Part shown: positions 1 through 64,000 of the stretch, one piece after another
How positions within the stretch are numbered: the first letter of the stretch is position 1
How the letters are laid out: every line of letters starts with the position of its first letter
NCBI RefSeq assembly: GCF_006740685.1
Contig: NZ_CP035425.1
Span: forward strand, 1-64,000
Reading direction: 5' to 3'
Source: Candidatus Nitrosopumilus sp. SW
Lineage (GTDB): Archaea; Thermoproteota; Nitrososphaeria; Nitrososphaerales; Nitrosopumilaceae
DNA length: 64,000 nt
Position numbers and translations under genes: made by a program
The notes under the pieces: model-generated
Seen by the model: only the letters and a program-made list of their open reading frames with translations
What the model was told of the DNA's origin: nothing
Database searches by the model: none

Positions 1-1
1 T

Positions 2-310
2 AAAATGCTTGGTGTTACTCAGGCTGCAGTTAGTAATTACATTAGAGGAACACGAGGTGACCCATCATTAATTGCAAAACTTTTGGCAGAAAAACAAGTT
101 TCAGATATGATTGATGAACTAAGTGAAAATCTTTCATCTGATATGGCATACACTCCATCAAGCCTATCCAAATTCATTGGATTGTGTAACTATATCAAAT
201 CCAGTCTGTTAATTTGTGAGATACATCACAACTTGGAATCTAATATTGATGAACAAGTTTGCAAAGAATGTGAAAACATGCTCCTTAAAGGTCCTGGTAG
301 CGTTTACTAA
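2..310 (+). CDS. HTH transcriptional regulator, N-terminus cut by window edge
   Basis: The reading frame is open to the left edge, so the true start lies outside. The first visible residues (LGVTQAAVSNYIRGTRGDP) are the recognition-helix half of a Cro/C1-type helix-turn-helix, followed by about 75 residues that include a C-terminal C-x2-C pair (VCKECENML). Archaeal HTH proteins of this kind are usually DNA-binding regulators; the target is unknown. It converges on the Alba gene and overlaps its 3' end by 4 bp. An internal ATG at 5 sits inside the HTH and is unlikely to be the start. Confidence 0.7.
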   Translation, partial: KMLGVTQAAVSNYIRGTRGDPSLIAKLLAEKQVSDMIDELSENLSSDMAYTPSSLSKFIGLCNYIKSSLLICEIHHNLESNIDEQVCKECENMLLKGPGSVY

Positions 311-621
311 ATTTTTACTAAAACAATTTCTATAGTTGATGTCATTCTTCCGATACCAGCTACTGCATCCGTATCAAGTTTAATTTTTTCTACTTTGGAA
401 TTTCCATTTAACATCTTTTCTGTAATGATATTTGCAACTGCCACTGCATTTGGAATTGAATTTCCTTTTGATTTGATTATGACCTTTTTTTTACTACCTA
501 ACATAGATAACACATCTAATGCTGATTGCATTACAGGATCATTTCCAATATACGCTATAGTTTCATCAGACTTTTTGGTCTGCTCTTGACCATGCGGTTC
601 ACGTGTCTCGTCCATGAGCAT
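307..621 (-). CDS. alba: DNA/RNA-binding chromatin protein Alba
   Basis: 104 aa, close to the family's usual size plus a roughly 18-residue polar N-terminal tail. Family hallmarks are visible: an ETIAYIGNDPVMQSALDVL strand-helix start, then a basic loop and the IIKSKGNSIPNAVAVANII segment that carries the DNA-contacting lysines. Alba dimers coat archaeal DNA and RNA. It ends in a convergent 4-bp overlap with the upstream HTH gene. The start at 621 is the first ATG; the codon two residues later (MDE) is an equally possible start. Confidence 0.93.
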   Translation of the reverse strand: MLMDETREPHGQEQTKKSDETIAYIGNDPVMQSALDVLSMLGSKKKVIIKSKGNSIPNAVAVANIITEKMLNGNSKVEKIKLDTDAVAGIGRMTSTIEIVLVKI

Positions 622-672
622 TATTCAACAATCAGCAAGTTTGTCTTCTTTTAAGTTTTATCGACCATTGAT

Positions 673-1221
673 TCATTTTTCAAAATAGTCGATAGGAATA
701 TTTTGATAATCTCCATTTGGAAGAACTCTTCTGATTGTGATTGGGATCACTCTTTGTTCTAATTCTTCCATTGATATATCCAATGATATTCTTGCAGTTT
801 TTGGAATTGGGATAAATGGTGGTGCTCCTAAAGACAACTGCAATGCCCTTGCACCCATAATTCTTGCCTTTTCAAATCTAGTTAGTGTTGGTGGACCAAT
901 TGTAATCTTATTCTTTTCACAAGGAATCTCTACTGGTTCATGTTCTTCTATTGTTTCAACAATTTCTCTTTCTTCAATTTCTTTAATTCTTTTTTCAAGA
1001 TCATCTTGTTCTTTTTCGGTTAATGGTTCTGCATCAACTTTTTTCTCAATTAGTTTTCGATAAGTATCAAGTGCTTTGTTTAGTCCTGCATTGGTCTCAA
1101 CTTCAATTTCTGCAATTTCTTCTGTTGCAGGAATTTCATCTTCGGCGACTTCTACAACCTCAGTATTATTAGCATCAGACAAGTACGGATTTTTTCTTAA
1201 AACGTTATATAATCTAATCAT
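673..1221 (-). CDS. rpoK: DNA-directed RNA polymerase subunit K with long acidic N-terminal extension
   Basis: The C-terminal ~70 residues match RpoK/Rpb6: LTRFEKARIMGARALQLSLG at about 113-132, then a proline-rich turn and VIPITIRRVLPNGDYQNIPI. This subunit clamps the assembled polymerase. Archaeal RpoK is typically 60-100 aa, whereas this one has about 100 extra N-terminal residues, highly acidic and probably helical (many E/K). The gene is divergent from a cyclophilin-like gene; the proposed starts are only ~13 bp apart, so each promoter would lie inside the other gene or the start assignments need refining. Confidence 0.88.
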   Translation of the reverse strand: MIRLYNVLRKNPYLSDANNTEVVEVAEDEIPATEEIAEIEVETNAGLNKALDTYRKLIEKKVDAEPLTEKEQDDLEKRIKEIEEREIVETIEEHEPVEIPCEKNKITIGPPTLTRFEKARIMGARALQLSLGAPPFIPIPKTARISLDISMEELEQRVIPITIRRVLPNGDYQNIPIDYFEK

Positions 1222-1234
1222 TTTAGACTACGAA

Positions 1235-1621
1235 TTGAGTACCTCATCTGTATCTAAAAAACAACTGATTTTGGAAATTCGAGGAAAAGCAAAAATCTGC
1301 TGTGATCTGAAACGACATTTGTCCCCTAGAACTGTCGGAACTATTATGAGATCTTTGCCTTTGGAAGGACATGCGCATCTTTTGGGAAAAAGTATTGTTT
1401 ACTTTGAAACATCAGTTGATTCTGGTATAGAGCGAGCAAGATCTGAATTCAAAAAAGGAGACGTTGCATTTTTGCCTTCTTCTGGAAGTTTTTGTTTTTT
1501 TACAAACGATGTTGCTTCTGCAAAAACAATGACTCCCATTGGCAAGTTATCTGATAATATTGATGCATTAAAGGATGTTAAATCTGGAGATGTGTTGTGT
1601 ATCTATGAAGAAACTGCTTGA
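1235..1621 (+). CDS. Cyclophilin-like fold protein (TM1367-type)
   Basis: About 128 aa from a TTG start at 1235. No ATG is available until residue 38, inside the domain, and a longer upstream frame runs antisense through rpoK. The pattern EIRGKAKICCDLKRHLSPRT, then FETSVDSG, RSEFKKGDVAFLPSSGSFCFF and TPIGKLSDNIDALK resembles the small cyclophilin-like family of TM1367 (PF04126). Catalytic activity is unproven for that family. The 3' end overlaps the convergent S25e gene by 19 bp. The start is uncertain; the family call rests on pattern memory. Confidence 0.65.
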   Translation: MSTSSVSKKQLILEIRGKAKICCDLKRHLSPRTVGTIMRSLPLEGHAHLLGKSIVYFETSVDSGIERARSEFKKGDVAFLPSSGSFCFFTNDVASAKTMTPIGKLSDNIDALKDVKSGDVLCIYEETA

Positions 1622-1914
1622 TACAAGTGATGTCCCGAATAACCGCCAACTCTTTTGACAATTCCTTTTTCTGCTGATTCTTTTAGAAATTTGTTTGCTG
1701 CAGAAATTTTTACTCCTGTTTGTCTTGCCATATCTTGAACAGTAATTACTTTGGCACTTTGGATGATCTTCATTGCTTGTTGTTCATTAACCATAACTGT
1801 GATCTCTGCTTTCTTTGGACCGCCTTCACCTTTGTCCTTCTTACTCTTCTTAGATTCTTTAGAACCAGATGATGTGTCTTTTTTTGCAACAGTTGGTTTC
1901 TTTGCTCCACCCAT
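1603..1914 (-). CDS. rps25e: Small-subunit ribosomal protein S25e
   Basis: About 103 aa from the ATG at 1914 (MGGAKKPTVAKKD). The frame stays open further upstream, but that sequence does not look like the family. A lysine/serine-rich N-terminal tail (about residues 5-33) is followed by the winged-helix core: QQAMKIIQSAKVITVQDMAR, then GVKISAANKFLKESAEKG and the basic VKRVGGYSGHHLY end. S25e is an archaeal/eukaryal ribosomal protein of the small-subunit head. It is monocistronic here and converges with the cyclophilin-like gene. Confidence 0.92.
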   Translation of the reverse strand: MGGAKKPTVAKKDTSSGSKESKKSKKDKGEGGPKKAEITVMVNEQQAMKIIQSAKVITVQDMARQTGVKISAANKFLKESAEKGIVKRVGGYSGHHLYQAVSS

Positions 1915-2012
1915 AACCTCAGAAAAAAATATTCCTCTTATAAACGATGAACCTACGATTTGTTTGTCATTAGAATTTTCAAATATAAATAACATCTTGG
2001 ATATGAGATTGT

Positions 2013-2225
2013 ATGGGAGTAGTATCAAAAGGCGCAAAATGTAATGTTGATGGGTGTGACAATGATGGTGCACGTTCACTAAATACTACCAAAGTTGAGA
2101 ATGCTGGTTTGCGAGTAAATTCCGCAGGCAAAAAAACAGTTCTCTGCAAAGAACATTACAAAGAATACAAAAAGGAATCTAAAGATGACCGTGATCTTGA
2201 GCGGGCAAGATTTGACAAGTTTTAG
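2013..2225 (+). CDS. Small putative zinc-binding protein
   Basis: 70 aa with C-x4-C (CNVDGC) near residue 10 and a second C-x2-H (LCKEH) near residue 45, a spacing that could bind one zinc. The C-terminal tail is highly charged and lysine-rich. It lies divergently from S25e (starts ~100 bp apart) and overlaps the stop of deoxyhypusine synthase by 4 bp. Similar C-x4-C...C-x2-H layouts recur at 33181 and 49898 in this window. Function unknown. Confidence 0.75.
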   Translation: MGVVSKGAKCNVDGCDNDGARSLNTTKVENAGLRVNSAGKKTVLCKEHYKEYKKESKDDRDLERARFDKF

Positions 2226-3319
2226 TTTTTCTTCTTTGATCTTTTCTTGTTTACTGGATTTTTGAAATAATCATTACTTAGTTTTTCATACATCTTGTCT
2301 AATTTTTTATATAATCTCTTTGGTTTTCTTGTTTTTTGATTACTTAGAACATACAATGCAAGAATCGGAAATGCAATTGTAGCATCTGCATACACTGTAA
2401 TTATCCCGTGGTGTGCATCTTGAACCTTACCCCAGCTTTTTCCTTCTTGTAATGTAGCTCCTGACAATCCTCCAGTGTCAGGTCTTGCATCAGTTATCTG
2501 TATGATATAGTCTTGCCCTCCATCATCTCTTCTTAAAATCTGGTCTAACAACGGACCTGTTTGCTGAGCTGTGTTCTTTGGAACTCCTCCTCCTAATTCT
2601 AAAATGCCTGATTTTTTAGAGTCATAAAGAATAGCTGCTTGTTCAATTATTTCTCTTACAAAGTCTAAACTGTATGTTTTATCTTGTAATCTATGTACTG
2701 CAAGATTTAGTGCAAGGGATGAATCTTTCATAGTTGAAATGTATACTGGAACATCATAATCATATGCCGTTGCAATGAAACTTTTTTCTGGATGTTTTGA
2801 TTTTTCTTTACTAATTTTACCCATTAAATTACAAAATTCAGCTGTAGTGAAAGGTTTGTCTGTAAATTCATCTTCAAACATTTTTTGAATTACTTTATCT
2901 TCTGCTTCTAATGTTTCATAGAATTTAATGTAAACGTCTCTGATTCTAACAATTTCATTTTCGTATAATTTCATATCATCTACATCAAAACTGCCTTGTT
3001 TCACTGGAAATCCCCATGCAAAATGATCTTCATGATACACATTTGCACCCGTAGTAATTATCCAATCTACAAACCCTCTTTCAATTAATGTCTTAATGAT
3101 ACCCCCAAACCCTACTGGTGTCATTGCACCTGAAACTGTAAGACAGATTGTTGCGTTTTCTTTAATCATTTTTGCATAAAGTTTTGCAGCTTCTCCTAAT
3201 TGCCTACCATTAAATCCTGAACTTGCAAAAACATTTACCAAATCCTCTATCGTCATTTTAGGATCTAATTTGATGTGAGGAATATCTTTACCATGAAATT
3301 TGTGTGGGTCCACGACCAC
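2222..3319 (-). CDS. dhs: Deoxyhypusine synthase
   Basis: 365 aa, normal for the family. It transfers the aminobutyl group of spermidine to a lysine of aIF5A, the first step of hypusine formation. Visible hallmarks are the N-terminal LTVSGAMTPVGFGGIIKTLI nucleotide-binding region, TTGANVYHED, GILELGGGVPKN and the active-site SWGKV, whose lysine is about residue 298. The C-terminus ends in a lysine-rich tail. Convergent with the zinc microprotein at 2013. No aIF5A gene lies nearby. Confidence 0.93.
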   Translation of the reverse strand: MVVDPHKFHGKDIPHIKLDPKMTIEDLVNVFASSGFNGRQLGEAAKLYAKMIKENATICLTVSGAMTPVGFGGIIKTLIERGFVDWIITTGANVYHEDHFAWGFPVKQGSFDVDDMKLYENEIVRIRDVYIKFYETLEAEDKVIQKMFEDEFTDKPFTTAEFCNLMGKISKEKSKHPEKSFIATAYDYDVPVYISTMKDSSLALNLAVHRLQDKTYSLDFVREIIEQAAILYDSKKSGILELGGGVPKNTAQQTGPLLDQILRRDDGGQDYIIQITDARPDTGGLSGATLQEGKSWGKVQDAHHGIITVYADATIAFPILALYVLSNQKTRKPKRLYKKLDKMYEKLSNDYFKNPVNKKRSKKKN

Positions 3320-3398
3320 AAAACCATTTTACTGTAAATAATACTTGCGTAAAACCTGGAAATATTACTTAATTAGGAATGCACAAAAATAACATTGG

Positions 3399-3734
3399 AT
3401 GGACATAATTGATTTACATGATCCTCAAAGAGTAAATAGATCTCCTGATGCTGTTGAAATTTTACTTTCATCAGGTAACTTTATGCAAGATGAATTCAAA
3501 ATTTCCAAAGTAGAACTTCGTCTTTATCTGGAAAAAACTGATGAAAAACTTGGTGATTATTCTCTCATTACATCGTTTGTTAAAACGGACAAAGGCAGTG
3601 TAGAAATGATGTATGATGAGGGATTTCGTGGGAAAGATCCTTTGAAACGGGCATCTACATTTCTTACCTCTAATTTGGGCATATCTGGATTGATTTTACG
3701 TTCAGTAATTTCATTACGAGGAAAACTAGAATAG
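3399..3734 (+). CDS. Conserved-looking hypothetical protein
   Basis: 111 aa soluble protein starting MDIIDLHDPQ, with no motif I recognise. It alternates hydrophobic strands and charged residues and ends in a hydrophobic helix (LGISGLILRSVISLRGKL). The start is preceded by an A/T-rich stretch suited to an archaeal TATA promoter. It is the last ordinary gene before the tandem-repeat field, and the 32-bp array begins about 50 bp after its stop. Function unknown. Confidence 0.65.
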   Translation: MDIIDLHDPQRVNRSPDAVEILLSSGNFMQDEFKISKVELRLYLEKTDEKLGDYSLITSFVKTDKGSVEMMYDEGFRGKDPLKRASTFLTSNLGISGLILRSVISLRGKLE

Positions 3735-3757
3735 ATTTTCATTTTCCTTAATCTTCC

Positions 3758-3766
3758 TATAAAAAT
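3758..3766 (+). promoter_or_regulatory. Candidate TATA box in front of the 32-bp repeat array
   Basis: TATAAAAAT is centred about 25-27 bp before the first repeat ATG at 3789, the normal archaeal TATA-to-start distance. Transcription from it would begin at the first repeat and be leaderless on that ATG. It is seen in the sequence; promoter activity is inferred. Confidence 0.4.
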
Positions 3767-3786
3767 TTTAGAGGATGTCATTTTAT

Positions 3787-3967
3787 CTATGACTTACACT
3801 ACCGATCTGCCTACTGGTCTATGACTTACACTACCGATCTGCCTACTGGTCTATGACTTACACTACCGATCTGCCTACTGGTCTATGACTTACACTACCG
3901 ATCTGCCTACTGGTCTATGACTTACACTACCGATCTGCCTACTGGTCTATGACTTACACTACCGATT
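3787..3967 (+). repeat. 32-bp tandem array, 5 full copies plus a partial sixth
   Basis: Unit CTATGACTTACACTACCGAT plus a 12-base remainder, with copies beginning at 3787, 3819, 3851, 3883, 3915 and a truncated one at 3947. The copies are identical. Each contains an open mini-ORF (MTYTTDLPTGL) whose TGA overlaps the next copy's ATG as ATGA; the last runs to a TAG at 3988-3990. A short ORF at 3775 (MSFYL) joins the first unit the same way. No spacers and no dyad, so it is not a CRISPR. Confidence 0.95.
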
Positions 3968-4049
3968 TGCATATAAATACAGAATTTTAGATGATCAATT
4001 ATTCTATACATGATTGTCTGTTTCATATAGAATTTTTATTCACAATTTT

Positions 4050-4621
4050 ACTAGTCTCACAGCTTACCTCACTTTACTAGTCTCACAGCTTACCTCACTT
4101 TACTAGTCTCACAGCTTACCTCACTTTACTAGTCTTACAGCTTACCTCACTTTACTAGTCTCACAGCTTACCTCACTTTACTAGTCTCACAGCTTACCTC
4201 ACTTTACTAGTCTCACAGCTTACCTCACTTTACTAGTCTCACAGCTTACCTCACTTTACTAGTCTCACAGCTTACCTCACTTTACTAGTCTCACAGCTTA
4301 CCTCACTTTACTAGTCTCACAGCTTACCTCACTTTACTAGTCTCACAGCTTACCTCACTTTACTAGTCTCACAGCTTACCTCACTTTACTAGTCTCACAG
4401 CTTACCTCACTTTACTAGTCTCACAGCTTACCTCACTTTACTAGTCTCACAGCTTACCTCACTTTACTAGTCTCACAGCTTACCTCACTTTACTAGTCTC
4501 ACAGCTTACCTCACTTTACTAGTCTCACAGCTTACCTCACTTTACTAGTCTCACAGCTTACCTCACTTTACTAGTCTCACAGCTTACCTCACTTTACTAG
4601 TCTCACAGCTTACCTCACTTT
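4050..4621. repeat. 26-bp tandem array, 22 copies
   Basis: Unit ACTAGTCTCACAGCTTACCT followed by CACTTT, repeated 22 times without spacers. The only difference I saw is one C-to-T change in the fourth copy (near 4135). 26 is not a multiple of 3, and stops appear in every forward frame, so it is non-coding. It follows the 32-bp array after about 80 bp and directly precedes the 52-bp array. Confidence 0.95.
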
Positions 4622-4634
4622 AGTTTGTCAGTCA

Positions 4635-4915
4635 TGCTCTAACTTTGAAAATTACTACACCAATAACACATTCCTATCTAGATCTATGTTCTAACTTTGA
4701 AAATTACTACACCAATAACACATTCCTATCTAGATCTATGTTCTAACTTTGAAAATTACTACACCAATAACACATTCCTATCTAGATCTATGTTCTAACT
4801 TTGAAAATTACTACACCAATAACACATTCCTATCTAGATCTATGTTCTAACTTTGAAAATTACTACACCAATAACCCATTCCTATCTAGATCTATGTTCT
4901 AACTTTGAAAATTAC
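4635..4915. repeat. 52-bp tandem array, 5 full copies plus a partial sixth
   Basis: The unit begins TGTTCTAACTTTGAAAATTA and ends TAGATCTA, starting at 4635, 4687, 4739, 4791, 4843 and a partial copy at 4895. The first copy has C for T at its third base, and the fifth has AACCCATT instead of AACACATT. The unit length is exactly twice that of the neighbouring 26-bp array, though the sequences do not look related. On the minus strand each unit holds a 10-codon ORF (MCYWCSNFQS), which may be chance. Confidence 0.93.
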
Positions 4916-5125
4916 TTGACTTTGCATCTTATTTTGAATTATTTTTGTATGTATTATGTTATTTTGATCTATAAGACTAAAATATTTAGAAAAATTTTTG
5001 TAACTTCTAAAAATTATTGATGTAAACATGGTCGATCTGTTGATTGATTTCTATTTAATATAATATTTTAATTCTGGTTTATTTTCTGTCACTGCATATT
5101 TTTTAAAATTATTTCGGTTCCCATC
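4916..5125. other. AT-rich spacer between arrays; no gene seen
   Basis: About 210 bp of very AT-rich sequence between the 52-bp and 12-bp arrays. I find no convincing reading frame, RNA gene or strong dyad. Confidence 0.6.
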
Positions 5126-5605
5126 ATTATTTTCTAAATTATTTTCTAAATTATTTTCTAAATTATTTTCTAAATTATTTTCTAAATTATTTTCTAAATT
5201 ATTTTCTAAATTATTTTCTAAATTATTTTCTAAATTATTTTCTAAATTATTTTCTAAATTATTTTCTAAATTATTTTCTAAATTATTTTCTAAATTATTT
5301 TCTAAATTATTTTCTAAATTATTTTCTAAATTATTTTCTAAATTATTTTCTAAATTATTTTCTAAATTATTTTCTAAATTATTTTCTAAATTATTTTCTA
5401 AATTATTTTCTAAATTATTTTCTAAATTATTTTCTAAATTATTTTCTAAATTATTTTCTAAATTATTTTCTAAATTATTTTCTAAATTATTTTCTAAATT
5501 ATTTTCTAAATTATTTTCTAAATTATTTTCTAAATTATTTTCTAAATTATTTTCTAAATTATTTTCTAAATTATTTTCTAAATTATTTTCTAAATTATTT
5601 TCTAA
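5126..5605. repeat. 12-bp tandem array, 40 perfect copies
   Basis: Unit ATTATTTTCTAA repeated 40 times (480 bp) with no substitution visible. One forward frame stays open (Leu-Phe-Ser-Lys repeating) and one reverse frame stays open (Leu-Glu-Asn-Asn repeating), but neither has a start codon tied to the array. It ends about 65 bp before the ATG of the giant repeat protein, so it may affect promoter geometry. Perfect identity implies recent expansion or homogenisation. Confidence 0.95.
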
Positions 5606-5672
5606 ATTTCGTGCCTGGTGTTAGGTCTATTTTTTTATAGCCAGTATTAAATTTGGGAACAGGGGCAAATGA

Positions 5673-8600
5673 ATGAAAGGTATTTTACAAAATGGTAAAA
5701 TTATTTCGTTAAATTTGTGTATGATCTTATTATTTTCAATTATCACATTTTCAATCACTCCTTTAGAAGATAATACGTCAAAAATTATTTTTCCTTTATC
5801 CAAATTATCAGAAGATTCTTTCACTCAAACTAATTTTGATACTGAAAAATTTCAAATTGTAAAAACAGAAATTGATGAAAATTCAAACCTGTTTCAATTA
5901 TCATTAGATGAAGAAATTAAAATCACTGTAAATGAAATTTCTCAAGAAAAGTTGGTTTTTGTAAAGCAAAACATGGAACGAAAAGCTATTTTGGAAAAAA
6001 TCTTTTTTCAATCAAACATTCGTTCAGAATTAGATAAACATGTTTTTGATTTTATGATTTCGATTATGGACTCCAATTTAGAAATACTTGAAAACAATAT
6101 CCAATTCATTGTAATTTCTGATGAGTTTATTGAACATGATTTTTTAAACACCTATTTGAATAGATTGTTTACTTCATCTGTTATCTCTTCGGATTATTTT
6201 TTATCATTAAACTTACCTTTTAATGACTCTTTAACAATTCATTCATTTAATTCTGATGATGTATCAATTATCACATTTTCATTATTTGCTCCTTTCTTTG
6301 GAATTTTATTTGTAATTCCTACAAAAGAATTTTTGATTAGAAAGAAATTCTTTAAAAATTCTATTTCTTTTATGTTTTCGATCTTTTTATTAACTTCTCT
6401 TGTTATTCAACCTGTTTCTGATAATATTGTGATGTTTGTTTATGCTGATTCAACAAACTCTACAAACTTGGATTCATATTTACAATCAACCATCATTATG
6501 GATCCTGAACCTGGTGTGGATGACATTGTAATGGATCCTGAACCTGGTGTGGATGACATTGTAAATGTTGGCTCTGTTAACGCCACATCTGTTGGCTCTG
6601 TTAACGCCACATCTGTTGGCTCTGTTAACGCCACATCTGTTGGCTCTGTTAACGCCACATCTGTTGGCTCTGTTAACGCCACATCTGTTGGCTCTGTTAA
6701 CGCCACATCTGTTGGCTCTGTTAACGCCACATCTGTTGGCTCTGTTAACGCCACATCTGTTGGCTCTATCAATAGTACTGATACAGATCTGCTTAACGCC
6801 ACATCTGTTGGCTCTATCAATAGTACTGATACAGATCTGCTTAACGCCACATCTGTTGGCTCTATCAATAGTACTGATACAGATCTGCTTAACGCCACAT
6901 CTGTTGGCTCTGTTAACGCCACATCTGTTGGCTCTGTTAACGCCACATCTGTTGGCTCTGTTAACGCCACATCTGTTGGCTCTGTTAACGCCACATCTGT
7001 TGGCTCTATCAATAGTACTGATACAGATCTGCTTAACGCCACATCTGTTGGCTCTATCAATAGTACTGATACAGATCTGCTTAACGCCACATCTGTTGGC
7101 TCTGTTAACGCCACATCTGTTGGCTCTGTTAACGCCACATCTGTTGGCTCTATCAATAGTACTGATACAGATCTGCTTAACTCCACATCTGTTGGCTCTG
7201 TTAACGCCACATCTGTTGGCTCTATCAACAGTACTGATACAGATCTGCTTAACTCCACATCTGTTGGCTCTGTTATAATGGATCCTGAACCTGGTGTAGA
7301 TGACATTGTAATGGATCCTGAACCTGGTGTAGATGACATTGTAATGGATCCTGAACCTGGTGTAGATGACATTATAATGGATCCTGAATTCAAAAATATT
7401 GTTTTATTAGAACCAGAAATAATTTCTACTCCAATTCTTGATTCAACTGAACAAACATTCGAACTATCTGAGGATGCAACATTTGAGTTAGAGTTCTTTG
7501 ATGAATATGATGCATTACTATCTGAGATTGAAGAGATTGAATCAGCTGCACAAATACTCTTAACTGAAACAGAATCTAGTCTTACAGAATTAAATGATCC
7601 GGCACTATCTACGCAATCATTTGCTGCAGTTCTTGGAATGATCTTTTCAATTGAATTATTCTTACCAAGTGTTGATGCTGCAAATGGAAATGATGTTGAA
7701 CAAACTAAAACAGAACTTGAATCCCTAAAACAACAACTAGAATCTCTAAAGATTCAAACAGCATCCCTAAAACAATCAGGTAATCTCGATGAAGAATCAG
7801 TCAAAGATCTAAAGAAACAACTAAAATCAATACTAAATGATATCAAGTCAACTGCAAACAAACTAAACGCAAATGACAAAGCACAAGCAGTAAAACTAGA
7901 CAAATCAAGTCATAATGCAAAAAAAATTGTAGATGTTGATACATTTGACAAGAAACAAAATGGAAAATGGCAAGATGATGAAACCGAAATCAATACAGAA
8001 GTTTTTGATTCCAAAGGAAACAAGGTAGACATTAAATCTGAAATTCAGAAAAACAGAGATGGTAAATTCACTATAACATTACTTCCTGATGATATTACCA
8101 CACCTGGTCTCTACAAACTAAAGACAACATTTACCGTAAATGGTGAAACTCACACAGTTGAAGAAGAATTTGCATGGGGTTTGGTATCATTAAACACTGC
8201 AAAGAGCACATATCAATCAGATGAAGATGTAGAATTTATCATTGTAGTTTTAGATTCAGAAGGCCATCCTGTTGCTGGTGCTGATATCTTCATGACCGTG
8301 ACTAGCCCTGCCAATCAAATTACATCCTTATCGACACAAAATGAAATTGTTGATGGTAAAGAAATTGGACTGTATGAGGCAACATATCATACAGAAAATG
8401 TGGATGGAATATACCAAGTATACATCAATGCCCAAACAACAGGAATCAATACTGACTTTAACACAACATTTGGTGTTACAGACTTTGTAGAGTATGATAT
8501 TGTCAGAACAACTCAATCCAAAATCGATCCCACAATAAACCCAAACTTCTTTGATGTCAAAATCGATATTGAGTCATTTACTGGAGTAGACACAATAACA

Positions 8601-11600
8601 GTTATTGAAACTGTTCCTGCAGTGTTGGAAATTTCTGACACTGATGCAAATATTGTCACTTCAGGTGATAGAAAGATACTCACATGGACTATAAACTTGA
8701 TTGATGATAAAACTGTCTTAGAGTATACATATTCTGTTCCATTTATCTTTCCAAGTTTGTATGATCTAGGACCACTTGTAATTGATAATGGTAATTTAGT
8801 ATTCACTGAATCAAGAGCATGGTATGTAGCAAATGACCCTGCCACATTAACTGGTTGTGAGGGTGCTGGTCCTACTACGTGTCAAATTGATGAAGAAGTC
8901 ACACTAGTCACAGATCTAATTGAATTGTCTGTCGTAAAAACACTCTCTGACTCTATAGGAACATCTGACACAATTAACACTGTATTTGTTAGAGACCTAT
9001 CTGACTCTATAGGAACATCTGATGCTGTAACAACAACTCAAACATCAAAAACACTCTCTGACTCTATAGGAATATCTGATACAGTTGTCACTGTAAAATC
9101 CATCACAAAAACACTCTCTGACTCTATAGGAACATCTGACACAATTAACACTGTATTTGTTAGAGACCTATCTGACTCTATAGGAACATCTGATGCTGTA
9201 ACAACAACTCAAACATCAAAAACACTCTCTGACTCTATAGGAATATCTGATACAGTTGTCACTGTAAAATCCATCACAAAAACACTCTCTGACTCTATAG
9301 GAACATCTGACACAATTAACACTGTATTTGTTAGAGACCTATCTGACTCTATAGGAACATCTGATGCTGTAACAACAACTCAAACATCAAAAACACTCTC
9401 TGACTCTATAGGAATATCTGATACAGTTGTCACTGTAAAATCCATCACAAAAACACTCTCTGACTCTATAGGAACATCTGACACAATTAACACTGTATTT
9501 GTTAGAGACCTATCTGACTCTATAGGAACATCTGATGCTGTAACAACAACTCAAACATCAAAAACACTCTCTGACTCTATAGGAATATCTGATACAGTTG
9601 TCACTGTAAAATCCATCACAAAAACACTCTCTGACTCTATAGGAACATCTGACACAATTAACACTGTATTTGTTAGAGACCTATCTGACTCTATAGGAAC
9701 ATCTGATGCTGTAACAACAACTCAAACATCAAAAACACTCTCTGACTCTATAGGAATATCTGATACAGTTGTCACTGTAAAATCCATCACAAAAACACTC
9801 TCTGACTCTATAGGAACATCTGACACAATTAACACTGTATTTGTTAGAGACCTATCTGACTCTATAGGAACCTCTGATGCTGTAACAACAACTCAAACAT
9901 CAAAAACACTCTCTGACTCTATAGGAATATCTGATACAGTTGTCACTGTAAAATCCATCACAAAAACACTCTCTGACTCTATAGGAACATCTGACACAAT
10001 TAACACTGTATTTGTTAGAGACCTATCTGACTCTATAGGAACCTCTGATGCTGTAACAACAACTTCTGCTCAAACTAAAACACTCTCTGACTCTATAGGA
10101 ACATCTGATGCTGTAACAACAACTTCTGCTCAAACTAAAACACTCTCTGACTCTATAGGAACATCTGATGCTGTAACAACAACTCAAACATCAAAAACAC
10201 TCTCTGACTCTATAGGAATATCTGATACAGTTGTCACTGTAAAATCCATTACTAAAACACTCTCTGACTCTATAGGAACATCTGATGCTGTAACAACAAC
10301 TTCTGCTCAAACTAAAACACTCTCTGACTCTATAGGAACATCTGATGCTGTAACAACAACTTCTGCTCAAACTAAAACACTCTCTGACTCTATAGGAACA
10401 TCTGATGCTGTAACAACAACTTCTGCTCAAACTAAAACACTCTCTGACTCTATAGGAACATCTGATGCTGTAACAACAACTTCTGCTCAAACTAAAACAC
10501 TCTCTGACTCTATAGGAATATCTGATACAGTTGTCACTGTAAAATCCATTACTAAAACACTCTCTGACTCTATAGGAACATCTGATGCTGTAACAACAAC
10601 TTCTGCTCAAACTAAAACACTCTCTGACTCTATAGGAACATCTGATGCTGTAACAACAACTTCTGCTCAAACTAAAACACTCTCTGACTCTATAGGAACA
10701 TCTGATGCTGTAACAACAACTCAAACATCAAAAACACTCTCTGACTCTATAGGAATATCTGATACAGTTGTCACTGTAAAATCCATTACTAAAACACTCT
10801 CTGACTCTATAGGAACATCTGATGCTGTAACAACAACTTCTGCTCAAACTAAAACACTCTCTGACTCATTAGGAATATCTGATGCTGTAACAACAACAAC
10901 TTCTCAAACAAAGACTCTTTCGGATTCTATTTCTATAGTGATGCCTATATCTCTTGAAACTGGTACTAGTGTAATTATTGATTCTCAAACTAGTACTGTA
11001 ACTTTAGATTCTACCACAAATAAAATTGTAGTTGGAAATACTACTTCCTTAACCGCAATTTCTGTTCCTTCTACAGTTAGTACTCCTATATTAGATCTAG
11101 ATGGAATTGTAAATAGTACTGGTGTATCTGATGCTTTATCTCAAACATTAACAATTTCATCCTCAAATACTGCAGTTGCAACTACTGTTGAACTTGCTAA
11201 TGGTACAATAATTTCGGGAACTAATTGGGATGGTGAATTGACTTTGCCTACTGCAAAATCTACTGGCAGTATTACGATTTCCGGAGTTACAACCAGCTTT
11301 GTTATGGAGTTTGGAGATCCGGATATTACTTTAACATTTAGCACTCCTGTAAAATTAACATTAAATGATCAGGCAGGAAAACGTGCATACATTACAGAAG
11401 GCAGTAATCAAAACGAAATAACTACAACATGTAATTCTAGCAATGTAACTAGTGTAAGCAACATTCCTACATCTTTCCCACAAGCATGTAAAATTAATTC
11501 AGGAAATAATTTGATCATATTGACAAAGACTGCATCCACATTTTCTACTGGTTCCACCACTGTAACTACAACAACTACAACTACCACTGAAGATACTTCT

Positions 11601-13139
11601 TCCCAATCTTCACCAAACCGTGGAGGTAATCGTGGTAGTAGTGGTGGAGGTGGAGGAGGTGGTGGAGGTACCATCTCTGGATCTGGTATAATTGCTGAAG
11701 GTACTCAATTGAAAATATATGAAATTGAATATGATGTATGTACTGATTATAAAGTCAAAATTTTGGCAGGAGTAGATAATGAGGATCCTGAGCTTCCATC
11801 TCATCCTGATGCAAAAATTAGAACTCCATCTAATGGAATTGTTCAGGCATCATTAATGGAGGATCAACCTTTGGCTCCAAGTAAATACTACTATGAAGCA
11901 GGTTTGTCGTCTGGAGATACATTCTTCGTTGCAATAGTAGAAGCATTTGCAGGACGAGTCCCAATTGTTACTCAAAGCAGTATTAATGTTAACGAATGTG
12001 AAGAAATACTTGTAATTAACAAAGATACAACTGAAAGCAGAGTATCTGATGCATCAGATCCAAAATCTCCAAGAATATATGATATAAAATTCAGATTAGG
12101 TGATTCTACAATTGAACGTAGTTCACTTGATACAAATAATTTTGCAGATTCTGAACAATCTATTCATATTACTGGCAATGTTAATTCTCCAACTGACATC
12201 GAAAGAGCTGAATTAAGAGTATCTAACATTGAACAACCAGAATCTGAATATATTGCACTTTTGATGAATTCTAAACACCTCACATCTAATTCTTATGAAA
12301 TTTCGGGTGAAATTACTAAAGATCTTATATCTGAACCTGGAATCAAATATTGGATTAGAGTTACAAATGCTGATGAAAAAGTTCAGGAATCTGGTAAATT
12401 CACTATTAGTACACAACCTGCATATGAAGTGGACGTAAACCTTGATCTGAATGTAAAACAAAATATTGCAAAAGGAAAAATAGTAAATGTTTCAACTGTC
12501 ATAAATAATAATTCAGAAGGTCCATTATTTGGAACACTTCAAGTATTAGTAGATGGAAAAATGCTTTCTGAGAAAACAAAATTATTTGAAACAGGACAAC
12601 AAACAATCAAGATTCCATGGACAATAGAAAAACAAGACTCAAAACTAGAATATGAAATTCAAACAATATTCCAAAGCTACGGTGAAATAATTAAGAGTGA
12701 TACTGTAAAAGTCAAAACCTTTACTGCAAAGAAAGCAATACCTCTATCAGAGTTAACTGAAATCCAATCCATTACGGATGAAAATGGTTCTATTGTAGCA
12801 AGAACTGCTTATCTATATTCATCAACTTATGACACGAGTTTGAAATTCCGAGTAATTGCACCGGATGGTACATGTGTAATTGGAGACACCGCCGAGTGCT
12901 TCATTACTGATTCTACTACTGGTAAAAGAGGTAACTTTGAGAGTATAGTTCTTGATGAGCAAATTATCCGTGTAAGGTATTCCGGGTCAGACAATCCTGT
13001 ACAAAGATTCTCAATAACATCTGTAGATCCAATTGAAGGCAAATGGGACATCAAACTTGAATCTAAAGATGGAAGCCACGTGAGTGAAGACATACTGAAT
13101 GAAACCAAATTGAAGATTACATTCAGAGGAGGCAACTAA
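5673..13139 (+). CDS. Giant secreted/surface repeat protein
   Basis: 2488 aa. In order: hydrophobic signal-like N-terminus (1-28); two hydrophobic segments near 200-220 and 240-265, the second resembling a signal peptide ending in [15 protein letters not shown] x2 (276-297); an N-A-T-S-V-G-S array with N-S-T variants (298-535); [11 protein letters not shown] x3; coiled coil (~675-735); beta-rich Ig/macroglobulin-like region to ~1085; about 34 LSDSIG[T/I]SD repeats (~1090-1750); beta region; Thr-rich and Gly-rich linkers (~1965-2005); a mixed ~480-aa C-terminal domain. No C-terminal anchor or PEFG signal is visible. About 29 N-X-S/T sequons in the first array suggest heavy N-glycosylation. Two ATGs lie at 5669 and 5673; only 5673 is in frame. 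Likely an adhesin or envelope protein; function inferred. Confidence 0.85.
6498..7376 (+). repeat. Coding repeats: EPGVDD blocks flanking an N-glycosylation-sequon array
   Basis: Two 33-bp units ([11 protein letters not shown]) at 6498-6563, then 6564-7277 made of 24-bp units (GSVNATSV) mixed with 48-bp units ([16 protein letters not shown]), then three more 33-bp units at 7278-7376. The same 33-bp unit brackets the array on both sides, with a G-to-A change in the downstream copies. All units are in frame, as expected under selection for an intact protein. Confidence 0.95.
8940..10930 (+). repeat. Coding repeats: SDSIGTSD array with 171-bp higher-order unit
   Basis: The basic units are 18-20 codons built on LSDSIG[T/I]SD. 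From 8940 they form a three-part higher-order unit of exactly 57 codons (171 bp) at 8940, 9111, 9282, 9453, 9624 and 9795, with a seventh block starting at 9966. After about 10060 the pattern changes to a looser mixture dominated by a 60-bp unit ([20 protein letters not shown]). About 34 basic units in total. The nucleotide identity of the higher-order units is near perfect. Confidence 0.95.
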
Positions 13140-13140
13140 T

Positions 13141-15849
13141 TTGAATTTCAATAGAATTACAATTGGAATCATTATTGCTGTGTTGGTAGCAAACCCTGTA
13201 ACTTTCTCCCAAATTCAGGCTCAAGGATCTGATGAAATATTAAATTCAATTCAAAATATCAAGGCAAAAGTTACAGAAATTCAAATGCTTACAGGATTTG
13301 AAGATCCTGGTTTATTAGAAAATCAAATAGATGCAATTGATACAGAATTTTCCATATTAGAAAATAAAATATCAAAAGATGATATAATCGTAGAATATAT
13401 TGGAATTGAATTCACTGAATCGGTAAAACAATGGAATGTTCTAAAAAATATCATTTCCTTTACGCCATTAAATGATAGTAATAAAGAAAAAGTAGATTCT
13501 GTATTAGAATACTTCCAAAACAAAGAAGAAAAATTAAAAATCCTATCCGGAAATATCATTAATGAATTCTCTTCACTAGATAATAGTTATTTCAAACATA
13601 AAGAAATTGCAAAAAATATACAAGAATCAATCAATAACATAAGCATAATTTCAAAAACAGATCAAATTAATAACTATGCAGAAATTCAAAATAATCGAAT
13701 AATAATACAATCAAGTGTTAAAACACTATTACAAATTCCATTAGAAGATAATGAATCCTTGCACATAGAACAGATAATTCCTATTCCTAGGGAGAACTCT
13801 AAATCATTAAATGAATTTGAATTCGTATGGGAATCCGTACAATTAAGATTATTATCAATAGAACAAATTTCTACATCAAATATCTCAATCCAAGAAGGAA
13901 TTACGACAAAATCTGCCACACAGAATCTGATTTCATCCCTTGAAAAATTAGAGAATTCTTGGAAATCAGAATCTAAAGCAGACTTCAATCAACAATCAAT
14001 TTTCATATTAATTGGAGTGATCATTGTTGGAATAATTGTAGTTGGATTGGTTTACAAAAAATTGAGAGTCAAACAAATAGAACCAGAACCAGTTGTAGAA
14101 CCAGAACCAGTTGTAGAACCAGAACCAGTTGTAGAACCAGAACCAGTTGTAGAACCAGAACCAGTTGTAGAACCAGAACCAGTTGTAGAACCAGAACCAG
14201 TTGTAGAACCAGAACCAGTTGTAGAACCAGAACCAGTTGTAGAACCAGAACCAGTTGTAGAACCAGAACCAGTTGTAGAACCAGAACCAGTTGTAGAACC
14301 AGAACCAGTTGTAGAACCAGAACCAGTTGTAGAACCAGAACCAGTTGTAGAACCAGAACCAGTTGTAGAACCAGAACCAGTTGTAGAACCAGAACCAGTT
14401 GTAGAACCAGAACCAGTTGTAGAACCAGAACCAGTTGTAGAACCAGAACCAGTTGTAGAACCAGAACCAGTTGTAGAACCAGAACCAGTTGTAGAACCAG
14501 AACCAGTTGTAGAACCAGAATCCATCCCTGAAATCATTATTGTTATTTTACATGATAATGGGAAATCAACACATCAACAGATCTTTGATAAAATAATCAA
14601 GTATTTACCTTCAACCCAACGTGAAACGATGCGGGCTAGATTAAGTGAATTAAGAAGAAAAGGTTTGATCTCAAGAGGTGATGATGGATTATGGACCCTG
14701 GAAGAAAAAGGATACAAAGAATATGAATCATTGAAAAAAACCCAACAAAATATTCAATCTGAGTCTATTTTACAAGAATATTCTGGTTTAGAAGAAGGTA
14801 TCTATCTATTTAGACATGGGAAATATCAAGATGCAAGTAAATTATTTGAAAATATTCTAAAGGAAAATGATGATGATACTGGTGCACTATACTATAACGG
14901 ACGTTCCCAATCTCATTTGTACAATCATGATTTGGCATTGTATAATTTTGAAAAATTATTAAGTATTGATCCAAAACATATTGATGCACAATATCATCTT
15001 GGAATAGAATTATCTATCATAGGCAAACATGTAGAGTCAATTAATGCATTTGATAAAGTATTGACTATCGACTCCAATCACAAGAATGCATTACTGAACA
15101 AAGGACGTTCCTTGGTAATTCTAAATAAAAACAATGAAGCTATATCTTGTTATGATAAAGTCCTTGAAATTGATGAAAATAATTTGGAAGCACTTTATCT
15201 AAAAGGAATGGCGTTACAAAAAGATCATCAAGAAACTATTGCCATCAAATGTTATGAGCAGATTGTTGCTATTCAACCAGATCATAAACTTGCTCACTAT
15301 AATTTGGGTTTGTGTCTAACTGAAATTGGAGAACATGAAAAAGCTGTTCACTCATTTGATAATGTTTTATCATTAGATCAAAACCATAAAGAATCTATCT
15401 ACCAAAAAGGATTGGTGTTATTGGGAATGGGCGAATTCTTTGAATCTGAAAAATTATTCGATGAAGTTTTGAAATTAGATTCAAAACATTTGGGTGCATT
15501 AGGACACAAAGGATTTGTTTTATCAATGCTTGACAAATATGAGGATTCATTGATTTATTTCGATGATGTGATTAAAGCAGATCCTCTTGATACAAAAATT
15601 TTATCATTTAAGACTTATTCCTTAATGAAATTGAGTCGATTTGATGAAGCTTTTTCAAACTGTAAAAAAATTATTGATTTAGATTCTAGAAATGGTAATG
15701 CACTTTATAATTTATCTAAAATAAGAATCCTGCAAAATAAACCTGAAGATGCCCTTCATTATCTACGACAAGCAATCCAAATCAATCCAAAATATGAACA
15801 AATGTCCCAATCTGAACCTGCATTCCAAGGGGTTTTGACTAGAGAATAA
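13141..15849 (+). CDS. Membrane protein: coiled-coil ectodomain, TM, EPEPVV linker, winged helix, TPRs
   Basis: 902 aa from a TTG start one base after the stop of the giant gene, so almost certainly co-transcribed. Signal peptide 1-28 (ends SQIQAQ); helical coiled-coil region ~30-280; one TM helix ~286-306 followed by basic residues; 24 exact EPEPVV hexapeptides (314-457); winged helix ~460-535 ([31 protein letters not shown]); about nine TPR units to the end (for example [20 protein letters not shown]). The positive-inside rule puts the winged helix and TPRs in the cytoplasm. It could be a membrane-tethered regulator or scaffold that senses the neighbouring surface protein. That role is inference. 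Confidence 0.82.
14080..14511 (+). repeat. 18-bp coding tandem repeat, 24 copies
   Basis: Unit GAACCAGAACCAGTTGTA (Glu-Pro-Glu-Pro-Val-Val) occurs 24 times with no change seen, right after the TM segment of the host gene. EP-rich repeats form extended rigid linkers, so this would be a stiff acidic stalk of 144 residues between the membrane and the cytoplasmic winged helix. Confidence 0.97.
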
Positions 15850-15925
15850 TCCGTATTTTCTCTTTGATTTCTGAAAATCACTCTAACCCCAAGAATTTTA
15901 AACTCAAACTAGGGACTCTGAAACT

Positions 15926-17794
15926 ATGAGAATACTGCAACTACACTGTGATAGCATAGAGTATACTCCTACAAAAAAAGAGATCAAGTCAGCTGAGGAT
16001 ATTGAAAACCCTCAAACCCAGAGACTCGAAGAAACCGTAGTTGCATTTGTTGCAATTGAAGATGGCGATGATTCATCCGTTGCAAAAAACGCAATATCTC
16101 AAATAAAAAATTCTATGGAAAAAATTGGATGTAAAAAATTACTACTATACCCTTATGCCCATCTTAGCTCAAATCTTGCAAAACCATCTACTGCAATGTC
16201 TTTGTTACAAGAAATGGAATCAGAAGCATCTGATCTTGAAGTTTCCCATTCTCCTTTTGGTTGGACAAAGTCTTACAAAATTCAAGTCAAAGGACACCCA
16301 TTAGCTGAAAGTTCTAAGGTTGTCACTAAAGATTCTGCTGCTCCTAAGGATGATGACGAAATCACATCTGATGCGCTAAAAGGAGAGTCCACCATTCGCT
16401 CTTACTGGAAAATAATGTCTCCTGATGGAACAATGACTAACATTGGTGATTTTGATTTTTCTAATCACAAAAAATTAGAAGTATTGGCCAAATACGAATC
16501 TGCAAAACAACGTCAAGTTGACGAACCTCCTCCACATGTTGCATTGATGAAAAAACTTGCAATTGCAGATTACGAACCTGCCTCTGATTCTGGAAATATG
16601 AGATTCTTTCCTAATGGCCGTTTAATCAAATCTTTGATTGAACGTTATGTTACTGATAGAGTAAAAGAATATGGTGGATATGAGGTAGAGACTCCAATCA
16701 TGTATGATTCAGAACATCCAAGCATGGTTAGTTACTTTAACCGATTCCCTGCAAGACAATACAATATTGATTCAGAAGGTAAGAAACTCTTTTTGAGATT
16801 TGCTGCATGTTTTGGTCAATTCCTTATGGCAAATCAATTCCAAATGTCTTACAAGAATTTACCCTACAAACTCTATGAGCTTACACGATACAGCTTTAGA
16901 CGTGAACAATCTGGGGAATTGGTAGGGTTAAGAAGACTTCGCGCATTTACAATGCCTGATTGCCATGCATTTTGTAAAGATATTCCACAGGCAGTTGATG
17001 AAATTAAAGTTAGATTTGATTTGTCTCAAAGTGTCCTCAAAGAATTAGGAATTGATGAATCTGATTATGATATGGCAATTCGATTTACTGAGGACTTTTA
17101 CAATGAAAACAAATCCTCTATTGAAGAACTAGTCAAGAAACATGGCAGACCTGTACTAGTTGAAATGTGGAAAGAAAAATTCTTTTACTTTGTTCTAAAA
17201 TGGGAATTCAACTTTATTGATAATTTAGGTAAAGCATCTGCTCTGTCTACTGATCAGATAGATGTTGAAAATGGTGCCAGGTATGGAATTGAATTTGTTG
17301 ATGAAAACAACACTACACAACATCCAATAATTCTACATAACTCCCCAAGTGGTGCAATTGAAAGAATAATCTATGCATTATTAGAAAAAGCTGCATATGA
17401 TTCAAAGAAAGGTAAGAAACCACAACTTCCATTATGGCTTGCACCAACCCAAGTTCGAATAATTCCTCTAAAAGAAGAATTTTACAAATTTTGTAACAAT
17501 CTCCATGATAAGATATCTTCACAAAATGTCCGTGTAGATGTTGATGATAGAAATGAAAGTATTGGTAAAAGAATTCGTGAGGCAGAAAAAGAGTGGATTC
17601 AATACATTTTGGTAATTGGAGAAAAAGAAGCAGGTTCGGAGAATCTTAGTATTCGTGATAGGCAAACCGGAAATGTTCGAGACGTATCCTTTGATGATTT
17701 CCTAAATGAAATTAATCTGCAAACTTCAGGTAAACCATTTACTGGATTAAATCAATCGTCACATCTCTCAAAAAGACCTCAACTAATGGTGTAG
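15926..17794 (+). CDS. thrS: Threonyl-tRNA synthetase, archaeal type
   Basis: 622 aa. The N-terminal ~140 residues (MRILQLHCDSIEYTP...) are the archaeal D-aminoacyl-tRNA-deacylase-like editing domain that removes serine. The class II catalytic core follows, with motif 2 in TRYSFRREQSGELVGLRRLR and a motif 3-like SGAIERIIYALLE. The C-terminal anticodon-binding domain starts near LPLWLAPTQVRIIPL. It charges tRNA-Thr. The start is the first ATG, about 20 bp after a TTTAAA element. The ureohydrolase gene follows after 3 bp. Confidence 0.95.
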   Translation: MRILQLHCDSIEYTPTKKEIKSAEDIENPQTQRLEETVVAFVAIEDGDDSSVAKNAISQIKNSMEKIGCKKLLLYPYAHLSSNLAKPSTAMSLLQEMESEASDLEVSHSPFGWTKSYKIQVKGHPLAESSKVVTKDSAAPKDDDEITSDALKGESTIRSYWKIMSPDGTMTNIGDFDFSNHKKLEVLAKYESAKQRQVDEPPPHVALMKKLAIADYEPASDSGNMRFFPNGRLIKSLIERYVTDRVKEYGGYEVETPIMYDSEHPSMVSYFNRFPARQYNIDSEGKKLFLRFAACFGQFLMANQFQMSYKNLPYKLYELTRYSFRREQSGELVGLRRLRAFTMPDCHAFCKDIPQAVDEIKVRFDLSQSVLKELGIDESDYDMAIRFTEDFYNENKSSIEELVKKHGRPVLVEMWKEKFFYFVLKWEFNFIDNLGKASALSTDQIDVENGARYGIEFVDENNTTQHPIILHNSPSGAIERIIYALLEKAAYDSKKGKKPQLPLWLAPTQVRIIPLKEEFYKFCNNLHDKISSQNVRVDVDDRNESIGKRIREAEKEWIQYILVIGEKEAGSENLSIRDRQTGNVRDVSFDDFLNEINLQTSGKPFTGLNQSSHLSKRPQLMV

Positions 17795-17797
17795 ATT

Positions 17798-18673
17798 ATG
17801 AGTTTCCTTGAATTATACATGAACAAAAATCCCCTGATCACTGCGTCTGATGATGATTCAGAACCTGTAGCAACTGTATTTGGTATTCCATTTGATGCAA
17901 CTCATTCATACAAACCTGGTTGCAGATTTGGCCCTGATGCCATTCGTGACTCTTTTAACAATATTGAAATCTTTCACCCTGAACTCTCTGTAGATCTAGA
18001 GACAGTCAATATTGAAGACTTGGGAAATACCCGTCATACTGTTGTAGCCTCTGAGATGATTGATATGGTAAAAAAAGTGACAACTGAACTTGTTGCAAAA
18101 AAAAGACAGTTGTTTATTTTGGGTGGAGAGCACTCCATTACTTATGGAACATACACTAGTTTTCCAAAAGAAACAGGATATGTCGTCTTTGATGCACATT
18201 ATGATTTAAGAGATGAATTTGCTGATATCCGACTAAGCCATGCATCCTATCTTAGACGTATAGTTGAAGAACGTGGTTCTGAAAATATTTTGCATGTTGG
18301 AGCACGTGCATTTGTAAAAGAAGAATTAGAGTTTTTGACAGAACAAAAAATCAAAATCATCTCAGATAAGGATATTCGAGATGGTAAAGGTCCTCAATTA
18401 CTCAAAGATCATGTTTCAACTTTTGATACTGTATATTCTAGTTTTGATCTTGATGTGCTTGATCCTGCATTTGCACCTGGTGTTGGAAATCCTGAAGCTG
18501 CAGGAATCACTTCTAGAGAATTATTTGATATGATTTACTCTCTTCAAGAAACCAAAGTAATCGGTGCTGATATTGTAGAACTAAATCCATATCATGATAA
18601 TGGTGCTACTGCATCTCTTGCAGCAAAGATAATGTCAACACTGATTGCAATCAATCTGTCTCAAAATCAATAA
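17798..18673 (+). CDS. speB: Agmatinase/arginase-family ureohydrolase
   Basis: 291 aa. The binuclear-manganese signatures are present: GGEHSITYG (~residue 107), DAHYD (~130) and SFDLDVLDPAFAPG (~215). Agmatinase makes putrescine and urea from agmatine, which fits the polyamine need of the deoxyhypusine synthase upstream. Substrate choice (agmatine, guanidinobutyrate or arginine) cannot be settled from motifs. It starts 3 bp after thrS, probably in one transcript. Confidence 0.88.
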   Translation: MSFLELYMNKNPLITASDDDSEPVATVFGIPFDATHSYKPGCRFGPDAIRDSFNNIEIFHPELSVDLETVNIEDLGNTRHTVVASEMIDMVKKVTTELVAKKRQLFILGGEHSITYGTYTSFPKETGYVVFDAHYDLRDEFADIRLSHASYLRRIVEERGSENILHVGARAFVKEELEFLTEQKIKIISDKDIRDGKGPQLLKDHVSTFDTVYSSFDLDVLDPAFAPGVGNPEAAGITSRELFDMIYSLQETKVIGADIVELNPYHDNGATASLAAKIMSTLIAINLSQNQ

Positions 18674-18750
18674 ATTCCAAAAAATTGACTATTGTTTACC
18701 TTGATTTTACTTCTATTCACTTTATTAGCTAGTATTGTTGGGGTTATCAC

Positions 18751-19323
18751 GTGCTAAACAACCTTCGAGATACACTCAAGCCTACTCTTGAAAAGATTGG
18801 AAGAGGATTTGCATCTACTGGATTATCTCCTAACTTCTGGACTGCAGTCGGTTTAGGTGTTGCATTTCTATCTGCAATAGTTTATGGACTAGGAATTGAA
18901 TTTGGATTAATCATTGGAGGTATCTTATTACTTGTTTCTGGATTCTTTGATATGGTGGATGGACAAGTTGCACGTGTTACTGGTAAAACTTCTCAAAAAG
19001 GTTCGTACCTTGATTCAATGTTTGATAAAATTGCAGAGACTGCAATATTTTTAGGAATTCTAGTTGGTGGTTATGCCGAACCATATCTTGTATTGCTTGC
19101 TATTACTTTGTCTTTGCTGGTAAGCTATGCTAGGGCAAAGTCTGATGCACTAAATGTGAAACTACAAGGTGTAGGAATTGGTGAGCGAGCTGAAAGATTA
19201 CTTGTAATTGCAATCATTGGAATTATTGGATTTATGGAGATAGCTGTAATCATCGTAGTGATAATTGCTGCAATAACATTAATTCAAAGAATGATTGTTA
19301 CTGCAAAAAACATCAAAGAATAA
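18751..19323 (+). CDS. CDP-alcohol phosphatidyltransferase (archaeal phospholipid synthesis)
   Basis: 190 aa from a GTG start. The family motif D-x2-D-G-x2-A-R-x8-G-x3-D-x3-D is seen in DMVDGQVARVTGK...GSYLDSMFDK near residues 70-95. There are four or five hydrophobic segments, including a C-terminal pair (LLVIAIIGIIGFMEIAVIIVV). The family joins CDP-archaeol to a polar alcohol or inositol phosphate; archaetidylinositol-phosphate synthase is the likely activity. S26e is convergent 2 bp after the stop. Confidence 0.88.
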   Translation: MLNNLRDTLKPTLEKIGRGFASTGLSPNFWTAVGLGVAFLSAIVYGLGIEFGLIIGGILLLVSGFFDMVDGQVARVTGKTSQKGSYLDSMFDKIAETAIFLGILVGGYAEPYLVLLAITLSLLVSYARAKSDALNVKLQGVGIGERAERLLVIAIIGIIGFMEIAVIIVVIIAAITLIQRMIVTAKNIKE

Positions 19324-19325
19324 GA

Positions 19326-19613
19326 CTATCGTAGTTTTCCACGTTTTCTTCTATTGTCTGCAGATCTGATTTTTAGAATCTTAAAGTGAATTGCACATGA
19401 AATACAGTACCATTTTAGAACTGTAGGTGATGCAATGTATGCTCCCTGTGCTCGTAGTTCTTTTGCTAATGTGTGTTCTACTAGGTTTAGCTTGGATGTG
19501 ACTTTTTTTGCCTTGTCTTTTGGAACGGTTTGTCCACAGTTTGTACATTGTACAACCCCTGAAGATCCTTTTCCTCCTTTTGTACGGCCTCTACTTGCAC
19601 GCTTAAGTGGCAT
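19326..19613 (-). CDS. rps26e: Small-subunit ribosomal protein S26e
   Basis: 95 aa, basic, with the S26e zinc site CTNCGQ (residues ~23-28) and CISC (~71-74). The sequence WYCISCAIHFKILKIRSADN followed by RRKRGK matches the family C-terminus. It is found in eukaryotes and some archaea including Thaumarchaeota. Start ATG at 19613 (MPLKRASRGRTKGGKGS). Confidence 0.92.
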   Translation of the reverse strand: MPLKRASRGRTKGGKGSSGVVQCTNCGQTVPKDKAKKVTSKLNLVEHTLAKELRAQGAYIASPTVLKWYCISCAIHFKILKIRSADNRRKRGKLR

Positions 19614-19742
19614 GACAATAAACTGATTTCCCTACTTATATTCTTGTGGACAATTCTGATAATCTGCCGAATTTATGCCTAAAAATGAACCAAAAATACT
19701 GCATGTTTTAATTCTAGATCGAATAATTTTATTTGAAGAATT

Positions 19743-19850
19743 ATGCGTGGTCTCTGTCATAGTTGTTTTACTTCTGGAGTTGAATTATTCTTGCTAAAAG
19801 GAGCAATTCTTTGTAAAGCCTGTTTTGATAAAAATAATGCAAAAAACTAA
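19743..19850 (+). CDS. Zinc-ribbon microprotein, 35 aa
   Basis: Starts MRGLCHSCFT and ends CKACFDKNNAKN. Two C-x2-C knuckles (C5/C8 and C24/C27) sit 15 residues apart, the spacing of a minimal zinc ribbon. An AT-rich promoter-like region precedes the ATG, and the PfkB kinase starts 25 bp after its stop. Too short for many gene finders; the symmetric knuckles make it credible. Confidence 0.6.
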   Translation: MRGLCHSCFTSGVELFLLKGAILCKACFDKNNAKN

Positions 19851-19875
19851 ATCTGTTATCCTTTGATGAAGAGAA

Positions 19876-20745
19876 ATGAAATTAGCTATTTTTGCTCATT
19901 GTGCAATTGATACTATTACTATTGATGATAATAATTATGAACAAATTGGAGGGTCTGCATGTTATTGTGGATTGACTGCACGTGAATTCAAATTTGATGT
20001 TGATTTGTATACTAAATTTGGAAATGATTTTCCAAAACAATACCTTTCTGATAATAAAATAAATCTGATAAATTCTGAATCTGAGAAAAACACGACAAAG
20101 TTTGCAATATCAATTAATGGTTCTGATAGAACATTGAAACTTGAAAATCAATGTGATCCTATAGAGTACTCAAGCACAAAAGCAGACGGACATCTTGTAA
20201 GTCCAATTTATCATGAAATTACAAATGAAACACTAAAAAAAATTAAAGATGATTCAAATTTTTTATTTATTGACCCTCAAGGGTTTCTACGAGAAAAAGA
20301 TTCTCAAAATAATGTTTCATTACAAAAAAATGATATTGATTTGACTAATGTTAATGCAATAAAAGTAAATCCCGAAGAAGCACAACAACTAGTTACTGGA
20401 ACTCATGATGAAATGATGGTGGCTCTTCAAAAAAAAGGTGCAGAACATGTTCTTTTTACAAATAAAACTGAAGTGTCATTGTTGGTAAAAGACAAAGTAT
20501 ATTCTATAACTTTACCAAACAAAGAGATTCATGATACTACTGGTATTGGTGATATTTTCTGTGCAGCATTTTGTTGTACAATGCTTAAAGAAAAGGACTT
20601 TTTGTGGGCACTGTGTTTTGCTGGTGGTGCTGCCCAGGCTGCACTTGACTCAAAAAATGTTGGATTGCAAAAAATCCCTCGAAAAGGAACCATTCAAAAT
20701 AATGCCTCTTACTTTTACAATCTGGTAAAATTTCGAGACTTGTAG
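19876..20745 (+). CDS. PfkB/ribokinase-family sugar or nucleoside kinase
   Basis: 289 aa. The N-terminal GGSACYCGLTAREF fits the first PfkB signature. The C-terminal DTTGIGDIFCAAFCC is the catalytic DTxGAGD motif, with Ile in place of the usual Ala but the catalytic Asp kept. The family phosphorylates sugars, nucleosides or cofactor precursors; the substrate cannot be named. NAD kinase begins 41 bp downstream on the same strand. Confidence 0.85.
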   Translation: MKLAIFAHCAIDTITIDDNNYEQIGGSACYCGLTAREFKFDVDLYTKFGNDFPKQYLSDNKINLINSESEKNTTKFAISINGSDRTLKLENQCDPIEYSSTKADGHLVSPIYHEITNETLKKIKDDSNFLFIDPQGFLREKDSQNNVSLQKNDIDLTNVNAIKVNPEEAQQLVTGTHDEMMVALQKKGAEHVLFTNKTEVSLLVKDKVYSITLPNKEIHDTTGIGDIFCAAFCCTMLKEKDFLWALCFAGGAAQAALDSKNVGLQKIPRKGTIQNNASYFYNLVKFRDL

Positions 20746-20786
20746 GCACATTATTCTTTTATTGAGGCATTTCAAATGCCTATTCT

Positions 20787-21785
20787 ATGCAAATAGGAAT
20801 CTATGGTACTGGTTCTACCAGTAATGCGGCAAAGTATGTAAAAAAAATACTAGATGATGCTGGAATCAAATCATTCACAATTACAAAATCCAAGAGCAAA
20901 CCTGCTGATTGCATTATTGTTTTAGGTGGTGACAAGGGTGTTCGCAATTATTTTCATAGAACGTTTGACTCGACATTACCTATTTTGGGAATTAGTGAGG
21001 GTGAATCAAGCGGATTTTTAGCACAAATTGATCTTAAAGAGTTTGCATCATATGTCAATATTTTAAAAAAACAAAAATACACAATTGAAGAAGTTCCTCG
21101 TCTTGGCGTAAAGATTGATGGTAAAAACGTCTATCCTGTTCTCAATGATGTTGCAGTGTTTTCATCTCGAAGTGCAATGTTAATGGAACACACTTTGCGT
21201 GTAAATGGTGAGGAAGTATGGCACGATAATAGTGATGGAATAATTGTTTCAACTCCTATTGGTTCTTCAGCTTATTCCATGTCTGCTGGTGGACCTGTAC
21301 TGTTCCAAGACTCTGCAGTCTTTGAAATCATTTCAGTAAATTCCCTTGATGTTACAAGAAGACCAATTATCGTTTCAAATGATAGCTCAATTGAGATTGA
21401 TGATATCTCTGCAAGGCTGCACTGTGAAGTGGTTTTAGATGGCTTGGATAGATACAAAGTAAACAAAACCGTTGAATGTACTCAATTCTTTCCTCCTGCA
21501 AAAATAATTCGTCTAAAAAAAGACTCTACTGCAATTTCTGCATTGGCAAAAAAAGTTCATTTGGCCGAAGAACTACTCAGCATGCCTCCAAGCTCTAAGT
21601 TGCTCTTGAAAACTTTAGAGTATGAGGGTGCATTAACTCAAAAAGATTTAGCAAACAAAACTCTTCTTCCTGATAGAACTGTTAGATTAGCATTGAGTCA
21701 TTTACTAAAGAAAGGATATGTCAAAAAGAAAGTCTCTATTCGTGATGCTAGACAAAAAATTTATGAGATTTCAAAAATTGAATGA
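20787..21785 (+). CDS. nadK: NAD kinase fused to a C-terminal winged-helix domain
   Basis: 332 aa. The kinase core has GGDKG at 47-51 (catalytic Asp49 kept; the family motif is GGDGT) and the diagnostic DGIIVSTPIGSSAYSMSAGG near 150-169. It makes NADP from NAD and ATP or polyphosphate. After ~265 comes a winged helix (PPSSKLLLKTLEYEGALTQK...TVRLALSHLLKKGYVKKK), which could bind DNA or serve as an accessory domain. The histidine kinase starts 10 bp later. Confidence 0.88.
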   Translation: MQIGIYGTGSTSNAAKYVKKILDDAGIKSFTITKSKSKPADCIIVLGGDKGVRNYFHRTFDSTLPILGISEGESSGFLAQIDLKEFASYVNILKKQKYTIEEVPRLGVKIDGKNVYPVLNDVAVFSSRSAMLMEHTLRVNGEEVWHDNSDGIIVSTPIGSSAYSMSAGGPVLFQDSAVFEIISVNSLDVTRRPIIVSNDSSIEIDDISARLHCEVVLDGLDRYKVNKTVECTQFFPPAKIIRLKKDSTAISALAKKVHLAEELLSMPPSSKLLLKTLEYEGALTQKDLANKTLLPDRTVRLALSHLLKKGYVKKKVSIRDARQKIYEISKIE

Positions 21786-21795
21786 GTAAGTCAAA

Positions 21796-23313
21796 ATGCA
21801 AAAACTACCGTTTGTTGTTCTTGGAATGGGGCTTTCATTTCTTTTGATTTGGATTTTTGCTATAACTCCTGAACTGTTAACCACTCCTGATATTTTGGAA
21901 ATTACTGCTGAAAATGTAGGTATGATTCAATTTGCAGATTATATTGGAGGTGAATTATCTGAGCCTACCAAAATGTTATTTCAATGGGATAGGGATATAG
22001 TTGCAAAAAGTGGTAATGAACTACGAGTACATACAACATATGACTATACAGACATTCTAACTGATGAAAGTTTTTGGATAGTGGAATTTGATGAATGGGT
22101 AGACAAAAACACTCGTGAATACTTGGAAAAAGATGGCCGTTTTACATTCCCTCCTCATGTTGAGAAACGAGATTACTTGGTTTATGATATTGGTGGAACC
22201 GTAATGGAGTATCATTTTGTTGAGGAGGCTGTTCTTGATGATGTCCCTGTTTACAAGTTTGAAGGTGAAGAAATCTTTGATGTCTCTGATGCTTATCCTG
22301 ATTTTGAAGAGCAAATTTGGGAACATTATCGCGCTACAAACTACATTGAACCAATAACTGGATTGGATGTCTCATTTAAAGAAGAATTTACTGATTATGC
22401 TCTAGTTGATGGAGAAAGAGTTGTGGTATTGGAAGCGTGGGATGAACCCACAGATTTTTCTCAAAAAACATTGTTGGGCAAAGCAAAGAATCTAAAATCA
22501 CTTTATTTCGTATATGAAACCATAATTCCTGTAGTAATTGGGTTTGGTACTTTTGCAGGATTTATTCTAACAATGTTTGCCGGTAGAATTTCAAAAGGTG
22601 AAAAAGAGATTGTGGAACTCAAAGAGATAGACAAACAAAAAGATGAACTAGTATCAATGGTAAGCCATGAGATAAAAAATCCATTAACTCCAATTCTTTT
22701 AGCATGTCAACTACTGCTGGCACAAAAGGATGGTCCTTTAACTTTAAAACAAAAACAAAAAATTGAACAAATTATGGCTAGTTCTGAGCAGGTCAATGCT
22801 TTATTGTCTGATTTCTCAGATCTTAAAAAATTAGACAGAAACAATATGAAACTATCAAAAGAAGAAGTTGATCCAGTTATTCTTTTAAATAAAATTGTGG
22901 CATCTATGAAAGATTCTGTTGAATCCCATGGAGCACGTTTAGAATTAAAAATAAAAAAATCTAAAAAAATCTCTTGTGATTCTAAACGTATTTCTCAGGT
23001 TATCTCAAATATTATCAAAAATGCAATTGACTTTATTCCAAAAGAAGATGGTCGAATCACCGTTTCATTAGATGTCGATAATGTTGGTCAAACTCTAATC
23101 AGCATTGAAGATAACGGTATAGGTATTCCAAGAGAACACCATGAATTAGTTTTTGAAAAATTTCAACAATTAGATACTCCTGAAGGTATTACGCATGAAG
23201 GAACTGGACTTGGCTTGTCCATTTGTAAGGGAATTATTGAGGCCCATGGAGGACAAATTTGGATTGCAAAAAACTACACCCATGGTGCTAGATTTGAAAT
23301 TCTTTTACCTTAA
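21796..23313 (+). CDS. Membrane sensor histidine kinase
   Basis: 505 aa. TM1 (~5-24), an extracytoplasmic sensor of ~210 residues, TM2 (~242-263), then HisKA with phospho-acceptor His291 in SMVSHEIKNPLTP, and HATPase_c with an N-box (ISNIIKNAIDFI), DNGIGIP and GTGLGLSICKG. The sensor part recalls the DUF3068/PorA-like domain seen in some actinobacterial and thaumarchaeal proteins (tentative). No response regulator lies next to it. It starts 10 bp after nadK; CTP synthase is convergent. Confidence 0.92.
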   Translation: MQKLPFVVLGMGLSFLLIWIFAITPELLTTPDILEITAENVGMIQFADYIGGELSEPTKMLFQWDRDIVAKSGNELRVHTTYDYTDILTDESFWIVEFDEWVDKNTREYLEKDGRFTFPPHVEKRDYLVYDIGGTVMEYHFVEEAVLDDVPVYKFEGEEIFDVSDAYPDFEEQIWEHYRATNYIEPITGLDVSFKEEFTDYALVDGERVVVLEAWDEPTDFSQKTLLGKAKNLKSLYFVYETIIPVVIGFGTFAGFILTMFAGRISKGEKEIVELKEIDKQKDELVSMVSHEIKNPLTPILLACQLLLAQKDGPLTLKQKQKIEQIMASSEQVNALLSDFSDLKKLDRNNMKLSKEEVDPVILLNKIVASMKDSVESHGARLELKIKKSKKISCDSKRISQVISNIIKNAIDFIPKEDGRITVSLDVDNVGQTLISIEDNGIGIPREHHELVFEKFQQLDTPEGITHEGTGLGLSICKGIIEAHGGQIWIAKNYTHGARFEILLP

Positions 23314-23320
23314 GTTCTGA

Positions 23321-24922
23321 TTATTTTTCAGATGCTGCCTTGATAAATGCTGCAAATGCTTCTTCAGGAAATCCTGGTCTGCTGTTAAACTCTGGGTGAA
23401 ATTGTACTCCTAGATAGAACTTGTGACTGGGAATTTCTAACATTTCCATTCTTTTGCCATTGTCACTGTCTGCTGAAAATATCAATCCATTTTTTTCAAA
23501 TTCTGGAATGTACTCTTTGTTAATTTCATATCTATGTCTATGGCGCTTGCTGATTGTTGTGGTACCGTAGATTTTTTGAGCATTTGTGTTTTCTTTGATT
23601 ATTACATCATTTGCTCCTAGCCTTAATGATCCTCCCATGTCTGAAACATCTTTTTGCTCTGGAAGTAAATCTACAATTGGATTTTTTGCATCAGGTTTAA
23701 TCTCTGTAGAGTTTGCATCCTCTAATTTCATAACATTTCTTCCAAATGCAATTGCTGCTAACTGGAATCCAAAACATATCCCAAGATATGGTATGTTGTT
23801 TTCTCGTGCATAATTTGCAGTTTGAATAATCCCTTCTGAACCTCTAGTTCCAAATCCTCCTGGAACTAGAATTCCATCATAGTTTGATAAAATAGAATAA
23901 TCTGTAATTAATTCTGAATCAATCCAATCAATATCTACTGATTTTCCCATTTGTGCCCCTGCGTGTTTTAGTGCATGATTTACGCTCACATAACTATCTG
24001 CCAGCGTCACATATTTTCCAACCATTGCAATCTTTACTTTTTGGTCCTCATGATTTACCATATTTTGTGCAATTGCATTCCACTTGTCCCAATTTGCAGA
24101 TGCGTTAACCATTCCAACTATTCCAAACTTGGTAAATATTGAATCCATGATGCCCTGGTCATACAACATTTGTGGAACTTCAAAGATTGATTTTACATCA
24201 TGACATGATAAAACATCTTTTGCAGTGACATTTGTAAACATTGCAATTTTCTTTTTTGTTTTTTCTTCTAATGGCAATGTACATCTTACTGCCAAAAAGT
24301 CTGGTTGAATACCGATTCTTCTTAATTCCTGTGCACTGTGCTGTGTAGGTTTTGTTTTTTGTTCTCCAACAACATCAAGTGAAGGTGCTAATGTTACATG
24401 AACAAAAATTACTCCTTGTGGTCCCTCCTCGACTCTCATCTGTCTTAATGCCTCTAAAAATGGCAGTGATTCAATATCTCCTACTGTTCCACCGCACTCT
24501 ACAATTAGAAAATCAAGTTTTTCATCTTCGGCTATTTTTCTAATCCTGTTTTTAATCTCATCAGTTACATGGGGAATAATTTGGACACATGCTCCTAGAT
24601 ACTCTCCTTTTCTTTCTGCCTCTATTACTGAAGAATATACTTGGGCAGTTGTAATATTGTGGCTTTTTGGAATGTCTTGATTTAGGAATCTCTCATAGTT
24701 TCCAATATCCATATCACATTCTCCTCCATCATCTGTGACAAACACTTCACCATGAGCTACTGGATTCATGGTTCCTGCATCATAATTCAGATATGGATCT
24801 ATCTTGATACATGAAACCTTTTGATCTGCTAATTGTAATAATTTTGCAATCGAGGAAGTTGTTACGCCTTTTCCAAGGCCAGACATCACACCACCTGTGA
24901 CAAAAATAAACTTCGTCTGCAC
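23321..24922 (-). CDS. pyrG: CTP synthase
   Basis: 533 aa, full length. Synthetase domain: FVTGGVMSGLGKGVTTSSIA (P-loop region), KIDPYLNYDAGTMNP, HGEVFVTDDGGE and CGGTVGDIES. Glutaminase domain: GICFGFQLAAIAFGRN with the nucleophile Cys, and GVQFHPEF near the C-terminus. It converts UTP to CTP with glutamine. The usual GICLGMQ appears as GICFGFQ. Start ATG at 24922. Confidence 0.97.
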   Translation of the reverse strand: MQTKFIFVTGGVMSGLGKGVTTSSIAKLLQLADQKVSCIKIDPYLNYDAGTMNPVAHGEVFVTDDGGECDMDIGNYERFLNQDIPKSHNITTAQVYSSVIEAERKGEYLGACVQIIPHVTDEIKNRIRKIAEDEKLDFLIVECGGTVGDIESLPFLEALRQMRVEEGPQGVIFVHVTLAPSLDVVGEQKTKPTQHSAQELRRIGIQPDFLAVRCTLPLEEKTKKKIAMFTNVTAKDVLSCHDVKSIFEVPQMLYDQGIMDSIFTKFGIVGMVNASANWDKWNAIAQNMVNHEDQKVKIAMVGKYVTLADSYVSVNHALKHAGAQMGKSVDIDWIDSELITDYSILSNYDGILVPGGFGTRGSEGIIQTANYARENNIPYLGICFGFQLAAIAFGRNVMKLEDANSTEIKPDAKNPIVDLLPEQKDVSDMGGSLRLGANDVIIKENTNAQKIYGTTTISKRHRHRYEINKEYIPEFEKNGLIFSADSDNGKRMEMLEIPSHKFYLGVQFHPEFNSRPGFPEEAFAAFIKAASEK

Positions 24923-24993
24923 ATTAATGAAACGATTATCGGGTTTTTGTATGTTTTGTCGATCATGGTTTGGTTGAAATAGTATAATGTTGT

Positions 24994-25842
24994 ATGAATT
25001 CTATGAAAGTTGCGCTTGCTGTTTTACCTTTGATTGCAATGTTGATTGTAGGTTCAGGTTTTGCTTTTGCTGCAAGTTATGATATTAAAATCCCTTCAGG
25101 GGCATCTGATGAAAATTACCCTTATTTCTGGTCTCAAAAAGATACTGGTGTCACAACTGGTGAGATAACTGTCTTTCCAGGAGATACCATAACTTGGTCT
25201 AATGCTGACACTGCTTTTCATACTATAACTTCAGTTTCTGCATCAAGTATTGAGACTGGTGATTTTGAAGAAGATGGTTTGTTTGATAGTGGGTTTTTCA
25301 CCGCAGGGAAATCTTATACCCGACAATTCAATGATCTTGGCGATTTCTATTATTATTGCAGTCTCCACCCATGGATGAATGGTGTTGTTCATGTGGTATT
25401 GGATCCTGGAAGTGTCAAATCTATAGATAGAATAGCATCTGGGTTTTCTGATGATGGAGTAGGATTTGAGGTAAAATATTTCTTAGATGCATATTTGGCT
25501 AATACCGTTCATGTGGATCCTGATGAAAGAACTTTGACATTTACTCTTACTGGTGAAAGCAATAATGATGAAATTACAATAACTTTGCCTAAAGAACTCA
25601 TTGATAATCCAACTACCGTATGGGTTAATGGAAATATGGTTGATTTTGAATCTGATTCTACCATTAGTGGCAATACTGCAACTCAATTAGTCATTCCAAT
25701 TGACAAGGATTCTCGAGAAATCAAGATAATGGGTTCTAAGGTCATTCCTGAATTTGGAGGAATTGCTCTTTTGATTCTTACAGTCTCTATTATCTCAATC
25801 ATAATCTTTTCAAAAAAGACTAGTTTGCTTACTATGAGATGA
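24994..25842 (+). CDS. Exported cupredoxin (plastocyanin-like) with PEFG-type C-terminus
   Basis: 282 aa. Signal peptide ~1-27 (ends AFAASYD). Blue-copper domain to ~140 with type 1 ligands H76 (FHTIT), C122, H125 and M128 (YYCSLHPWM). A second beta domain runs ~145-245. The end IPEFGGIALLILTVSIISI plus a basic tail is a PEFG-CTERM-type sorting/anchor signal (PEFG at 252-255). Such copper proteins are thought to replace cytochrome c in thaumarchaeal electron transfer. Monocistronic, divergent from pyrG. Start may be M1 or M4. Confidence 0.9.
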   Translation: MNSMKVALAVLPLIAMLIVGSGFAFAASYDIKIPSGASDENYPYFWSQKDTGVTTGEITVFPGDTITWSNADTAFHTITSVSASSIETGDFEEDGLFDSGFFTAGKSYTRQFNDLGDFYYYCSLHPWMNGVVHVVLDPGSVKSIDRIASGFSDDGVGFEVKYFLDAYLANTVHVDPDERTLTFTLTGESNNDEITITLPKELIDNPTTVWVNGNMVDFESDSTISGNTATQLVIPIDKDSREIKIMGSKVIPEFGGIALLILTVSIISIIIFSKKTSLLTMR

Positions 25843-25894
25843 ATATTTTTCACAATAACCCTCTCTTTTAGCCTCAATTCTACTAACTTGTCTG

Positions 25895-26059
25895 GTGAGA
25901 GAGATTCGCCTTAAACTAACTGACAATGACTATCTTGGATTCCTCAGTATTGCAACTGCTGATCAATTAACTGTAGAAGAAAAATTGAAACAAATCATCA
26001 ATTATCATCTGATCGTTTATAGAAATAAACAGAAATTAAAAAATGAACGTTTGATGTAA
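25895..26059 (+). CDS. Small hypothetical protein, GTG start
   Basis: 54 aa (MREIRLKLTDNDYLGFLSIA, then a charged helix QLTVEEKLKQII and a basic tail). Amphipathic composition and lack of alternative frames favour coding. It lies in the gap between the cupredoxin and the next gene, both on the same strand. No ATG is available. Function unknown. Confidence 0.45.
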   Translation: MREIRLKLTDNDYLGFLSIATADQLTVEEKLKQIINYHLIVYRNKQKLKNERLM

Positions 26060-26096
26060 ATCAAAAACTTAAGTTCATACAAAATTCAGAAACTTT

Positions 26097-26780
26097 GTGG
26101 TGTATAATGATTCAAACTATAGGGCTACACTAGTTATTCTAAATGATATTGAGAAAAGGGGGCTATACCATTTTAATCCTGAATATCATGATGAACAGTT
26201 CTTTCGAAATTTTATAGATTTTCAAAAAAGTTTTTCTCATACATTTGCTGAAACTATAAAAAAATTAGATGATTTTGAAACAAAACGCGATGAAGTAATA
26301 CTCTTTGTAGTTTATTCTATAATGTCTTACATCAAGTCTCATCTCAAAGTCTTTGAAAAATTTCTAAAAATAATAATTGATTCTAGTAAACTCAAAGGTG
26401 GATTTGATGAAAATACTACCTTGAGCCAAATTCTCAAAAAAATTTGCAACAAAATGCAATATAATCCAAAATTAAAAAATGCCATTAGAGGTCTATTTTT
26501 AGCTGATTTTGCAGATGCAATAGACTCTCAACAATTTCTGATTTTAAATGATGGACATTTGATGATTTATCCTAAAGATGATACCAAGAAAAAATTAATC
26601 AGCATAGATGCTTTGTATGATGATTCGCTACAGGTTCGTTCCATATTTGATGCCATGCTTGATTGGGCAGGTGAAGCAGACAAACCCTCTCAAAAACAAA
26701 CTGATGCCATTGATGATATTGTAAGAAATCTGGTCTTTCAGGTTAATTCCCTTGATGCAAAATTAGACCGTATTTCTTGA
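26097..26780 (+). CDS. Hypothetical soluble protein
   Basis: 227 aa from a GTG start (GTG GTG TAT AAT). Mostly helical and charged (DNIEKRG-type turns, FQKSFSHTFAETIKKLDDF, DEVILFVVYSIMSYIKSHLK) with no TM segment and no motif I recognise. The C-terminus (VNSLDAKLDRIS) looks like a short coiled coil. It is followed by a 500-bp region that holds only microORFs. Confidence 0.7.
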   Translation: MVYNDSNYRATLVILNDIEKRGLYHFNPEYHDEQFFRNFIDFQKSFSHTFAETIKKLDDFETKRDEVILFVVYSIMSYIKSHLKVFEKFLKIIIDSSKLKGGFDENTTLSQILKKICNKMQYNPKLKNAIRGLFLADFADAIDSQQFLILNDGHLMIYPKDDTKKKLISIDALYDDSLQVRSIFDAMLDWAGEADKPSQKQTDAIDDIVRNLVFQVNSLDAKLDRIS

Positions 26781-26863
26781 TTTTTAATTAGATCAAATCT
26801 TTTTCTTCTGATGTTTGATGTTTTGGACTAGTCCTCTCTTATGCATAAAAAACCATCTAAAAC

Positions 26864-26959
26864 ATGAATAATTCCAATTGTGAACACTATTGGTCAAAAA
26901 ATGGCTCATTTTTTTGCATTCACTGTGGGGAAGATATTCACAAAAATCACAAGTTTTGA
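26864..26959 (+). CDS. Cys/His microprotein, 31 aa
   Basis: Sequence begins MNNSNCEHYWSKNGSFFCIH and ends GEDIHKNHKF. One Cys-Glu-His, one C-x2-C (CIHC) and two late histidines could ligate a zinc ion. It sits in a 500-bp gap between the hypothetical gene at 26097 and the end of the trp operon. Coding status rests on Cys/His spacing only. Confidence 0.45.
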   Translation: MNNSNCEHYWSKNGSFFCIHCGEDIHKNHKF

Positions 26960-27018
26960 TTCTTCTTTTGATTAGATTCTATCAATATGCTTAAGTTACC
27001 TAATTGTGTATCTTGTTT

Positions 27019-27108
27019 ATGGGATTTAAGAAAACTCTTGCAAAATTCTGTATTATGAAAAAAGTAAGAGACAAGGCAAATGAGCCAGACGAATCAGATG
27101 AAAAATAA
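27019..27108 (+). CDS. Possible 29-aa microprotein
   Basis: Starts MGFKKTLAKFCIMKKVRDKA and ends in an acidic tail (EPDESDEK). A basic amphipathic helix followed by an acidic tail. Nothing else supports it. The rest of 27109-27298 is AT-rich and holds no frame I can support. Confidence 0.3.
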   Translation: MGFKKTLAKFCIMKKVRDKANEPDESDEK

Positions 27109-27260
27109 TTAATTTTTAAAACTATACACATGTAAAATTATCTCTTGATTTTTGGACATTTTTTAATTTTTTAGAACGTGCGTTTTTTATTTTTCTTTCA
27201 CACTAGTACTTTGAGAACATCTAGTAGGTGGTCATAACTGAAATTGAGTTTCCCCTCTAT

Positions 27261-27279
27261 GCCAGTTTGTAAACTTGGC
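27261..27279 (-). terminator. Hairpin just downstream of trpA
   Basis: GCCAGTTT and AAACTTGGC can pair with a one-base bulge and a two-base loop, 20 bp beyond the trpA stop. No strong T-tract follows on the minus strand, so a terminator role is weak inference. Confidence 0.3.
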
Positions 27280-27298
27280 CGCCTTACTTAGACGGTTC

Positions 27299-28105
27299 TT
27301 ATTTTTTCTGCAATGTTTGCTTTTTGAGTGATTTTGTAAATGACGCTATTTTTGATTCTAGTTTATTTTGAGGTGTTTTTTCAATTAATTTCAAATATGC
27401 ACTACCGACAATCACTCCATCTGCTCCTGCTTTGATGTATTTTTTCACATCTTCTGGTGTTGATACTCCAAACCCTACACCAATTGGAATTTTTCCTTTG
27501 GTCTGTTTTTTGACATTTTTAATTGCCTCTATGGTGTAATTTTTGATTCCTGTTTTTACTCCTGTTGTTCCATACACTGCAACAAGATACAAGAAACCCG
27601 ATGATGCCTTTGCAATTTTTTGAATTCTAGTTTTACTTGTATTAGGCGATATCAAAAATATTGTATCTGCATTATTTTTTGCAGCTTGAAGATACTCTTT
27701 TGATTCTTCTATTGACATGTCTGGTAGAATAAATCCATCAATACCTGCTTTCTTTGCTTCTGCTATGAACTTTGAGTATCCTTTATGGTATAGGATGTTT
27801 GTATATGTCATCAATATTAGAGGAATGTCTGTTTCTTTTCTGATTTTTTTCACTAGTGCAAAAAATTTGTCTATCTTTGTACCTTTTTCAAGGGAAATCG
27901 TGCTTGCATTTTGAATAACAGGTCCGTCTGCTAGAGGATCTGAGAATGGAAATCCTAGTTCTATGATGTCTACTCCTCCCTTTACCAATCCCCTAACAAC
28001 TGAAATGGTTGATTTTTCATTTGGGAATCCTGCCATGATGTATGAGATTAAGGCTTTTTCTTTTCTTTCTTGCAACTCTGCAAACTTTTCTTTAATCTTT
28101 GACAT
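27299..28105 (-). CDS. trpA: Tryptophan synthase alpha subunit
   Basis: 268 aa TIM barrel. It cleaves indole-3-glycerol phosphate to indole plus glyceraldehyde 3-phosphate. Hallmarks: [30 protein letters not shown] (catalytic Glu in ELGFP and Asp in SDP), [26 protein letters not shown] and [12 protein letters not shown]. Last gene of the trp operon; its start overlaps the end of trpB by 14 bp. Confidence 0.97.
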
Positions 28106-29279
28106 TTTTACTCAAATAATTTTGCACTTCTTCTACGTCTTTGTCTCCTCTTCCAGAAAGTGTAACTACAATTGATTCTGATTTTTTACCCTTTCTTGCA
28201 ACTTTGATTGCTTCAGCGATTGCATGAGCTGATTCTAAAGCTGGAATGATGCCTTCAGTTCTTGTTAACATTAAAAATGCATCAATCACTTCTGTGTCTG
28301 TTGCTGAATGATATTTTACTCGTTTAGTATCTTTGAAATACGAATGTTCAGGTCCAACTCCTGGATAGTCTAATCCAGCTGAGATGCTATGTGTTTCTGT
28401 AATTTGTCCTTCTTTGTCTTGAAGCAAGTATGTCATCATTCCGTGAAGAACTCCTTTACTTCCAGCCGATAATGTTGCAGAATGTTTCTTTGATTTTAAT
28501 CCGTGTCCTGCTGCCTCTACACCTATAATTTCTGCATTAGAATCAACTAGTGGATAAAATGTACCAATTGCATTTGATCCCCCTCCAACACATGCAATAA
28601 CACTATCTGGTGTTTTGTTTAGTTTCTTCATCTGTGATTTTATTTCATTTCCGATTACACTTTGAAAATCTCTGACCATAACTGGATATGGATGAGGTCC
28701 AACTGCTGAACCCAGCAAATAGTATGTGGTCTCTACATTTGTAATCCAATCTCTGATTGCCTCATTGATTGCATCTTTGAGTGTCTTTGAACCTGATTTT
28801 ACTGGATGAACTTTTGAGCCAAGTAAATTCATTCGAAATACGTTTAGTTTTTGTCTGATGGTGTCTTTGTAGCCCATATACACCTCTGCTTTCATTCCTA
28901 ATGCTGCGCATGCCATGGCAGTAGCCACTCCGTGCTGACCTGCCCCCGTTTCTGCAATGATTCTTTTCTTTTTCATTTTTTTTGCAAGAAGTGCTTGTCC
29001 AAGTGTATTGTTTATCTTGTGAGCTCCTCCATGCAACAAGTCTTCTCTTTTTAGATAGATCTTTGAACCTCCAAGTTTCTCTGATAGGTTTTTTGCATAA
29101 TATAGTGGAGTTGGACGACCTGCATACACTTTGAGATAGTAATCTAATTCTTTTTTGAAATTTTTATCATTTTTAAATTTTAGATAATTTTCCTCTAACT
29201 CTTCGATTGCTGGAACTAGAGTTTCTGGAATATACTTTCCTCCAAATTCTCCGAATCTGCCATTTTTTGGATATTTCAA
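28092..29279 (-). CDS. trpB: Tryptophan synthase beta subunit
   Basis: 395 aa, TrpB1 type. It joins indole and serine with PLP. Seen: the N-terminal [18 protein letters not shown], the PLP lysine in [48 protein letters not shown] (phosphate loop) and LSGRGDKDV near the end. It uses a TTG start overlapping the trpC stop (TTGA). Pairs with TrpA. Confidence 0.97.
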
Positions 29280-30052
29280 TACGCATTCACCAATTTTCTT
29301 ACCTGTTCTTCAATGTTATCACTTTTCATTATGCTTGATCCTATTAGAAATGCATCTGCTCCACACTTTTTTAGATATTGGATGTCCTCAGGTGTATCTA
29401 TTCCACTTTCAGATAATATGGGTCTGGATTTGTCTACTCCGGATAATATCGTTTCAGTTGTTTTTAGATCAATCTCTAAAGTGTCTAGGTTTCTATTGTT
29501 GATTCCAATCAAATCTGCTTCTGTTTTTAATGCATTTTCAAATTCTTGCTTTGTGTGTACTTCTAGCAAAACCTGTAGACCTTGTTTGTGGCCATATGCA
29601 ATAAACTCATCAATATCTTTAAGATAATTTTGATCAAATAATGATTGAATCACTAACATAAAGTCTGCTCCAATCTTTTTTGCTGCATCAATCTGAACTT
29701 TTTCGATCATGATGTCTTTCATTAGCATTGGAACATCTACTGCCTGTCTTACCTTCATGAAGTATTCTGGTGATCCGTTGAATAGATGTGGTTGTGTTAG
29801 TACTGATAGTGCCTTTGAACCTCCTGCAATCATTTGAGATGCTATGCTTACAGGGTCAGTAATTGTCCTTATCTTGCCTAGAGATGGAGATGAAAACTTT
29901 ACTTCTGTGAGTAGTGGTGCATGCGCACTAGTCTTGATAATTTGAATAAAATCTTTGTTTGATTTTTCTAAATTTGATTCAACTTCATACACTCCATCAT
30001 CAATTGCCATTTGTGAATTGTTTACTAGTTTTCTAAGAATATTTTCAGCCAT
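29276..30052 (-). CDS. trpC: Indole-3-glycerol-phosphate synthase
   Basis: 258 aa TIM barrel. It closes the indole ring from CdRP. Hallmarks: [15 protein letters not shown] (catalytic Lys), [58 protein letters not shown] and [13 protein letters not shown] monofunctional TrpC with no TrpF domain fused. Overlaps trpD by 8 bp and trpB by 4 bp. Confidence 0.96.
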
Positions 30053-31091
30053 CAGTAATCTCCTTTAATTTTGAAATGTCTCCTGTATCTTGCACAAATT
30101 TCTCTAATACTGAAAATGCTTTACCATCTTTAATTGTGTTTAATGCAAGTTCTACTGCTTCTTCAAAATTATTTGAAATATTTGCAACAATTAACCCTCC
30201 TGCTGCATTAAGCGCAGTTGTTTCAATCATTGCCTGGTTTGCAGTATTGTTCAAAACTCCTACAAATGATTTTATTGCATCCTCTTTAGTTTGGATCTGA
30301 ATATCTTTTAATGATGATTTATGCAATCCTACAACTTCAGGATCAATTGCATTCATCAAAACTTTGTCATTTCTTGAAATACATACTCTGTTAGTAGAAC
30401 TGGTGGAGAATTCATCCATTCCATCATCTGAACGTACTGTCATAATATTTTCTGCACCTTTTCTTTTCAATATCATTGGTAGTCTGTCTAAGTATTCAAT
30501 TGAAAATACTCCTACCAGTTGATTTTTTACTCCAGCTGGATTGGATAATGGACCAAGTAAATTAAATGCAGTTCTTTTTCCTAATTGCTTTCTTGCTGCT
30601 GAAACATGTTTCATTGCAGGATGAAATTTTTGTGCAAACATAAAACAGATGTTGTGTTTTTCTAAAACTTCTGCAATTTGAGATGGCTCTAAATCCAAAT
30701 CATACCCAAAATACTCAAAAATATCTGCACTGCCAGAAATCCCTGAACTAGAGCGATTTCCGTGCTTTGCGACAATTCCTCCTGCTGCAGCCACAACAAA
30801 TGATGCTGTAGTCGATATGTTGAATGTCTGTAGTTTGTCTCCTCCCGTACCACACATGTCAATGATTGTCCCTGTATTTTTTGGCTCAATTTTCAATGAA
30901 AATTCTTGCATTTTGTCAAGCATTCCTAATAATTCGTCATCTGTTTCTCCTTTGTCTGCTAGATTTGATAGAAAATCGACGTTTTGTGAATCAGTTGTAT
31001 TTCCCGAAAGAACATCTGTCATCACTTGATTCATTTCCTCATATGTGAGGTCCGTTTTTTCTTGTAGTTTTGATATCAAATCTGTAATCAT
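30045..31091 (-). CDS. trpD: Anthranilate phosphoribosyltransferase
   Basis: 348 aa. It attaches PRPP-derived ribose phosphate to anthranilate. Hallmarks: DMCGTGGDKLQTFNISTTAS (PRPP loop), VAKHGNRSSSGISGSADIFE, FAQKFHPAMKHVSAARKQLG and TAFNLLGPLSNPA. Full length. The start forms an ATGA overlap with the trpG stop, so it is translationally coupled. Confidence 0.97.
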   Translation of the reverse strand: MITDLISKLQEKTDLTYEEMNQVMTDVLSGNTTDSQNVDFLSNLADKGETDDELLGMLDKMQEFSLKIEPKNTGTIIDMCGTGGDKLQTFNISTTASFVVAAAGGIVAKHGNRSSSGISGSADIFEYFGYDLDLEPSQIAEVLEKHNICFMFAQKFHPAMKHVSAARKQLGKRTAFNLLGPLSNPAGVKNQLVGVFSIEYLDRLPMILKRKGAENIMTVRSDDGMDEFSTSSTNRVCISRNDKVLMNAIDPEVVGLHKSSLKDIQIQTKEDAIKSFVGVLNNTANQAMIETTALNAAGGLIVANISNNFEEAVELALNTIKDGKAFSVLEKFVQDTGDISKLKEITDG

Positions 31092-31684
31092 TTTTGTTTC
31101 TCCTTTACTTGATCAATAAAATTGGATAAAATTTTCTTACCATCTTCAGTCATAATTGATTCAGGGTGAAATTGCACTCCTTGAATTAGATAGTCTTTAT
31201 GTTCTATTGCCATAACTTCCCCATCATCTGATGCAGTAGCTGTAACCTTTAGAACTTCTGGAATAATGGTTTTATCTCCGACTAGACTATGATAACGTGT
31301 AGCTCTAAATGGATTTTTTACATCTTTGAATAATTTTGAATCCACATGTTCAACAGGACTTGTCTTTCCATGTCTTACACATCCTGCATTAGTTACTTTA
31401 CCGCCAAACGCATCAATTATTCCTTGGTGTCCTAGACACACTCCTAATATTGGTGTGTTTGAACCCATGTTCTTGATTACATCACTACATACTCCAAAGT
31501 ATTTTTTGTCTTCTGGTGTTCCTGGACCTGGGGAAATAATTATTGCATCATAATTTTTTTCTTGAATCTCTTTTAATGTGATTTTATCATTTCTGATCAC
31601 ATCACAATCCACTCCTAATTCTCCTAGGTACTGTGCAATGTTGTAAACAAATGAATCATAATTGTCTATGATTAAAAATTTCAT
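31088..31684 (-). CDS. trpG: Anthranilate synthase glutaminase subunit
   Basis: 198 aa class I glutamine amidotransferase. The nucleophile Cys is in GVCLGHQGIIDAFGG, the catalytic His in GVQFHPESIMTE, and IISPGPGTPEDKK forms the oxyanion strand. It supplies ammonia to TrpE. It could also serve p-aminobenzoate synthesis, but its position argues for TrpG. ATGA overlaps join it to trpE and trpD. Confidence 0.96.
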   Translation of the reverse strand: MKFLIIDNYDSFVYNIAQYLGELGVDCDVIRNDKITLKEIQEKNYDAIIISPGPGTPEDKKYFGVCSDVIKNMGSNTPILGVCLGHQGIIDAFGGKVTNAGCVRHGKTSPVEHVDSKLFKDVKNPFRATRYHSLVGDKTIIPEVLKVTATASDDGEVMAIEHKDYLIQGVQFHPESIMTEDGKKILSNFIDQVKEKQK

Positions 31685-33030
31685 GATGATGCCTCCTTTA
31701 ATGCTTGGAGCATTGCACCTGCTTTGTGCTCCGTTTCTTTGAACTCATTTTCAGGTATGGAGTCTGAAACAATTCCTGCCCCTGACTGGACAAAACCCTT
31801 CCCATCTTCGATGAATATACTTCTAATTGCAATTGCAAAATCACAACATCCGTTATATGAGAAATATCCCACCGCACCTGCATATGGGCCCCTAGACTCT
31901 GTCTCTAATTCATCAATAATCTCCATGGCTCTAACTTTGGGTGCTCCAGACACTGTTCCTGCTGGAAATACTGCCTGAAATGCATCAAACATGTCATTTT
32001 CAGGTGCCAAATTACCTACTACATGACTAACAATATGCTGAACATGACTAAACCGCTTTATCTCCATTAGTGATTCTGGATGAACTGTGCCGTATTTGCA
32101 GACTCGACCAATATCATTTCTTCCCAAATCAACTAGCATTGTGTGTTCTGCTAGTTCTTTTTCATCATGAATCAATTCATCTGCTAATTGTTTATTTTTC
32201 TCTTCATCATCAGTAATTTTTCTGGTTCCTGCAATAGGGAATGTTTCTACTTTATCATCTGTGATTCTTACTAACATTTCCGGTGATGCACCAATGATTG
32301 TTTTGGTACTTTGTTTTAGATGATACATGTATGGTGATGGATTTAGTTTACGTAACGTTTTGTATAGTGTAAGATTATCTCCCTCTGTATCAAATGCAAA
32401 TTTACGAGATAATACTACTTGAAATATGTCTCCATCGTGAATGTATTCTTTTGCTTTGTTAACAATATCTGAGAATTTTGTTTCATCCATATTTGGTGTA
32501 ACTTCACTTGAATGAAATTCACCAAATTCATCATTGCTCATAATTAATTTATCAAATCTGTTTTCATCGTGATAAAAATAAAACAATTTTTTTTGCAAAT
32601 TGTCGTATAATAACCCGTCATCATAAATTCCAAATTCCATTAGTGGTTGAGGTGAATTGTGTCTATCTGGAATATTTTCTACCATTCTAATTGCATCATA
32701 ATTTACAACTCCTACTGCCCCTCCAAGATATCTATAACTTTGATCATCTGATTTTCCAAGTAATTTTTTTAATTCTAAAAATGGATTACTTGTATGAATC
32801 GTTTTTGTTTCTCCGTCTTGAATTATTTCTACCTTATCTGTATATCCTTTGAGAATTGTTTTGGGGTCAAACCCCATTACAGAAGTTTCAGCTAGTACCT
32901 CTGGACCAGTTAGTGATTCAAAGAGAAATGAATGAGAATAATTTCTTGAAATTTTATTGTAAATTTGAAATTGGTTTTCAGATAAATCTAGGGGTATTAC
33001 TTTTGCTTGAGTCTTTCCAAAGGTGTCCAC
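31681..33030 (-). CDS. trpE: Anthranilate synthase component I
   Basis: 449 aa chorismate-utilising enzyme. Seen: FQVVLSRKF, LRKLNPSPYMYHL, GASPEMLVRI, PIAGTRK, LVDLGRNDIGRVC, HIVSHVVG, FPAGTVSGAPKVRAMEIIDE and GAVGYFSYNG. The N-terminal feedback region is present but short (LLES element only loosely recognisable). First gene of the operon. The start is GTG at 33030; a TATA box 25-34 bp upstream suggests a nearly leaderless mRNA. Confidence 0.96.
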   Translation of the reverse strand: MDTFGKTQAKVIPLDLSENQFQIYNKISRNYSHSFLFESLTGPEVLAETSVMGFDPKTILKGYTDKVEIIQDGETKTIHTSNPFLELKKLLGKSDDQSYRYLGGAVGVVNYDAIRMVENIPDRHNSPQPLMEFGIYDDGLLYDNLQKKLFYFYHDENRFDKLIMSNDEFGEFHSSEVTPNMDETKFSDIVNKAKEYIHDGDIFQVVLSRKFAFDTEGDNLTLYKTLRKLNPSPYMYHLKQSTKTIIGASPEMLVRITDDKVETFPIAGTRKITDDEEKNKQLADELIHDEKELAEHTMLVDLGRNDIGRVCKYGTVHPESLMEIKRFSHVQHIVSHVVGNLAPENDMFDAFQAVFPAGTVSGAPKVRAMEIIDELETESRGPYAGAVGYFSYNGCCDFAIAIRSIFIEDGKGFVQSGAGIVSDSIPENEFKETEHKAGAMLQALKEASS

Positions 33031-33054
33031 CCATAGACAAAATTCTACTGGTTT

Positions 33055-33064
33055 ATTATTTAAA
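33055..33064 (-). promoter_or_regulatory. Candidate TATA box of the trp operon
   Basis: On the minus strand TTTAAATAAT is centred about 30 nt before the trpE GTG, which predicts a leader of only a few bases. No leader peptide or attenuator is visible. Confidence 0.5.
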
Positions 33065-33129
33065 TTGTAAAGTAATTTCTATTGAGAGAATTTTTGTCTA
33101 AATTGACTTGTTTTTAGGCTCAAACTGGT

Positions 33130-33146
33130 TACCGTATAGTACGGTA
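33130..33146. promoter_or_regulatory. Inverted repeat between trpE and the 33181 gene
   Basis: TACCGTA-TAG-TACGGTA, 7-bp perfect arms around a 3-bp centre. It abuts a TATA-like TTTATAGG at 33150-33157, about 30 bp before the ATG at 33181. The placement next to BRE/TATA fits an operator for the small zinc protein, or less likely for trpE. Confidence 0.5.
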
Positions 33147-33180
33147 CCTTTATAGGATAGTTGATCGTAGTATAGTTACC

Positions 33181-33369
33181 ATGCAGGGGGTAAATCGAAG
33201 AATTATGCAGGATATGCAGATTCTCAAAAAACAACGCATTCTAACTTCTGTAAGTAAAGTAGAGTGCTATGTATGTGGTAAAGGATTAGAAGACGGTCAC
33301 TCTATTACTGCAAAAACTTTGCCAAATGGAACTGTTCTATTTTGCGACGTTCATTATTCATTACAATAA
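33181..33369 (+). CDS. Small putative zinc-binding protein
   Basis: 62 aa. A basic helical N-terminus (MQGVNRRIMQDMQILKKQR) is followed by C-x2-C (CYVCGKGLEDGH) and a late C-x2-H (FCDVH). The layout matches the zinc proteins at 2013 and 49898. Divergent from the trp operon, with an inverted repeat just upstream of its TATA element. An N-terminal basic helix plus zinc site suggests nucleic-acid binding; unproven. Confidence 0.7.
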   Translation: MQGVNRRIMQDMQILKKQRILTSVSKVECYVCGKGLEDGHSITAKTLPNGTVLFCDVHYSLQ

Positions 33370-33388
33370 CTCCTAAATTTTTCCTTTT

Positions 33389-33718
33389 TTATATCCCGTA
33401 TTTTTTGCGATGAGCATTTTTCCATGCAGTTGCAATGTTTCTTTCTTCATTGGTTATTTCAACTTCTAATGGTGGCTCTGGTAACGTTCCATACTTTGTC
33501 AATACTTTACGATATTTTCTATAATATGCCTCAATCTCTCTTAGTAACATTTTTACCAATTCTTGAAATTTTTCTGCTTCTTTATCCATCTCCATATCTC
33601 GTAATTTGTTAGCCTTTTTTTGAGTAATTTTCATTTGCTTGAATCTTCTATTATATTCTGCAAGTATTCTTAATTCTGAATTCTCTTCAATTGATTTTGA
33701 ATCTTTTTTGAACTTCAT
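33389..33718 (-). CDS. Hypothetical coiled-coil protein
   Basis: 109 aa, rich in K, E and R, predicted almost entirely helical (ELRILAEYNRRFKQMKITQK; LVKMLLREIEAYYRKYRKV) with a short proline turn (TLPEPPLEVEI) before the last helix. No TM. It follows the 72-aa coiled-coil gene at 33734 by 15 bp, so the two are probably one transcript. Function unknown. Confidence 0.65.
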   Translation of the reverse strand: MKFKKDSKSIEENSELRILAEYNRRFKQMKITQKKANKLRDMEMDKEAEKFQELVKMLLREIEAYYRKYRKVLTKYGTLPEPPLEVEITNEERNIATAWKNAHRKKYGI

Positions 33719-33733
33719 AATTTTTTCCTTCTA

Positions 33734-33952
33734 TTACCTTGATTCTATTTTTTTAATTTCCTTTTTGATTTTTTCAATATTGTCTGTCCATATTTTTACC
33801 ATCTTTTTTGAATTTTCAAGTTCTTTTACATTATCTACATTCTTAATTTTTTGAAGTTTCTCCATTTCACGAATATGTTTTTGCAAAGTTTCTTCTGCTG
33901 ATATAAGCTTCTTTTTTTGAAAGTCTAGAACCTTTTTTGACAGGAAATTCAA
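33734..33952 (-). CDS. Small coiled-coil protein
   Basis: 72 aa, continuous charged heptads (SAEETLQKHIREMEKLQKI; NIEKIKKEIKKIESR). Likely a homo- or hetero-oligomeric coiled coil with its downstream neighbour at 33389. No cysteines, no TM. Function unknown. Confidence 0.6.
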   Translation of the reverse strand: MNFLSKKVLDFQKKKLISAEETLQKHIREMEKLQKIKNVDNVKELENSKKMVKIWTDNIEKIKKEIKKIESR

Positions 33953-34012
33953 TAATTCATATTTTGATCATTCATTAAAAAATCAATTCTTTTGCAAAAC
34001 TTCTTTTTGTGC

Positions 34013-34126
34013 CTAAATTTCTCGTTTTTTGCCCCATTTGTGCTCGATTTGTAAATGATCCTCTAATTTTCTAGGAGTTCCTAACACGACATTGCAAATA
34101 AGACATTTGTAACTCAAGGAGTTCAT
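34013..34126 (-). CDS. C2H2 zinc-finger microprotein, 37 aa
   Basis: Starts MNSLSYKCLICNVVLGTPRK and continues LEDHLQIEHKWGKKREI. The pattern C-x2-C-x12-H-x4-H is a textbook single C2H2 finger with a basic tail. The finger pattern makes coding likely despite the small size. The same type occurs at 46190. Confidence 0.7.
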   Translation of the reverse strand: MNSLSYKCLICNVVLGTPRKLEDHLQIEHKWGKKREI

Positions 34127-34167
34127 TTGGATTAGTTTAGTTTAAAATCGGAGGTTATTATGAAAAA

Positions 34168-34365
34168 TTATTCTTCATCAATAGACTTGTTGTATTCTTC
34201 TACTTTTTTGTTGTACTCTTCTATCTCTATATTTTCGACATCTGTATCGTTAAATAATTCTGGATTTTCTTCCTGTGCTTTTTTCATCAATTTTGTAAAT
34301 GTTTCAGGATCATCTTTTTGCAATTCTAGTAAGATTTTTCCAATTGAATCATCTAGATTACTCAT
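34168..34365 (-). CDS. Small acidic hypothetical protein
   Basis: 65 aa, strongly acidic, helical (DDSIGKILLELQKDDPETF; NIEIEEYNKKVEEYNKSIDE). Preferred over the overlapping plus-strand frame, which is serine/leucine-rich and looks like its shadow. Possibly an interaction or antirepressor-like partner; no evidence for a specific role. Confidence 0.6.
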   Translation of the reverse strand: MSNLDDSIGKILLELQKDDPETFTKLMKKAQEENPELFNDTDVENIEIEEYNKKVEEYNKSIDEE

Positions 34366-34418
34366 GAATTTATTGAAAAATCGTGATACTTAACAATACT
34401 GTAATTCTTTGATAGAGT

Positions 34419-34820
34419 ATGCCTTTAGATAAAATGAATAATACTGAAGATTTTGTACCTACTCACAAATCTGTTATTTTACATCTTCGTGGAAAACCCT
34501 TTGCATGTATAATTGACACTCAAAATAACTATGATCAGATAAAAGACAACCCTTCCATTCGCGCTAATCTCACAGGGTTTTTGAACAAAGATGAAGAACT
34601 GGGCCTTTTGATGGGGTTCCAATTAAAAATAAAGACTGATGAACAATTTCTTCAATTTACGGTATATCCTAATGAGGAATTTATTGAAACGGTGATCTTT
34701 GATGAACGAATTTTCATAATTGATGAGAAAATGGACCCACTTTTCTTTTTGAAAATTAACACTGATCAATTTGTAAAAACAAAGTCTGAATTTGATAAAT
34801 TTCAAAAGATGATTAAATAA
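34419..34820 (+). CDS. Hypothetical soluble protein
   Basis: 133 aa, alternating beta strands (SVILHLRGKPFACIIDT; LLMGFQLKIKTDEQFLQFTV) and a C-terminal helix. No TM, no recognisable motif. Divergent from the acidic protein at 34168. Function unknown. Confidence 0.7.
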   Translation: MPLDKMNNTEDFVPTHKSVILHLRGKPFACIIDTQNNYDQIKDNPSIRANLTGFLNKDEELGLLMGFQLKIKTDEQFLQFTVYPNEEFIETVIFDERIFIIDEKMDPLFFLKINTDQFVKTKSEFDKFQKMIK

Positions 34821-34856
34821 TTTAGGACCTGGGTTCTGAATTGAAAATACTCATTC

Positions 34857-35117
34857 TTAGGTTCCTGATAGTTTAGAACCTTGATTTCTCATTTTACGTC
34901 CTAAAAATGCAATAATCCAACCAATGCCGATTAATGCAGAACCAAATAGAATGTTCCATTCATAATATTTTACATACTCCTCTTCAAATCTAGGATCTTC
35001 TTGGAATTGTTCTTGTGGTATGTCTGTTAAGAACAAAGCCCATACTGAAAAACCAACTATGAGCACACCTAATGCAAAAAATCCGATCATTACGTATTTT
35101 GGAGCTCCTTGAATCAT
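34857..35117 (-). CDS. Two-TM membrane protein
   Basis: 86 aa with two hydrophobic helices (about 9-30 and 58-73) separated by an acidic loop (QEQFQEDPRFEEEYVKYYEW) and a short basic tail. By charge, both ends are cytoplasmic and the acidic loop faces out. It shares orientation with the two-TM protein at 35172. Function unknown. Confidence 0.7.
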   Translation of the reverse strand: MIQGAPKYVMIGFFALGVLIVGFSVWALFLTDIPQEQFQEDPRFEEEYVKYYEWNILFGSALIGIGWIIAFLGRKMRNQGSKLSGT

Positions 35118-35171
35118 ACATTCCTCTAAGAAATCCCCCTATATGGAGTGTGATGTCAAATCATAAACTTG

Positions 35172-35528
35172 TTATCTTAACAATCTATCTCGAATAATCT
35201 CAAGTAATTGCAAAAGCCATTTGTAATATGACAAAATTCCTCCTACAAACAATCCCGTACCAACAATATTCCATGTAGTTCTCATAGTGTCAAATGCTCT
35301 CTGACATGGTTCAAACGTATCTTTATCATTAGGGTCATAATATGGACAGAAATTTTTTACAGATTCCAACATCTTTCCTGTTTCATCTTGTAAAAGATCT
35401 TCGGCATTTAGCAGGTATGTTTGAAATGAAACATTAATGGCCCAAACCCCTACACCGATTAGGATCACTCCAATAATTTTTGTAAATTTCATCCAATCCC
35501 ACTCAATTAGTAAATGTGTGATAGACAA
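35172..35528 (-). CDS. Two-TM membrane protein with external Cys pair
   Basis: 118 aa. TM1 ~15-33, a ~55-residue loop containing two cysteines (NFCPYYDPNDKDTFEPCQRAF) likely bridged outside, TM2 ~87-105, and a basic C-terminal tail (IIRDRLLR). The start could be M1 or M13 (MKFTKIIG), the latter giving a cleaner signal anchor. Function unknown. Confidence 0.68.
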   Translation of the reverse strand: MSITHLLIEWDWMKFTKIIGVILIGVGVWAINVSFQTYLLNAEDLLQDETGKMLESVKNFCPYYDPNDKDTFEPCQRAFDTMRTTWNIVGTGLFVGGILSYYKWLLQLLEIIRDRLLR

Positions 35529-35584
35529 ACCATGTAACTTTTGTTAAAGTTTAGCATTAAATTACTAGTGTTCTAAATCAATTT

Positions 35585-36256
35585 ATGCCTAATTTTGCTC
35601 AGATGTTAAAGACACGAGAGCCCACTCTGCTTGATAGAGAAGATGGGCATTGGTACCAAACAAAATTCGATAAAATCTATCCTTCAATAAACACAATCTT
35701 GTCTGCAACTGCTCCTGAAGAAAAGAAAAACGGTCTTGCTTCCTGGAAGGAAAATGAACCTGCTCATGAATATATCACAACACAATCTCAACACATTGGT
35801 ACCCAATCACATCAAATAATTGAAGATTATTTGAGTAGTAAACTGAACTTGGAAGAATTTGATTTACTTCCTATTGCTCACTTTCATAATCTAAAACCAT
35901 ACTTGGAAAATATCTCTGATGTTACATGTATCGAACAAAGAATGTATTCCGATAAACTGAAGGTTGCTGGAACTAGTGATCTCATTGCAAGGTACAATGG
36001 TGAATTATCCATTATTGATTACAAGACAAAAAGAAAACCCCAAGTTGATGAATACATGTATGAATATTATTTACAAACTACCTGCTATGCTCAAATGTTC
36101 CATGAAGTTACAGGACAAAAAATTAACCAAGTAGTAATACTTGTCAGTAGCGAAAAGAACACTCGTCAAGAATTTGTCAAACACTGTGATGACTATCTTG
36201 AACCCCTACACGAGAGATTAGAAAAATATTATCTAAACAACGAAGTGATGTCATGA
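35585..36256 (+). CDS. PD-(D/E)XK exonuclease, MGME1/RecB-like
   Basis: 223 aa. Nuclease-fold elements in order: GTQSHQIIEDYL (helix with His/Glu), KVAGTSDLIARYNGELSIID (motif II Asp), IIDYKTKRKP (the D-x-K of the motif) and the QxxxY-type helix YYLQTTCYAQMF. This matches small RecB-family single-strand exonucleases such as MGME1. Probably acts in DNA repair or replication. A TM microprotein overlaps its stop by ATGA. Confidence 0.78.
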   Translation: MPNFAQMLKTREPTLLDREDGHWYQTKFDKIYPSINTILSATAPEEKKNGLASWKENEPAHEYITTQSQHIGTQSHQIIEDYLSSKLNLEEFDLLPIAHFHNLKPYLENISDVTCIEQRMYSDKLKVAGTSDLIARYNGELSIIDYKTKRKPQVDEYMYEYYLQTTCYAQMFHEVTGQKINQVVILVSSEKNTRQEFVKHCDDYLEPLHERLEKYYLNNEVMS

Positions 36257-36330
36257 AATCTTGGGTGCCTCCTGCAATTTTGATAGTTATCTTATCTGGA
36301 GTTTTGATTTACATGTCTTATGGAAAATAG
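36253..36330 (+). CDS. Single-TM microprotein, 25 aa
   Basis: MKSWVPPAILIVILSGVLIY followed by MSYGK: one TM helix. Its ATG overlaps the nuclease stop as ATGA, so it should be translated by coupling. The stop is directly adjacent to the end of the convergent gene at 36331. Coupling and a clean TM segment support it. Confidence 0.55.
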   Translation: MKSWVPPAILIVILSGVLIYMSYGK

Positions 36331-36525
36331 TTATTCTCTTACACATCCACATTTCACATAAACCACTTTAAATTCTCCATCACTCTTTATGTTGTGAGAC
36401 ATCGGTCTTCTACAATGCTGGCATTCTGTAAATCCGTGATATTCTTCAACTGGAACAACCTTGTATTGCCAAGATTTTGTTTTTTCATCCCAATACACTG
36501 AATTAATCTCAGTTGGATTTTCCAT
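36331..36525 (-). CDS. Small zinc-binding protein
   Basis: 64 aa with C-x2-C (ECQHCRRPM) in the middle and CGC at the C-terminus (YVKCGCVRE), enough for a zinc site. Aromatic-rich N-terminus (VYWDEKTKSWQY). Convergent with, and directly abutting, the TM microprotein. Function unknown. Confidence 0.7.
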   Translation of the reverse strand: MENPTEINSVYWDEKTKSWQYKVVPVEEYHGFTECQHCRRPMSHNIKSDGEFKVVYVKCGCVRE

Positions 36526-36645
36526 AGTTGTGGTTTTAGTATGACGATATTTGAGAATTTCTAGATTTAATGTAACTATATAGAATCATAGACTATCATA
36601 GTTCATTTACTGAAGATCTAATTACTTTGAAATTAATCGTAAATT

Positions 36646-36714
36646 ATGAAATACGAAGAATTTGATTTCATCGAATGTTATGATGACGATGATTATGACT
36701 TTGATGATGATTAG
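36646..36714 (+). CDS. Possible Asp-rich microprotein, 22 aa
   Basis: MKYEEFDFIECYDDDDYDFD then DD: almost all acidic or aromatic. It could bind cations, or be chance. Weak support. Confidence 0.25.
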   Translation: MKYEEFDFIECYDDDDYDFDDD

Positions 36715-36727
36715 TTAGGTTTCTTAA

Positions 36728-36838
36728 CTAATCATTAATTTCTTGAAATAATTCTTCTATGACTTTGATCTTCTCTTCTGATCTGATATATTCTTCATCA
36801 ATCTCTTCTCTGAGAGTATGATTTGGAGTATTCTCCAT
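36728..36838 (-). CDS. Helical microprotein, 36 aa
   Basis: Starts MENTPNHTLREEIDEEYIRS and continues with an amphipathic helix (EEKIKVIEELFQEIND). Charged heptad-like composition supports coding. It starts about 44 bp from a perfect 14-bp palindrome that also precedes the metallothionein-like gene. Confidence 0.5.
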   Translation of the reverse strand: MENTPNHTLREEIDEEYIRSEEKIKVIEELFQEIND

Positions 36839-36881
36839 TGTCTCAAAATGTGAACTTAATCCTAAAAACAATATTTGTATT

Positions 36882-36895
36882 TCCCAAATTTGGGA
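36882..36895. promoter_or_regulatory. Perfect 14-bp palindrome TCCCAAATTTGGGA
   Basis: It lies between the helical microprotein at 36838 (minus, 44 bp away) and the Cys-rich exported protein at 36997 (plus, 101 bp away). Its position upstream of the minus gene's AT-rich promoter region fits an operator. Regulator unknown. Confidence 0.5.
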
Positions 36896-36996
36896 TTCTT
36901 GTCAAATTATTCTTTTATCCATAAAAAGACAGATGTAATTTTCAATGCTGGAAATACACATCCTTATTATTAAGAAATTCAAATTTTGTTTTAATA

Positions 36997-37968
36997 ATGA
37001 AAACTCGATACACTGCTTTGTTTCTAGTTGCTATTGTTTTGTCGATGGCAATTGTTGCTCAAATCGATTTCATACAAACTGCTGATGCTGTAAAAGCTAA
37101 AGGTACAAAAAGTATGAAGTATGGAATGGCTACTAAAGACAAAGTTTGCGGTGATAGACTATGTACTCCTCAAGACTTTACTTCTCCAGGAGAGCGCAAA
37201 TCATTACCTGCATTGAGTGATTCTCACATAACCTCACAAATGGCTATGTCCAAAATGGAAAAATTATTTGAACTTCATAGAATGCAACTTTTATCTGCAT
37301 GGGATTCAATGACAGATTCTGAAAAATCTAACATGATGAAGATGTTTGATAGAATGTATGAAATGATGCAATCTATGGACTTCAAAGATCACATGAAGCA
37401 TATGAAAAAGATGATGGCTGATAAACATCATCAAGGATGTGATTGTGGTGCCGATGGATGTGACTGTCCAGGATGTAATTGTGGAGATGGAATGCACGGA
37501 TGCTCTTGCGGAGATATGAAACACGGAATGGGTTGTAATTGTTCAGAAGATGGAACCTGTTCTTGTGGTGAAGGATGTTCTTGTACTGGAGAAAACTGCA
37601 CATGCGGTGAATCTGGTCAATGTTCATGTGGCGCAGGATGTAACTGTGGAGATGGTCAACACGGATGTAACTGTGGAGATGGTCAACACGGATGTAACTG
37701 TGGAGATGGTCAACACGGATGTAACTGTGGAGATGGTCAACACGGATGTAACTGTGGAGATGGTCAACACGGATGTAACTGTGGAGATGGTCAACACGGA
37801 TGTAACTGTGGAGATGGTCAACACGGATGTAACTGTGGAGATGGTCAACACGGATGTAACTGTGGAGATGATTCTATGACGTGTAGTGCAGGAGAAGATA
37901 GTTGTACTTGTTCTGAAGATGGAGTTTGTAATTGTGGCGAAGGTTGTACTTGTGCATCTTGCCATTAA
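36997..37968 (+). CDS. Exported metallothionein-like CxC repeat protein
   Basis: 323 aa. Signal peptide ~1-31 (ends TADAV). Methionine/histidine-rich middle (~75-145: MMKMFDRMYEMMQSMDFKDH, HMKHMKKMMADKHHQ). From ~148 the protein is almost only Cys-x-Cys pairs in Gly/Asp/His context, including eight exact GDGQHGCNC units. I count about 46 Cys, over 40 of them in CxC pairs, the metal-thiolate pattern of metallothioneins, plus Met/His copper-type ligands. Secretion is unusual for a metallothionein. Copper sequestration or delivery outside the cytoplasmic membrane would fit an ammonia oxidiser, but that is inference. Confidence 0.82.
   Translation: MKTRYTALFLVAIVLSMAIVAQIDFIQTADAVKAKGTKSMKYGMATKDKVCGDRLCTPQDFTSPGERKSLPALSDSHITSQMAMSKMEKLFELHRMQLLSAWDSMTDSEKSNMMKMFDRMYEMMQSMDFKDHMKHMKKMMADKHHQGCDCGADGCDCPGCNCGDGMHGCSCGDMKHGMGCNCSEDGTCSCGEGCSCTGENCTCGESGQCSCGAGCNCGDGQHGCNCGDGQHGCNCGDGQHGCNCGDGQHGCNCGDGQHGCNCGDGQHGCNCGDGQHGCNCGDGQHGCNCGDDSMTCSAGEDSCTCSEDGVCNCGEGCTCASCH
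37648..37863 (+). repeat. 27-bp coding tandem repeat, 8 copies
   Basis: Unit GGAGATGGTCAACACGGATG plus TAACTGT (Gly-Asp-Gly-Gln-His-Gly-Cys-Asn-Cys), eight copies that look identical, in frame. Copy number should set metal capacity and is probably variable between strains. Confidence 0.95.
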
Positions 37969-38002
37969 TGAAATAATTCCAAAAAACTAACCTTTTTTTA
38001 TT

Positions 38003-38302
38003 TTATTTTTTAGGTCTTTTTCGAGGATTTTTCTCATAATATTTTTCGACATTCTCATTCCATTCTTTGTTTTCTGGTAAACGTGAACGTGGGTGAGGCC
38101 TTTTACCTTTTTTTGATAATAGATCACTATTTTCTTCATAAAATCTGTCGATTTCTGCAATCAACACATCTAGAAATTTTGATGCATCATTAGCTTCTTG
38201 ACTTTTAGGATCTCTATGTGTCAAAATTGATTTTGCTAGTGTATCGACTTTAGCTGTTTTTATCTTGTATTCATAGCGAACTCTATTTTCAAATGTAATC
38301 AT
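38003..38302 (-). CDS. Hypothetical basic protein
   Basis: 99 aa, helical and basic (VRYEYKIKTAKVDTLAKSIL; FLDVLIAEIDRFYEENSDLL) with a C-terminal basic/proline tail (KKGKRPHPRSRLPENKEW, KNPRKRPKK). Composition suggests nucleic-acid or ribosome association. Convergent with the CxC protein. No recognised family. Confidence 0.6.
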   Translation of the reverse strand: MITFENRVRYEYKIKTAKVDTLAKSILTHRDPKSQEANDASKFLDVLIAEIDRFYEENSDLLSKKGKRPHPRSRLPENKEWNENVEKYYEKNPRKRPKK

Positions 38303-38409
38303 TAGGCTTTTTTCTATAATTTACTAGTGTATATTCATTTCATTTTAAGAATAATTTTATGTTTGAATTTAACCCTCTAGTTTAAATTCGCAGAATTTAC
38401 AAAAAAACC

Positions 38410-38826
38410 ATGTCTGAAAAATATCAAAATGATAATTTTGAATTATTTGAAAAAATAAACAAAAAATATTTTCTAGAATTGGAACAAAATGTACCTCATA
38501 TTCAACAAACTTTGTTTGATTTGCAAAATGAATATTACAAATTATGGAAAAACTATGTTACTTCCCAACTATCTCTTCAAAAAGAATTTATTCACAAATC
38601 TGGTTTTGATTATTCCTTTCCTGGTAATGTAAAAGATATAATCGAAAACATGTCTGATGAGACAATAAAATTTCGTTCCATATTTCATAAAATGACAATT
38701 ACAAATATTGAACAAGGTAAAAATTATGCAAAAACACTAAATGATAATTATAATACTTTTGTTGATTTAAACAGAAAAATACTTCAAAATTCGATTTCAC
38801 TGTTCAAAACAAACCAAGGGGATTAA
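38410..38826 (+). CDS. Hypothetical helical protein (phasin-like character)
   Basis: 138 aa, long amphipathic helices (FLELEQNVPHIQQTLFDLQN; KFRSIFHKMTITNIEQGKNY), no TM, no cysteines. The layout recalls phasin-like or PHA-synthase accessory proteins, but this is only resemblance. An 8-bp inverted repeat (GAATTTAA/TTAAATTC, 38365-38389) lies in its promoter. A TM microprotein starts 1 bp after its stop. Confidence 0.62.
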   Translation: MSEKYQNDNFELFEKINKKYFLELEQNVPHIQQTLFDLQNEYYKLWKNYVTSQLSLQKEFIHKSGFDYSFPGNVKDIIENMSDETIKFRSIFHKMTITNIEQGKNYAKTLNDNYNTFVDLNRKILQNSISLFKTNQGD

Positions 38827-38827
38827 T

Positions 38828-38914
38828 ATGAAAAAATCCACGATTGGCGTTATTTTAATCGGTGTGTCTATAGTTGTTTTTTATGGTGTTATGGCTCTAT
38901 TGTGGAATCTCTAG
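38828..38914 (+). CDS. Single-TM microprotein, 28 aa
   Basis: Starts MKKSTIGVILIGVSIVVFYG and ends VMALLWNL: a two-lysine start and one TM helix. It follows the 38410 gene after one base, so co-translation is likely. It ends 1 bp before the convergent gene's stop. Confidence 0.55.
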   Translation: MKKSTIGVILIGVSIVVFYGVMALLWNL

Positions 38915-38915
38915 T

Positions 38916-39440
38916 TTAGATTTTTGATAAAATCTTCTTTTTTGTATCTTGAAATTCCTTTGCTGTGATTAATCCTTGTTTTTTTAATTTTCCAAGTTTT
39001 TCCAATTCTTCAAGATGTTTTTGTGTAGGTGTCCTTAGTTTCTTTGAAATTTGCTTTTTAACTGCGTTTGATTTTGTAGATTTTTTGAGTTTGGTAGTAA
39101 GTTTTGCTCTCTCCTTTGATATTATTTGGCCGATCTCAAATCCTTTCTTTTTTGCGTGCTTGATAATTTCATCTGATTTTTGTTTAGTTACATCATCAAC
39201 AAGTTTGTGACTTTTTGCCATTTTACCTAATTCTTGGGTTTTCTTACGTGCTAACCTACCTTGAAATTTTAAATCCTTGATAATCTCACTTTTTGTCTTT
39301 TTCTTAAAACGTCTTGTGTACTCTTCAATTACTAGGATTGGGAATGGGCTATACTCTACATCCAAATAATATCTGATAATTGTATCATCTGGTAATTTTT
39401 TTAGATATTCTTTTATTGATTTTTCTGATTTTAGTATCAT
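38916..39440 (-). CDS. Basic coiled-coil protein with C-terminal SHOCT-like domain
   Basis: 174 aa. Lysine-rich helices in the middle (~45-130). The end HLEELEKLGKLKKQGLITAK plus EFQDTKKKILSKI matches the ~30-residue SHOCT pattern (L-x2-L-x2-L-x3-G-x-I-T-x2-E-F-x3-K-x2-L). SHOCT is an oligomerisation tag at C-termini. The rest is unrecognised. High Lys content suggests nucleic-acid or membrane contact. Confidence 0.7.
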   Translation of the reverse strand: MILKSEKSIKEYLKKLPDDTIIRYYLDVEYSPFPILVIEEYTRRFKKKTKSEIIKDLKFQGRLARKKTQELGKMAKSHKLVDDVTKQKSDEIIKHAKKKGFEIGQIISKERAKLTTKLKKSTKSNAVKKQISKKLRTPTQKHLEELEKLGKLKKQGLITAKEFQDTKKKILSKI

Positions 39441-39462
39441 ACTTTTTTGTTAATTCATTCTC

Positions 39463-39693
39463 TTAAAAAGATTGATTTGATGATTGTGTCTCAAATCTGT
39501 TTTCTTGGTATTCTTCATCATAGATTTTTCTGATTTTGTTTTCATCAAATAACTTATCTAGAATTTCTTCGATTTCTTCTTCCACTATGCCAAACCTTCT
39601 GTGAATGTGTCTAATTGCAGTTGTTTCACTAATTTCTGATCTGTTTTTGATATACTCAAAAATTCTTTCTGTGGTATCAGTATCTTTACTCAC
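39463..39693 (-). CDS. Small winged-helix-like protein
   Basis: 76 aa. RIFEYIKNRSEISETTAIRH, then GIVEEEIEEILDKLFDENKI and RKIYDEEY look like a winged helix (two helices plus a hydrophobic recognition helix and wing). Possibly a transcription regulator. Located 23 bp upstream of the SHOCT gene on the same strand, so likely co-transcribed with it. Confidence 0.6.
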   Translation of the reverse strand: MSKDTDTTERIFEYIKNRSEISETTAIRHIHRRFGIVEEEIEEILDKLFDENKIRKIYDEEYQENRFETQSSNQSF

Positions 39694-39724
39694 AATTACT
39701 CATTACGTGAATGTTATTTTAAAA

Positions 39725-39814
39725 TTAGTATCCGGAAATCAATGTACATTCCATAGAACAGATATTTGAATTTGTGTTGAAATTTTTTCCACAAACTTTA
39801 CAGTTTTTTTCCAT
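39725..39814 (-). CDS. Zinc-finger microprotein, 29 aa
   Basis: MEKNCKVCGKNFNTNSNICS followed by MECTLISGY. C-x2-C and a later C-x3-C could form one zinc knuckle. Divergent from the zinc protein at 39951; the TTAG-N6-CTAA array lies between the two starts. The paired arrangement strengthens the call. Confidence 0.55.
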   Translation of the reverse strand: MEKNCKVCGKNFNTNSNICSMECTLISGY

Positions 39815-39854
39815 GATAAGTTTTAGAAAAATTTTCTATTAAATGCTTTGAAAA

Positions 39855-39910
39855 TTAGTCCCTTCTAATTAGTGGTAACTAATTAGCATGACCTAATTAG
39901 TCTGTTCTAA
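39855..39910. promoter_or_regulatory. Four contiguous TTAG-N6-CTAA units (14-bp period)
   Basis: TTAG-TCCCTT-CTAA, TTAG-TGGTAA-CTAA, TTAG-CATGAC-CTAA and TTAG-TCTGTT-CTAA are joined end to end, exactly 56 bp. Junctions create CTAATTAG palindromes at 39865, 39879 and 39893. The six-base centres vary while half-sites are invariant, as expected of protein-binding sites. The array lies between two divergent zinc microprotein genes, 40 bp before the ATG at 39951. Likely an operator for cooperative dimer binding. Confidence 0.75.
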
Positions 39911-39950
39911 TTTTACCATGGTTTAAATCCATTTTCAACAAAAAAGTTCT

Positions 39951-40124
39951 ATGAAAGATCTTTCTTGTAGGAAATGTGGCGAACAATTACAAGTGTACAA
40001 GAAATGCAGTGTTTGTTTTAAACCAAATCAATTCACATGTGGAAAACTTGGACATACTACTGATGAAGAAATTCATTTGCAATGTTTGATGATGCACATG
40101 GATCATAGAATTCTTTCAAACTAG
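39951..40124 (+). CDS. Zinc-ribbon protein, 57 aa
   Basis: Starts MKDLSCRKCGEQLQVYKKCS. C6-x2-C9 and C19-x2-C22 form a zinc ribbon; a second cluster C30, H35, H42, C45, H49, H52 may bind another metal. It is downstream of the TTAG-N6-CTAA array and so probably regulated by it. Convergent with the gene at 40147. Confidence 0.7.
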   Translation: MKDLSCRKCGEQLQVYKKCSVCFKPNQFTCGKLGHTTDEEIHLQCLMMHMDHRILSN

Positions 40125-40146
40125 ACTGAAAATTTTGATTCTAGAA

Positions 40147-40497
40147 TTATTCATTCCAGATGGGCTGTGATTTTAACCATGCAATCAAGTCTCTGTACAA
40201 CTTGCTTTTACGCATATTTAGTACTCCAATCTCAAGATTAGTTGAGGATTTTACTGTCTTAGTATAGTTTTCATACTTTGCAAAAATGATTTTGTCAAGA
40301 TACATTTCATTTTGCATCTCTTTTTTGGCCAATTCTTCTGACTCTGTCATTGCAAAACTGGCAAAAAGTACTCCATCTGCCCAATACGCGTTAGCAGATT
40401 CTAGTGAAGACATCATACCAATCAGATCGTCTAAATCTAACTTGATCATATCTCTGACATAGATTTTGTCATATGGTTTGTGGACAAATTCTGTCAT
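40147..40497 (-). CDS. Hypothetical protein
   Basis: 116 aa soluble, acidic N-terminal half (IKLDLDDLIGMMSSLESANA) and aromatic-rich C-terminal helix (KLYRDLIAWLKSQPIWNE). No motif recognised. Convergent with the zinc-ribbon gene at 39951. Function unknown. Confidence 0.65.
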   Translation of the reverse strand: MTEFVHKPYDKIYVRDMIKLDLDDLIGMMSSLESANAYWADGVLFASFAMTESEELAKKEMQNEMYLDKIIFAKYENYTKTVKSSTNLEIGVLNMRKSKLYRDLIAWLKSQPIWNE

Positions 40498-40566
40498 ATG
40501 GTGAATGATTAGTGTAGTTTAATGAATATTTGGAAATTTTATAACTGGTTTTTGATTAATTAATTC

Positions 40567-40803
40567 ATGACTGATAATCCTTCAGATTTTTCTGAACATG
40601 AATTATTTGTGACAGAGTTTCCAAAACAAGGATATGGCATAATTGATTATCTTCAAGGACGTGTCCATTTTGCATTACTTGATCAAATGAAACTCATGCA
40701 TACTTCAGGTATGACTCAAGATCAGATTAAAGAGACAATATTGCTACGTGTGACTGAAATCATTGAAAATTTTGAGCCTCAAAAAGAGTCAAAAAGTTCT
40801 TGA
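40567..40803 (+). CDS. Hypothetical small protein
   Basis: 78 aa, acidic, with a central QGYGIIDYLQGRVHFALLDQ and a helix TQDQIKETILLRVTEIIENF. No cysteines or TM. Its end overlaps the convergent Cys-rich microprotein by 15 bp. Function unknown. Confidence 0.62.
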   Translation: MTDNPSDFSEHELFVTEFPKQGYGIIDYLQGRVHFALLDQMKLMHTSGMTQDQIKETILLRVTEIIENFEPQKESKSS

Positions 40804-40920
40804 TTCCATCTTTACAGAATCTGCCATGATAATTTTGTGACATTTACAATAGCAGTTAGTGTGAGGCATATCGTTGTCCATTCTATATTGACATTCTTTG
40901 GTGTGTTCTAGTACTGACAA
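40789..40920 (-). CDS. Cys/His-rich microprotein, 43 aa (TTG start)
   Basis: Starts LSVLEHTKECQYRMDNDMPH (first Leu read as Met) and continues TNCYCKCHKIIMADSVKMES. H, C, H, C-x-C-x-C-H suggests one metal site. The TTG is the only start before an upstream stop, and a TTAAAAATA element lies 22 nt before it, which suits a leaderless transcript. An internal ATG (30 aa form) is the alternative. The CxCxCHK motif recurs at 50106. Confidence 0.5.
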   Translation of the reverse strand: MSVLEHTKECQYRMDNDMPHTNCYCKCHKIIMADSVKMESRTF

Positions 40921-40966
40921 TTTTTAATTCACCTATTTTTAATCTAGATATTACTTAAGAACTACA

Positions 40967-41125
40967 TTAGTTTGATGTTTTTTTATATTCAAAATACTCT
41001 TGTATCTCACTGTTGAGTTTTTTCATCAAAAATTCATCAGTAAAATCTGATTTTTTTAACAAATCCCATGTTTCTTGAATTCCTTGTTTTAAAACAAATA
41101 ATGTTCTCTTATCGTCACAGTGCAT
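40967..41125 (-). CDS. Small helical protein, 52 aa
   Basis: Starts MHCDDKRTLFVLKQGIQETW and continues with DLLKKSDFTDEFLMKKLNSE and an aromatic/basic tail. Amphipathic helices with no stop-rich look; good coding appearance. Same strand as the Cys microprotein downstream. Function unknown. Confidence 0.55.
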   Translation of the reverse strand: MHCDDKRTLFVLKQGIQETWDLLKKSDFTDEFLMKKLNSEIQEYFEYKKTSN

Positions 41126-41172
41126 GTCTTTATTTTTTTGATTGTTGAATTTATGTATTAAAATGAAAAAAC

Positions 41173-41196
41173 ACTCCTTAGATTTTTCTAAGGAGT
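41173..41196 (-). terminator. Perfect hairpin with T-tract
   Basis: ACTCCTTAGA and TCTAAGGAGT pair perfectly over 10 bp around a 4-base loop. On the minus strand it is followed by TGTTTTTTCATTTT, the form of an intrinsic terminator. It would end a minus-strand transcript covering the 23-aa frame at 41258. Confidence 0.6.
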
Positions 41197-41257
41197 TTCA
41201 TCTATGCTTCTTGTTTTTTTGCACTAGCAGTATGTACTGCATGTGAATCCAGGCATG

Positions 41258-41329
41258 TTACTCCTCAGATATTAGCCATGAAAGACCAATTGCTTCTTCC
41301 CATGATGGACTGTAATTGTTATTATTCAT
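41258..41329 (-). CDS. Possible 23-aa microprotein with own terminator
   Basis: MNNNNYSPSWEEAIGLSWLI followed by SEE. Support comes from the strong minus-strand hairpin/T-tract 60 bp downstream, which implies a short transcript here. The alternative is a small non-coding RNA of about 150-180 nt from this strand. Confidence 0.4.
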   Translation of the reverse strand: MNNNNYSPSWEEAIGLSWLISEE

Positions 41330-41450
41330 GATTTGATATTGGATATTTTCTATTTAACAAGAATGAACGATTCATCAGTATCAAAAATATGAACAAATCA
41401 ATAGTTATTCTTTATATTGAATTCTCATAATTATTGTTACCCGACCATAG

Positions 41451-41485
41451 ATGGTATGATTCAAATTTATTTTGAATCCTACCAT
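41451..41485. terminator. 15-bp hairpin after the 41495 gene
   Basis: ATGGTATGATTCAAA and TTTGAATCCTACCAT pair with one mismatch around TTTAT, 10 bp past the stop of the minus-strand gene. A T-rich stretch follows on the plus strand, so orientation is ambiguous. Confidence 0.5.
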
Positions 41486-41494
41486 TTCTTTATT

Positions 41495-41956
41495 TTACAA
41501 AGTTGACATTTTTTCATAGTAAAATTCTTGTTTTTTCAAATCTTTTTCATTGATAATTCTAAATTTTCTGATTGGGATGAGTTTTGATACTTCTTCATAT
41601 GTGGTTATGTCTATGGCATCTGCTGCAAAAGCAATTTGTAAAAGTGGCGCCTTTTCTTCTATGACTGGTTTTACTTGATTATATCCACTGCTTTGCCTCA
41701 TTCCTGTCCTAAACAATCCGATATGTTTGTCCGTCTTTGAAACTTGCGGATCTTGATAGCAGCATATTGCAAATTCATCTTCTTCTTTTTCAATAATTGT
41801 TAATCTTGTAAATTTCTCACTCCAGTTTTCAATATTCTTTGAAATTTCTACTGCCTCATCTTTATCTTCAAAAACGATTGAAACTACTATTCTGTCTTTT
41901 TCATGTGCCCACGAAATACCGTAAAAATTTTTTCTCCAGTCAATCTCGAATGACAT
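41495..41956 (-). CDS. Hypothetical soluble protein
   Basis: 153 aa. Starts MSFEIDWRKNFYGISWAHEK. Mixed alpha/beta, moderately acidic, two adjacent Cys (AICCYQD) near residue 66, no TM. No family recognised. A strong hairpin lies just 3' of it. Function unknown. Confidence 0.68.
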   Translation of the reverse strand: MSFEIDWRKNFYGISWAHEKDRIVVSIVFEDKDEAVEISKNIENWSEKFTRLTIIEKEEDEFAICCYQDPQVSKTDKHIGLFRTGMRQSSGYNQVKPVIEEKAPLLQIAFAADAIDITTYEEVSKLIPIRKFRIINEKDLKKQEFYYEKMSTL

Positions 41957-42074
41957 AAAATCATTAAAAAAATCTCACATTAATTCTTTCTAATGGAATT
42001 AAACGAATAGATCTAAAGTTAATTTTTTTGTATTGTGGATACAAAAATAATTTTCTTAGAAAACAAAAAGAGAA

Positions 42075-42212
42075 TCAAGGTGTGATTCTCAATGAAGATA
42101 TTTCACACTCACAGGCTTCTCTTTTACCACAATATGGACAGTTGCAGTCACAATATAGTAATGCAACTCCGCATGTTGTACATTTGGTATACTCTGCAAA
42201 ATCTTCTTTCAT
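42075..42212 (-). CDS. Cys-rich zinc-ribbon microprotein, 45 aa
   Basis: Starts MKEDFAEYTKCTTCGVALLY and continues CDCNCPYCGKREACECEI. C-x2-C, C-x-C-x-C-x2-C and C-x-C give nine cysteines, enough for two zinc ions. Preferred over the overlapping plus-strand frame because of this regular Cys pattern. Function unknown. Confidence 0.68.
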   Translation of the reverse strand: MKEDFAEYTKCTTCGVALLYCDCNCPYCGKREACECEISSLRITP

Positions 42213-42345
42213 AATGTGTAAATGCAGTACAAAATTGATAAATTACCTGCTTGTTATTCTGTAAATTAGTTTCAAATATGATTTTATTTTAAACAAATGT
42301 TTAGAAATCATTTGTTTGTTTTTTTATATTTTGAATCCATACTAG

Positions 42346-42409
42346 TAGTAACGTCTTCGATTAGTGGTCTAGGCATGCTATAAACGGCCACTATTCCAAG
42401 ACGTTGTTA
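42346..42409. ncRNA. Structured element with nested stems
   Basis: Outer stem 42346-42357 with 42398-42409 (core AACGTCTT/AAGACGTT, extended by wobble pairs) and inner stem AGTGG/CCACT (42363-42367 with 42388-42392), with about 20 bases in the apical loop. TCTCTTTTTTTC follows on the plus strand, as for a terminated plus-strand RNA. Alternatively it is the 3'-UTR hairpin of the minus gene whose stop lies in the right arm. Confidence 0.45.
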
Positions 42410-42556
42410 GTCTCTTTTTTTCAATAACGCTTCTTCTGGTGTTTTTTCCTTATTTGATTCCCAATGCCAACTGTGGTGTTTTTTCCAATGTTTTTCTAGT
42501 TCTTTTGTTGTTGGCTCTTTTCCTAAAGGTGTACCACATAATTTACACTGTATCAT
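42407..42556 (-). CDS. C2H2-type zinc-finger protein, 49 aa
   Basis: Starts MIQCKLCGTPLGKEPTTKEL, then EKHWKKHHSWHWE and a charged tail. C4-x2-C7 followed by His residues at about 23 and 27-28 gives a C2H2 finger. Its stop codon is part of the stem at 42398-42409. Follows and slightly overlaps the frame at 42543. Confidence 0.65.
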   Translation of the reverse strand: MIQCKLCGTPLGKEPTTKELEKHWKKHHSWHWESNKEKTPEEALLKKRD

Positions 42557-42632
42557 TTTTCTTGTTCTCTTCTTTCTTCTTTTTTGGTTTTATAATTGGA
42601 TGACACTGTGCAGGTAAATTCTCATCATCCAT
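42543..42632 (-). CDS. Possible 29-aa basic microprotein
   Basis: MDDENLPAQCHPIIKPKKKK and EENKKNDTV. It overlaps the start of the zinc-finger gene by 14 bp, suggesting coupling, but composition is low-complexity. Weak support. Confidence 0.3.
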   Translation of the reverse strand: MDDENLPAQCHPIIKPKKKKEENKKNDTV

Positions 42633-42679
42633 GTTACCATGAATTGATTCTTGAAAATAAGTATTTGTTTAGAATATTT

Positions 42680-43015
42680 TTATGATGTTTTTGATTTTTT
42701 CTTTTTAAAATTATTTGATTTTTGTCTTTTTCTATTTTGCTCTGAATTCATTATAGAATACATTTGACCTGTTTTACATAATTTCATTTCTCCTGAGATG
42801 TCATCGTGGACTGATTCTATTTTCCCACTTGATAATAACTCTCCAACAATATCCCATGCTTTACTTTCAGATATTTCAAACTTGTATGGAATTGTTGTGA
42901 CTTTGGTAAAATAGCCATTCTCAGAATTTCTTAAAATGAACTTTTCAATTTTTTGTTCAGTAGTCAGTGAAGGTCCTTTCTTTGAAAATTTTCTATAGGG
43001 TCTTCTTTCTGACAT
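42680..43015 (-). CDS. Winged-helix-like basic protein
   Basis: 111 aa. Basic N-terminal tail (SERRPYRKFSKKGP), a probable winged helix (TTEQKIEKFILRNSENGYFT, KFEISESKAWDIVGELLSSG, KIESVHD) and a lysine-rich C-terminal tail. Both tails suggest DNA or RNA contact. Same strand as the gene at 43050, 34 bp apart. Possibly a regulator; target unknown. Confidence 0.62.
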   Translation of the reverse strand: MSERRPYRKFSKKGPSLTTEQKIEKFILRNSENGYFTKVTTIPYKFEISESKAWDIVGELLSSGKIESVHDDISGEMKLCKTGQMYSIMNSEQNRKRQKSNNFKKKKSKTS

Positions 43016-43049
43016 GTTTACTCAAAATATAATCTAGTATTTTAGATAA

Positions 43050-43640
43050 TCATTTTGCATTAATTGTATCTGGATCATTATTTCCTGGCAAATATTTGTC
43101 TCCTAGAACACTTTTCATTTTTTCATCAAACTCCTCTTGAAGTCTAGTTAGATACATTTCAGCTTCAGTCTCATCTTCTGGAATACCTGTATCTGTATCA
43201 TAATTGAAACCTGTGGCTAAATGGTAAAACTCTTCAAAGAATTCCTTACAATCAATCACATCTGCATCTGAATCAATTGATACTACAAAACATTCATTTT
43301 CAATTCTGAAATTCAAACAAATCTCTTCTTCAATCATCACATCGGCCATAACTGCCATGAGGTAAGGGATGTATTTCTCGTCAATCTTTCTATCATTTTT
43401 GTTTGAAATCCATAATTCTTCCCCCTCTAACATATTGTCAAATGTTCTGACTACCATATCACGTATTTCTGAGTCTGTGTGGGCTGATTTTGATTTCCAC
43501 AATCTCTCATCATATTCTTGAGGCTTTACATAGATAGCATCAAACCTCAAATCTTCATTTAGTTGATCAAATTCCCAGACTTGTTTGTTAGTCCACATTG
43601 GAGAATACTTCTTGATTAATTCTCTTGTAGTTTGGTTCAA
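43050..43640 (-). CDS. Hypothetical acidic protein
   Basis: 196 aa, strongly acidic, mixed alpha/beta, no TM. Contains VWEFDQLNEDLRFDAIYVKP, IRDMVVRTFDNMLEGEELWI and FRIENECFVVSIDSDADVID. No family recognised. Same orientation as 42680 and 43681, which may form one transcript. Function unknown. Confidence 0.68.
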   Translation of the reverse strand: MNQTTRELIKKYSPMWTNKQVWEFDQLNEDLRFDAIYVKPQEYDERLWKSKSAHTDSEIRDMVVRTFDNMLEGEELWISNKNDRKIDEKYIPYLMAVMADVMIEEEICLNFRIENECFVVSIDSDADVIDCKEFFEEFYHLATGFNYDTDTGIPEDETEAEMYLTRLQEEFDEKMKSVLGDKYLPGNNDPDTINAK

Positions 43641-43680
43641 TAGTTGCTTCTGATTTTTCTATTGTTTAATCTTAACTGGG

Positions 43681-43902
43681 CTATTGAATCCCTGATTTTA
43701 GATACTCAATAGTACATTCTGCAAGCTCTTTGTCTGAATGTTTTTTTATGTCATGTTTACAATTGGGGCATATTCCTTCTTGTTCCTCATTAAATTCATC
43801 TCCTACTTGTTTCATACAACATTCCATCAATTCTGATGTGGAATGAGACTCCATAGATAGTTTACATGTAGGACACTCTGTCATGTTTCTGTGAATCATC
43901 AA
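43681..43902 (-). CDS. Zinc protein with two homologous C-P-x-C units
   Basis: 73 aa (or 67 from M7, MTECPTCK). Two copies of one ~22-residue unit: CPTCKLSMESHSTSELMEC and CPNCKHDIKKHSDKELAEC. The shared pattern CPxCK-x6-HS-x3-EL-x-EC gives three Cys and one His per unit, so two zinc sites are likely. This is an internal duplication of a zinc module. Function unknown. Confidence 0.72.
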   Translation of the reverse strand: MMIHRNMTECPTCKLSMESHSTSELMECCMKQVGDEFNEEQEGICPNCKHDIKKHSDKELAECTIEYLKSGIQ

Positions 43903-43941
43903 TTGTTAATAAATTATATTTAATTTTAAAAATTGCATTTT

Positions 43942-44193
43942 ATGGAGCCACAAAAATTTCAAAATCAAATTAGATGTATTTGTGATGATGATGTTACTTT
44001 TGAAGTTATAGATGAGATAGAATGTGATTGGGGCTCTCATGTGGTTATACAATGTCCTAAATGTCAAGAGTTGTTCTCAATTGATAACTCGTGTCCTGCA
44101 TTTCATGATGTTTTAGATTTGGAACAAAATAATTTTGAATTATTTTCTGACAAAGAAAAATTTGATTATGTCTCAAATTCTCACCCTGATTAA
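43942..44193 (+). CDS. Zinc-ribbon-like protein
   Basis: 83 aa from the ATG at 43942 (MEPQKFQNQIRC). Cys pattern: CIC near residue 12, CDW, CPKC (~39) and a late C before PAFHDVLD; acidic C-terminal half. An AT-rich promoter precedes the start. An upstream in-frame ATG at 43933 is less likely. A hairpin follows the stop. Confidence 0.66.
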   Translation: MEPQKFQNQIRCICDDDVTFEVIDEIECDWGSHVVIQCPKCQELFSIDNSCPAFHDVLDLEQNNFELFSDKEKFDYVSNSHPD

Positions 44194-44209
44194 TTGGCCA
44201 CAGATAAAA

Positions 44210-44250
44210 GTTGATAATCAATGCCGTGATGCGTTTGTGCGATTATCAAC
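44210..44250. other. 10-bp perfect stem after the 43942 gene
   Basis: GTTGATAATC (44210-44219) and GATTATCAAC (44241-44250) pair perfectly around a 21-base loop that can itself fold weakly. It starts 17 bp after the stop. No T-tract follows, so a processing/stability role is as likely as termination. Confidence 0.5.
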
Positions 44251-44350
44251 TATCCAGCTACACCTATGGCAATACATTATTTCAAAAAATCTTGATAAAA
44301 TAAAAAAACAATGTAAAAGTTGATCTTTCTAATTAAAAAAACTACTCTAG

Positions 44351-44428
44351 CTAACTGAACAAAAGAATGAATCCTGCCGCTAATGCTGCAATTGATATGC
44401 CCATCCACATGTAAAATTTACTATTCAT
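44351..44428 (-). CDS. Single-TM microprotein, 25 aa
   Basis: MNSKFYMWMGISIAALAAGF then ILLFS: one TM helix reaching the C-terminus. Similar single-TM microproteins occur at 36253, 38828 and 49744. Coding support is the clean hydrophobic profile. Confidence 0.5.
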   Translation of the reverse strand: MNSKFYMWMGISIAALAAGFILLFS

Positions 44429-44469
44429 CAAAAATTATTGGAATTATCTGAAATTAATAGTTTGGATTT

Positions 44470-44554
44470 GGAAAGCAAGCAAGTTTGATATCTTTTTTGC
44501 ATCGACTCTTTGGGAGTTACGGCCAGATATCAAACAGGCAATCATCTTGCTTCC
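44470..44554. ncRNA. Long structured hairpin element, ~85 bp
   Basis: Outer stem GGAAAGCAAG/CTTGCTTCC (one bulge), then inner perfect stem GTTTGATATCT/AGATATCAAAC (44483-44493 with 44525-44535), and an apical ACTC...GAGT. Two stacked stems totalling about 20 bp in a gene-free stretch suggest a structured RNA or an attenuator. Strand cannot be decided. Confidence 0.5.
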
Positions 44555-44747
44555 AATATTTGTAATGATTAGTATTTTCAAAAATTCTTAAAATAAAATG
44601 TGTCTTGTATTTTGATCAAAATGGGTTGAAAAAATGATCCATTTCTTAATTCTCACATATTTTGAGCCTAGTGAATCTTGAATGTGTGTTCAAAAATCAC
44701 ATACAATTTCTTTTAGTCTAAACTATGCTAGATATGTCGAGTCATCT

Positions 44748-44809
44748 GTTTGACGGCATTCCTACGTTTGCCTTAACCGATCATTCCCTAGAATAATTAG
44801 CCGTCAAAC
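44748..44809 (+). ncRNA. Stem-loop with T-tract, possible small RNA or terminator
   Basis: GTTTGACGGC and GCCGTCAAAC pair perfectly (10 bp, 11 with the next pair) around a 42-base loop. CACACTCTTTTT follows on the plus strand. It lies about 50 bp before the gene at 44861, so it may end an upstream RNA or act in its promoter region. The spans 44429-44469 and 44555-44747 hold nothing else I can support. Confidence 0.5.
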
Positions 44810-44860
44810 ACACTCTTTTTAACAAAATATTTTTCAATTCTAAAATTCAATATTCTATGT

Positions 44861-45064
44861 TTGCTAATCACGTGCAAAGGTATCCAAAAAAATGGAAAAT
44901 ATGAAAAATGCCCTTTTATTTTTGATGGAGATTGGGGAGATTCTGAGCTAATTGAGCATCAAAATTCTCACAAATCCCTAGAGTCACAAAATTATTCTTG
45001 GTTAGGCTTTGACACATCACAACCTATTGGCAAATTCAGTGGACGTGATGGGAAACAGCCCTAA
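44861..45064 (+). CDS. Small C2H2-like zinc protein (TTG start)
   Basis: 67 aa from TTG. Starts with LITCKGIQKNGKYEKCPFIF; two Cys 12 residues apart and a later H-x4-H (EHQNSH) form a plausible zinc finger. C-terminal half is flexible. An ATG at 44857-44859 is out of frame. The 45106 gene follows on the same strand. Confidence 0.58.
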   Translation: MLITCKGIQKNGKYEKCPFIFDGDWGDSELIEHQNSHKSLESQNYSWLGFDTSQPIGKFSGRDGKQP

Positions 45065-45105
45065 TCACAATCTAATTATTCTGAAATTCTCAAATTATCA
45101 AGATA

Positions 45106-45639
45106 ATGGCTGAAACTGAGATTCTTTCTTGGACTAAAAATTACTCTTTGAAATGGTCTGATTTTCAAGCAGAACATAATCCTGCATCCTATGAGGATTC
45201 TCATAGTGTGATAAAGTATGGGTTCACTTGGACTGTTGATTCTGAAAAAATTGGAAGTGATATTTTATTTCTCATAAAAAACATTCAGATTTCTGTTGAA
45301 TTTTGTCCTTTATTATCTTCAGTTAGACCTTCTGAAACAAATGATCAACTCCTAAAATATGAACAAGGACGATTTGATTTAGCAGAATTGGTAAAACGTG
45401 AAAACATATCTAACATACAAATGAAATTTGAGGGAAAAACATTTCCTACACGTGGAAAAAATGAAGAACAAAGAAAACAACTTGCAAAAGAGGATTCTGG
45501 AAAAATGATTGCCAAAGAAATTGAAAAATTACAAGATATTTTAGAAAAAAGACTCCGTGAATATGATGAATCTACCGATTATGGAAACAATTTAGAAAAA
45601 CTGTCTGAATATGATTTGAAATTTGAACAATTAAAATGA
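45106..45639 (+). CDS. DUF922-like protein with degenerate metalloprotease motif
   Basis: 177 aa. The opening LSWTKNYSLKWSDFQAEHNP and a central YEQGRFDLAELVKREN resemble DUF922 putative zinc proteases, whose core is HEQGHFDIAE. Here both motif His are replaced (Tyr and Arg), so catalysis is probably lost. C-terminal third is a charged coiled coil (EIEKLQDILEKRLREYDEST). No signal peptide. Family call is from memory of the motif. Confidence 0.55.
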   Translation: MAETEILSWTKNYSLKWSDFQAEHNPASYEDSHSVIKYGFTWTVDSEKIGSDILFLIKNIQISVEFCPLLSSVRPSETNDQLLKYEQGRFDLAELVKRENISNIQMKFEGKTFPTRGKNEEQRKQLAKEDSGKMIAKEIEKLQDILEKRLREYDESTDYGNNLEKLSEYDLKFEQLK

Positions 45640-45695
45640 CAGATGCCTTGCACTGCGGTCTCTTTTTTTATTAACTCTTAATTATTCCAAAAATC

Positions 45696-45839
45696 ATGAA
45701 GACTGCCAAACTACCTAAATTCAATTGGGGTGAAGTATCAGAACTTAATTCTGGTCATACTTCGGAAGAATGGGGAATCAATACAAAAAAATCATTACCT
45801 AAAACATTTGTTGCCTACACCGTATCTTGGGATGACTAG
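45696..45839 (+). CDS. Small hypothetical protein, 47 aa
   Basis: Starts MKTAKLPKFNWGEVSELNSG and ends TFVAYTVSWDD. Tryptophan-rich and balanced composition, clear coding look. Its stop overlaps the end of the convergent gene at 45836 by 4 bp. Function unknown. Confidence 0.55.
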   Translation: MKTAKLPKFNWGEVSELNSGHTSEEWGINTKKSLPKTFVAYTVSWDD

Positions 45840-46102
45840 TGTTGCTTCTCAAAAATTTTATTTTCTTGAATTGAATTGATGTAATTTACTAAACTTCGAT
45901 AGTATTTTAGATGAAAATCTATGTCTCTGATTTCTGTTTGTTTCAACTCTTCTAACTCTGGTCCAAAATCTCTTTTATCTGATTGAATTTGATTAAGAGT
46001 ATTTTCATTAACTTCGATCATGTGAAACAAACTATGAAGAACTTCCCCTTTTGTTAGTGTTCTATCACATGATTTTCGTAATAGTGCTTCTACCCAGTCC
46101 AT
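45836..46102 (-). CDS. Hypothetical helical protein
   Basis: 88 aa, all-helical, starting MDWVEALLRKSCDRTLTKGE. Charged helices (NTLNQIQSDKRDFGPELEEL) and an aromatic C-terminal helix (YYRSLVNYINSIQENKIF). One Cys, no TM. Function unknown. Confidence 0.62.
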   Translation of the reverse strand: MDWVEALLRKSCDRTLTKGEVLHSLFHMIEVNENTLNQIQSDKRDFGPELEELKQTEIRDIDFHLKYYRSLVNYINSIQENKIFEKQH

Positions 46103-46189
46103 ATAATTTTGGAACCAAGTTGTTATATCACCACCTAAATGTGATTATTTCTTACCTTTACTCTATTTTTTTTAATTGAGGCTGAAAAA

Positions 46190-46318
46190 CTATTTTTTTG
46201 TTTTCTTCTTTCTATCCATTATTTCCTTGTTTCTTTCAGCGTCTGAATGGACTTCTACATGGTCGTATAGTGCCTCTTTTGAGTCAAAAATCTGTTCACA
46301 ATAGTAACATTGATGCAT
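46190..46318 (-). CDS. C2H2 zinc-finger microprotein, 42 aa
   Basis: Starts MHQCYYCEQIFDSKEALYDH and continues VEVHSDAERNKEIMDRKKKT. C4-x2-C7-x12-H20-x3-H24 is a perfect C2H2 finger with Phe/Leu core residues and a basic tail. The plus-strand frame overlapping here is its shadow. Probably DNA, RNA or protein binding. Confidence 0.75.
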   Translation of the reverse strand: MHQCYYCEQIFDSKEALYDHVEVHSDAERNKEIMDRKKKTKK

Positions 46319-46408
46319 TGCTAAATTACTGCAGTCTCAGATTAATTGTTTTCTCCAATCCTAGGTATGAATTGTGGCTAGCAATAAAATAAAAAGAAAC
46401 TTGGTGGT

Positions 46409-46654
46409 TTATCCACCGGATTCGTATGCTGCTCTAACTTCAGCTGCTCTGTCGCCAAATGGGTCTTCATGCCATTGTTCTTTATTCAACTGAACCATTC
46501 CTGTGTCAGATGAAAATGCACCTTGTTCTGCAGCGGGTGCAAGTACTGCGTCATCTCTAAGATAATTTTCTTGGTTATCATGTGCATAGACCATAATTCC
46601 GGCCAATGCTGCTACGCCAACTGCAATACCTGCATAAATCATTGCGTTTCCCAT
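46409..46654 (-). CDS. Single-TM protein with acidic external tail
   Basis: 81 aa. N-terminal TM helix (~4-25: MIYAGIAVGVAALAGIMVYA) and a ~55-residue acidic, low-cysteine tail (NKEQWHEDPFGDRAAEVRAA). Uncleaved signal anchor likely. No motif recognised; compact and well-formed gene. Function unknown. Confidence 0.7.
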   Translation of the reverse strand: MGNAMIYAGIAVGVAALAGIMVYAHDNQENYLRDDAVLAPAAEQGAFSSDTGMVQLNKEQWHEDPFGDRAAEVRAAYESGG

Positions 46655-46717
46655 GTTAGGATTCTCATATTTTTTCTATTAATCCAGTAGGTCTTCAGTG
46701 CAATGCAGTGAAAGAAT

Positions 46718-47035
46718 TTAATGTGTTTCTACTTTGATCTCAGAATTACATGAAGGCAATTCATTTGTCTCATTTCTAAATTGCTCAATTATTTGTAATT
46801 GCAATTCCTTTGGATTGTCTGCAAATACCCTCTGATAAAATTGGGTTTTTTGCATACATTCATTGTCTTCAAATTCTGTATCTACATACTTTGTAAATGT
46901 CTCTTCGAGATTATTGGTTTCTCCAATGTATATCGGATGTTTACTTCTATTGTATAGCACATATACTCCTGGATTTGGTTTGACAAATTTTGCACTCTCT
47001 AACCAAACTCTCATCTTATCATCAAGTAATTCCAT
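46718..47035 (-). CDS. GIY-YIG domain protein
   Basis: 105 aa. GVYVLYNRSKHPIYIGETNN shows the GIY-YIG pattern (GVY and YIG) near residues 23-42, followed by a helix. Family members are nucleases (UvrC N-domain, SLX1, homing enzymes) or inactive relatives. The usual catalytic Arg and Glu are not clearly placed here, so activity is uncertain. Start ATG at 47035. Confidence 0.72.
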   Translation of the reverse strand: MELLDDKMRVWLESAKFVKPNPGVYVLYNRSKHPIYIGETNNLEETFTKYVDTEFEDNECMQKTQFYQRVFADNPKELQLQIIEQFRNETNELPSCNSEIKVETH

Positions 47036-47129
47036 GATCTATTGATGTAATTACTAGATATTAAACTAGATTACAATAATTTTGATATTACAAGAACCTT
47101 CATGCTTTTAATATAAAGGAAAATCAAGG

Positions 47130-48815
47130 TTGATCCTGTCCCTTTTAGAAAAATTCCCTGAACAATTTACCCCTAGAGATATCCAAAAAGAAATCATTGC
47201 AGATATTGAAGAACAATTTAGGTCTGGATACAAAAAAATTGTTTTGTGTGCGCCTACAGGTGTTGGAAAATCTTTAGTAGGTGCAACTGTTTCAAAATAC
47301 TTTGATAGTTCCTTTACTGTAACTGCATCTAAACATCTTCAAGATCAATACATCAAAGACATCCCGTTTCTAAAATCAGTTAAAGGAAAACAAAATTTCC
47401 CTTGTTTGAAGTTAATGTCTGCTGAAAAAGTCGATAACTCTAGGAGGGCTATGCGGTGGGGTCTTACTTGTGAAAAAGGAGAATGTCTTGAACGTACCAG
47501 TAAAAACGGCAAAGAAGTTATTGAGACTTGCAAATTCAAGCCTACAATAAAACAAGTTGAGGAAAATACTCAGGATTCTAATTCATGTCACTACTATCTT
47601 CAAAAATATGATGCACTAGTTTCAAAACATTCTCTATGGAATTACCATGCTTTTTTCCAAATTATGAAATTTAATAAAAAATTGTTTGAAGATTATTTGG
47701 ATAGAAAAGTATCTGTTTTTGATGAGGCTCACAAAATTGAAGATCAAATCATTCAATTTGTAGGGTTTGACATATTTGCTGGGCAGGTTGATGAATGTAA
47801 TCTCAATCCCGACAAATATGATTTTACAGATTTAGATTCTATGATTTCTTTAACTGATGATATTGCATATTCTTATGCAAAAAAAATTAAGGACATTAAG
47901 GAAAGCCCTACATTTGAAAATGATCCTGATTATGAATTGATTTCAAGATTGGAACGACGTTATGATAGAGCAGCTCAGGCAAAAATTGACATTGCAAATG
48001 ATAAAGATAATTTTGTTGTAAATGATCCTATCCGTGATTTGAATGGTAATTTTAGAACAATATCTGTAAAACCTATTGATGTTTCAAAATTTGCAAATGA
48101 ATTTTTTGAAACAGAATATCAAATTTTCATGTCAGCTACAATCGACAAACAAAGTTTTTGTGAAAATATGGGTTTGAATAAAGATGAGGTTGCATTTGTG
48201 GATGCACCAAAATCTCCATTTCCAATTGAAAATAGAAGAATTGATTTGTTAAACATTAGAAGACTAAGTTATGGTTCCACAGAAGAAGATGAATTAGAAG
48301 TAATCAAAACAATTGATCGAATTCTAGATGAGCATTCTAATGAACGTGGATTGATTCTGACTTCTTCTATTCCTCGATGTCAAAAAATTCTGAGATTCCT
48401 TTCTCCAAAAAATACTAGAAGAATTAGAATTTGTCATAGTAAGAACAAAGATGGAAAAACTCAAGATGAAATAATATCTGAACATGCCTCAGATCCTACT
48501 GGTGTTTTACTTTCCTCTTCCCTTTGGGAGGGTGTTGATCTAAAAGATGATCTTTCTCGTTTTCAAATCATTGCCAAGGTTCCATACCCTAACTACAAAG
48601 AAAAGAGAACAAAGGCTAAGATGGATAAATTCCCTCTTTGGTATACTTCTCAAACTTTGACAAAATTACTTCAGGGATTTGGACGCTCTATTCGTAGTGA
48701 GGATGACTGGGCTAGAACATATGTTCTTGATGCTGCTGCAAACAACGTCTTTTTCAAGGCACAACAGATGATTCCAAAATCGTATTATGATGTTTTAGGA
48801 ATAGAAAACACATAG
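47130..48815 (+). CDS. XPD/DinG-like superfamily 2 DNA helicase
   Basis: 561 aa. Walker A APTGVGKS at 41-48, Walker B VFDEAHK near 198, SAT-like MSATIDK, and late helicase motifs (SSSLWEGVDLKDD, QGFGRSIRSEDDW). Four cysteines between ~90 and 155 (PCLK, TCEKGEC, TCKF, SCHYY) sit where XPD has its Fe-S cluster. Role in repair or transcription-associated unwinding. TTG start, with a TTTAATATA element about 22 bp before it, indicating a leaderless mRNA. Confidence 0.88.
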   Translation: MILSLLEKFPEQFTPRDIQKEIIADIEEQFRSGYKKIVLCAPTGVGKSLVGATVSKYFDSSFTVTASKHLQDQYIKDIPFLKSVKGKQNFPCLKLMSAEKVDNSRRAMRWGLTCEKGECLERTSKNGKEVIETCKFKPTIKQVEENTQDSNSCHYYLQKYDALVSKHSLWNYHAFFQIMKFNKKLFEDYLDRKVSVFDEAHKIEDQIIQFVGFDIFAGQVDECNLNPDKYDFTDLDSMISLTDDIAYSYAKKIKDIKESPTFENDPDYELISRLERRYDRAAQAKIDIANDKDNFVVNDPIRDLNGNFRTISVKPIDVSKFANEFFETEYQIFMSATIDKQSFCENMGLNKDEVAFVDAPKSPFPIENRRIDLLNIRRLSYGSTEEDELEVIKTIDRILDEHSNERGLILTSSIPRCQKILRFLSPKNTRRIRICHSKNKDGKTQDEIISEHASDPTGVLLSSSLWEGVDLKDDLSRFQIIAKVPYPNYKEKRTKAKMDKFPLWYTSQTLTKLLQGFGRSIRSEDDWARTYVLDAAANNVFFKAQQMIPKSYYDVLGIENT

Positions 48816-48906
48816 TTGATCAAAACCTATTTTTTATTTTCATGAAATTTGTAAGGATGAACATCATTGGAAAACATATATCCAGATTTGATTTTAGATT
48901 AGCTAA

Positions 48907-49260
48907 ATGGATAGAATTGCATTAATCGATGGATTTGAACAAGACAAGGTCAGAGAGACACTTGATGTAATGCTTCGAGATAAAGAGAATGAATTTCGAG
49001 AACTTGCAAAAACACTAAACATTCCAACAAATACGGATGATTGGCAAGTGATCGTTTTGAAATTCTGTTTAGACTTTGAGGAATGTCTCACTATTTGGAC
49101 AGATTCTGTTGAACCAAACTCTATCAAAAATGCAAAATGTATGACAATAATGCGAGAACTTGCAAAGGGTAAGGAAAATTTCTCTGAAATTATCAACATG
49201 CAAAACGTGGCTCAAACTCTATTCTCAGAATTTCATGAAACATACAAGAGATTGTCCTAA
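48907..49260 (+). CDS. Hypothetical helical protein
   Basis: 117 aa, helical, acidic, starting MDRIALIDGFEQDKVRETLD. Two cysteines around residue 55-60 (KFCLDFEECLTIW). No TM, no recognised family. A copy of the short TTTAGAATCTAA repeat lies 21 bp after its stop. Confidence 0.66.
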   Translation: MDRIALIDGFEQDKVRETLDVMLRDKENEFRELAKTLNIPTNTDDWQVIVLKFCLDFEECLTIWTDSVEPNSIKNAKCMTIMRELAKGKENFSEIINMQNVAQTLFSEFHETYKRLS

Positions 49261-49280
49261 GGATAATTCATACTATCAAA

Positions 49281-49297
49281 GAGTTTAGAATCTAAGG
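49281..49297 (+). repeat. 3'-end repeat AGTTTAGAATCTAAGG, copy 1
   Basis: GAGTTTAGAATCTAAGG, 21 bp after the stop of the 48907 gene. The core TTAGAATCTAA is a palindrome apart from its central base. Three further copies follow at 49563, 49732 and 50073, each at or just after the 3' end of a plus-strand gene. Confidence 0.7.
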
Positions 49298-49385
49298 ATT
49301 CCAGGCTGTTCAGTGTGGAAAGTATGATATCAAGTAATCCTAAATGTAGCATCATTTTTTACAAGTAAAGCCGTAATCATAGTGT

Positions 49386-49571
49386 ATGGTTTTACTTTGG
49401 ATAGGAATTGCAGTAGGAGTTCTAATTGCAGTAATATTGATTGTAAAAGTTGTAAAGACTTCTTCTCGTGACATAGTGGGAATAGAATTACAATGTAACA
49501 AGTGTGGTTACAAGACAAATGGAATGAAATGCCCAAAATGTGGGAATAAACCTCAAACTTTTGGAGTTTAG
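49386..49571 (+). CDS. TM-anchored zinc-ribbon protein
   Basis: 61 aa. N-terminal TM helix (~3-23: LLWIGIAVGVLIAVILIVKV) then a cytoplasmic zinc ribbon with CNKCGYKTNGMKCPKCGN (two C-x2-C knuckles 9 residues apart). Its TAG stop is supplied by copy 2 of the TTTAGAATCTAA repeat. Zinc ribbons of this type bind nucleic acid or partner proteins at the membrane. Confidence 0.75.
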   Translation: MVLLWIGIAVGVLIAVILIVKVVKTSSRDIVGIELQCNKCGYKTNGMKCPKCGNKPQTFGV

Positions 49572-49578
49572 AATCTAA
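49563..49578 (+). repeat. 3'-end repeat, copy 2
   Basis: GGAGTTTAGAATCTAA. It overlaps the last codons and stop of the TM zinc-ribbon gene, so the repeat itself provides the stop codon. Confidence 0.7.
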
Positions 49579-49613
49579 GTGCTCTTTATGTATAATGAAC
49601 TGCTAATTACATT

Positions 49614-49733
49614 ATGACAAAAGAAGAAAAAGAAAAAATCTTTGAAGAAGTTATTTTAGGTCTTAGAAAAAAATTCACTGATTATGATAAAGAATACCTA
49701 GAGGAAAAGTATCGAAGACTACCTTTAGACTAG
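49614..49733 (+). CDS. Small charged helical protein, 39 aa
   Basis: Starts MTKEEKEKIFEEVILGLRKK and continues FTDYDKEYLEEKYRRLPLD. Amphipathic helices with a well-placed ATG. Ends exactly where repeat copy 3 begins. Convergent with the TM microprotein at 49744. Confidence 0.55.
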   Translation: MTKEEKEKIFEEVILGLRKKFTDYDKEYLEEKYRRLPLD

Positions 49734-49747
49734 AGTTTAGAATCTAA
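49732..49747 (+). repeat. 3'-end repeat, copy 3
   Basis: AGAGTTTAGAATCTAA between two convergent genes. Because the core is nearly palindromic, its minus-strand TAG also serves as the stop of the 49744 gene. Confidence 0.7.
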
Positions 49748-49848
49748 TCGATTGCAACAACGACAACTATCATAAGAATACTTACTCCGATGGCTAAAAT
49801 GGCTAATTTACTATTTTTACTCCAACCTTCTTTAACAGTAATTTTCAT
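49744..49848 (-). CDS. Single-TM microprotein, 34 aa
   Basis: Starts MKITVKEGWSKNSKLAILAI and continues GVSILMIVVVVAID: basic N-terminus then one TM helix. Its stop codon lies inside repeat copy 3. Coding support is the hydrophobic profile and position. Confidence 0.5.
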   Translation of the reverse strand: MKITVKEGWSKNSKLAILAIGVSILMIVVVVAID

Positions 49849-49897
49849 GATTGTATACTAACCTAGTCCATTTTAAACAATATTGTATATCCACTTA

Positions 49898-50074
49898 ATG
49901 CCATTATGCAATATGTTAGGGTGTGACACAGAGGCTTTTGCCAAAGTCATGTATTACCACTTTGAAGATGGAATGAAAAGACCGTTTTGCAAGGAAATAA
50001 TGCGATACTGCATGAACCATGCTATACAGATTTCACAAGATGATTCAACTATTAGGATCCAGGTTTTGAATTAG
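49898..50074 (+). CDS. Small zinc-binding protein
   Basis: 58 aa from ATG 49898 (MPLCNMLGCDTEAFAKVMYY). C-x4-C near the start and C-x6-C-x3-H (FCKEIMRYCMNH) later match the layout of the proteins at 2013 and 33181. An upstream TTG at 49883 would add five residues. Stop adjoins repeat copy 4. Confidence 0.65.
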   Translation: MPLCNMLGCDTEAFAKVMYYHFEDGMKRPFCKEIMRYCMNHAIQISQDDSTIRIQVLN

Positions 50075-50088
50075 TTTAGAATCTAAGG
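50073..50088 (+). repeat. 3'-end repeat, copy 4
   Basis: AGTTTAGAATCTAAGG, right after the stop of the 49898 gene and 18 bp before the stop of the convergent gene at 50106. Confidence 0.7.
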
Positions 50089-50105
50089 AGTATCGTACAC
50101 TTTTT

Positions 50106-50213
50106 TCATTTGTGGCAATCGCAACTACAGCTATTTGGAATACATTTGTGATTAAGACAGTCCTTGCATCCTTTACTTCGTCCACTTTTTACCCTTAACC
50201 ATTCTTTGTCCAT
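50106..50213 (-). CDS. Cys-rich microprotein with CxCxCHK end, 35 aa
   Basis: Starts MDKEWLRVKSGRSKGCKDCL and ends NHKCIPNSCSCDCHK. Six Cys and two His in a C-x2-C...C...C-x-C-x-C-H layout. It shares the CxCxCHK motif with the 40789 microprotein. Metal binding is likely; function unknown. Confidence 0.6.
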   Translation of the reverse strand: MDKEWLRVKSGRSKGCKDCLNHKCIPNSCSCDCHK

Positions 50214-50266
50214 TCTAATCCTTGTTCACAATTTCATAAAACAGGAATAAAAATCGCGTGTTGAAT

Positions 50267-50392
50267 CTAGTCTTCGGATTCTTCAAATTCCTCGTCTTGT
50301 TCATACCCATCTTTTAGTTCTAGTTGATGGTCTTCTTCTTTCATTTCTTCTTGTTCAACTTTTTTCCATTCTTTTTCTTTGTCTTCAGACAT
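50267..50392 (-). CDS. Acidic microprotein, 41 aa
   Basis: Starts MSEDKEKEWKKVEQEEMKEE and ends in a Glu/Asp-rich tail. Highly charged, disordered or helical. Composition alone supports it; could be a small interaction partner. Confidence 0.4.
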   Translation of the reverse strand: MSEDKEKEWKKVEQEEMKEEDHQLELKDGYEQDEEFEESED

Positions 50393-50694
50393 GAATTGCA
50401 AAATGCATTTTTGACATATTAACAGATTCTTTATTTTCAGATTTGATTTTCTTGATCGATATTATTTTGATTCTCTTTGTTAGATTTTGACACAAAAAAA
50501 TGCATGTCTAACACATTAGCAGAAATCTAACCTTTAGTAGATAACAGTAATTTGATAAGAATAATCTAATTTTTCGTGCCTGTTATCTCTAGAGTAATTT
50601 CTGATCGCTGATCTATAAAGATTATGGACAAATTGATCATCTTTTCTTGAAAATCTGCCAAATCCTTAATTGATTGAGGAGGTTTTGTTGCCAC
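50393..50694. other. Gene-free 300 bp with inverted and imperfect direct repeats
   Basis: Contains AGATAACAG/CTGTTATCT (50539-50547 with 50580-50588, 32-base loop) and two imperfect 24-bp direct copies beginning ATGCAT about 108 bp apart (from ~50403 and ~50511). No reading frame or RNA family recognised. It forms the promoter region of the 50695 gene. Confidence 0.45.
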
Positions 50695-51249
50695 ATGAGT
50701 GTTTCAAAGTTTTTGAGAGATGTTAAAAAAAGTAAAAACATTTCTCCTAAAATTAGATTGTATTTGATTGATAAAGACAGACATTATTTCATCAATGGCG
50801 GTTCAATCAAAAATGGGTTTAATTCTAAATTATCTATCTCAAAAAACAGAGATAGTGTCTTGTCTGCATTCTCAAAGATGGCTTTTTTGTTTGATGAAAT
50901 AATTCGCTTACGAATTGTAAGATCTTCGAATCAAAGTGATAGTGATGAATTACTTTATCTTCTTAATCTAGTCCCAATTAATAGAAAAATTAGAACTTTT
51001 CTTGACTGGAAAGTTTTTGGTCCAGAGTTTACGCGAGATATGTCTAGATTATTTGAAGTAAGAAATGATGCGGTTCATTGTATCTCTATAAATGAAGTAA
51101 ACTATAATCCAAAATCTAAAATTTCTTTGTCTACTGTGTCTGGATTTAAAAAATTTACAAATGATTTTCAAAAAGCCTGGAAGGAATTATTAAAAATCTA
51201 TGTAATCGAACAAGAAAAAGTAGATTTGAAAAAACTTTCTATAAATTAG
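50695..51249 (+). CDS. Putative HEPN-like protein
   Basis: 184 aa from ATG 50695, preceded by GGAGG 12 bp upstream; a longer frame opens with TTG at 50674. Mostly helical. The segment [15 protein letters not shown] carries R-x4-H, the catalytic pattern of HEPN RNases, in the expected late helix. HEPN proteins serve in RNA cleavage and defence or toxin systems. No partner MNT-type nucleotidyltransferase is adjacent. It overlaps the end of convergent ilvD by 11 bp. Confidence 0.5.
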
Positions 51250-52915
51250 GTTTTGTAATAGCGCCTTCTGCAGCAGAACCTACCAGTGTTGCAAACTTTG
51301 CCAAAGCTCCTGTTGTGTAGTTTGGTTTTGGAGGACTCCACTCTTTTCTTCTGTTTTCTAACTCTTCAGATGATACATGAAGATCAATTATGTTAGTTTC
51401 AGTATCTATTGTAATCTCATCGTCATCTTTTACAAGTGCTATTGGTCCTCCAACATATGCTTCTGGTGCAACATGTCCTACCATGAATCCTCTTGTTCCT
51501 CCTGAGAATCTACCGTCTGTGACCATTGCTACTTTTTTGCCTAATCCTTGACCTACTAGAGCCGCAGTTGTTGCCAACATCTCTCTCATACCTGGTCCTC
51601 CTTTAGGTCCTTCATATCTGATTACTACTACATGTCCTTCGTCGATATCTCCTCTTTTCACTGCTTCAAATGCTAATTCTTCTCTATCAAATACACGAGC
51701 TTTTCCTGTGAATTTTGTCATTTCTACTCCTGCTGTTTTGATCACTGCGCCTTCTGGTGCAAGTGAGCCTTTGAGAATTACTGCTGTTCCAACATTGTGA
51801 ATTGGATTTTCTATTGATCTGACAATATGTTGTTCAGCTTGAGGTAAAATTATGGAATTCAAATTCTCTTTGATTGTTTTTCCAGTAATTGTAATACAAT
51901 TCTCATTTAGTAGTCCCTTGTCAAGTAGTTTCTTTAAAACAAATGGAATTCCTCCAATTTTATCAAGTGAATTCATTACATAGCTACCACCTGGTTTCAT
52001 ATCTGCAACATGTGGTGTCTTTTTTCTAACCCTTTCAAAATCATCATATGTTAATTTGATATTTACTTCATTTGCTAATGCTAGTAAATGTAAAATTCCA
52101 TTTGTTGAACCTCCCACAGAATTCAACATTGTAATTGCATTTTCAAATGCTTCAAAAGTAAGAATTTCTTTAGGTCGGATATCCATTTGTAGGGCTTTTG
52201 CACATGCTACTCCTGTATCGTAAACCATCTTTTCTCTTCTGTCATCTTCTGCAGGTGGACTGGCACTACCAGGTAATGCAAGACCAATGGCTTCTGAAAT
52301 TGATGCCATTGTATTTGCAGTAAACATTCCACCACAAGACCCTTCATTTGGGCATGCAGTGTTTTCAATATTTTTTAATCCTTCTAATGATAATTGTCCT
52401 GCGTCATATGCTCCTACAGCTTCATAAACATCCACAACAGTTAGTTCTTCACCATTTAGCATTCCTGGCATTATAGTTCCACCGTAAACAAATACTGATG
52501 GAACATTCAATCTTGCCATTGCCATCATTGTTCCTGGGAGGCTCTTATCACATCCAGCAATTCCTACTAGTGCATCATACTGATGTGCTCTAACCATTAA
52601 TTCAATAGAATCTGCAATTATTTCCCGAGATACCAGTGAAGATTTCATTCCTTCATGTCCCATTGCAATTCCATCACTTACTGCGATTGTTGAAAATTCT
52701 CTAGGAGTTGCGCCTGCATCTGAAACTCCTTCTTTTGCTTTGAGTGCTAATCTTGGAAGATGTATGTTACATGGTGTTGCTTCATTTCCAGTATGACATA
52801 CTCCAATCATTTGTTTTGATAAATCACTATCATCTAACCCCATAGCTTTGTACATTGCTCTTTGTGGAGCACGAGAAGTACCTTCTACAACATTTCTACT
52901 GGAGATTTCTTCCAT
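51239..52915 (-). CDS. ilvD: Dihydroxy-acid dehydratase
   Basis: 558 aa, full length. It makes 2-keto acids for Val, Leu and Ile. The Fe-S cysteines are in [28 protein letters not shown] and [15 protein letters not shown]. Other hallmarks: [37 protein letters not shown] and [13 protein letters not shown]. Monocistronic; no other ilv gene is in the window. Confidence 0.97.
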
Positions 52916-53012
52916 AATATGGAATTCTTGATTGCTATAATTTAGACTTTGTTGAAAATATCTATGTGAAAACTTTCACTGAGTTTAAATTCAAACCTCT
53001 TGTTTGAAATTC

Positions 53013-53207
53013 ATGGAGCAAAAAGCACTCGAATGTCCTGTCTGTAAAAGTAACAAAGCCGAAATTGCAGGCGAGAATGTAAAACTTAGTGGTAGATTTG
53101 AGGACAAGGAATTTCTTACAACTGAATTAACTGTTCTAAGATGTACTCGTTGTGGATATTACATGTTCTTTGATAAAATGGCTCAATTCACAACAAAGGA
53201 ATCTTAG
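53013..53207 (+). CDS. Zinc-ribbon protein
   Basis: 64 aa from ATG 53013 (MEQKALECPVCKSNKAEIAG); TTG at 53004 would add three residues. CPVC near residue 8 and CTRC near 48 form a zinc ribbon typical of nucleic-acid-binding proteins (YYMFFDK after it). Divergent from ilvD, convergent with the membrane gene at 53212. Function unknown. Confidence 0.72.
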   Translation: MEQKALECPVCKSNKAEIAGENVKLSGRFEDKEFLTTELTVLRCTRCGYYMFFDKMAQFTTKES

Positions 53208-53211
53208 AATT

Positions 53212-53823
53212 TTATTTGACTATTCTTTGATTCTCTAATTCAATTAATTGACCTTCAATTTCTTCAGGAGTTTCTCCACCATATGATATCAAAACTCTGT
53301 CATCTTCCATGATTTCAATATCTCTAATGTCGTCAACCTGTTCTCCGTTATAGAAGAATTTTAGAGAATAATCTTCATTGGTACAGAATTCTCTACCGTC
53401 TTGGAATACGAAACATTGATCATCAAGACCTAATGATAATGTCTCAAATAGATATCCTAACGTTACACCTGTTGCATGTTTGTGTACTGTAGAACCATCT
53501 CTTCCTTCAAAATGAATCCAACTTGATTTTATTTGGTATGCTGGTGCTGAAAAGTCAAAATAATCTCCAAATATTCTTACTTGAATTGCAGCATGTGCGT
53601 GATCACTACCCAATGCTCCTGCGTTTTCCGGACCTCCTGGGGCAGTGCTTTGATCCATAGTGACAAAAAGATATGCTGCATATCCTACAATTACTGCAAT
53701 TACCGCTAAAACACCTACTGCAATCAATGTCTGTTTTTTCTGTGCAGCTGAATGTTTAGTAGCATAGTTTTCACGTTTTTGTTCACGTGCTCTTCTCTCT
53801 TTTCTGCCCATAGGATGTTCCAA
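53212..53823 (-). CDS. Membrane-anchored exported protein with His/Cys residues
   Basis: 203 aa. Basic N-terminal tail (~1-30), TM helix ~32-54, then an external domain: SDHAHAAIQVRIFGDYFDFS, SWIHFEGRDGSTVHKHATGV, and two Cys (QCFVFQDGREFC). The HAH and HKH clusters with a Cys pair could bind copper or form a disulfide. I do not recognise a named family. Divergent from the HIT gene. Confidence 0.7.
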   Translation of the reverse strand: MEHPMGRKERRAREQKRENYATKHSAAQKKQTLIAVGVLAVIAVIVGYAAYLFVTMDQSTAPGGPENAGALGSDHAHAAIQVRIFGDYFDFSAPAYQIKSSWIHFEGRDGSTVHKHATGVTLGYLFETLSLGLDDQCFVFQDGREFCTNEDYSLKFFYNGEQVDDIRDIEIMEDDRVLISYGGETPEEIEGQLIELENQRIVK

Positions 53824-53919
53824 CTCTAAAATTTGCCCTAATTAACCATTCGATAAACTCGTATTCCTCAAGAATTATTTTCCAATAAATAATAAATAAA
53901 ATCAAAAACTGCTGAATTT

Positions 53920-54324
53920 ATGACATGTATTTTTTGTGATATTTTAGATGGTAAGAGAGAAGGTCATATTTTGTATGAAGATGACTTACACATCTCGTTT
54001 CTTGATAAATATCCCATAGATGTAGGGCATAGCTTAGTAATTCCACGTGAGCATCATGAGAGGATTACTGATATGACTCCTGAAAATGTAGGCAAGCTTT
54101 TTTCACTAGTTCCAAAGATTGCCAAAGCTATTTTGACTGGTGCTAATGCTGATGCATTTAGTATTGCTCAAAACAATGGCCGTGCTGCAAAACAAATAAT
54201 CCCACACGTACACATCCACATAATTCCAAGATATACTCGAAAGGGAACAATTTGGACTAAACGACAAATTCCTGAAGACTCTGAACTTTCAGAATTGGCA
54301 AAAAAAATTCGTAGTGCTATTTAG
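53920..54324 (+). CDS. HIT-family nucleotide hydrolase
   Basis: 134 aa. Histidine triad HVHIH at 96-100 in IIPHVHIHIIPRY; N-terminal C3-x2-C6 (TCIFCDI) is the zinc-binding start of HINT/HIT proteins. The family hydrolyses adenylated or dinucleoside substrates. Convergent overlap of 8 bp with aRF1. Confidence 0.92.
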   Translation: MTCIFCDILDGKREGHILYEDDLHISFLDKYPIDVGHSLVIPREHHERITDMTPENVGKLFSLVPKIAKAILTGANADAFSIAQNNGRAAKQIIPHVHIHIIPRYTRKGTIWTKRQIPEDSELSELAKKIRSAI

Positions 54325-55597
54325 AGTGGCCTGGATTATATCTTAAAATCGCACCAATCTTGCCAAGACTTGCAAGCATGTTTCCATGTTCTGCACTTCC
54401 TGACACGACTTCTAATTTTGAACCTGTTTTTGATGCTAGCAATTCTAAATAATCTACAATATCTTGCTCGTTTGCTTCAACTTCCATTGAATTGCATCCT
54501 GGACAAGGCTTGTTAGTATATTCTGTCTTTTTTGGAATTACTTCTGGTCTTTCAACAATTTCTTCTTGAACATGTTTACATCTTTTACATATTCCTTCTA
54601 CTCGGTTCAAATTTGTATTGTCTGTTATGATCAAAGTTTCTACTACATTATTTTTTAGAAACTCAATTACTTCTTGTAATCCATATGATCCTTTTCCAGT
54701 GTTTCCATTAATCTCTCTGAATAAATCTTCGACAAGCTTCTTTTCTTCTACCAGTCTAAAATTACCTAAAATATCTGATGATTTTGCAAATGCTTCTCTG
54801 ATTCCTTCTGAACCTGAATATGATGAATCAATTGTTGCAATGATGTTATTTTGTAATCTGTATTCTAGATAGTTTCCATTAATGAAATCTTCTTTTGTAG
54901 GTCCTGGACCTGAAATGACAAGTCCTTTTACTGGATAAATATCAATAAAATATTCTCTTGTAGTTTGTGCTACTCTGTTAAAGTAATACGTCAACTCCAT
55001 CTCTCTTAATTTTTGAAATCTTTTTGCAGACTGTCCTCCTTGTCTGTGTTTTCCTGCCACTCCTGAACCTGTTTGAGCTAATACTTCGATTTTATCTCCA
55101 TGTAATAATCCCCATCCTGCATCTTTAGCATCTATTGCCAAAAATCCAATTAGATTGTCATCTTTGAGCATATCTTTTAGAATGTCTACATGGAAGTGAT
55201 CATCACATCTGTACAGATACTGATTCAAATCTTTTGGAGGATCTATTTCCCAAACTTTGACAACTTCACTTCCCAAAGGTCCTCCTTCTTCTGGAGGTAA
55301 TGCTCCGCAGAACATTACCAAACCTCTTTCAGGAGTTTTCTTGTAAAGTTTTAATCTTTGAATTACTTTCCCTAGAGAATCTACTACATGTGTTCTAGTT
55401 AGATCTGATTTTATGTTGTCTGCCGTACCTTGTTCTTGTTGAAGTGAACCAATAATCTCATGAAGTTGTTTTCCTTTTGGAATGTATACTGTAATTAGTT
55501 CTGTTCCACGACCTGATTTTCTAGATAATTCTTCAAGCGTTTTTCTAATTTTATAGATTTTAACAGAATCTTGTTTTTCTATCTCTATTTTTCCCAT
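54317..55597 (-). CDS. prf1: Archaeal peptide chain release factor aRF1
   Basis: 426 aa from ATG 55597 (MGKIEIEKQDSVKIYKI); a TTG at 55612 would add five residues. NIKS stop-codon motif at ~61-64 (TADNIKSDLTRTHV) and GGQ at ~187-189 (KHRQGGQSAKRF). The C-terminal domain has a C-x2-C pair (GICKRCKH) and CPGC. Terminates translation at all three stop codons. Confidence 0.96.
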   Translation of the reverse strand: MGKIEIEKQDSVKIYKIRKTLEELSRKSGRGTELITVYIPKGKQLHEIIGSLQQEQGTADNIKSDLTRTHVVDSLGKVIQRLKLYKKTPERGLVMFCGALPPEEGGPLGSEVVKVWEIDPPKDLNQYLYRCDDHFHVDILKDMLKDDNLIGFLAIDAKDAGWGLLHGDKIEVLAQTGSGVAGKHRQGGQSAKRFQKLREMELTYYFNRVAQTTREYFIDIYPVKGLVISGPGPTKEDFINGNYLEYRLQNNIIATIDSSYSGSEGIREAFAKSSDILGNFRLVEEKKLVEDLFREINGNTGKGSYGLQEVIEFLKNNVVETLIITDNTNLNRVEGICKRCKHVQEEIVERPEVIPKKTEYTNKPCPGCNSMEVEANEQDIVDYLELLASKTGSKLEVVSGSAEHGNMLASLGKIGAILRYNPGHSK

Positions 55598-55659
55598 TTG
55601 TGCTATCTCCAACCTATGCGGATATTAATTTTGATTGATTGTTTTGCATTTTTGTATGA

Positions 55660-56304
55660 TCATAACTCACCAATTGTCTTAAGAAATACTTCTAATGGTT
55701 GATTACCTCTTATCTTGATAATTTCTTCACCGTTAAACACTAGAAATGAAGGAGTAGCATCAATTCCTATCTCTCTTCCAAATTCATATAATGCATTAAC
55801 TTTGTCTTGATACTTTTGCTCATTAAGACATGTATTGAATATCTCTAAATCTAAACCCACATTTGATGCAAAATTATCTAGTGAATCTCTAGTGATCCAT
55901 CCTGTTCTCTCTCCGCCCCAATTTTTGTAAAGTTCATCATGGTATTCCCAATACATTTCTTGGTCGTTTGCACAATATGATGCTTCAGCTGCCAGTACTG
56001 AATCTGGGCCATTGAGTGGAAAATCTTTGAAAACAAGTTTTACTTTTCCAGTTTTTACAAAATTTTCATTTATCACATTTAGTGTATTTTGATGAAACTT
56101 GTAACAAAATGTACATTGGTAATCGCCCCATTCTAGAATGGTAATTGATGCATTATTGTCACCTAATACTGGAGAACCATCTTCAATTAGTTTTGATGGT
56201 GTTAGTTTTTTTGTATTGCTTTCTGGCTCTAGATAAAATGCCAAGAATCCTCCAGCAAGAATGCCTATGGCTATTGGTATTACTAGAAGATGGTATTTAC
56301 TCAT
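55660..56304 (-). CDS. DsbA-like membrane-anchored thioredoxin-fold protein
   Basis: 214 aa. N-terminal TM anchor ~5-24, then a DsbA-type domain with active site C64-T-F-C67 (WGDYQCTFCYKFH), an inserted helical domain and cis-Pro loop (IDATPSFLVF). Likely an extracytoplasmic thiol-disulfide oxidoreductase or isomerase; could assist copper or Cys-rich exported proteins such as those at 36997 and 24994 (inference). Confidence 0.9.
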   Translation of the reverse strand: MSKYHLLVIPIAIGILAGGFLAFYLEPESNTKKLTPSKLIEDGSPVLGDNNASITILEWGDYQCTFCYKFHQNTLNVINENFVKTGKVKLVFKDFPLNGPDSVLAAEASYCANDQEMYWEYHDELYKNWGGERTGWITRDSLDNFASNVGLDLEIFNTCLNEQKYQDKVNALYEFGREIGIDATPSFLVFNGEEIIKIRGNQPLEVFLKTIGEL

Positions 56305-56339
56305 GTTGATTTTTTTCTAATTGCAAGTAAAAGTCTTGT

Positions 56340-56969
56340 TTAATTTGTAGCAATTGTCCAAAGGGCAGAATTTTTTGCAGAAATTTCTGCTACAAACGAA
56401 TCATCTGAAGATGAAATAATGATGATGTCGCCTTCTGATGGAGTTAATTTATCCACAAGGATTTGTTTTGTTTTTTTGTCTTTACTTAGACAATCTCTGT
56501 CTTCTCCTGGAAAAACAAATTTGTTATTTGTGAATACTAATGTTGTACATCCTGATGATCCATACAATATAGCATAATCTCTTTGTTCCAGCCCTGTTTT
56601 GATTGCCGATGAATATTTTTTTAAAATTACTGCATGATTATTTTTACTCGGAGTTAGACTGTTCTTCTCAATTTTGCATTCTTTTGGAATGATTTTTTGT
56701 AATTGTGCTGTGAATTTTTTCCCTTTTTCAGTTAGGAAATTTCCTGATCTTGTAGAGTCTATCATTTTTGCTTCTTTTAGATGTGAAATCAAGGTCTTCA
56801 CTGCACCTTCTCCTAAATGAATTTCTTTTCCAAAAGTTGCTCTGCTTACAAAACTCTCTTCTGATAGTAGTTGAAGTGCTTTGAATACATGTGGAATACT
56901 AAATGTGAGTACTTTGCTAGATCCCTTTCTAGAAACTATGTTTTGTAATGTCTCGATATTTTTTTTCAG
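56340..56969 (-). CDS. Winged-helix protein, apparent non-canonical CTG start
   Basis: About 209 aa. The frame shows an N-terminal winged helix (FSIPHVFKALQLLSEESFVS, HLGEGAVKTLISHLKEAKMI) and a C-terminal beta domain (~100-200) with GSSGCTTLVF. A GTG at 56801 would delete much of the helix-turn-helix. Upstream to the in-frame TAA there is no ATG, GTG or TTG; CTG at 56969 has AGGT 8 bases before it and a TATA element near 57001-57010. Layout recalls archaeal DUF4443 proteins (tentative). Divergent from cbtB. Confidence 0.6.
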   Translation of the reverse strand: MKKNIETLQNIVSRKGSSKVLTFSIPHVFKALQLLSEESFVSRATFGKEIHLGEGAVKTLISHLKEAKMIDSTRSGNFLTEKGKKFTAQLQKIIPKECKIEKNSLTPSKNNHAVILKKYSSAIKTGLEQRDYAILYGSSGCTTLVFTNNKFVFPGEDRDCLSKDKKTKQILVDKLTPSEGDIIIISSSDDSFVAEISAKNSALWTIATN

Positions 56970-57010
56970 TTTCTTTTACCTGAATTTACTAATTCTAATT
57001 TATTTATAAA

Positions 57011-57027
57011 TTGGATAAATTATCCAA
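57011..57027. promoter_or_regulatory. Perfect 17-bp palindrome in the cbtB divergent promoter
   Basis: TTGGATAA-A-TTATCCAA lies exactly between two TATA-like elements: TTTATAAATA (minus, 57001-57010) for the winged-helix gene and CTTAAATAGA (plus, 57031-57040) for cbtB. A regulator bound here could control both. The cobalt-transport context suggests a metal- or cobalamin-responsive repressor. Confidence 0.7.
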
Positions 57028-57059
57028 GAGCTTAAATAGATTCAGCTGGTGCTAACTTC

Positions 57060-57275
57060 ATGTCTGAAACAAGGCAAATTAATGTGTCAAAATCACAAGT
57101 ACCAAAATTAGCAATTATTGCATTAGGTATTATCTTTGCAGCAGGATTGTTTGTTGTAGGATTTGATCAAGGACATATTTTCAGTCTAGTTTATGGTGAA
57201 CAAGCATTTACTGATTTGTACATCCATGAGCTTACTCATGATATGAGACATGCCGCAGGCTTTCCATGCCATTAG
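57060..57275 (+). CDS. cbtB: CbtB-like predicted cobalt transporter subunit
   Basis: 71 aa. One TM helix (~17-37), then the family's C-terminal metal motif: LYIHELTHDMRHAAGFPCH, with four His and a Cys. CbtB pairs with CbtA; in bacteria both are often under cobalamin riboswitch control, but no such riboswitch is visible here. CbtA starts 12 bp later. Confidence 0.88.
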   Translation: MSETRQINVSKSQVPKLAIIALGIIFAAGLFVVGFDQGHIFSLVYGEQAFTDLYIHELTHDMRHAAGFPCH

Positions 57276-57287
57276 AGGTTCTTTATC

Positions 57288-58016
57288 ATGAAAACGTCTC
57301 TTTTTATCATAATTGTTTTAATTTCAGGTGCATTTGCTGGACTAATTCATGGTACAGTTAATTTTGCAATTGTTGAACCTTATCTTGATCAAGCAATAGG
57401 TATTGAAAATCAAAACCTCTTTGCATCTGGTGAGGAAGAAGATACTCCTGAATTTTGGGTAGAGTATGAGGGATATCGAACTTGGCAAAAAAGTGGGCAA
57501 ATTCTTGCTGGTGTGATCTTAGGAACTTCTGTTGGAGCGTTATTTGGAATTGTATTTGCATTATCTAGAAATGTGTTGCCTGGAAACAATGATGTCAAAA
57601 AATCATTATTGCTTGCTGGTATCATGTGGCTAACACTATACATCATTCCTTTCTTGAAATACCCTGCAAATCCTCCCACAGTAGGTGATGGTGAAACTGT
57701 TGTTTTAAGAGCGATTTTGTATTTGTCATTTATTGCAATATCTGGATTTGGCGCAGTTGGATTTTATCAATTATCAAAGAAACTAAAAAACAACAAAAAA
57801 CTTGTTGCGTTGATAGGCTATGGCGTTTTTATTTCGGCAGTATTTTTTGCAATGCCAGAAAACCCTGATGAAATAACTGCTCCTATGGATTTGGTCAATG
57901 AGTTTAGATTCATGTCTGTTCTTGGAGTAACCTCATTTTGGGCATCTGTTGGAATTATTCTCGGGTTGTTTTGGAGAAAACTTTCTCCTCAACAAAAAAC
58001 CACTCGCTACAACTAA
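57288..58016 (+). CDS. cbtA: CbtA-like predicted cobalt transporter subunit
   Basis: 242 aa membrane protein with about five TM helices: GAFAGLIHGTVNFAIVEPYL at the start (family hallmark), VILGTSVGALFGIVFALSRN, then LLAGIMWLTLYIIPFLKYPA, ISGFGAVGFYQLSKK and a last helix near 220. Conserved His/Glu/Pro in TM1 may coordinate metal. Thaumarchaeota make cobalamin and need cobalt. Forms an operon with cbtB. Confidence 0.88.
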   Translation: MKTSLFIIIVLISGAFAGLIHGTVNFAIVEPYLDQAIGIENQNLFASGEEEDTPEFWVEYEGYRTWQKSGQILAGVILGTSVGALFGIVFALSRNVLPGNNDVKKSLLLAGIMWLTLYIIPFLKYPANPPTVGDGETVVLRAILYLSFIAISGFGAVGFYQLSKKLKNNKKLVALIGYGVFISAVFFAMPENPDEITAPMDLVNEFRFMSVLGVTSFWASVGIILGLFWRKLSPQQKTTRYN

Positions 58017-58038
58017 TTCTAAATCTATAGAACGAGAA
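58016..58038 (+). promoter_or_regulatory. Left copy of a perfect 23-bp inverted repeat
   Basis: ATTCTAAATCTATAGAACGA plus GAA starts at the last base of the cbtA stop and lies 14 bp upstream of a TTTAAATA box for the HTH gene at 58084. Its exact reverse complement is at 58775-58797. The spacing before TATA suits an activator or repressor site. Confidence 0.8.
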
Positions 58039-58083
58039 CAAAAACATCTCGTTTAAATACATCTTGAATATTTTTGATTTTAA

Positions 58084-58416
58084 ATGTCTAGAAAACTTAC
58101 ATTACCTCAACTAAAAAAATATGATATTACCCAAAAAGTAATTGAGGCATTAGCTGATTCTGAATCTCGTGCAATATTGTTTTCAATTATTAGAAAAGGA
58201 AACACTGCTGCTGAACTCTCAGATAAACTCAAAATTCCTCTTAGTTCTGTATACAAAAAATTGGCTGACCTTGAAGAACTTACACTAATTGAGGTTGAAA
58301 AATGGATGTTATCTGACAAAGGTAGAAAATACAAGGTTTATCGAAGTAGAATTAGTAAAGCAGATATCTCAATAAAGAAACCTGAACCTGTCTTAACATT
58401 ACTTCCAAACAAGTGA
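58084..58416 (+). CDS. Small winged-helix regulator, paralogue 1
   Basis: 110 aa, ArsR/TrmB-like helix-turn-helix: ITQKVIEALADSESRAILFS, IRKGNTAAELSDKLKIPLSS, VYKKLADLEELTLIEVEKWM. The C-terminal tail (YRSRISKADISIKK) is shared with its neighbour. Forms a tandem pair with 58421, 4 bp apart. Flanked by the 23-bp inverted repeat, so autoregulation and control of the phn-type transporter are likely. Confidence 0.82.
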   Translation: MSRKLTLPQLKKYDITQKVIEALADSESRAILFSIIRKGNTAAELSDKLKIPLSSVYKKLADLEELTLIEVEKWMLSDKGRKYKVYRSRISKADISIKKPEPVLTLLPNK

Positions 58417-58420
58417 TTCT

Positions 58421-58771
58421 ATGTCAAAACCAAACATTATACAGTTATCTGAATTTGATATCACTCAAAAAATTATTGAGTCACTAAGTAATGTTTGTAC
58501 AAGAGCGGTATTGTTTTCTGTCAAAAATGAATCCAAAGATGCAACACAGATTGCCGAAGAATTGAAAATTTCACTTTCTACCGTTTACAAAACTCTTTCA
58601 AATCTTGAAGATCTTGCTTTAGCAGAAGTAGACAAATTTGTGATTTCTCCTGAAGGAAAAAAGATCAAACAATACCGTAGTAGAATCGGAAAAGTTGAGA
58701 TAACCGTAGACAATCTTGAGCCTAGTTTGAATCTGTATCCTAACACAGATAATCCTAAATCAAGCCTGTAG
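58421..58771 (+). CDS. Small winged-helix regulator, paralogue 2
   Basis: 116 aa, clearly homologous to 58084 along its length (DITQKIIESLSNVCTRAVLF; ISLSTVYKTLSNLEDLALAE; YRSRIGKVEIT). Differs by a Cys in the first helix (NVCTRAV). A tandem duplication that may now form a heterodimer. Its stop is 3 bp before the right copy of the inverted repeat. Confidence 0.82.
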   Translation: MSKPNIIQLSEFDITQKIIESLSNVCTRAVLFSVKNESKDATQIAEELKISLSTVYKTLSNLEDLALAEVDKFVISPEGKKIKQYRSRIGKVEITVDNLEPSLNLYPNTDNPKSSL

Positions 58772-58774
58772 TTA

Positions 58775-58797
58775 TTCTCGTTCTATAGATTTAGAAT
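58775..58797 (-). promoter_or_regulatory. Right copy of the 23-bp inverted repeat
   Basis: Exact reverse complement of 58016-58038. It is 23 bp upstream of a TTTAAATAAT box (58821-58830) and 60 bp before the phnD ATG, so it occupies the same promoter position in front of the transporter operon, in opposite orientation. Confidence 0.8.
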
Positions 58798-58857
58798 GAT
58801 TCTATGGAATGAAAATTCAGTTTAAATAATTTAGCTCTTCCTAATTTTTCAGTAATC

Positions 58858-59946
58858 ATGAAACAACGAACAACTTTGGCGATTATTGTTGCATTTGCAG
58901 CTATTGGCATGGCAACAATTCCTTTGAGCCAAACAGCACAAGCACAGAGTTCTATTCCTGATTGGATTAAAACAAATGCTGCTTGGTGGGCAGAAGGCGC
59001 TGTAGATGATGCAACTTTTCTTAATGGAATTGAATTCCTAATAGAAAGCGGAATCATCAATGTTTCATCTGATTCAAAACCTGTAGATGTTGATACTCTA
59101 ACAATAGGATTCATTCCAGTTGAAAAGGCTGATGAATTAACTCCAAAAGCACAAGCACTGGAACAATTCCTTGAAAAGAATTTAGGTATCGATGTTGAAG
59201 TAGTTATTCCAACAAACTATGAGACCATAATTGAAGGAATGAGATTTGGTCACATTGATGCTGCCTTTATGGACACTGGACCTGCATGGATTACCCATGA
59301 AAGAACAGGTGCAGAAGCTGTTTTGGCAGAACTTGTTGGAGGTAAAGTAAATTACCAAGCAACAGTTTGGACACTGGCAGAAAATGATTCTCTTCAATCT
59401 ATTGAAGATACTGTTGGCAAAAAAGTTGCATTTACCAGTATGACTGGTTCCTCTGGTTTTGTTAGACCTATGGGAACTTTAGTTACTGAAGGACATGTAA
59501 CAATTGAAGGTGATGATATCGTAGCACTTGAATCTGCATTAGCAAATAGCTTTGAAAGTTATACTTTTGCAGGCGGATACAAAGCAGCATTGACCTTACT
59601 TCTTGAAGGAAAAGTTGATGTTGCATTTGGTTCTGATATTGCACCACAAAAGTATCTTGAATTAGAAGATCAAAAGAAATTACGCCCAGTTACAACTATT
59701 GGTCCAGTACCATCACACGTGTTTATGGTAAGTGCTGACATGTCAGAATCTACCAAAAATGCACTAGTTGACACTCTCATCAAACTAAACTATGATGAGC
59801 ATAATTCAATTTTGACTGACTTGTATGGTGCTGAAGCACTAGTTCCAACTACTACTACGATGCACATAGGCGAATTCGGTGAATTCATCAATGCATTGAC
59901 AGGACTTGATCAGAAGATACTTGACAAATACAACAAGAGCAAATAA
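58858..59946 (+). CDS. phnD: PhnD-like ABC substrate-binding protein
   Basis: 362 aa. Signal peptide ~1-30, then a short domain (SIPDWIKTNAAWWAEGAVDD, FLNGIEFLIESGII) common at the start of thaumarchaeal exported proteins, then a PhnD/phosphate-phosphonate periplasmic-binding fold (TLTIGFIPVEKADEL, DAAFMDTGPAWITHE, FTSMTGSSGFVRPMG, DVAFGSDIAP). Ligand may be phosphonate, phosphite or another oxyanion. First gene of phnDCE. Confidence 0.9.
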   Translation: MKQRTTLAIIVAFAAIGMATIPLSQTAQAQSSIPDWIKTNAAWWAEGAVDDATFLNGIEFLIESGIINVSSDSKPVDVDTLTIGFIPVEKADELTPKAQALEQFLEKNLGIDVEVVIPTNYETIIEGMRFGHIDAAFMDTGPAWITHERTGAEAVLAELVGGKVNYQATVWTLAENDSLQSIEDTVGKKVAFTSMTGSSGFVRPMGTLVTEGHVTIEGDDIVALESALANSFESYTFAGGYKAALTLLLEGKVDVAFGSDIAPQKYLELEDQKKLRPVTTIGPVPSHVFMVSADMSESTKNALVDTLIKLNYDEHNSILTDLYGAEALVPTTTTMHIGEFGEFINALTGLDQKILDKYNKSK

Positions 59947-59964
59947 AAACAGGAATTCTGAAAA

Positions 59965-60795
59965 ATGAAACAAATTCAGATGACTGCAAATCCTTCTTTT
60001 TCTTCAATTTCTACAAAGAAAATCATCCAAATGAATGATGTGTGGACATCATATGATTCTAAAAATTTTGCATTAGAAGGAATCAACATGTCTATTGACC
60101 GAGGAACAAACTATGCTATAGTGGGACAATCTGGCTCTGGAAAATCAACTTTACTAAAACTGATGAATGGTATGATGATTCCAAGTAAAGGAATAATCAA
60201 AATTGATTATGTTACCCCTGATATGAATAATAAAAAATTCAAAAAAATGATGCATACAATTGGATACATTCCTCAAAATCTTGGATTGGTAAAAAACAGT
60301 ACTGTTCTTGAAAATATTTTGATTGGTGCATTGCCACGATTAGGCAAAATTCAATCTCTTTTCAAAAAATTCCCAGAACATGAAATTCAAGAAGCTAAAA
60401 AAATAATTTCTCAAGTGGGTCTATCTGGAAAAGAAGATAGAAAAGCCTACATGTTAAGTGGGGGTGAAAAAAGAAGAGTTGCAATTGCCAGAGCATTAAT
60501 GCAGCACCCTACAATACTTCTTGCTGATGAAATTGTTTCAGAATTAGATCATGTAACTGCTCGTGAAATTATGGGTTTGATTGCAGATGCTCAAAAAAGA
60601 ATGAACCTTACTGCCATCATGGTTCATCATGATATGCAACTTGCTTTAGAGTATGCAAATCGTGTTGCAGTAATCAAGGAAGGCCAAAAAATTCTAGAGA
60701 TTGGCGTTGAGGGTAATACTATAGTTGATTTTCAAACTGGTGATATGACTACCGAAGAAATTATGGAGATGTATGCTGATGACGCCAAAAAATAA
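59965..60795 (+). CDS. phnC: PhnC-like ABC transporter ATPase
   Basis: 276 aa. Walker A GQSGSGKS at 54-61, signature LSGGEKRRVAIARAL (LSGGE rather than LSGGQ), Walker B TILLADEIVSELD and the H-loop MVHHDMQLA. Energises uptake with PhnE. Starts 18 bp after phnD and overlaps phnE by 23 bp. Confidence 0.92.
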   Translation: MKQIQMTANPSFSSISTKKIIQMNDVWTSYDSKNFALEGINMSIDRGTNYAIVGQSGSGKSTLLKLMNGMMIPSKGIIKIDYVTPDMNNKKFKKMMHTIGYIPQNLGLVKNSTVLENILIGALPRLGKIQSLFKKFPEHEIQEAKKIISQVGLSGKEDRKAYMLSGGEKRRVAIARALMQHPTILLADEIVSELDHVTAREIMGLIADAQKRMNLTAIMVHHDMQLALEYANRVAVIKEGQKILEIGVEGNTIVDFQTGDMTTEEIMEMYADDAKK

Positions 60796-61570
60796 CATTG
60801 TAATTGGAATTATCATTGCTTTGTTAGTAGTTGCATCCTACAATGTGGATGCAAATCCTGTAGATTTTGTTCAAGGTTTGCCAAATCTTGGAATTATAGT
60901 TGAAGAAATGCTTCTAGTTGAACCAAAGTATATTCCGACTGCTCTTTGGGCAATGTTTGAAACAATTCAGATGGCCTTTATTGGAACAATTGTCGGTGTT
61001 GCAATTGCATTACCACTTAGTATGTTTGCTGCAAGAAATCTTAACAGCAAGTATGTTTATGCTCCAATTCGTGCATTATTGGCAGCAATTCGTACATTCC
61101 CATCAATTTTGTGGGCAATTCTGTTTGTAATTATGGTTGGATTAGGTCCATTTGCAGGAGTTCTTGCAATTATCATGTATACAATAGGCTTTGTTGCAAA
61201 ATTACAATACGAAGCAATAGAAACAATTGATTCTGATCCTATGGATGCTGTTAGTTCAATTGGTGTGTCAAAATGGCAATTAATCCGATATGTTGTAATT
61301 CCTGAATCTGCTTCTCACTTGCTTAGTCAGATGCTTTACATGTTTGATTACAATGTACGTCAAACAAGTATACTTGGTCTAGTTGGTGCTGGAGGAATTG
61401 GATTCTATATTATCAATTATATCAAATTCTTTGAATATGGAAAGGCTGCTGTCTTTATGTTGGTAGTTTTGGCAGCAGTACTAGTAATTGATTGGGTCAG
61501 TGTTAAAATCAGAGATAAATACATCATAAAGTCTCAACACGGAATGGAAGTTACTGCAAAAAGCAATTAA
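60773..61570 (+). CDS. phnE: PhnE-like ABC transporter permease
   Basis: 265 aa with about six TM helices. The binding-protein-dependent transport loop is seen in LQYEAIETIDSDPMDAVSSI and GVSKWQLIRYVVIPE (EAA-type motif). Helices include FIGTIVGVAIALPLSMFAAR and LWAILFVIMVGLGPFAGVLA. Completes the phnDCE transporter; no C-P lyase genes lie in the window. Confidence 0.92.
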   Translation: MLMTPKNNIVIGIIIALLVVASYNVDANPVDFVQGLPNLGIIVEEMLLVEPKYIPTALWAMFETIQMAFIGTIVGVAIALPLSMFAARNLNSKYVYAPIRALLAAIRTFPSILWAILFVIMVGLGPFAGVLAIIMYTIGFVAKLQYEAIETIDSDPMDAVSSIGVSKWQLIRYVVIPESASHLLSQMLYMFDYNVRQTSILGLVGAGGIGFYIINYIKFFEYGKAAVFMLVVLAAVLVIDWVSVKIRDKYIIKSQHGMEVTAKSN

Positions 61571-61571
61571 C

Positions 61572-62606
61572 TTATGTTGTAACTTTATCTAATTGATTTG
61601 ATTCTGCAGCTGTCTTTACTTCTCTCGCAATTCTTTTTCCCATACTCATTGTTTCGTTAAACAACAATGAATAGTATGGAGAGCCATCCATGTAGATGTT
61701 AGAACCTGCTACAATTCTAGCTGAAAATTCAAATGATGTAAATTTTGCATTCTCATCATAAACTCCTTCTATACAAAATGGACCGTTCATCCCTGGTGCC
61801 ACAACTCTTTTGGCAGCTTCTACAAAATTCTCCCCCATTGTGTATACTTCATCTAATAGAGATTCTCTCAAAACTAGTGGACTGTTTCCAATTACATTGA
61901 ATGATGGTACTTTGTTTGATTTTAGTTGCTGCTCTGCTGGAATTCTTCCCAGCCCTTCAATATCTGATTCATGTCTTTGATCAACTCCATAGAATTCTAA
62001 TTCTTCTTTTAATGGGGAATAGAAAAATGTCAAGTATGCTAAAACTCCAGCAGCATATTCTTGAATGTATAATGTTTCATCTTTTGAAATTACTCCTTCT
62101 GAGATAAGCTGATTTCTTTTTGTATTGTAATCGTCTTCATTGGCTGCCATAAAATACCCCTTACCTCCAGCTGCCCCTTGTCTTTTTACAATTGATAATT
62201 TCTCAATTTCACTTGGGTTGGTGACTGGTTTTGGCATTGGGAGGTTTGCTTCTCTCATGAGTTTTTCTTTCATCTCTCTGTCAGATTCCCATCTCAGAAT
62301 CCACTTGTTTCCAAAGATTGGTGTCTTAATTGATTCAATCTCTTCAGAACTCATTTGTGCAATTAATGTTCCGTGTGGAATTAACACTGCATCATTTTGT
62401 TCCAGAGTTGATTGACATTTTTCATCAAGAACCTCTTTGAATTTGTCTACTATGACTAATTCGTCAATAAATGGAAATCTTCGGTATAGCCTCTCTCTTT
62501 TCTTCTCACACACTAGAATTGTTTTCAACCCTTCATCTTTTGCGCCTTTTAGAACCTGTAGTGAACAATGAGAACCTAATGTTGCAATTGAGGTCATACT
62601 ATGCAT
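61572..62606 (-). CDS. purP: FAICAR synthetase PurP (archaeal purine synthesis)
   Basis: 344 aa ATP-grasp enzyme that formylates AICAR using formate and ATP. Hallmarks: SIATLGSHCSLQVLKGAKDE, VLIPHGTLIAQ, IFGNKWILRWESDREMKEKL, VKRQGAAGGKGYF, FYGVDQRHESDIEGLGRIPA and GPFCIEGVYDENAKF. Start may be M1 or M4 (MTSIATLG). Convergent with phnE, 1 bp apart. Confidence 0.93.
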   Translation of the reverse strand: MHSMTSIATLGSHCSLQVLKGAKDEGLKTILVCEKKRERLYRRFPFIDELVIVDKFKEVLDEKCQSTLEQNDAVLIPHGTLIAQMSSEEIESIKTPIFGNKWILRWESDREMKEKLMREANLPMPKPVTNPSEIEKLSIVKRQGAAGGKGYFMAANEDDYNTKRNQLISEGVISKDETLYIQEYAAGVLAYLTFFYSPLKEELEFYGVDQRHESDIEGLGRIPAEQQLKSNKVPSFNVIGNSPLVLRESLLDEVYTMGENFVEAAKRVVAPGMNGPFCIEGVYDENAKFTSFEFSARIVAGSNIYMDGSPYYSLLFNETMSMGKRIAREVKTAAESNQLDKVTT

Positions 62607-62624
62607 ATCTTAGGATTTTGTACT

Positions 62625-62834
62625 TTATGAACTATGTGCGGATGTGACATATTGGAATACTTCATCTATTAACTCTACACTTAGTTCTGATTTCAGATCT
62701 TCAGGAATTACCTTTAAAACAAAATCATACATAGTTGTATTTTTTGGAAGTTCCTCTCTTTCTTGCAACAAAGAAAATACAGCTATTCCATTTGAGATAA
62801 CTGCTACTATCTTTTCTTTATCTGAAAGAACCAT
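62625..62834 (-). CDS. Small hypothetical protein
   Basis: 69 aa, helical, starting MVLSDKEKIVAVISNGIAVF. Acidic, no cysteines; ends VIPEDLKSELSVELIDEVFQ. Located 18 bp upstream of purP on the same strand, possibly co-transcribed. Function unknown. Confidence 0.62.
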   Translation of the reverse strand: MVLSDKEKIVAVISNGIAVFSLLQEREELPKNTTMYDFVLKVIPEDLKSELSVELIDEVFQYVTSAHSS

Positions 62835-62882
62835 GAAAATTATGAAAATTACTAGTAATTTAATCTAAATTTTGCCCCAAGA

Positions 62883-63068
62883 TCACGATATTGATTTTGT
62901 GATTATTTGTTTGAGAGGTTGGATATTTTTACTATCTAGATCAAGCACCTCTAGTTCTAGTGAAATGTCATGCTCTCCAACTTCTGATTCTTGCTGAGAT
63001 GCATAATATCCTACATATGCTGCAACTACTATGATAAATGCGATAACAATTCCAATTAGTATGTCCAT
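62883..63068 (-). CDS. Small single-TM protein
   Basis: 61 aa. N-terminal TM helix (~3-24: ILIGIVIAFIIVVAAYVGYY) then an external acidic tail (SEVGEHDISLELEVLDLDSK). Function unknown; divergent from aspS. Confidence 0.62.
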   Translation of the reverse strand: MDILIGIVIAFIIVVAAYVGYYASQQESEVGEHDISLELEVLDLDSKNIQPLKQIITKSIS

Positions 63069-63180
63069 CTTGTTTTGGTGTGGAATTACTGCTGGCTATA
63101 AGCATTATGAAAATTAATGCAATGGTGAATTATTTAATATAAAAATTAATTACACCATGAAATATGGAGTACAGTAAATT

Positions 63181-64000
63181 ATGATTGAAACTGAATTAGG
63201 AACTTTACGTAGATCTCATTATTCTAATGAAATCAACTCTTCGATGGATGGGACACAAGTTACTGTCATGGGATGGGTTTTGACTATAAGGGGACATGGT
63301 AACATCAGTTTTGCTACAATTAGAGACAAAAATGGTGATGTCTCAGTTGTTGCAAAGAAAGGTGACTGCCCTGATGAAATTCGAGAAAAAATATCTTCTC
63401 TAAAAGCACATTCTTCCATTGCTATAACTGGAAATGTGAAATCATCTGAAAAAGCTCCAAGTGGATATGAAATAGTTCCATCTGAACTTCGGGTATTTTC
63501 TGAAGTTGAAAAAATACCTCCATTTGAGCCCATAGCCAAGACTGTCAAAAATATTGATACTAGGTTAGAGGTAAGGCCAATTGATCTTAGACGAAAGGTA
63601 TTGCAACATATATTCAATACTAGAAGTCTAGTCTTAAAATCAATTCGAAGTTACTTTAATGATCAAAACTTTGTTGAAATTAATACTCCCAAAATGATAG
63701 CAACTGCTACTGAAGGTGGTGCTGCACTATTTCCAATATTTTACTATAACAAAGAAGCATTCTTAGCTCAAAGCCCGCAATTGTATAAAGAACAACTTAC
63801 AATGAGTTTTGAAAAAGTTTTTGAGATTGCACCGATATTTAGAGCAGAACCTTCTCGAACAAACCGTCATCTTGCAGAAGCCATCTCAATTGATTTGGAA
63901 GAAGCGTTTGTAGATTACAATGATGTCATGAGTAGAATTGAAGAGATTATCAAAATTTCAATTAAAACTGTTAATGATTATGCAAAAGATAACCCTGATA
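63181..64000 (+). CDS. aspS: Aspartyl-tRNA synthetase, C-terminus cut by window edge
   Basis: First ~273 residues. N-terminal OB-fold anticodon domain (TVMGWVLTIRGHGNISFATI, RDKNGDVSVV), then the class II catalytic domain beginning NFVEINTPKMIATATEGGAA with AFLAQSPQLYKEQLTM and motif 2 FEIAPIFRAEPSRTNRHLAE. It is archaeal AspRS type; whether it also charges tRNA-Asn cannot be settled here. Start ATG at 63181, preceded by AT-rich promoter sequence. Confidence 0.93.
   Translation, partial: MIETELGTLRRSHYSNEINSSMDGTQVTVMGWVLTIRGHGNISFATIRDKNGDVSVVAKKGDCPDEIREKISSLKAHSSIAITGNVKSSEKAPSGYEIVPSELRVFSEVEKIPPFEPIAKTVKNIDTRLEVRPIDLRRKVLQHIFNTRSLVLKSIRSYFNDQNFVEINTPKMIATATEGGAALFPIFYYNKEAFLAQSPQLYKEQLTMSFEKVFEIAPIFRAEPSRTNRHLAEAISIDLEEAFVDYNDVMSRIEEIIKISIKTVNDYAKDNPD

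Follow-up and report, generated by a model that had tools for sequence, protein, structure and literature searches.

We analyzed a 64,000-nucleotide stretch of the genome of Candidatus Nitrosopumilus sp. SW (contig NZ_CP035425.1, positions 1 to 64,000; hereafter the window) and propose that the gene at 36997–37968 on the forward strand probably, if by no great measure of confidence, encodes an exported metallothionein-like thiolate metal buffer of Nitrosopumilus, which would most likely bind Cu(I) and be held in the pseudoperiplasm. The proposal draws on a predicted signal peptide, 46 Cys residues with 21 CxC motifs, a Met- and His-containing front, selection on the coding sequence, the two Cys and one His kept in each repeat unit, a tail predicted to be unfolded, the presence of CxC blocks in a second protein architecture, and the occurrence of the same mature N-terminus on multicopper oxidases. 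The architecture, the N-terminal module, and the array rebuilt species by species are new, and none of the open-licence papers that we found names the protein or the module.

Sequence Features of the Protein

The gene is a single ATG open reading frame (ORF) of 323 amino acids plus a stop codon (TAA, 37966..37968), as read from the ORF translation of the window, and is present in one copy in its own genome, a single contig of 1,499,620 bp. The protein contains 46 Cys, 24 Met, and 17 His; its Cys fraction of 14.2% compares with 4.0% in the runner-up and a median of 0.75% among the 61 ATG ORFs of at least 100 aa in the window. All 46 Cys are in the predicted mature part (residues 32–323): the N-terminal module has two, and the 177 residues of the tail (147–323), where CxxC occurs twice and CC never, have the other 44. 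The 21 CxC motifs compare with a mean of 6.4 and a maximum of 14 in 2,000 shuffles of the same residues.

The signal peptide (residues 1–31, MKTRY...QTADA; 36997..37089, +) was called by inspection as Sec type: the sole strongly hydrophobic 15-mer spans residues 7–21 (hydropathy 2.94, against a best value of 0.37 from residue 36 onward), an AxA-type end (T-A-D-A before V32) follows, and the segment is kept in orthologues. Next come, on the same strand, the mature N-terminal module (residues 32–58, VKAKGTKSMKYGMATKDKVCGDRLCTP, including CGDRLC; 37090..37170), delimited by profile A1 and by the varied domains that succeed it in other proteins, and the Met/His-rich helical domain (residues ~79–146; 37231..37434), delimited by alignment A2 and three predicted helices; the stretch 32–146 holds 18 Met and 6 His. 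The first CxC block (residues 147–213, including CNCSEDGTCSCGEGCSCTGENCTCGESGQCSCGAG; 37435..37635, +) was defined from the translation and its likeness to the CxC blocks of proteins in genomes G158 and G136, to which residues ~174–245 are 62–63% identical. The 27-bp tandem array (37636..37870, +; residues ~214–292) consists of eight identical units GCNCGDGQH and the first 19 bases of a ninth (8.7 copies at 100% by TRF), and the protein ends in a C-terminal CxC block, ...CTCSEDGVCNCGEGCTCASCH (37871..37965, +), present in 7 of the 8 genomes of the family and missing in G088. The first-pass annotation had described an exported protein with a clear signal peptide, about 46 Cys, a Met/His-rich segment, and eight identical repeats, and our counts and the hydropathy profile agree with it.

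Pfam and NCBIfam scans of the protein gave no model above its cut-off, a search for viral relatives found none, and an Rfam scan of the window returned no RNA element. Approximately 50–75 bases upstream of 36997, the orthologues have a short stretch in common (TTATTTTCA...TG.GAAAT), a possible promoter or regulatory element.

Relation to Known Metal-Binding Proteins

The protein resembles metallothioneins (Pfam Metallothio_2 and others; SmtA and MymT, which are bacterial metallothioneins, PMC7558416) in its dense CxC motifs, its Gly/Ser/Asp spacers, and the lack of a predicted fold without metal. With 44 Cys in 177 residues and 21 CxC, it has the high Cys content in CxC or CxxC motifs that characterizes them. 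Unlike metallothioneins, which are usually, if not strictly, small, single-domain, and cytosolic, it is 323 aa long and predicted to be exported, and it has two extra domains, one of them helical, a Met/His-rich front, and a homogenized array of nine-residue units. Metallothio_2 matched residues 129–162 only, at E=0.027 and 15.8 bits against a cut-off of 23, and the NCBIfam metallothionein models gave no match at E≤1. As judged by these searches, the protein is outside the known metallothionein families.

Csp1-type proteins (PF03860, e.g., MtCsp1) have in common with it export (predicted, for the protein studied here), richness in Cys, and a host dependent on a copper monooxygenase (PMC7558416, PMC7785015). 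In Csp, the Cys sit within the helices of a four-helix bundle, whereas in the protein studied here the predicted helices carry Met and His and the Cys belong to a CxC tail for which no fold is predicted. Csp1 is exported by Tat (PMC7558416, PMC7785015); the signal peptide called here by inspection has no twin-arginine. PF03860 gave no match at E≤1 to the protein, and none in its genome. The model was found in 2 of 250 Nitrosopumilaceae genomes, both of genus g15, and in none of Nitrosopumilus, with a sensitivity limited by its short length of 21 positions. NVIE_028200 is a Csp of N. viennensis, and the acquisition of Csp has been placed in Nitrososphaerales (PMC7554672). The earlier remark that CxC-dense proteins are usually cytosolic is broadly right, but exported Cys-rich copper stores of the Csp1 type are described (PMC7558416), so export alone is not new.

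An N-Terminal Module Shared by Unrelated Exported Domains

The mature N-terminus recurs in other proteins. Profile A1, built from 18 mature N-termini, has invariant A, K, G, C, G, and C and the consensus K..G...YG.AT..KVCGDRLCSE. It matched 140 of the 250 Nitrosopumilaceae genomes at E≤1e-3, a count including many marginal matches in genus g15 (E ~1e-4 to 1e-3); of 400 genomes sampled from the order, 101 contained a module match at E≤1e-5, and all of these belong to Nitrosopumilaceae. The protein studied here has both the predicted signal peptide and the pattern K..G...YG...CGD.LC, and it scored E=7.5e-20 against the profile, which contains a near-copy of it. NCBIfam models covered the module in none of the 18 members, aside from one chance match, and Pfam gave no match above cut-off over it in ten scanned proteins. 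The module, absent from the first-pass annotation, is itself new and specific to Nitrosopumilaceae.

The ten module or module-like ORFs scanned comprised two multicopper oxidases (L100, L107), a metallo-beta-lactamase (L013), a DUF1264 protein (L008), a Calx-beta/TSP3 protein, a DUF7482 protein (L106), and four below cut-off, among them the CxC-rich L089 and L101 with 72 and 46 Cys. L100, L107, L106, L008, and L013 share the mature N-terminus with the protein studied here but differ in their C-terminal domains; L008 and L013 also have the Met/His helical domain in common with it. A second CxC architecture is found in L089 (G158), L090 (G136; 73 Cys, from reading of the sequence only), and L101 (G152), where closely similar CxC blocks (CNCSEDGTCSCGxGC...) with 46–73 Cys in total alternate with a repeated domain that by eye looks beta-sandwich-like; all three are exported proteins that bear the CGDxLC-type module, but unlike the protein studied here, these have neither the Met/His helical domain nor the 27-bp array. 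The domain scans of L089 and L101 found no family above cut-off. That a lineage-specific mature N-terminus precedes otherwise unrelated exported domains points to a role in sorting or retention, or to a modification that these proteins share.

The genome of strain SW has two module proteins, the product of 36997–37968 and L109 (G000:C1:178705-178794, reverse strand), and the literal CGDxLC pattern occurs once. L109 resembles L106 by eye (VCGLQLCSEIPGGK) and has CGLQLC in place of CGDRLC. Module ORFs at G095:C3:26234 and G221:C113:1361 each contain one in-frame stop codon and are possibly pseudogenes or assembly errors. A Cys-rich match on one strand of L091 (G005:C1:1735500-1739000), in a 3.2-Mb genome, was spurious and stems from a long GGPGPRRQ-type repeat.

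Predicted Helices and an Unfolded Tail

For the helical domain, AlphaFold2 predicted three helices from 24 sequences with a mean pLDDT of 74.0, and His, Trp, and Met are invariant in alignment A2 (24 sequences). A Foldseek search of the model against the PDB found no fold match (best E=3.7), a PDB profile search gave nothing better than E=0.063, and Pfam on the alignment returned a weak DUF3106 match in 7 of the 24 members (best E=2.9e-4). The W..MT..E pattern of the domain raised the idea of a Spy/CpxP/ZraP-like metal sensor, which was discarded as a candidate after the PDB profile search and Foldseek both came back empty. The full-length model was unusable (pLDDT 39.8): at this low confidence, its helices at residues ~80–141 contain Met and His and no Cys, and for the array it predicts no structure. 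A tail predicted to be unfolded is what would be expected of an apo-metallothionein.

Distribution and Genomic Site of the Family

A first-pass proposal was to search for homologues and their repeat numbers. The family is present in 8 of the 250 Nitrosopumilaceae genomes, including the one studied here, mostly at one syntenic site, and the array unit and its copy number differ between species. Seven genomes (G000, the genome of strain SW, G105, G104, G127, G121, G088, and G151) have at least 64% identity over the first 145 residues, while the eighth, G106, contributes the C-terminal end alone, at a contig edge. A separate search with a CxC-block profile matched 7 of 250 genomes and missed the gene studied here; the resulting number is thus a minimum, and we did not use it for the distribution.

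The neighboring genes are conserved around the family gene in six of the seven other genomes: G105, G127, G104, and G088 retain the entire block, and G121 and G106, in which the contig stops at the gene, retain its downstream half. The exception is G151, whose copy (L098, G151:C183) is located elsewhere, among ORFs that we take to be AMMECR1-like, Memo-like, and isoaspartate-methyltransferase-like. In the window, the gene is flanked by a PD-(D/E)XK nuclease-like gene (35585..36256, +; Pfam PF12705, E=1.3e-9) and by a 99-aa gene of no family (38003..38302, −), which by synteny form the left and right edges of an empty site in relatives. The left-hand neighbor was matched in 69 of 95 genomes of the genus, and we compared 30 loci from these. 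The family gene adjoins it in five loci, including that of strain SW, and the G121 sequence ends too early; in six loci (G090, G124, G139, G098, G097, G101), the right-hand neighbor is present and the family gene was not found in the gap of ~245–580 bp (~1.1 kb in G124). At the remaining 18 loci, neither the family gene nor the right-hand neighbor is within 1.5 kb of available sequence. The mixture of occupied and empty loci implies that the gene was gained here or lost elsewhere. Other genes nearby are presumably tryptophan-biosynthesis-like or are unnamed, and neither the Pfam scan nor the ORF list of the window revealed a recognizable copper or metal-resistance gene near 36997–37968.

Selection and Turnover of the Repeat Array

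Purifying selection acts on the front of the protein and on its C-terminal Cys block. In comparisons of strain SW with six orthologues, dN/dS over the N-terminal 145–146 codons was 0.11–0.36; in the C-terminal CxC block, each of the 21 pairwise comparisons among seven sequences gave a dN lower than dS, though with only 20 codons per sequence and with some ratios reaching ~0.7. Between these regions, the repeats vary. The array unit is GCNCGDGQH in eight copies in strain SW, GCSCGDGEH in four copies in G105, GCSCGEGEH in four copies in G151, and GCSCGHDET in four or more copies in G106; G104 has a 24-bp unit, CGSDGHGC, placed before rather than after the CDCSEDATCSCGEGC block. The G121 and G088 orthologues have no array. 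Total Cys ranges from 46 in strain SW through 26 (G105), 22 (G127), 18 (G151), and 14 (G121) to 10 in the G088 orthologue at 789945–790391, which also lacks the C-terminal block; G104 was left out of these totals because its gene is split by an N-run. The array of G104 runs into an N-run, and that of G106 into the end of its contig. From their sequences, the arrays look like separate expansions within one protein, each species having built its array anew from a unit of its own. Every unit of the five differently spelled arrays retains two Cys and one His, with the Cys as CxC in four and as CC in G104.

The His kept in each unit while other residues turn over speaks against a rather unlikely alternative, in which the protein is a disulfide-linked surface or matrix protein whose Gly-Cys-Asn/Ser-Cys-Gly repeats are oxidized outside the cell and crosslinked into a stiff fiber, metal being incidental. 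CxC motifs are also poor disulfide partners within the pair. This alternative would fit export into an oxic compartment, the Gly-rich repeat of period nine, further long surface-like repeat proteins in the same window, and the Dsb-family thiol oxidoreductases described as acquired throughout AOA (PMC7554672). The protein also has matches to collagen-like adhesins (Scl; NF038329), which are far under the NCBIfam cut-offs (30.6 of 325 bits and 25.8 of 400 bits) and look compositional.

Perfect tandem arrays without Cys are frequent elsewhere in the window (28 TRF rows, counting those that overlap), among them repeats spelled with 14 and 12 residues as well as a run of four at 3786–5608. Slippage is general in the window, only the residues kept per unit hint at function, and copy number does not by itself demonstrate selection for metal binding. 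These arrays, and the G121 and G088 orthologues that manage without one, would be compatible with neutral slippage in a tolerant tail, the working part being the module and helical domain only. We consider this improbable, as the C-terminal CxC block is outside the array and has dN below dS in seven genomes, and the two Cys and one His, with CxC in four of the arrays, persist through the changes of unit. The earlier suggestion that copy number tunes capacity is accordingly left half standing: repeat number and total Cys differ by species as in a tunable store, but slippage of a general kind may account for the growth of the array.

The four arrays at 3786–5608 are near-perfect and in series (32 bp x5.8, 26 bp x22, 52 bp x5.4, and 12 bp x40), lie between long ORFs, and are apparently noncoding. 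They are upstream of an exported-looking repeat protein of 2488 aa (5673–13139), which has arrays spelled with 19 and 12 residues; it is followed by a TPR-like ORF (13141–15849) with ~25 copies of EPEPVV, highly alike at the DNA level.

Discussion

CxC-rich tails bind soft metals generally, and the patchy distribution (8 of 250 genomes) is as for a niche trait, so that a sink detoxifying Zn, Cd, Ag, or Hg could be envisaged instead of a copper reservoir; we find this harder still to accept, given that no resistance gene was recognized nearby and multicopper oxidases carry the same module. Least probable is an exported sacrificial antioxidant whose 24 Met and 46 Cys scavenge H2O2 or other oxidants close to where ammonia is oxidized, for although the protein is predicted to be exported and marine AOA are described as largely lacking catalase genes and varying in H2O2 sensitivity (PMC6593220), such a sink needs neither ordered CxC spacing nor conserved His.

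A thiolate metal buffer remains our preferred reading, with copper favored because external copper enzymes dominate the metabolism (PMC7785015), the protein shares its module with copper oxidases, its front is rich in Met and His, and Csp is nearly absent from the family Nitrosopumilaceae. The protein would be exported by Sec and cleaved after residue 31, as predicted. Judging from its sharing among proteins, the module with its CGDRLC pair may retain the protein beneath the S-layer, in the pseudoperiplasm, or sort it there, and presumably does likewise for multicopper oxidases and other exported carriers. The Met/His helical domain might take up metal loosely, mediate oligomerization, or both, and the CxC/His tail, disordered without metal, would fold around it as metal–thiolate clusters. 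Such a tail could serve as a reservoir or sink feeding, or shielding, the external copper enzymes. Array units gained and homogenized by slippage would let capacity change fast between species; the arrays do vary from species to species, and we infer the adaptive value.

Several observations count against the buffer. Once exported, the Cys may form disulfides instead of binding metal, G104 has a CC unit, and only 8 of the 250 genomes have the family. The helical domain matched no fold in the PDB, no metallothionein model passes its cut-off, and Cys-free arrays are found in the window. In the first-pass annotation, the protein had been read as an external copper store; its predicted export, CxC density, and Met and His content uphold that reading in part, while the G088 orthologue, with 10 Cys and neither array nor C-terminal block, and the lack of a recognized copper gene nearby weigh against it. 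More speculatively, and with doubt prevailing, the undescribed Nitrosopumilaceae module (K..G...YG.AT..KVCGD[RK]LC[ST]E) may act in retention or sorting and concentrate copper oxidases, along with further exported proteins, at a single location in the pseudoperiplasm, where, in a lineage without Csp, an exported CxC protein of tunable capacity would be the external copper reservoir for ammonia oxidation.

Marine ammonia oxidizers depend on external copper enzymes, and Csp, the one known storage family, was found in only 2 of the 250 Nitrosopumilaceae genomes. A direct candidate for keeping copper at hand beyond the membrane would be an exported thiolate store whose repeats can be counted, and the presence of the module on copper oxidases and CxC proteins alike offers a testable handle on how exported proteins are arranged in these archaea.

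Follow-up and report, generated by a model that had tools for sequence, protein, structure and literature searches.

Genes and promoter elements at the locus

Within the window, the 64,000-nucleotide stretch of the Candidatus Nitrosopumilus sp. SW genome that was analysed, positions 39855-39910 hold four TTAG-N6-CTAA units, all exact and arranged head-to-tail with a period of 14 bp (Table 1). The array lies exactly midway between two divergent promoters of Cys-rich microprotein genes, and each side has the same layout of array, 11-nt spacer, TTTAA TATA box, 24 nt and ATG. It is an element of a bidirectional archaeal promoter and is shared by the two divergent genes. A distance of 24 nt between TTTAA and ATG suggests leaderless mRNAs, and on this basis the mRNA of the 57-aa gene is probably leaderless.

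Both microprotein genes look real. Residues C6, C9, C19, C22, C30, H42 and C45 of the 57-aa protein are invariant among its homologues, and the 29-aa protein ends in CSMECTLISGY in several Nitrosopumilus species, with high-scoring protein matches in three genomes of the genus, all three of which also carry the array. The 29-aa gene is below the size limit of most gene callers. We only infer zinc binding by the two proteins from their Cys/His patterns, and the microproteins may bind either zinc or iron. A structural model of the 57-aa protein had a mean pLDDT of 68 and found no match in the PDB at E below 0.1, and no family for the microproteins or for the 92-aa membrane protein described below is present in Pfam and NCBIfam (for the 29-aa protein, NCBIfam alone). 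Approximately 2 kb from the array, the ORF at positions 36997-37968 of the plus strand encodes about nine tandem CNCGDGQHG-type repeats, and this Cys-rich product is possibly metal-binding.

Table 1. Positions of the array, its promoters and the array-bearing genes in this genome and in other families.
Feature	Position or locus	Strand	Remarks
29-aa Cys-rich microprotein gene	39725-39814	-	MEKNCKVCGKNFNTNSNICSMECTLISGY; ATG 24 nt past TTTAA; kept in several species
Minus-promoter TATA box	39838-39843	-	TTTAAT (in TTTAATA)
11-nt spacer, array to minus TATA box	39844-39854	-	TTTTCAAAGCA
Unit 1	39855-39868	.	TTAGTCCCTTCTAA; proximal unit for left (minus) gene
Unit 2	39869-39882	.	TTAGTGGTAACTAA
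Unit 3	39883-39896	.	TTAGCATGACCTAA
Unit 4	39897-39910	.	TTAGTCTGTTCTAA; proximal unit for right (plus) gene
11-nt spacer, array to plus TATA box	39911-39921	+	TTTTACCATGG; would hold the BRE
Plus-promoter TATA box	39922-39927	+	TTTAAA (in TTTAAAT); spacing matches relatives
57-aa Cys-rich microprotein gene	39951-40124	+	ATG 24 nt past TTTAA
Single unit at microprotein paralogue	219157		11-nt spacing
DtxR-B	709031-709459	+	own-genome copy
Array at VOC-fold gene	1376374		one mismatch
Second array of the genome	1440695		promoter of 92-aa membrane protein gene
FTR1-DtxR-B operons, family f4	G062, G078, G088, G096		four operons, FTR1 leading
DtxR-B alone, family f4	G096		
FeoB, family f4	G078		PF02421, 2e-57
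FTR1-FtrD, family f4	G088		
ZIP transporter, family f8			
PhnD-type ABC transporters, families f2 and f3			
TFB-like proteins, family f2, perhaps also f3	L057, L226, L252		
PhoU-domain protein, family f3			

The tandem as the meaningful unit

From base composition, a four-unit tandem is expected about 1e-13 times per window and a two-unit tandem about 0.002 times per genome, and the exact 14-bp periodicity with invariant half-sites that the original prediction described is far above chance. Six single units occur in the window as compared to 1.15 expected, and six or more were seen in none of 100 shuffles. In the genome as a whole (1.5 Mb), the single unit shows no enrichment, with 38 occurrences versus 99 of the reversed pattern, and for this reason single units were rejected as sites. 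Tandem pairs with at most one mismatch are enriched genome-wide (5, versus 0 in the control), and the few that exist are promoter-bound. Because single units form the background and tandem pairs rise above it, the tandem, rather than the 14-mer, is the meaningful unit.

The centres of the four units were described as varying, and selection rather than recent duplication was offered as the explanation; both statements are accurate for the window copy, but not for some relatives, in which the centres are near-identical (TTGCGT four times in G006, ATTCAC four times in G047 and runs of GACGCG in G056), indicating that arrays do grow by duplication. The centres are constrained rather than free, as seen in the unit nearest the promoter of the 92-aa gene, whose centre ends with a T in 49 of 50 cases and has a purine at the penultimate position in all 50. 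Growth by duplication would suit an array that is a neutral tandem repeat or the remnant of a mobile element. We consider this origin hardly credible, as it is refuted by conservation: the distances to the TATA box and the ATG are fixed in dozens of species, half-sites have been conserved while centres diverged, and, in a set of 84,980 genomes, triple arrays are nearly confined to ammonia-oxidising archaea.

Conservation in the genus and beyond

Loci for the conservation analysis were fetched by protein and not by array, so that possession of an array did not influence the sampling. Of 100 relatives searched, 54 encode the 92-aa membrane protein, and all 54 belong to the same genus. The 51 promoters of this gene that were read contain 140 units, where 0.25 are expected on shuffles, and the array is kept in 50 of them, with a unit starting at -54 in 50 and at -68 in 48. 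The exact arrangement of unit, 11 nt, TATA box, 24 nt and ATG recurs in 46 of the 51, so that in these promoters, as in each of the two that flank the array in the window, the site lies upstream of BRE/TATA at a constrained spacing. Further upstream, clusters occur at distances of 35 or 49 bp, which equal 14 or 28 bp plus 21 bp; as 21 bp is two helical turns, these spacings preserve the helical phase, and the additional phased sites reach -117. Among 19 close microprotein homologues (L140-L158), units are present in 18 and the remaining promoter is masked by N, giving 18 of 18 readable cases, whereas the array is absent from 11 distant homologues (L159-L169), which serve as a negative control. 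Genus-wide conservation and fixed TATA and ATG spacing therefore back the proposal that this divergent promoter contains protein contacts under selection.

Three-unit arrays were found at 25 loci among the 84,980 genomes. Twenty belong to Nitrosopumilus, Nitrosomarinus, Nitrosopumilaceae or Thaumarchaeota and one to a further archaeon, and the rest are from three Lachnospiraceae (L074, L083, L084) and one Succinivibrio (L081). Almost all units in these last four are TTAGC-N4-GCTAA with the same 14-bp period, and they probably belong to a different regulator with the same spacing. Three IMG/VR viral contigs (L097, L098, L099) share a common three-unit array, TTAGGCAGTACTAATTAGGTCAAGCTAATTAGGCAGTACTAA.

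Genes associated with arrays

In the genome itself, units at the 11-nt spacing precede both window genes, the 92-aa gene, the VOC-fold gene and a microprotein paralogue. Ferritin was rejected as a general target, as only 1 of approximately 27 ferritin promoters read in the genus has an array; that gene (L241:1571-2083, plus strand, in G034) differs from other ferritins of the genus in having a two-unit array upstream of the TATA region.

The geometry is different in families f2, f3, f4 and f8 of the same order, where nearly every array begins 0-8 nt past the TATA box and the start codon follows -1 to 21 nt downstream; in Nitrosopumilus, by contrast, the TATA box is 11 nt and the ATG 40 nt downstream of the array. 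Placement between TATA and ATG would be a repressor geometry. All seven arrays of f4 are at iron genes, five of them at a DtxR-B operon or gene. Among iron genes with arrays, f4 contributes FTR1, FeoB and DtxR-B, and the own genus contributes the single ferritin promoter. The FTR1 gene of G089 was rejected as a target, the array there being 2 nt upstream of an adjoining HTH-like gene. Some array genes outside f4 are not obviously iron-related, namely those for PhnD-type ABC, TFB-like and PhoU-like proteins. The TFB-like genes would place a basal transcription factor paralogue under metal control.

DtxR-B as candidate regulator

The genome encodes two DtxR-family (PF01325) proteins, DtxR-A and DtxR-B, and the latter groups with full support in the clade found in the array operons of f4. 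DtxR-B copies with high scores, of about 230 bits or above, are found in f1, f2, f3, f4 and f8, which are exactly the array-bearing families; 12 other families have no array, and four of these have divergent DtxR-B copies (178-206 bits). The chance of this split is 1 in 6188 if families are independent, although shared ancestry within one clade is a possible source of it. DtxR-B was found among DtxR, ScaR, SloR and IdeR chains. Residues C103, E106 and H107 are invariant, the motif EMYL is present in most members, and Pro and Gln stand at the positions of IdeR Pro39 and Gln43. We take the Cys-Glu-His set to correspond to the C-terminal metal-ligand positions of DtxR. By its sequence, DtxR-B is a DtxR-family regulator with iron-type ligands and recognition helix. 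Its NCBIfam scores fall below the MntR and DtxR cut-offs alike, so manganese is possible, but iron is the metal we favour.

A single IdeR dimer recognises TTAGGNNNNCCTAA, with T permitted as the first base of CCTAA (PMC8464063). The outer TTAG/CTAA of this site is always matched by the units described here. The inner G, position 5 of the half-site, is present in 74% of half-sites in other families and in 19% in the own genus; half-sites of other families fit the IdeR site, whereas those of the own genus fit it only in the outer bases. This drift would be expected if another protein binds in Nitrosopumilus, and the candidates are all encoded in the genome: DtxR-A, a protein of the Fur family near 1378500, the TrmB-family protein on the same strand as DtxR-B, or else a further factor. 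We judge such a binder unlikely, as DtxR-B is the only one observed in operons that bear an array (five of the seven arrays in f4) and its high-scoring copies match the array-bearing families. DtxR-A, in addition, has Lys at the IdeR Gln43 position and metal ligands that are MntR-like. It is likely that DtxR-B binds the array, whichever sign its effect has.

Autoregulation of DtxR-B in the own genus was rejected, as no unit is present upstream of its gene. In the own genome (L053:4244-5475) it is immediately preceded by a co-directional TrmB-family gene, and judged by the sequence just upstream this holds in most genomes of the genus that were read. The two regulators may act together.

Proposed mechanism

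We regard the array as probably four dimer sites, side by side, for a metal-dependent regulator of the DtxR/IdeR family, most likely DtxR-B, that would be ancestrally repressing and activator-like in Nitrosopumilus. Half-site centres are 10 bp, or one helical turn, apart, as a single winged-helix dimer would need, and the 14-bp period corresponds to 1.33 turns, so that each successive dimer would be rotated by about 120°. This rotation would enable dimers to wind round the DNA without clashing and to bind cooperatively, and metal-loaded DtxR-B dimers may fill the array in this manner. Cooperative binding would fit the enrichment of tandems only and the helical phasing of the 14-bp and 35/49-bp spacings. 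In the ancestral state, represented by the other families, metal-loaded regulator bound between the TATA box and the start codon would block RNA polymerase at iron uptake genes and repress FTR1, FeoB and DtxR-B itself. In Nitrosopumilus, the array has an activator-like position just upstream of BRE/TATA, at a constant distance of 11 nt, and dimers there would adjoin the TFB footprint and could help recruitment at the genes for the Cys-rich microproteins, the 92-aa membrane protein and the VOC-fold protein.

DtxR-B might instead bind and repress in Nitrosopumilus by blocking TFB/TBP, with its genes expressed under metal scarcity. Repression by this clade is what we propose for other families, and the array abuts the BRE region; nevertheless, an invariant 11-nt spacing and phased sites up to -117 exceed what a steric block needs, and the archaeal precedent TrmBL1 activates from the upstream side. 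Repression is rather unlikely, and that DtxR-B both binds and activates is moderately likely, although the targets in the own genus are not classical iron genes, its DtxR-B promoter lacks an array and few of its half-sites retain the IdeR G. A possible, more tentative extension of the activation model is that a repressing operator for a DtxR-type iron sensor switched from the downstream to the upstream side of the TATA box in Nitrosopumilus, becoming an activating array of helical dimer oligomers, and that control passed from iron uptake genes to those for Cys-rich microproteins (29-61 aa) and a genus-specific membrane protein, which would handle or spare metal.

The original prediction did not name a regulator and did not cover the TATA geometry, the wider regulon or the connection with iron genes. 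Seawater low in metals is home to abundant ammonia-oxidising archaea, and our literature search found no paper on their iron regulation, on a metal regulon or on this motif. The array defines a specific regulon, suggests which protein may regulate it and provides a short DNA probe, and it brings to light conserved microproteins for which family models are lacking. It is also a natural case in which one type of operator changes sides of the TATA box between families.

Comparison with known systems

The units resemble the IdeR/DtxR boxes of Actinobacteria, which are likewise 14-bp inverted repeats of the TTAG/CTAA type (PMC8464063). IdeR activates mycobacterial bfrB from four tandem upstream iron boxes, comparable to the row of units upstream of genes that would be activated here, and it represses from promoter-overlapping boxes, as at iron uptake genes, much as we propose for the other families (PMC9132128). 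Position also sets the sign of regulation for TrmBL1 and similar dual regulators of Pyrococcus, as TrmBL1 activates when its site is upstream of BRE/TATA and represses when it is downstream; however, its family is unrelated, its motif is TATCAC-N5-GTGATA and its description includes no tandem arrays (PMC4706686). In contrast to IdeR boxes, the units described here abut head-to-tail at an exact 14-bp period in archaeal BRE/TATA promoters, and those of the own genus mostly lack the inner G/C of IdeR. Within the archaea, Idr1, Idr2 and SirR of Halobacterium are DtxR-family metal regulators, for which we know of no tandem 14-bp array or upstream-activating geometry. The targets also differ from those of IdeR, being Cys-rich microproteins and a genus-specific membrane protein, and here one array serves two divergent promoters. 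The array is a real regulatory element throughout the genus and looks like an archaeal variant, a new one, of the iron-box type.

Follow-up and report, generated by a model that had tools for sequence, protein, structure and literature searches.

What does a perfect 23-bp inverted repeat do around a pair of small regulator genes, in front of an operon annotated for phosphonate uptake? In the window, that is, the whole stretch of 64,000 nucleotides analysed here, each of its two arms (58016-58038, ATTCTAAATCTATAGAACGAGAA, and 58775-58797) is the exact reverse complement of the other, with 759 bp from start to start; a sequence-only reading of this DNA had seen in them either a shared operator of the HTH pair or the terminal repeats of a small inserted cassette. 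The features of the locus are the following:

57060..58016, + strand: cbtB-cbtA, a proposed cobalt transporter; kept upstream in relatives, with a promoter of its own, and not counted among the members of the proposed regulon
58015..58040, + strand: operator copy 1, 26 bp, holding the arm 58016-58038 (own-genome model match 58016-58039, E=9e-6)
58052..58059, + strand: TATA box of the HTH1-HTH2 operon (TTTAAATA), its position conserved in relatives
58084..58416, + strand: HTH1, a 110-aa winged-helix regulator with orthologues in 188/200 family genomes
58421..58771, + strand: HTH2, a 116-aa winged-helix regulator, 49% identical to HTH1
58773..58798, - strand: operator copy 2, 26 bp, holding the arm 58775-58797 (own-genome model match 58773-58797, E=3e-6)
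58803..58816, + strand: half-site-like element TATGGAATGAAAAT, after operator copy 2 and before the TATA box
58821..58829, + strand: TATA box of phnDCE (TTTAAATAA)
58831..58844, + strand: DtxR/IdeR-like box TTAGCTCTTCCTAA, directly downstream of the phnD TATA box
58858..59946, + strand: phnD-annotated substrate-binding protein (PF12974), without the STS-H phosph(on)ate motif
59965..60795, + strand: phnC-like ABC ATPase
60773..61570, + strand: phnE-like permease

The inverted repeat is two copies of one operator

Between 57500 and 59500 the longest mismatch-free inverted repeat measures 23 bp, whereas 300 order-1 Markov controls (random sequence with the same dinucleotide make-up) averaged 12 bp and did not exceed 18; over the whole 64 kb it is again 23 bp, against 16-21 bp in 10 such controls. 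The sequence-only reading was thus right that the repeat is perfect and beyond chance, as it was in placing each arm upstream of a TATA box (at 58052 and 58821) and a tandem HTH pair between them, both genes being real open frames and paralogues of each other. The 'inverted repeat' is, in fact, two copies of one near-palindromic 26-bp operator in opposite orientation. Its consensus, TATTCTAATTCTATAGAATGAGAATA, taken from a profile of the loci of 40 relatives, is self-complementary at 24 of 26 positions, and the two window copies are likewise identical to each other at 24/26. Four ATTCT/AGAAT boxes can be made out in it, forming two 18-bp dyads, ATTCTA-N6-TAGAAT, that overlap with an offset of 6 bp; this recalls IdeR, where overlapping dyads are occupied by two dimers (PMC8464063).

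The placement of the operator is as constant as its structure. Across Nitrosopumilaceae one copy is conserved before HTH1 and one before phnD, the first, which in the window overlaps the cbtA stop codon, 11 nt upstream of the HTH1 TATA box, and the second 22-23 nt upstream of the phnD TATA box (22 nt in the window); the difference between the two spacings is one helical turn. Orientation is also fixed, being + at HTH1 in 28/32 cases and - at phnD in 15/15 (p=5e-9). In named genomes the operator scores above 12 bits in 64 of 76 phnD promoters, with some HTH-bearing genomes showing weak phnD sites only; in genera g6 and g9, at three loci without an adjacent HTH2 (L048, L060, L063), a single, weaker dyad is recognisable.

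In relatives each copy has diverged on its own, and the perfect 23-bp match is therefore a sign of shared function and not of recent insertion. That the arms are terminal repeats of a mobile cassette carrying two regulators, as had been offered in the alternative, is suggested by a perfect repeat that encloses exactly two genes; it is contradicted by the independent divergence of the copies, by single sites that stand alone, by the fixed spacing to TATA and by the synteny of the HTH pair and both sites across the family, where HTH1 relatives occur in 188/200 genomes and the order cbtB-cbtA-HTH1-HTH2-phnDCE is largely conserved (40 relatives). A search for further copies, which the same reading had called for, returned only the two exact ones in the 1,499,620-bp genome, for the 23-mer as for its 19-bp core, the next-best sites carrying 2-3 mismatches; nor does the distribution fit a mobile element, which would show copies elsewhere, empty sites and patchy occurrence. 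We consider the cassette hardly credible and have rejected it. At 398721 and 951184 the genome has two further sites that match TTCTA-N6-TAGAA but for a few mismatches; they lie in unconvincing promoter context and were treated as chance.

Assignment of the operator to the HTH pair

HTH1 and HTH2 resemble the small winged-helix regulators of archaea in size and HTH domain, and these provide their best profile matches; unlike Lrs14/Sta1 proteins, they form a presumably autoregulated tandem pair and score far under the cutoffs of both curated families (Sta1 28.5 against 80, Lrs14 24.3 against 90). The TrmB DNA-binding domain (PF01978) fits better, HTH2 passing with 26.7 against a cutoff of 25.6 and HTH1 falling just under with 25.0; in contrast to TrmB proteins, however, both end after the wing, and the C-terminal effector domain is absent.

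The operator shows the pattern of an autoregulatory site: it is dyad-symmetric, lies at the regulator's own and at target promoters, and is conserved in orthologous loci. Together with the fixed TATA distances before HTH1 and phnD, and with its recurrence before FTR1 genes paired with HTH paralogues, this gives good support to the shared operator proposed earlier, and the 26-bp element is best read as the putative shared, autoregulatory operator of HTH1 and HTH2. It is unlikely, in our estimate, that the element is a genuine operator read by a different factor. What speaks for another reader is that the assignment to the pair comes from sequence, that sites also precede TFB paralogues and small zinc-ribbon genes, and that some phnD loci (L215, L216, L219) retain a site without adjacent HTH genes; on the other side, the sites track the HTH genes, standing before HTH1, between HTH2 and phnD, and between divergent FTR1 and HTH paralogues.

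In a scan of 30 genomes with the operator model the sites before HTH1 and phnD rank first, the window copies with E=3e-6 and 9e-6. A third own-genome site (225291-225316, E=5e-5; 2492-2517 of locus L124, outside the window) lies about 139 bp upstream of a TFB paralogue, and similar TFB-linked sites occur in relatives (genomes G175, G086 and G139; loci L127, L128 and L136), which suggests that the pair may also control a variant of this general transcription factor. Strong 26-bp sites were further seen before secreted proteins at L132, L135 and L137, those of L135 and L137 with C-terminal cupredoxin-like segments.

A second element follows the phnD TATA box

The phnD promoters carry, besides the operator, a half-site-like element with a consensus of about TRGAATGAAA and, straight after TATA, a TTAG-N6-CTAA box (TTAGCTnnnCCTAA), the latter in 69/76 promoters of named genomes. 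At the same loci, the box follows TATA in 22/23 phnD promoters, 3/40 HTH1 promoters and none of 270 promoters of ten other genes; in shuffled controls it does so in 3/4,400. Across 61 genomes, TATA followed by TTAGS-N5-CTAA gives 48 matches against 3 for the reversed pattern, and the 46 assignable occurrences of TATA plus box belong to phnD (18), HTH1 (12), ZIP (11) and FTR1 (5), and to no other gene. By itself, the strict pattern TTAGS-N4-SCTAA shows no enrichment in the genome, with 5 matches where the reversed control has 9; only its position relative to TATA is informative.

The single-dimer consensus of IdeR/DtxR is the 14-bp sequence TTAGGNNNNCCTAA (PMC8464063). The window box differs from it by one mismatch, and relatives include exact matches (TTAGGCTTGCCTAA, TTAGGCGTGCCTAA). 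Two DtxR-family proteins, each with PF01325 and PF02742, are encoded in the genome, and the parallel to DtxR/IdeR iron regulons extends to the targets, which include an iron permease and metal transporters. The system here departs from those regulons in that the 5' half of the box mostly reads TTAGC, not TTAGG, in that upstream of TATA there is an additional and unrelated operator, for two tandem winged-helix proteins, and in that one target bears the annotation of a phosphonate transporter.

Four tandem TTAG-N6-CTAA boxes with an exact period of 14 bp (39855-39910) were also observed upstream of the TATA box of an ORF for a 57-aa, Cys-rich, zinc-ribbon-like protein (39951-40124), and relatives have two such boxes and a 26-bp HTH site before similar small ORFs. 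As tandem arrays upstream of TATA thus occur at zinc-ribbon genes too, the motif was dropped as a general marker, and another factor may read these boxes.

FTR1 and ZIP transporters exchange with phnDCE

The regulated slot behind the HTH pair holds different transporters by lineage. In relatives without phnDCE, FTR1 usually follows HTH2, either directly or behind a secreted protein of about 520 aa, while a few (L051, L055, L057) have neither phnDCE nor FTR1 after HTH2. The FTR1 proteins are clear members of their family (PF03239, 59.3 bits against a cutoff of 25.3) with the motifs REGLE and REGFE. In the genus, FTR1 is found in 5/5 genomes without this PhnD, against 6/40 with it (p=4e-4). In three genomes (G175, G134, G092) FTR1 stands elsewhere and is divergent from a further HTH paralogue (35-45% identity), the space between the two genes holding an ATTCTA-N6-TAGAAT-like dyad; one relative (G046) has phnDCE with both elements, the 26-bp operator and the box after TATA. 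The HTH1 of genera g6 and g9 goes together with a ZIP-family transporter, and there the box lies in the promoter of HTH1, so that HTH1 itself would come under the metal signal. The likeness to FTR1/EfeU iron permease loci is thus that FTR1 occupies the same regulated slot, with the same promoter elements, in other genera; the window genome differs in that FTR1 is absent from it and phnDCE takes the slot. Since this slot holds phnDCE, FTR1 or ZIP by lineage, the system most likely controls metal uptake.

The secreted protein between HTH2 and FTR1 (L047, 4757-6316; also L056, L071, L082) ends in a C-terminal VPEFG anchor segment and matched no Pfam family; it is possibly an iron-binding partner of FTR1. 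On the other flank, a palindrome, TTGGATAAATTATCCAA (57011-57027), lies just upstream of the cbtB TATA box, with TTGGAYAAATTRTCCAA-like sequences in 22/36 relatives; it would be a separate putative operator for the proposed cobalt transporter cbtBA.

The binding protein has lost the phosphonate motif

The earlier reading accepted the name phnDCE as it stands, whereas what we find speaks for a metal-uptake regulon. PhnD-type proteins hold the oxygens of their ligands through a conserved STS-H motif (PMC5700983). In the window protein, G197-S198-S199 and Y241 replace S-T-S and H, a change that is invariant in 20 orthologues, as are the residues at the aligned pocket positions, Y121, Y166, Y241, D260 and H287, the last at the cap. 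Ferric-binding proteins such as transferrin use Tyr, Asp and His as their ligands. Among the profile scores, PhnE is above its cutoff, whereas PhnC and PhnD are below theirs, PhnD reaching 102 bits against the 261 of the NCBIfam equivalog TIGR03431. PhnD also weakly matches the Pfam Transferrin family (E=3e-4, 20.4 bits against a cutoff of 20.3) and ovotransferrin (E 0.002-0.008), which is consistent with a metal ligand, but is not proof of it. The AlphaFold model of PhnD (20 orthologues) is poor, with a mean pLDDT of 60, so that the pocket argument rests on the sequence alignment. PhnD, with its PF12974 domain and its PhnC and PhnE partners, shares overall fold and operon structure with PhnD/PtxB proteins and PhnCDE transporters (PF12974, TIGR01097), and it retains part of the Ser loop and two pocket tyrosines of the oxyanion binders; it differs from them in the replaced STS-H motif (GSS, Tyr), in its His cap and in control elements common to FTR1 and ZIP.

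The operator might belong to the HTH pair and yet serve a phosphorus regulon, for uptake of phosphonate, phosphite or phosphate under P limitation. phnDCE does score as a phosphonate-type ABC transporter, within the limits of the cutoffs just given; published studies treat phnCDE in marine ammonia-oxidizing archaea as phosphonate acquisition (PMC6697440, PMC13018155), and picocyanobacterial PhnD1 is reported to be a likely phosphate transporter (PMC10284923). Against this stand the replacement of the transporter by FTR1 or ZIP at the same locus, behind the same promoter boxes, and the loss of STS-H through changes that are all invariant among the 20 orthologues. Phosphorus is in our judgement an improbable cargo, though the strongest of the competing explanations.

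A candidate iron regulon with two inputs

The shared promoter boxes, the exchange of transporters and the loss of STS-H lead us to propose an iron-type (metal) uptake regulon with activator and repressor inputs. Dimers of HTH1 and/or HTH2 would bind the 26-bp operator and control their own operon and phnDCE, most likely as activators, given that the operator lies just upstream of BRE/TATA and is helically phased. TTAG-N6-CTAA just downstream of the phnD TATA box would be the target of a second factor, most probably one of the genome's two metal-dependent repressors of the DtxR family, which would shut off phnD transcription when metal is plentiful. Since HTH1 contains neither Cys nor His and HTH2 a single Cys, metal sensing is more likely the task of the DtxR protein. 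We think it probable that the HTH operator and the DtxR-like box together control metal uptake; iron would be the best candidate and PhnDCE the carrier, so that 'phnDCE' is probably a metal (Fe) importer misnamed for phosphonate.

Several observations weigh against a metal regulon. The residue content of HTH1 and HTH2 is unlike that of a metal sensor; the window box is one position off TTAGGNNNNCCTAA, and TTAG-N6-CTAA recurs in tandem at 39855-39910; PhnD retains the PF12974 fold, a partial Ser loop and the two pocket tyrosines of oxyanion binders; the third site in this genome lies before a TFB paralogue, a gene without an obvious link to metals; and FTR1 is present in six PhnD-bearing genomes too, while some phnD sites are weak. 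As to the metal, ZIP proteins carry Zn or Mn too, DtxR-family repressors include Mn sensors, and cbtBA, a proposed cobalt transporter, is a constant upstream neighbour; the same architecture could thus serve manganese, zinc or cobalt. We rate this as unlikely, as the FTR1 family, which takes the place of phnDCE in several genera, is one of iron permeases, and the pocket candidates of PhnD (Tyr, Asp, His) resemble ferric-binding sets.

Marine ammonia-oxidizing archaea need iron. A bolder version of the proposal, which we hold tentatively and with less than even confidence, is that their 'phosphonate' transporter is a ferric ABC importer, evolved from a PhnD-type oxyanion binder toward a transferrin-like Tyr/Asp/His pocket and governed by a dual switch in which a repressor of the DtxR type joins the tandem winged-helix pair; in it Nitrosopumilus would have the dedicated iron importer that has been missing, with FTR1 or ZIP in its place in sister lineages. 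N. maritimus SCM1 has been reported to lack iron-specific (dedicated) transporters (PMC6776035), and counts of phnCDE in metagenomes are used as evidence of archaeal phosphonate use (e.g. PMC13018155); in the open-access papers searched, where absence is weak evidence, no regulator of phnDCE, no such operator or regulon and no DtxR regulon was found described for these archaea. If the regulon is as proposed, the iron route of marine ammonia-oxidizing archaea has been in plain sight, a common annotation is in question and the phosphorus inferences drawn from phnCDE counts need revision; iron uptake in these organisms would also become directly testable, in cultured strains, through this archaeal operator, its two candidate regulators and a list of defined targets. 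A further box, TTAGGATTAGCTAA (367495-367508, locus L121), lies upstream of the TATA box of a SufC-like ATPase gene (Fe-S cluster assembly), which is a possible additional target of the iron box.
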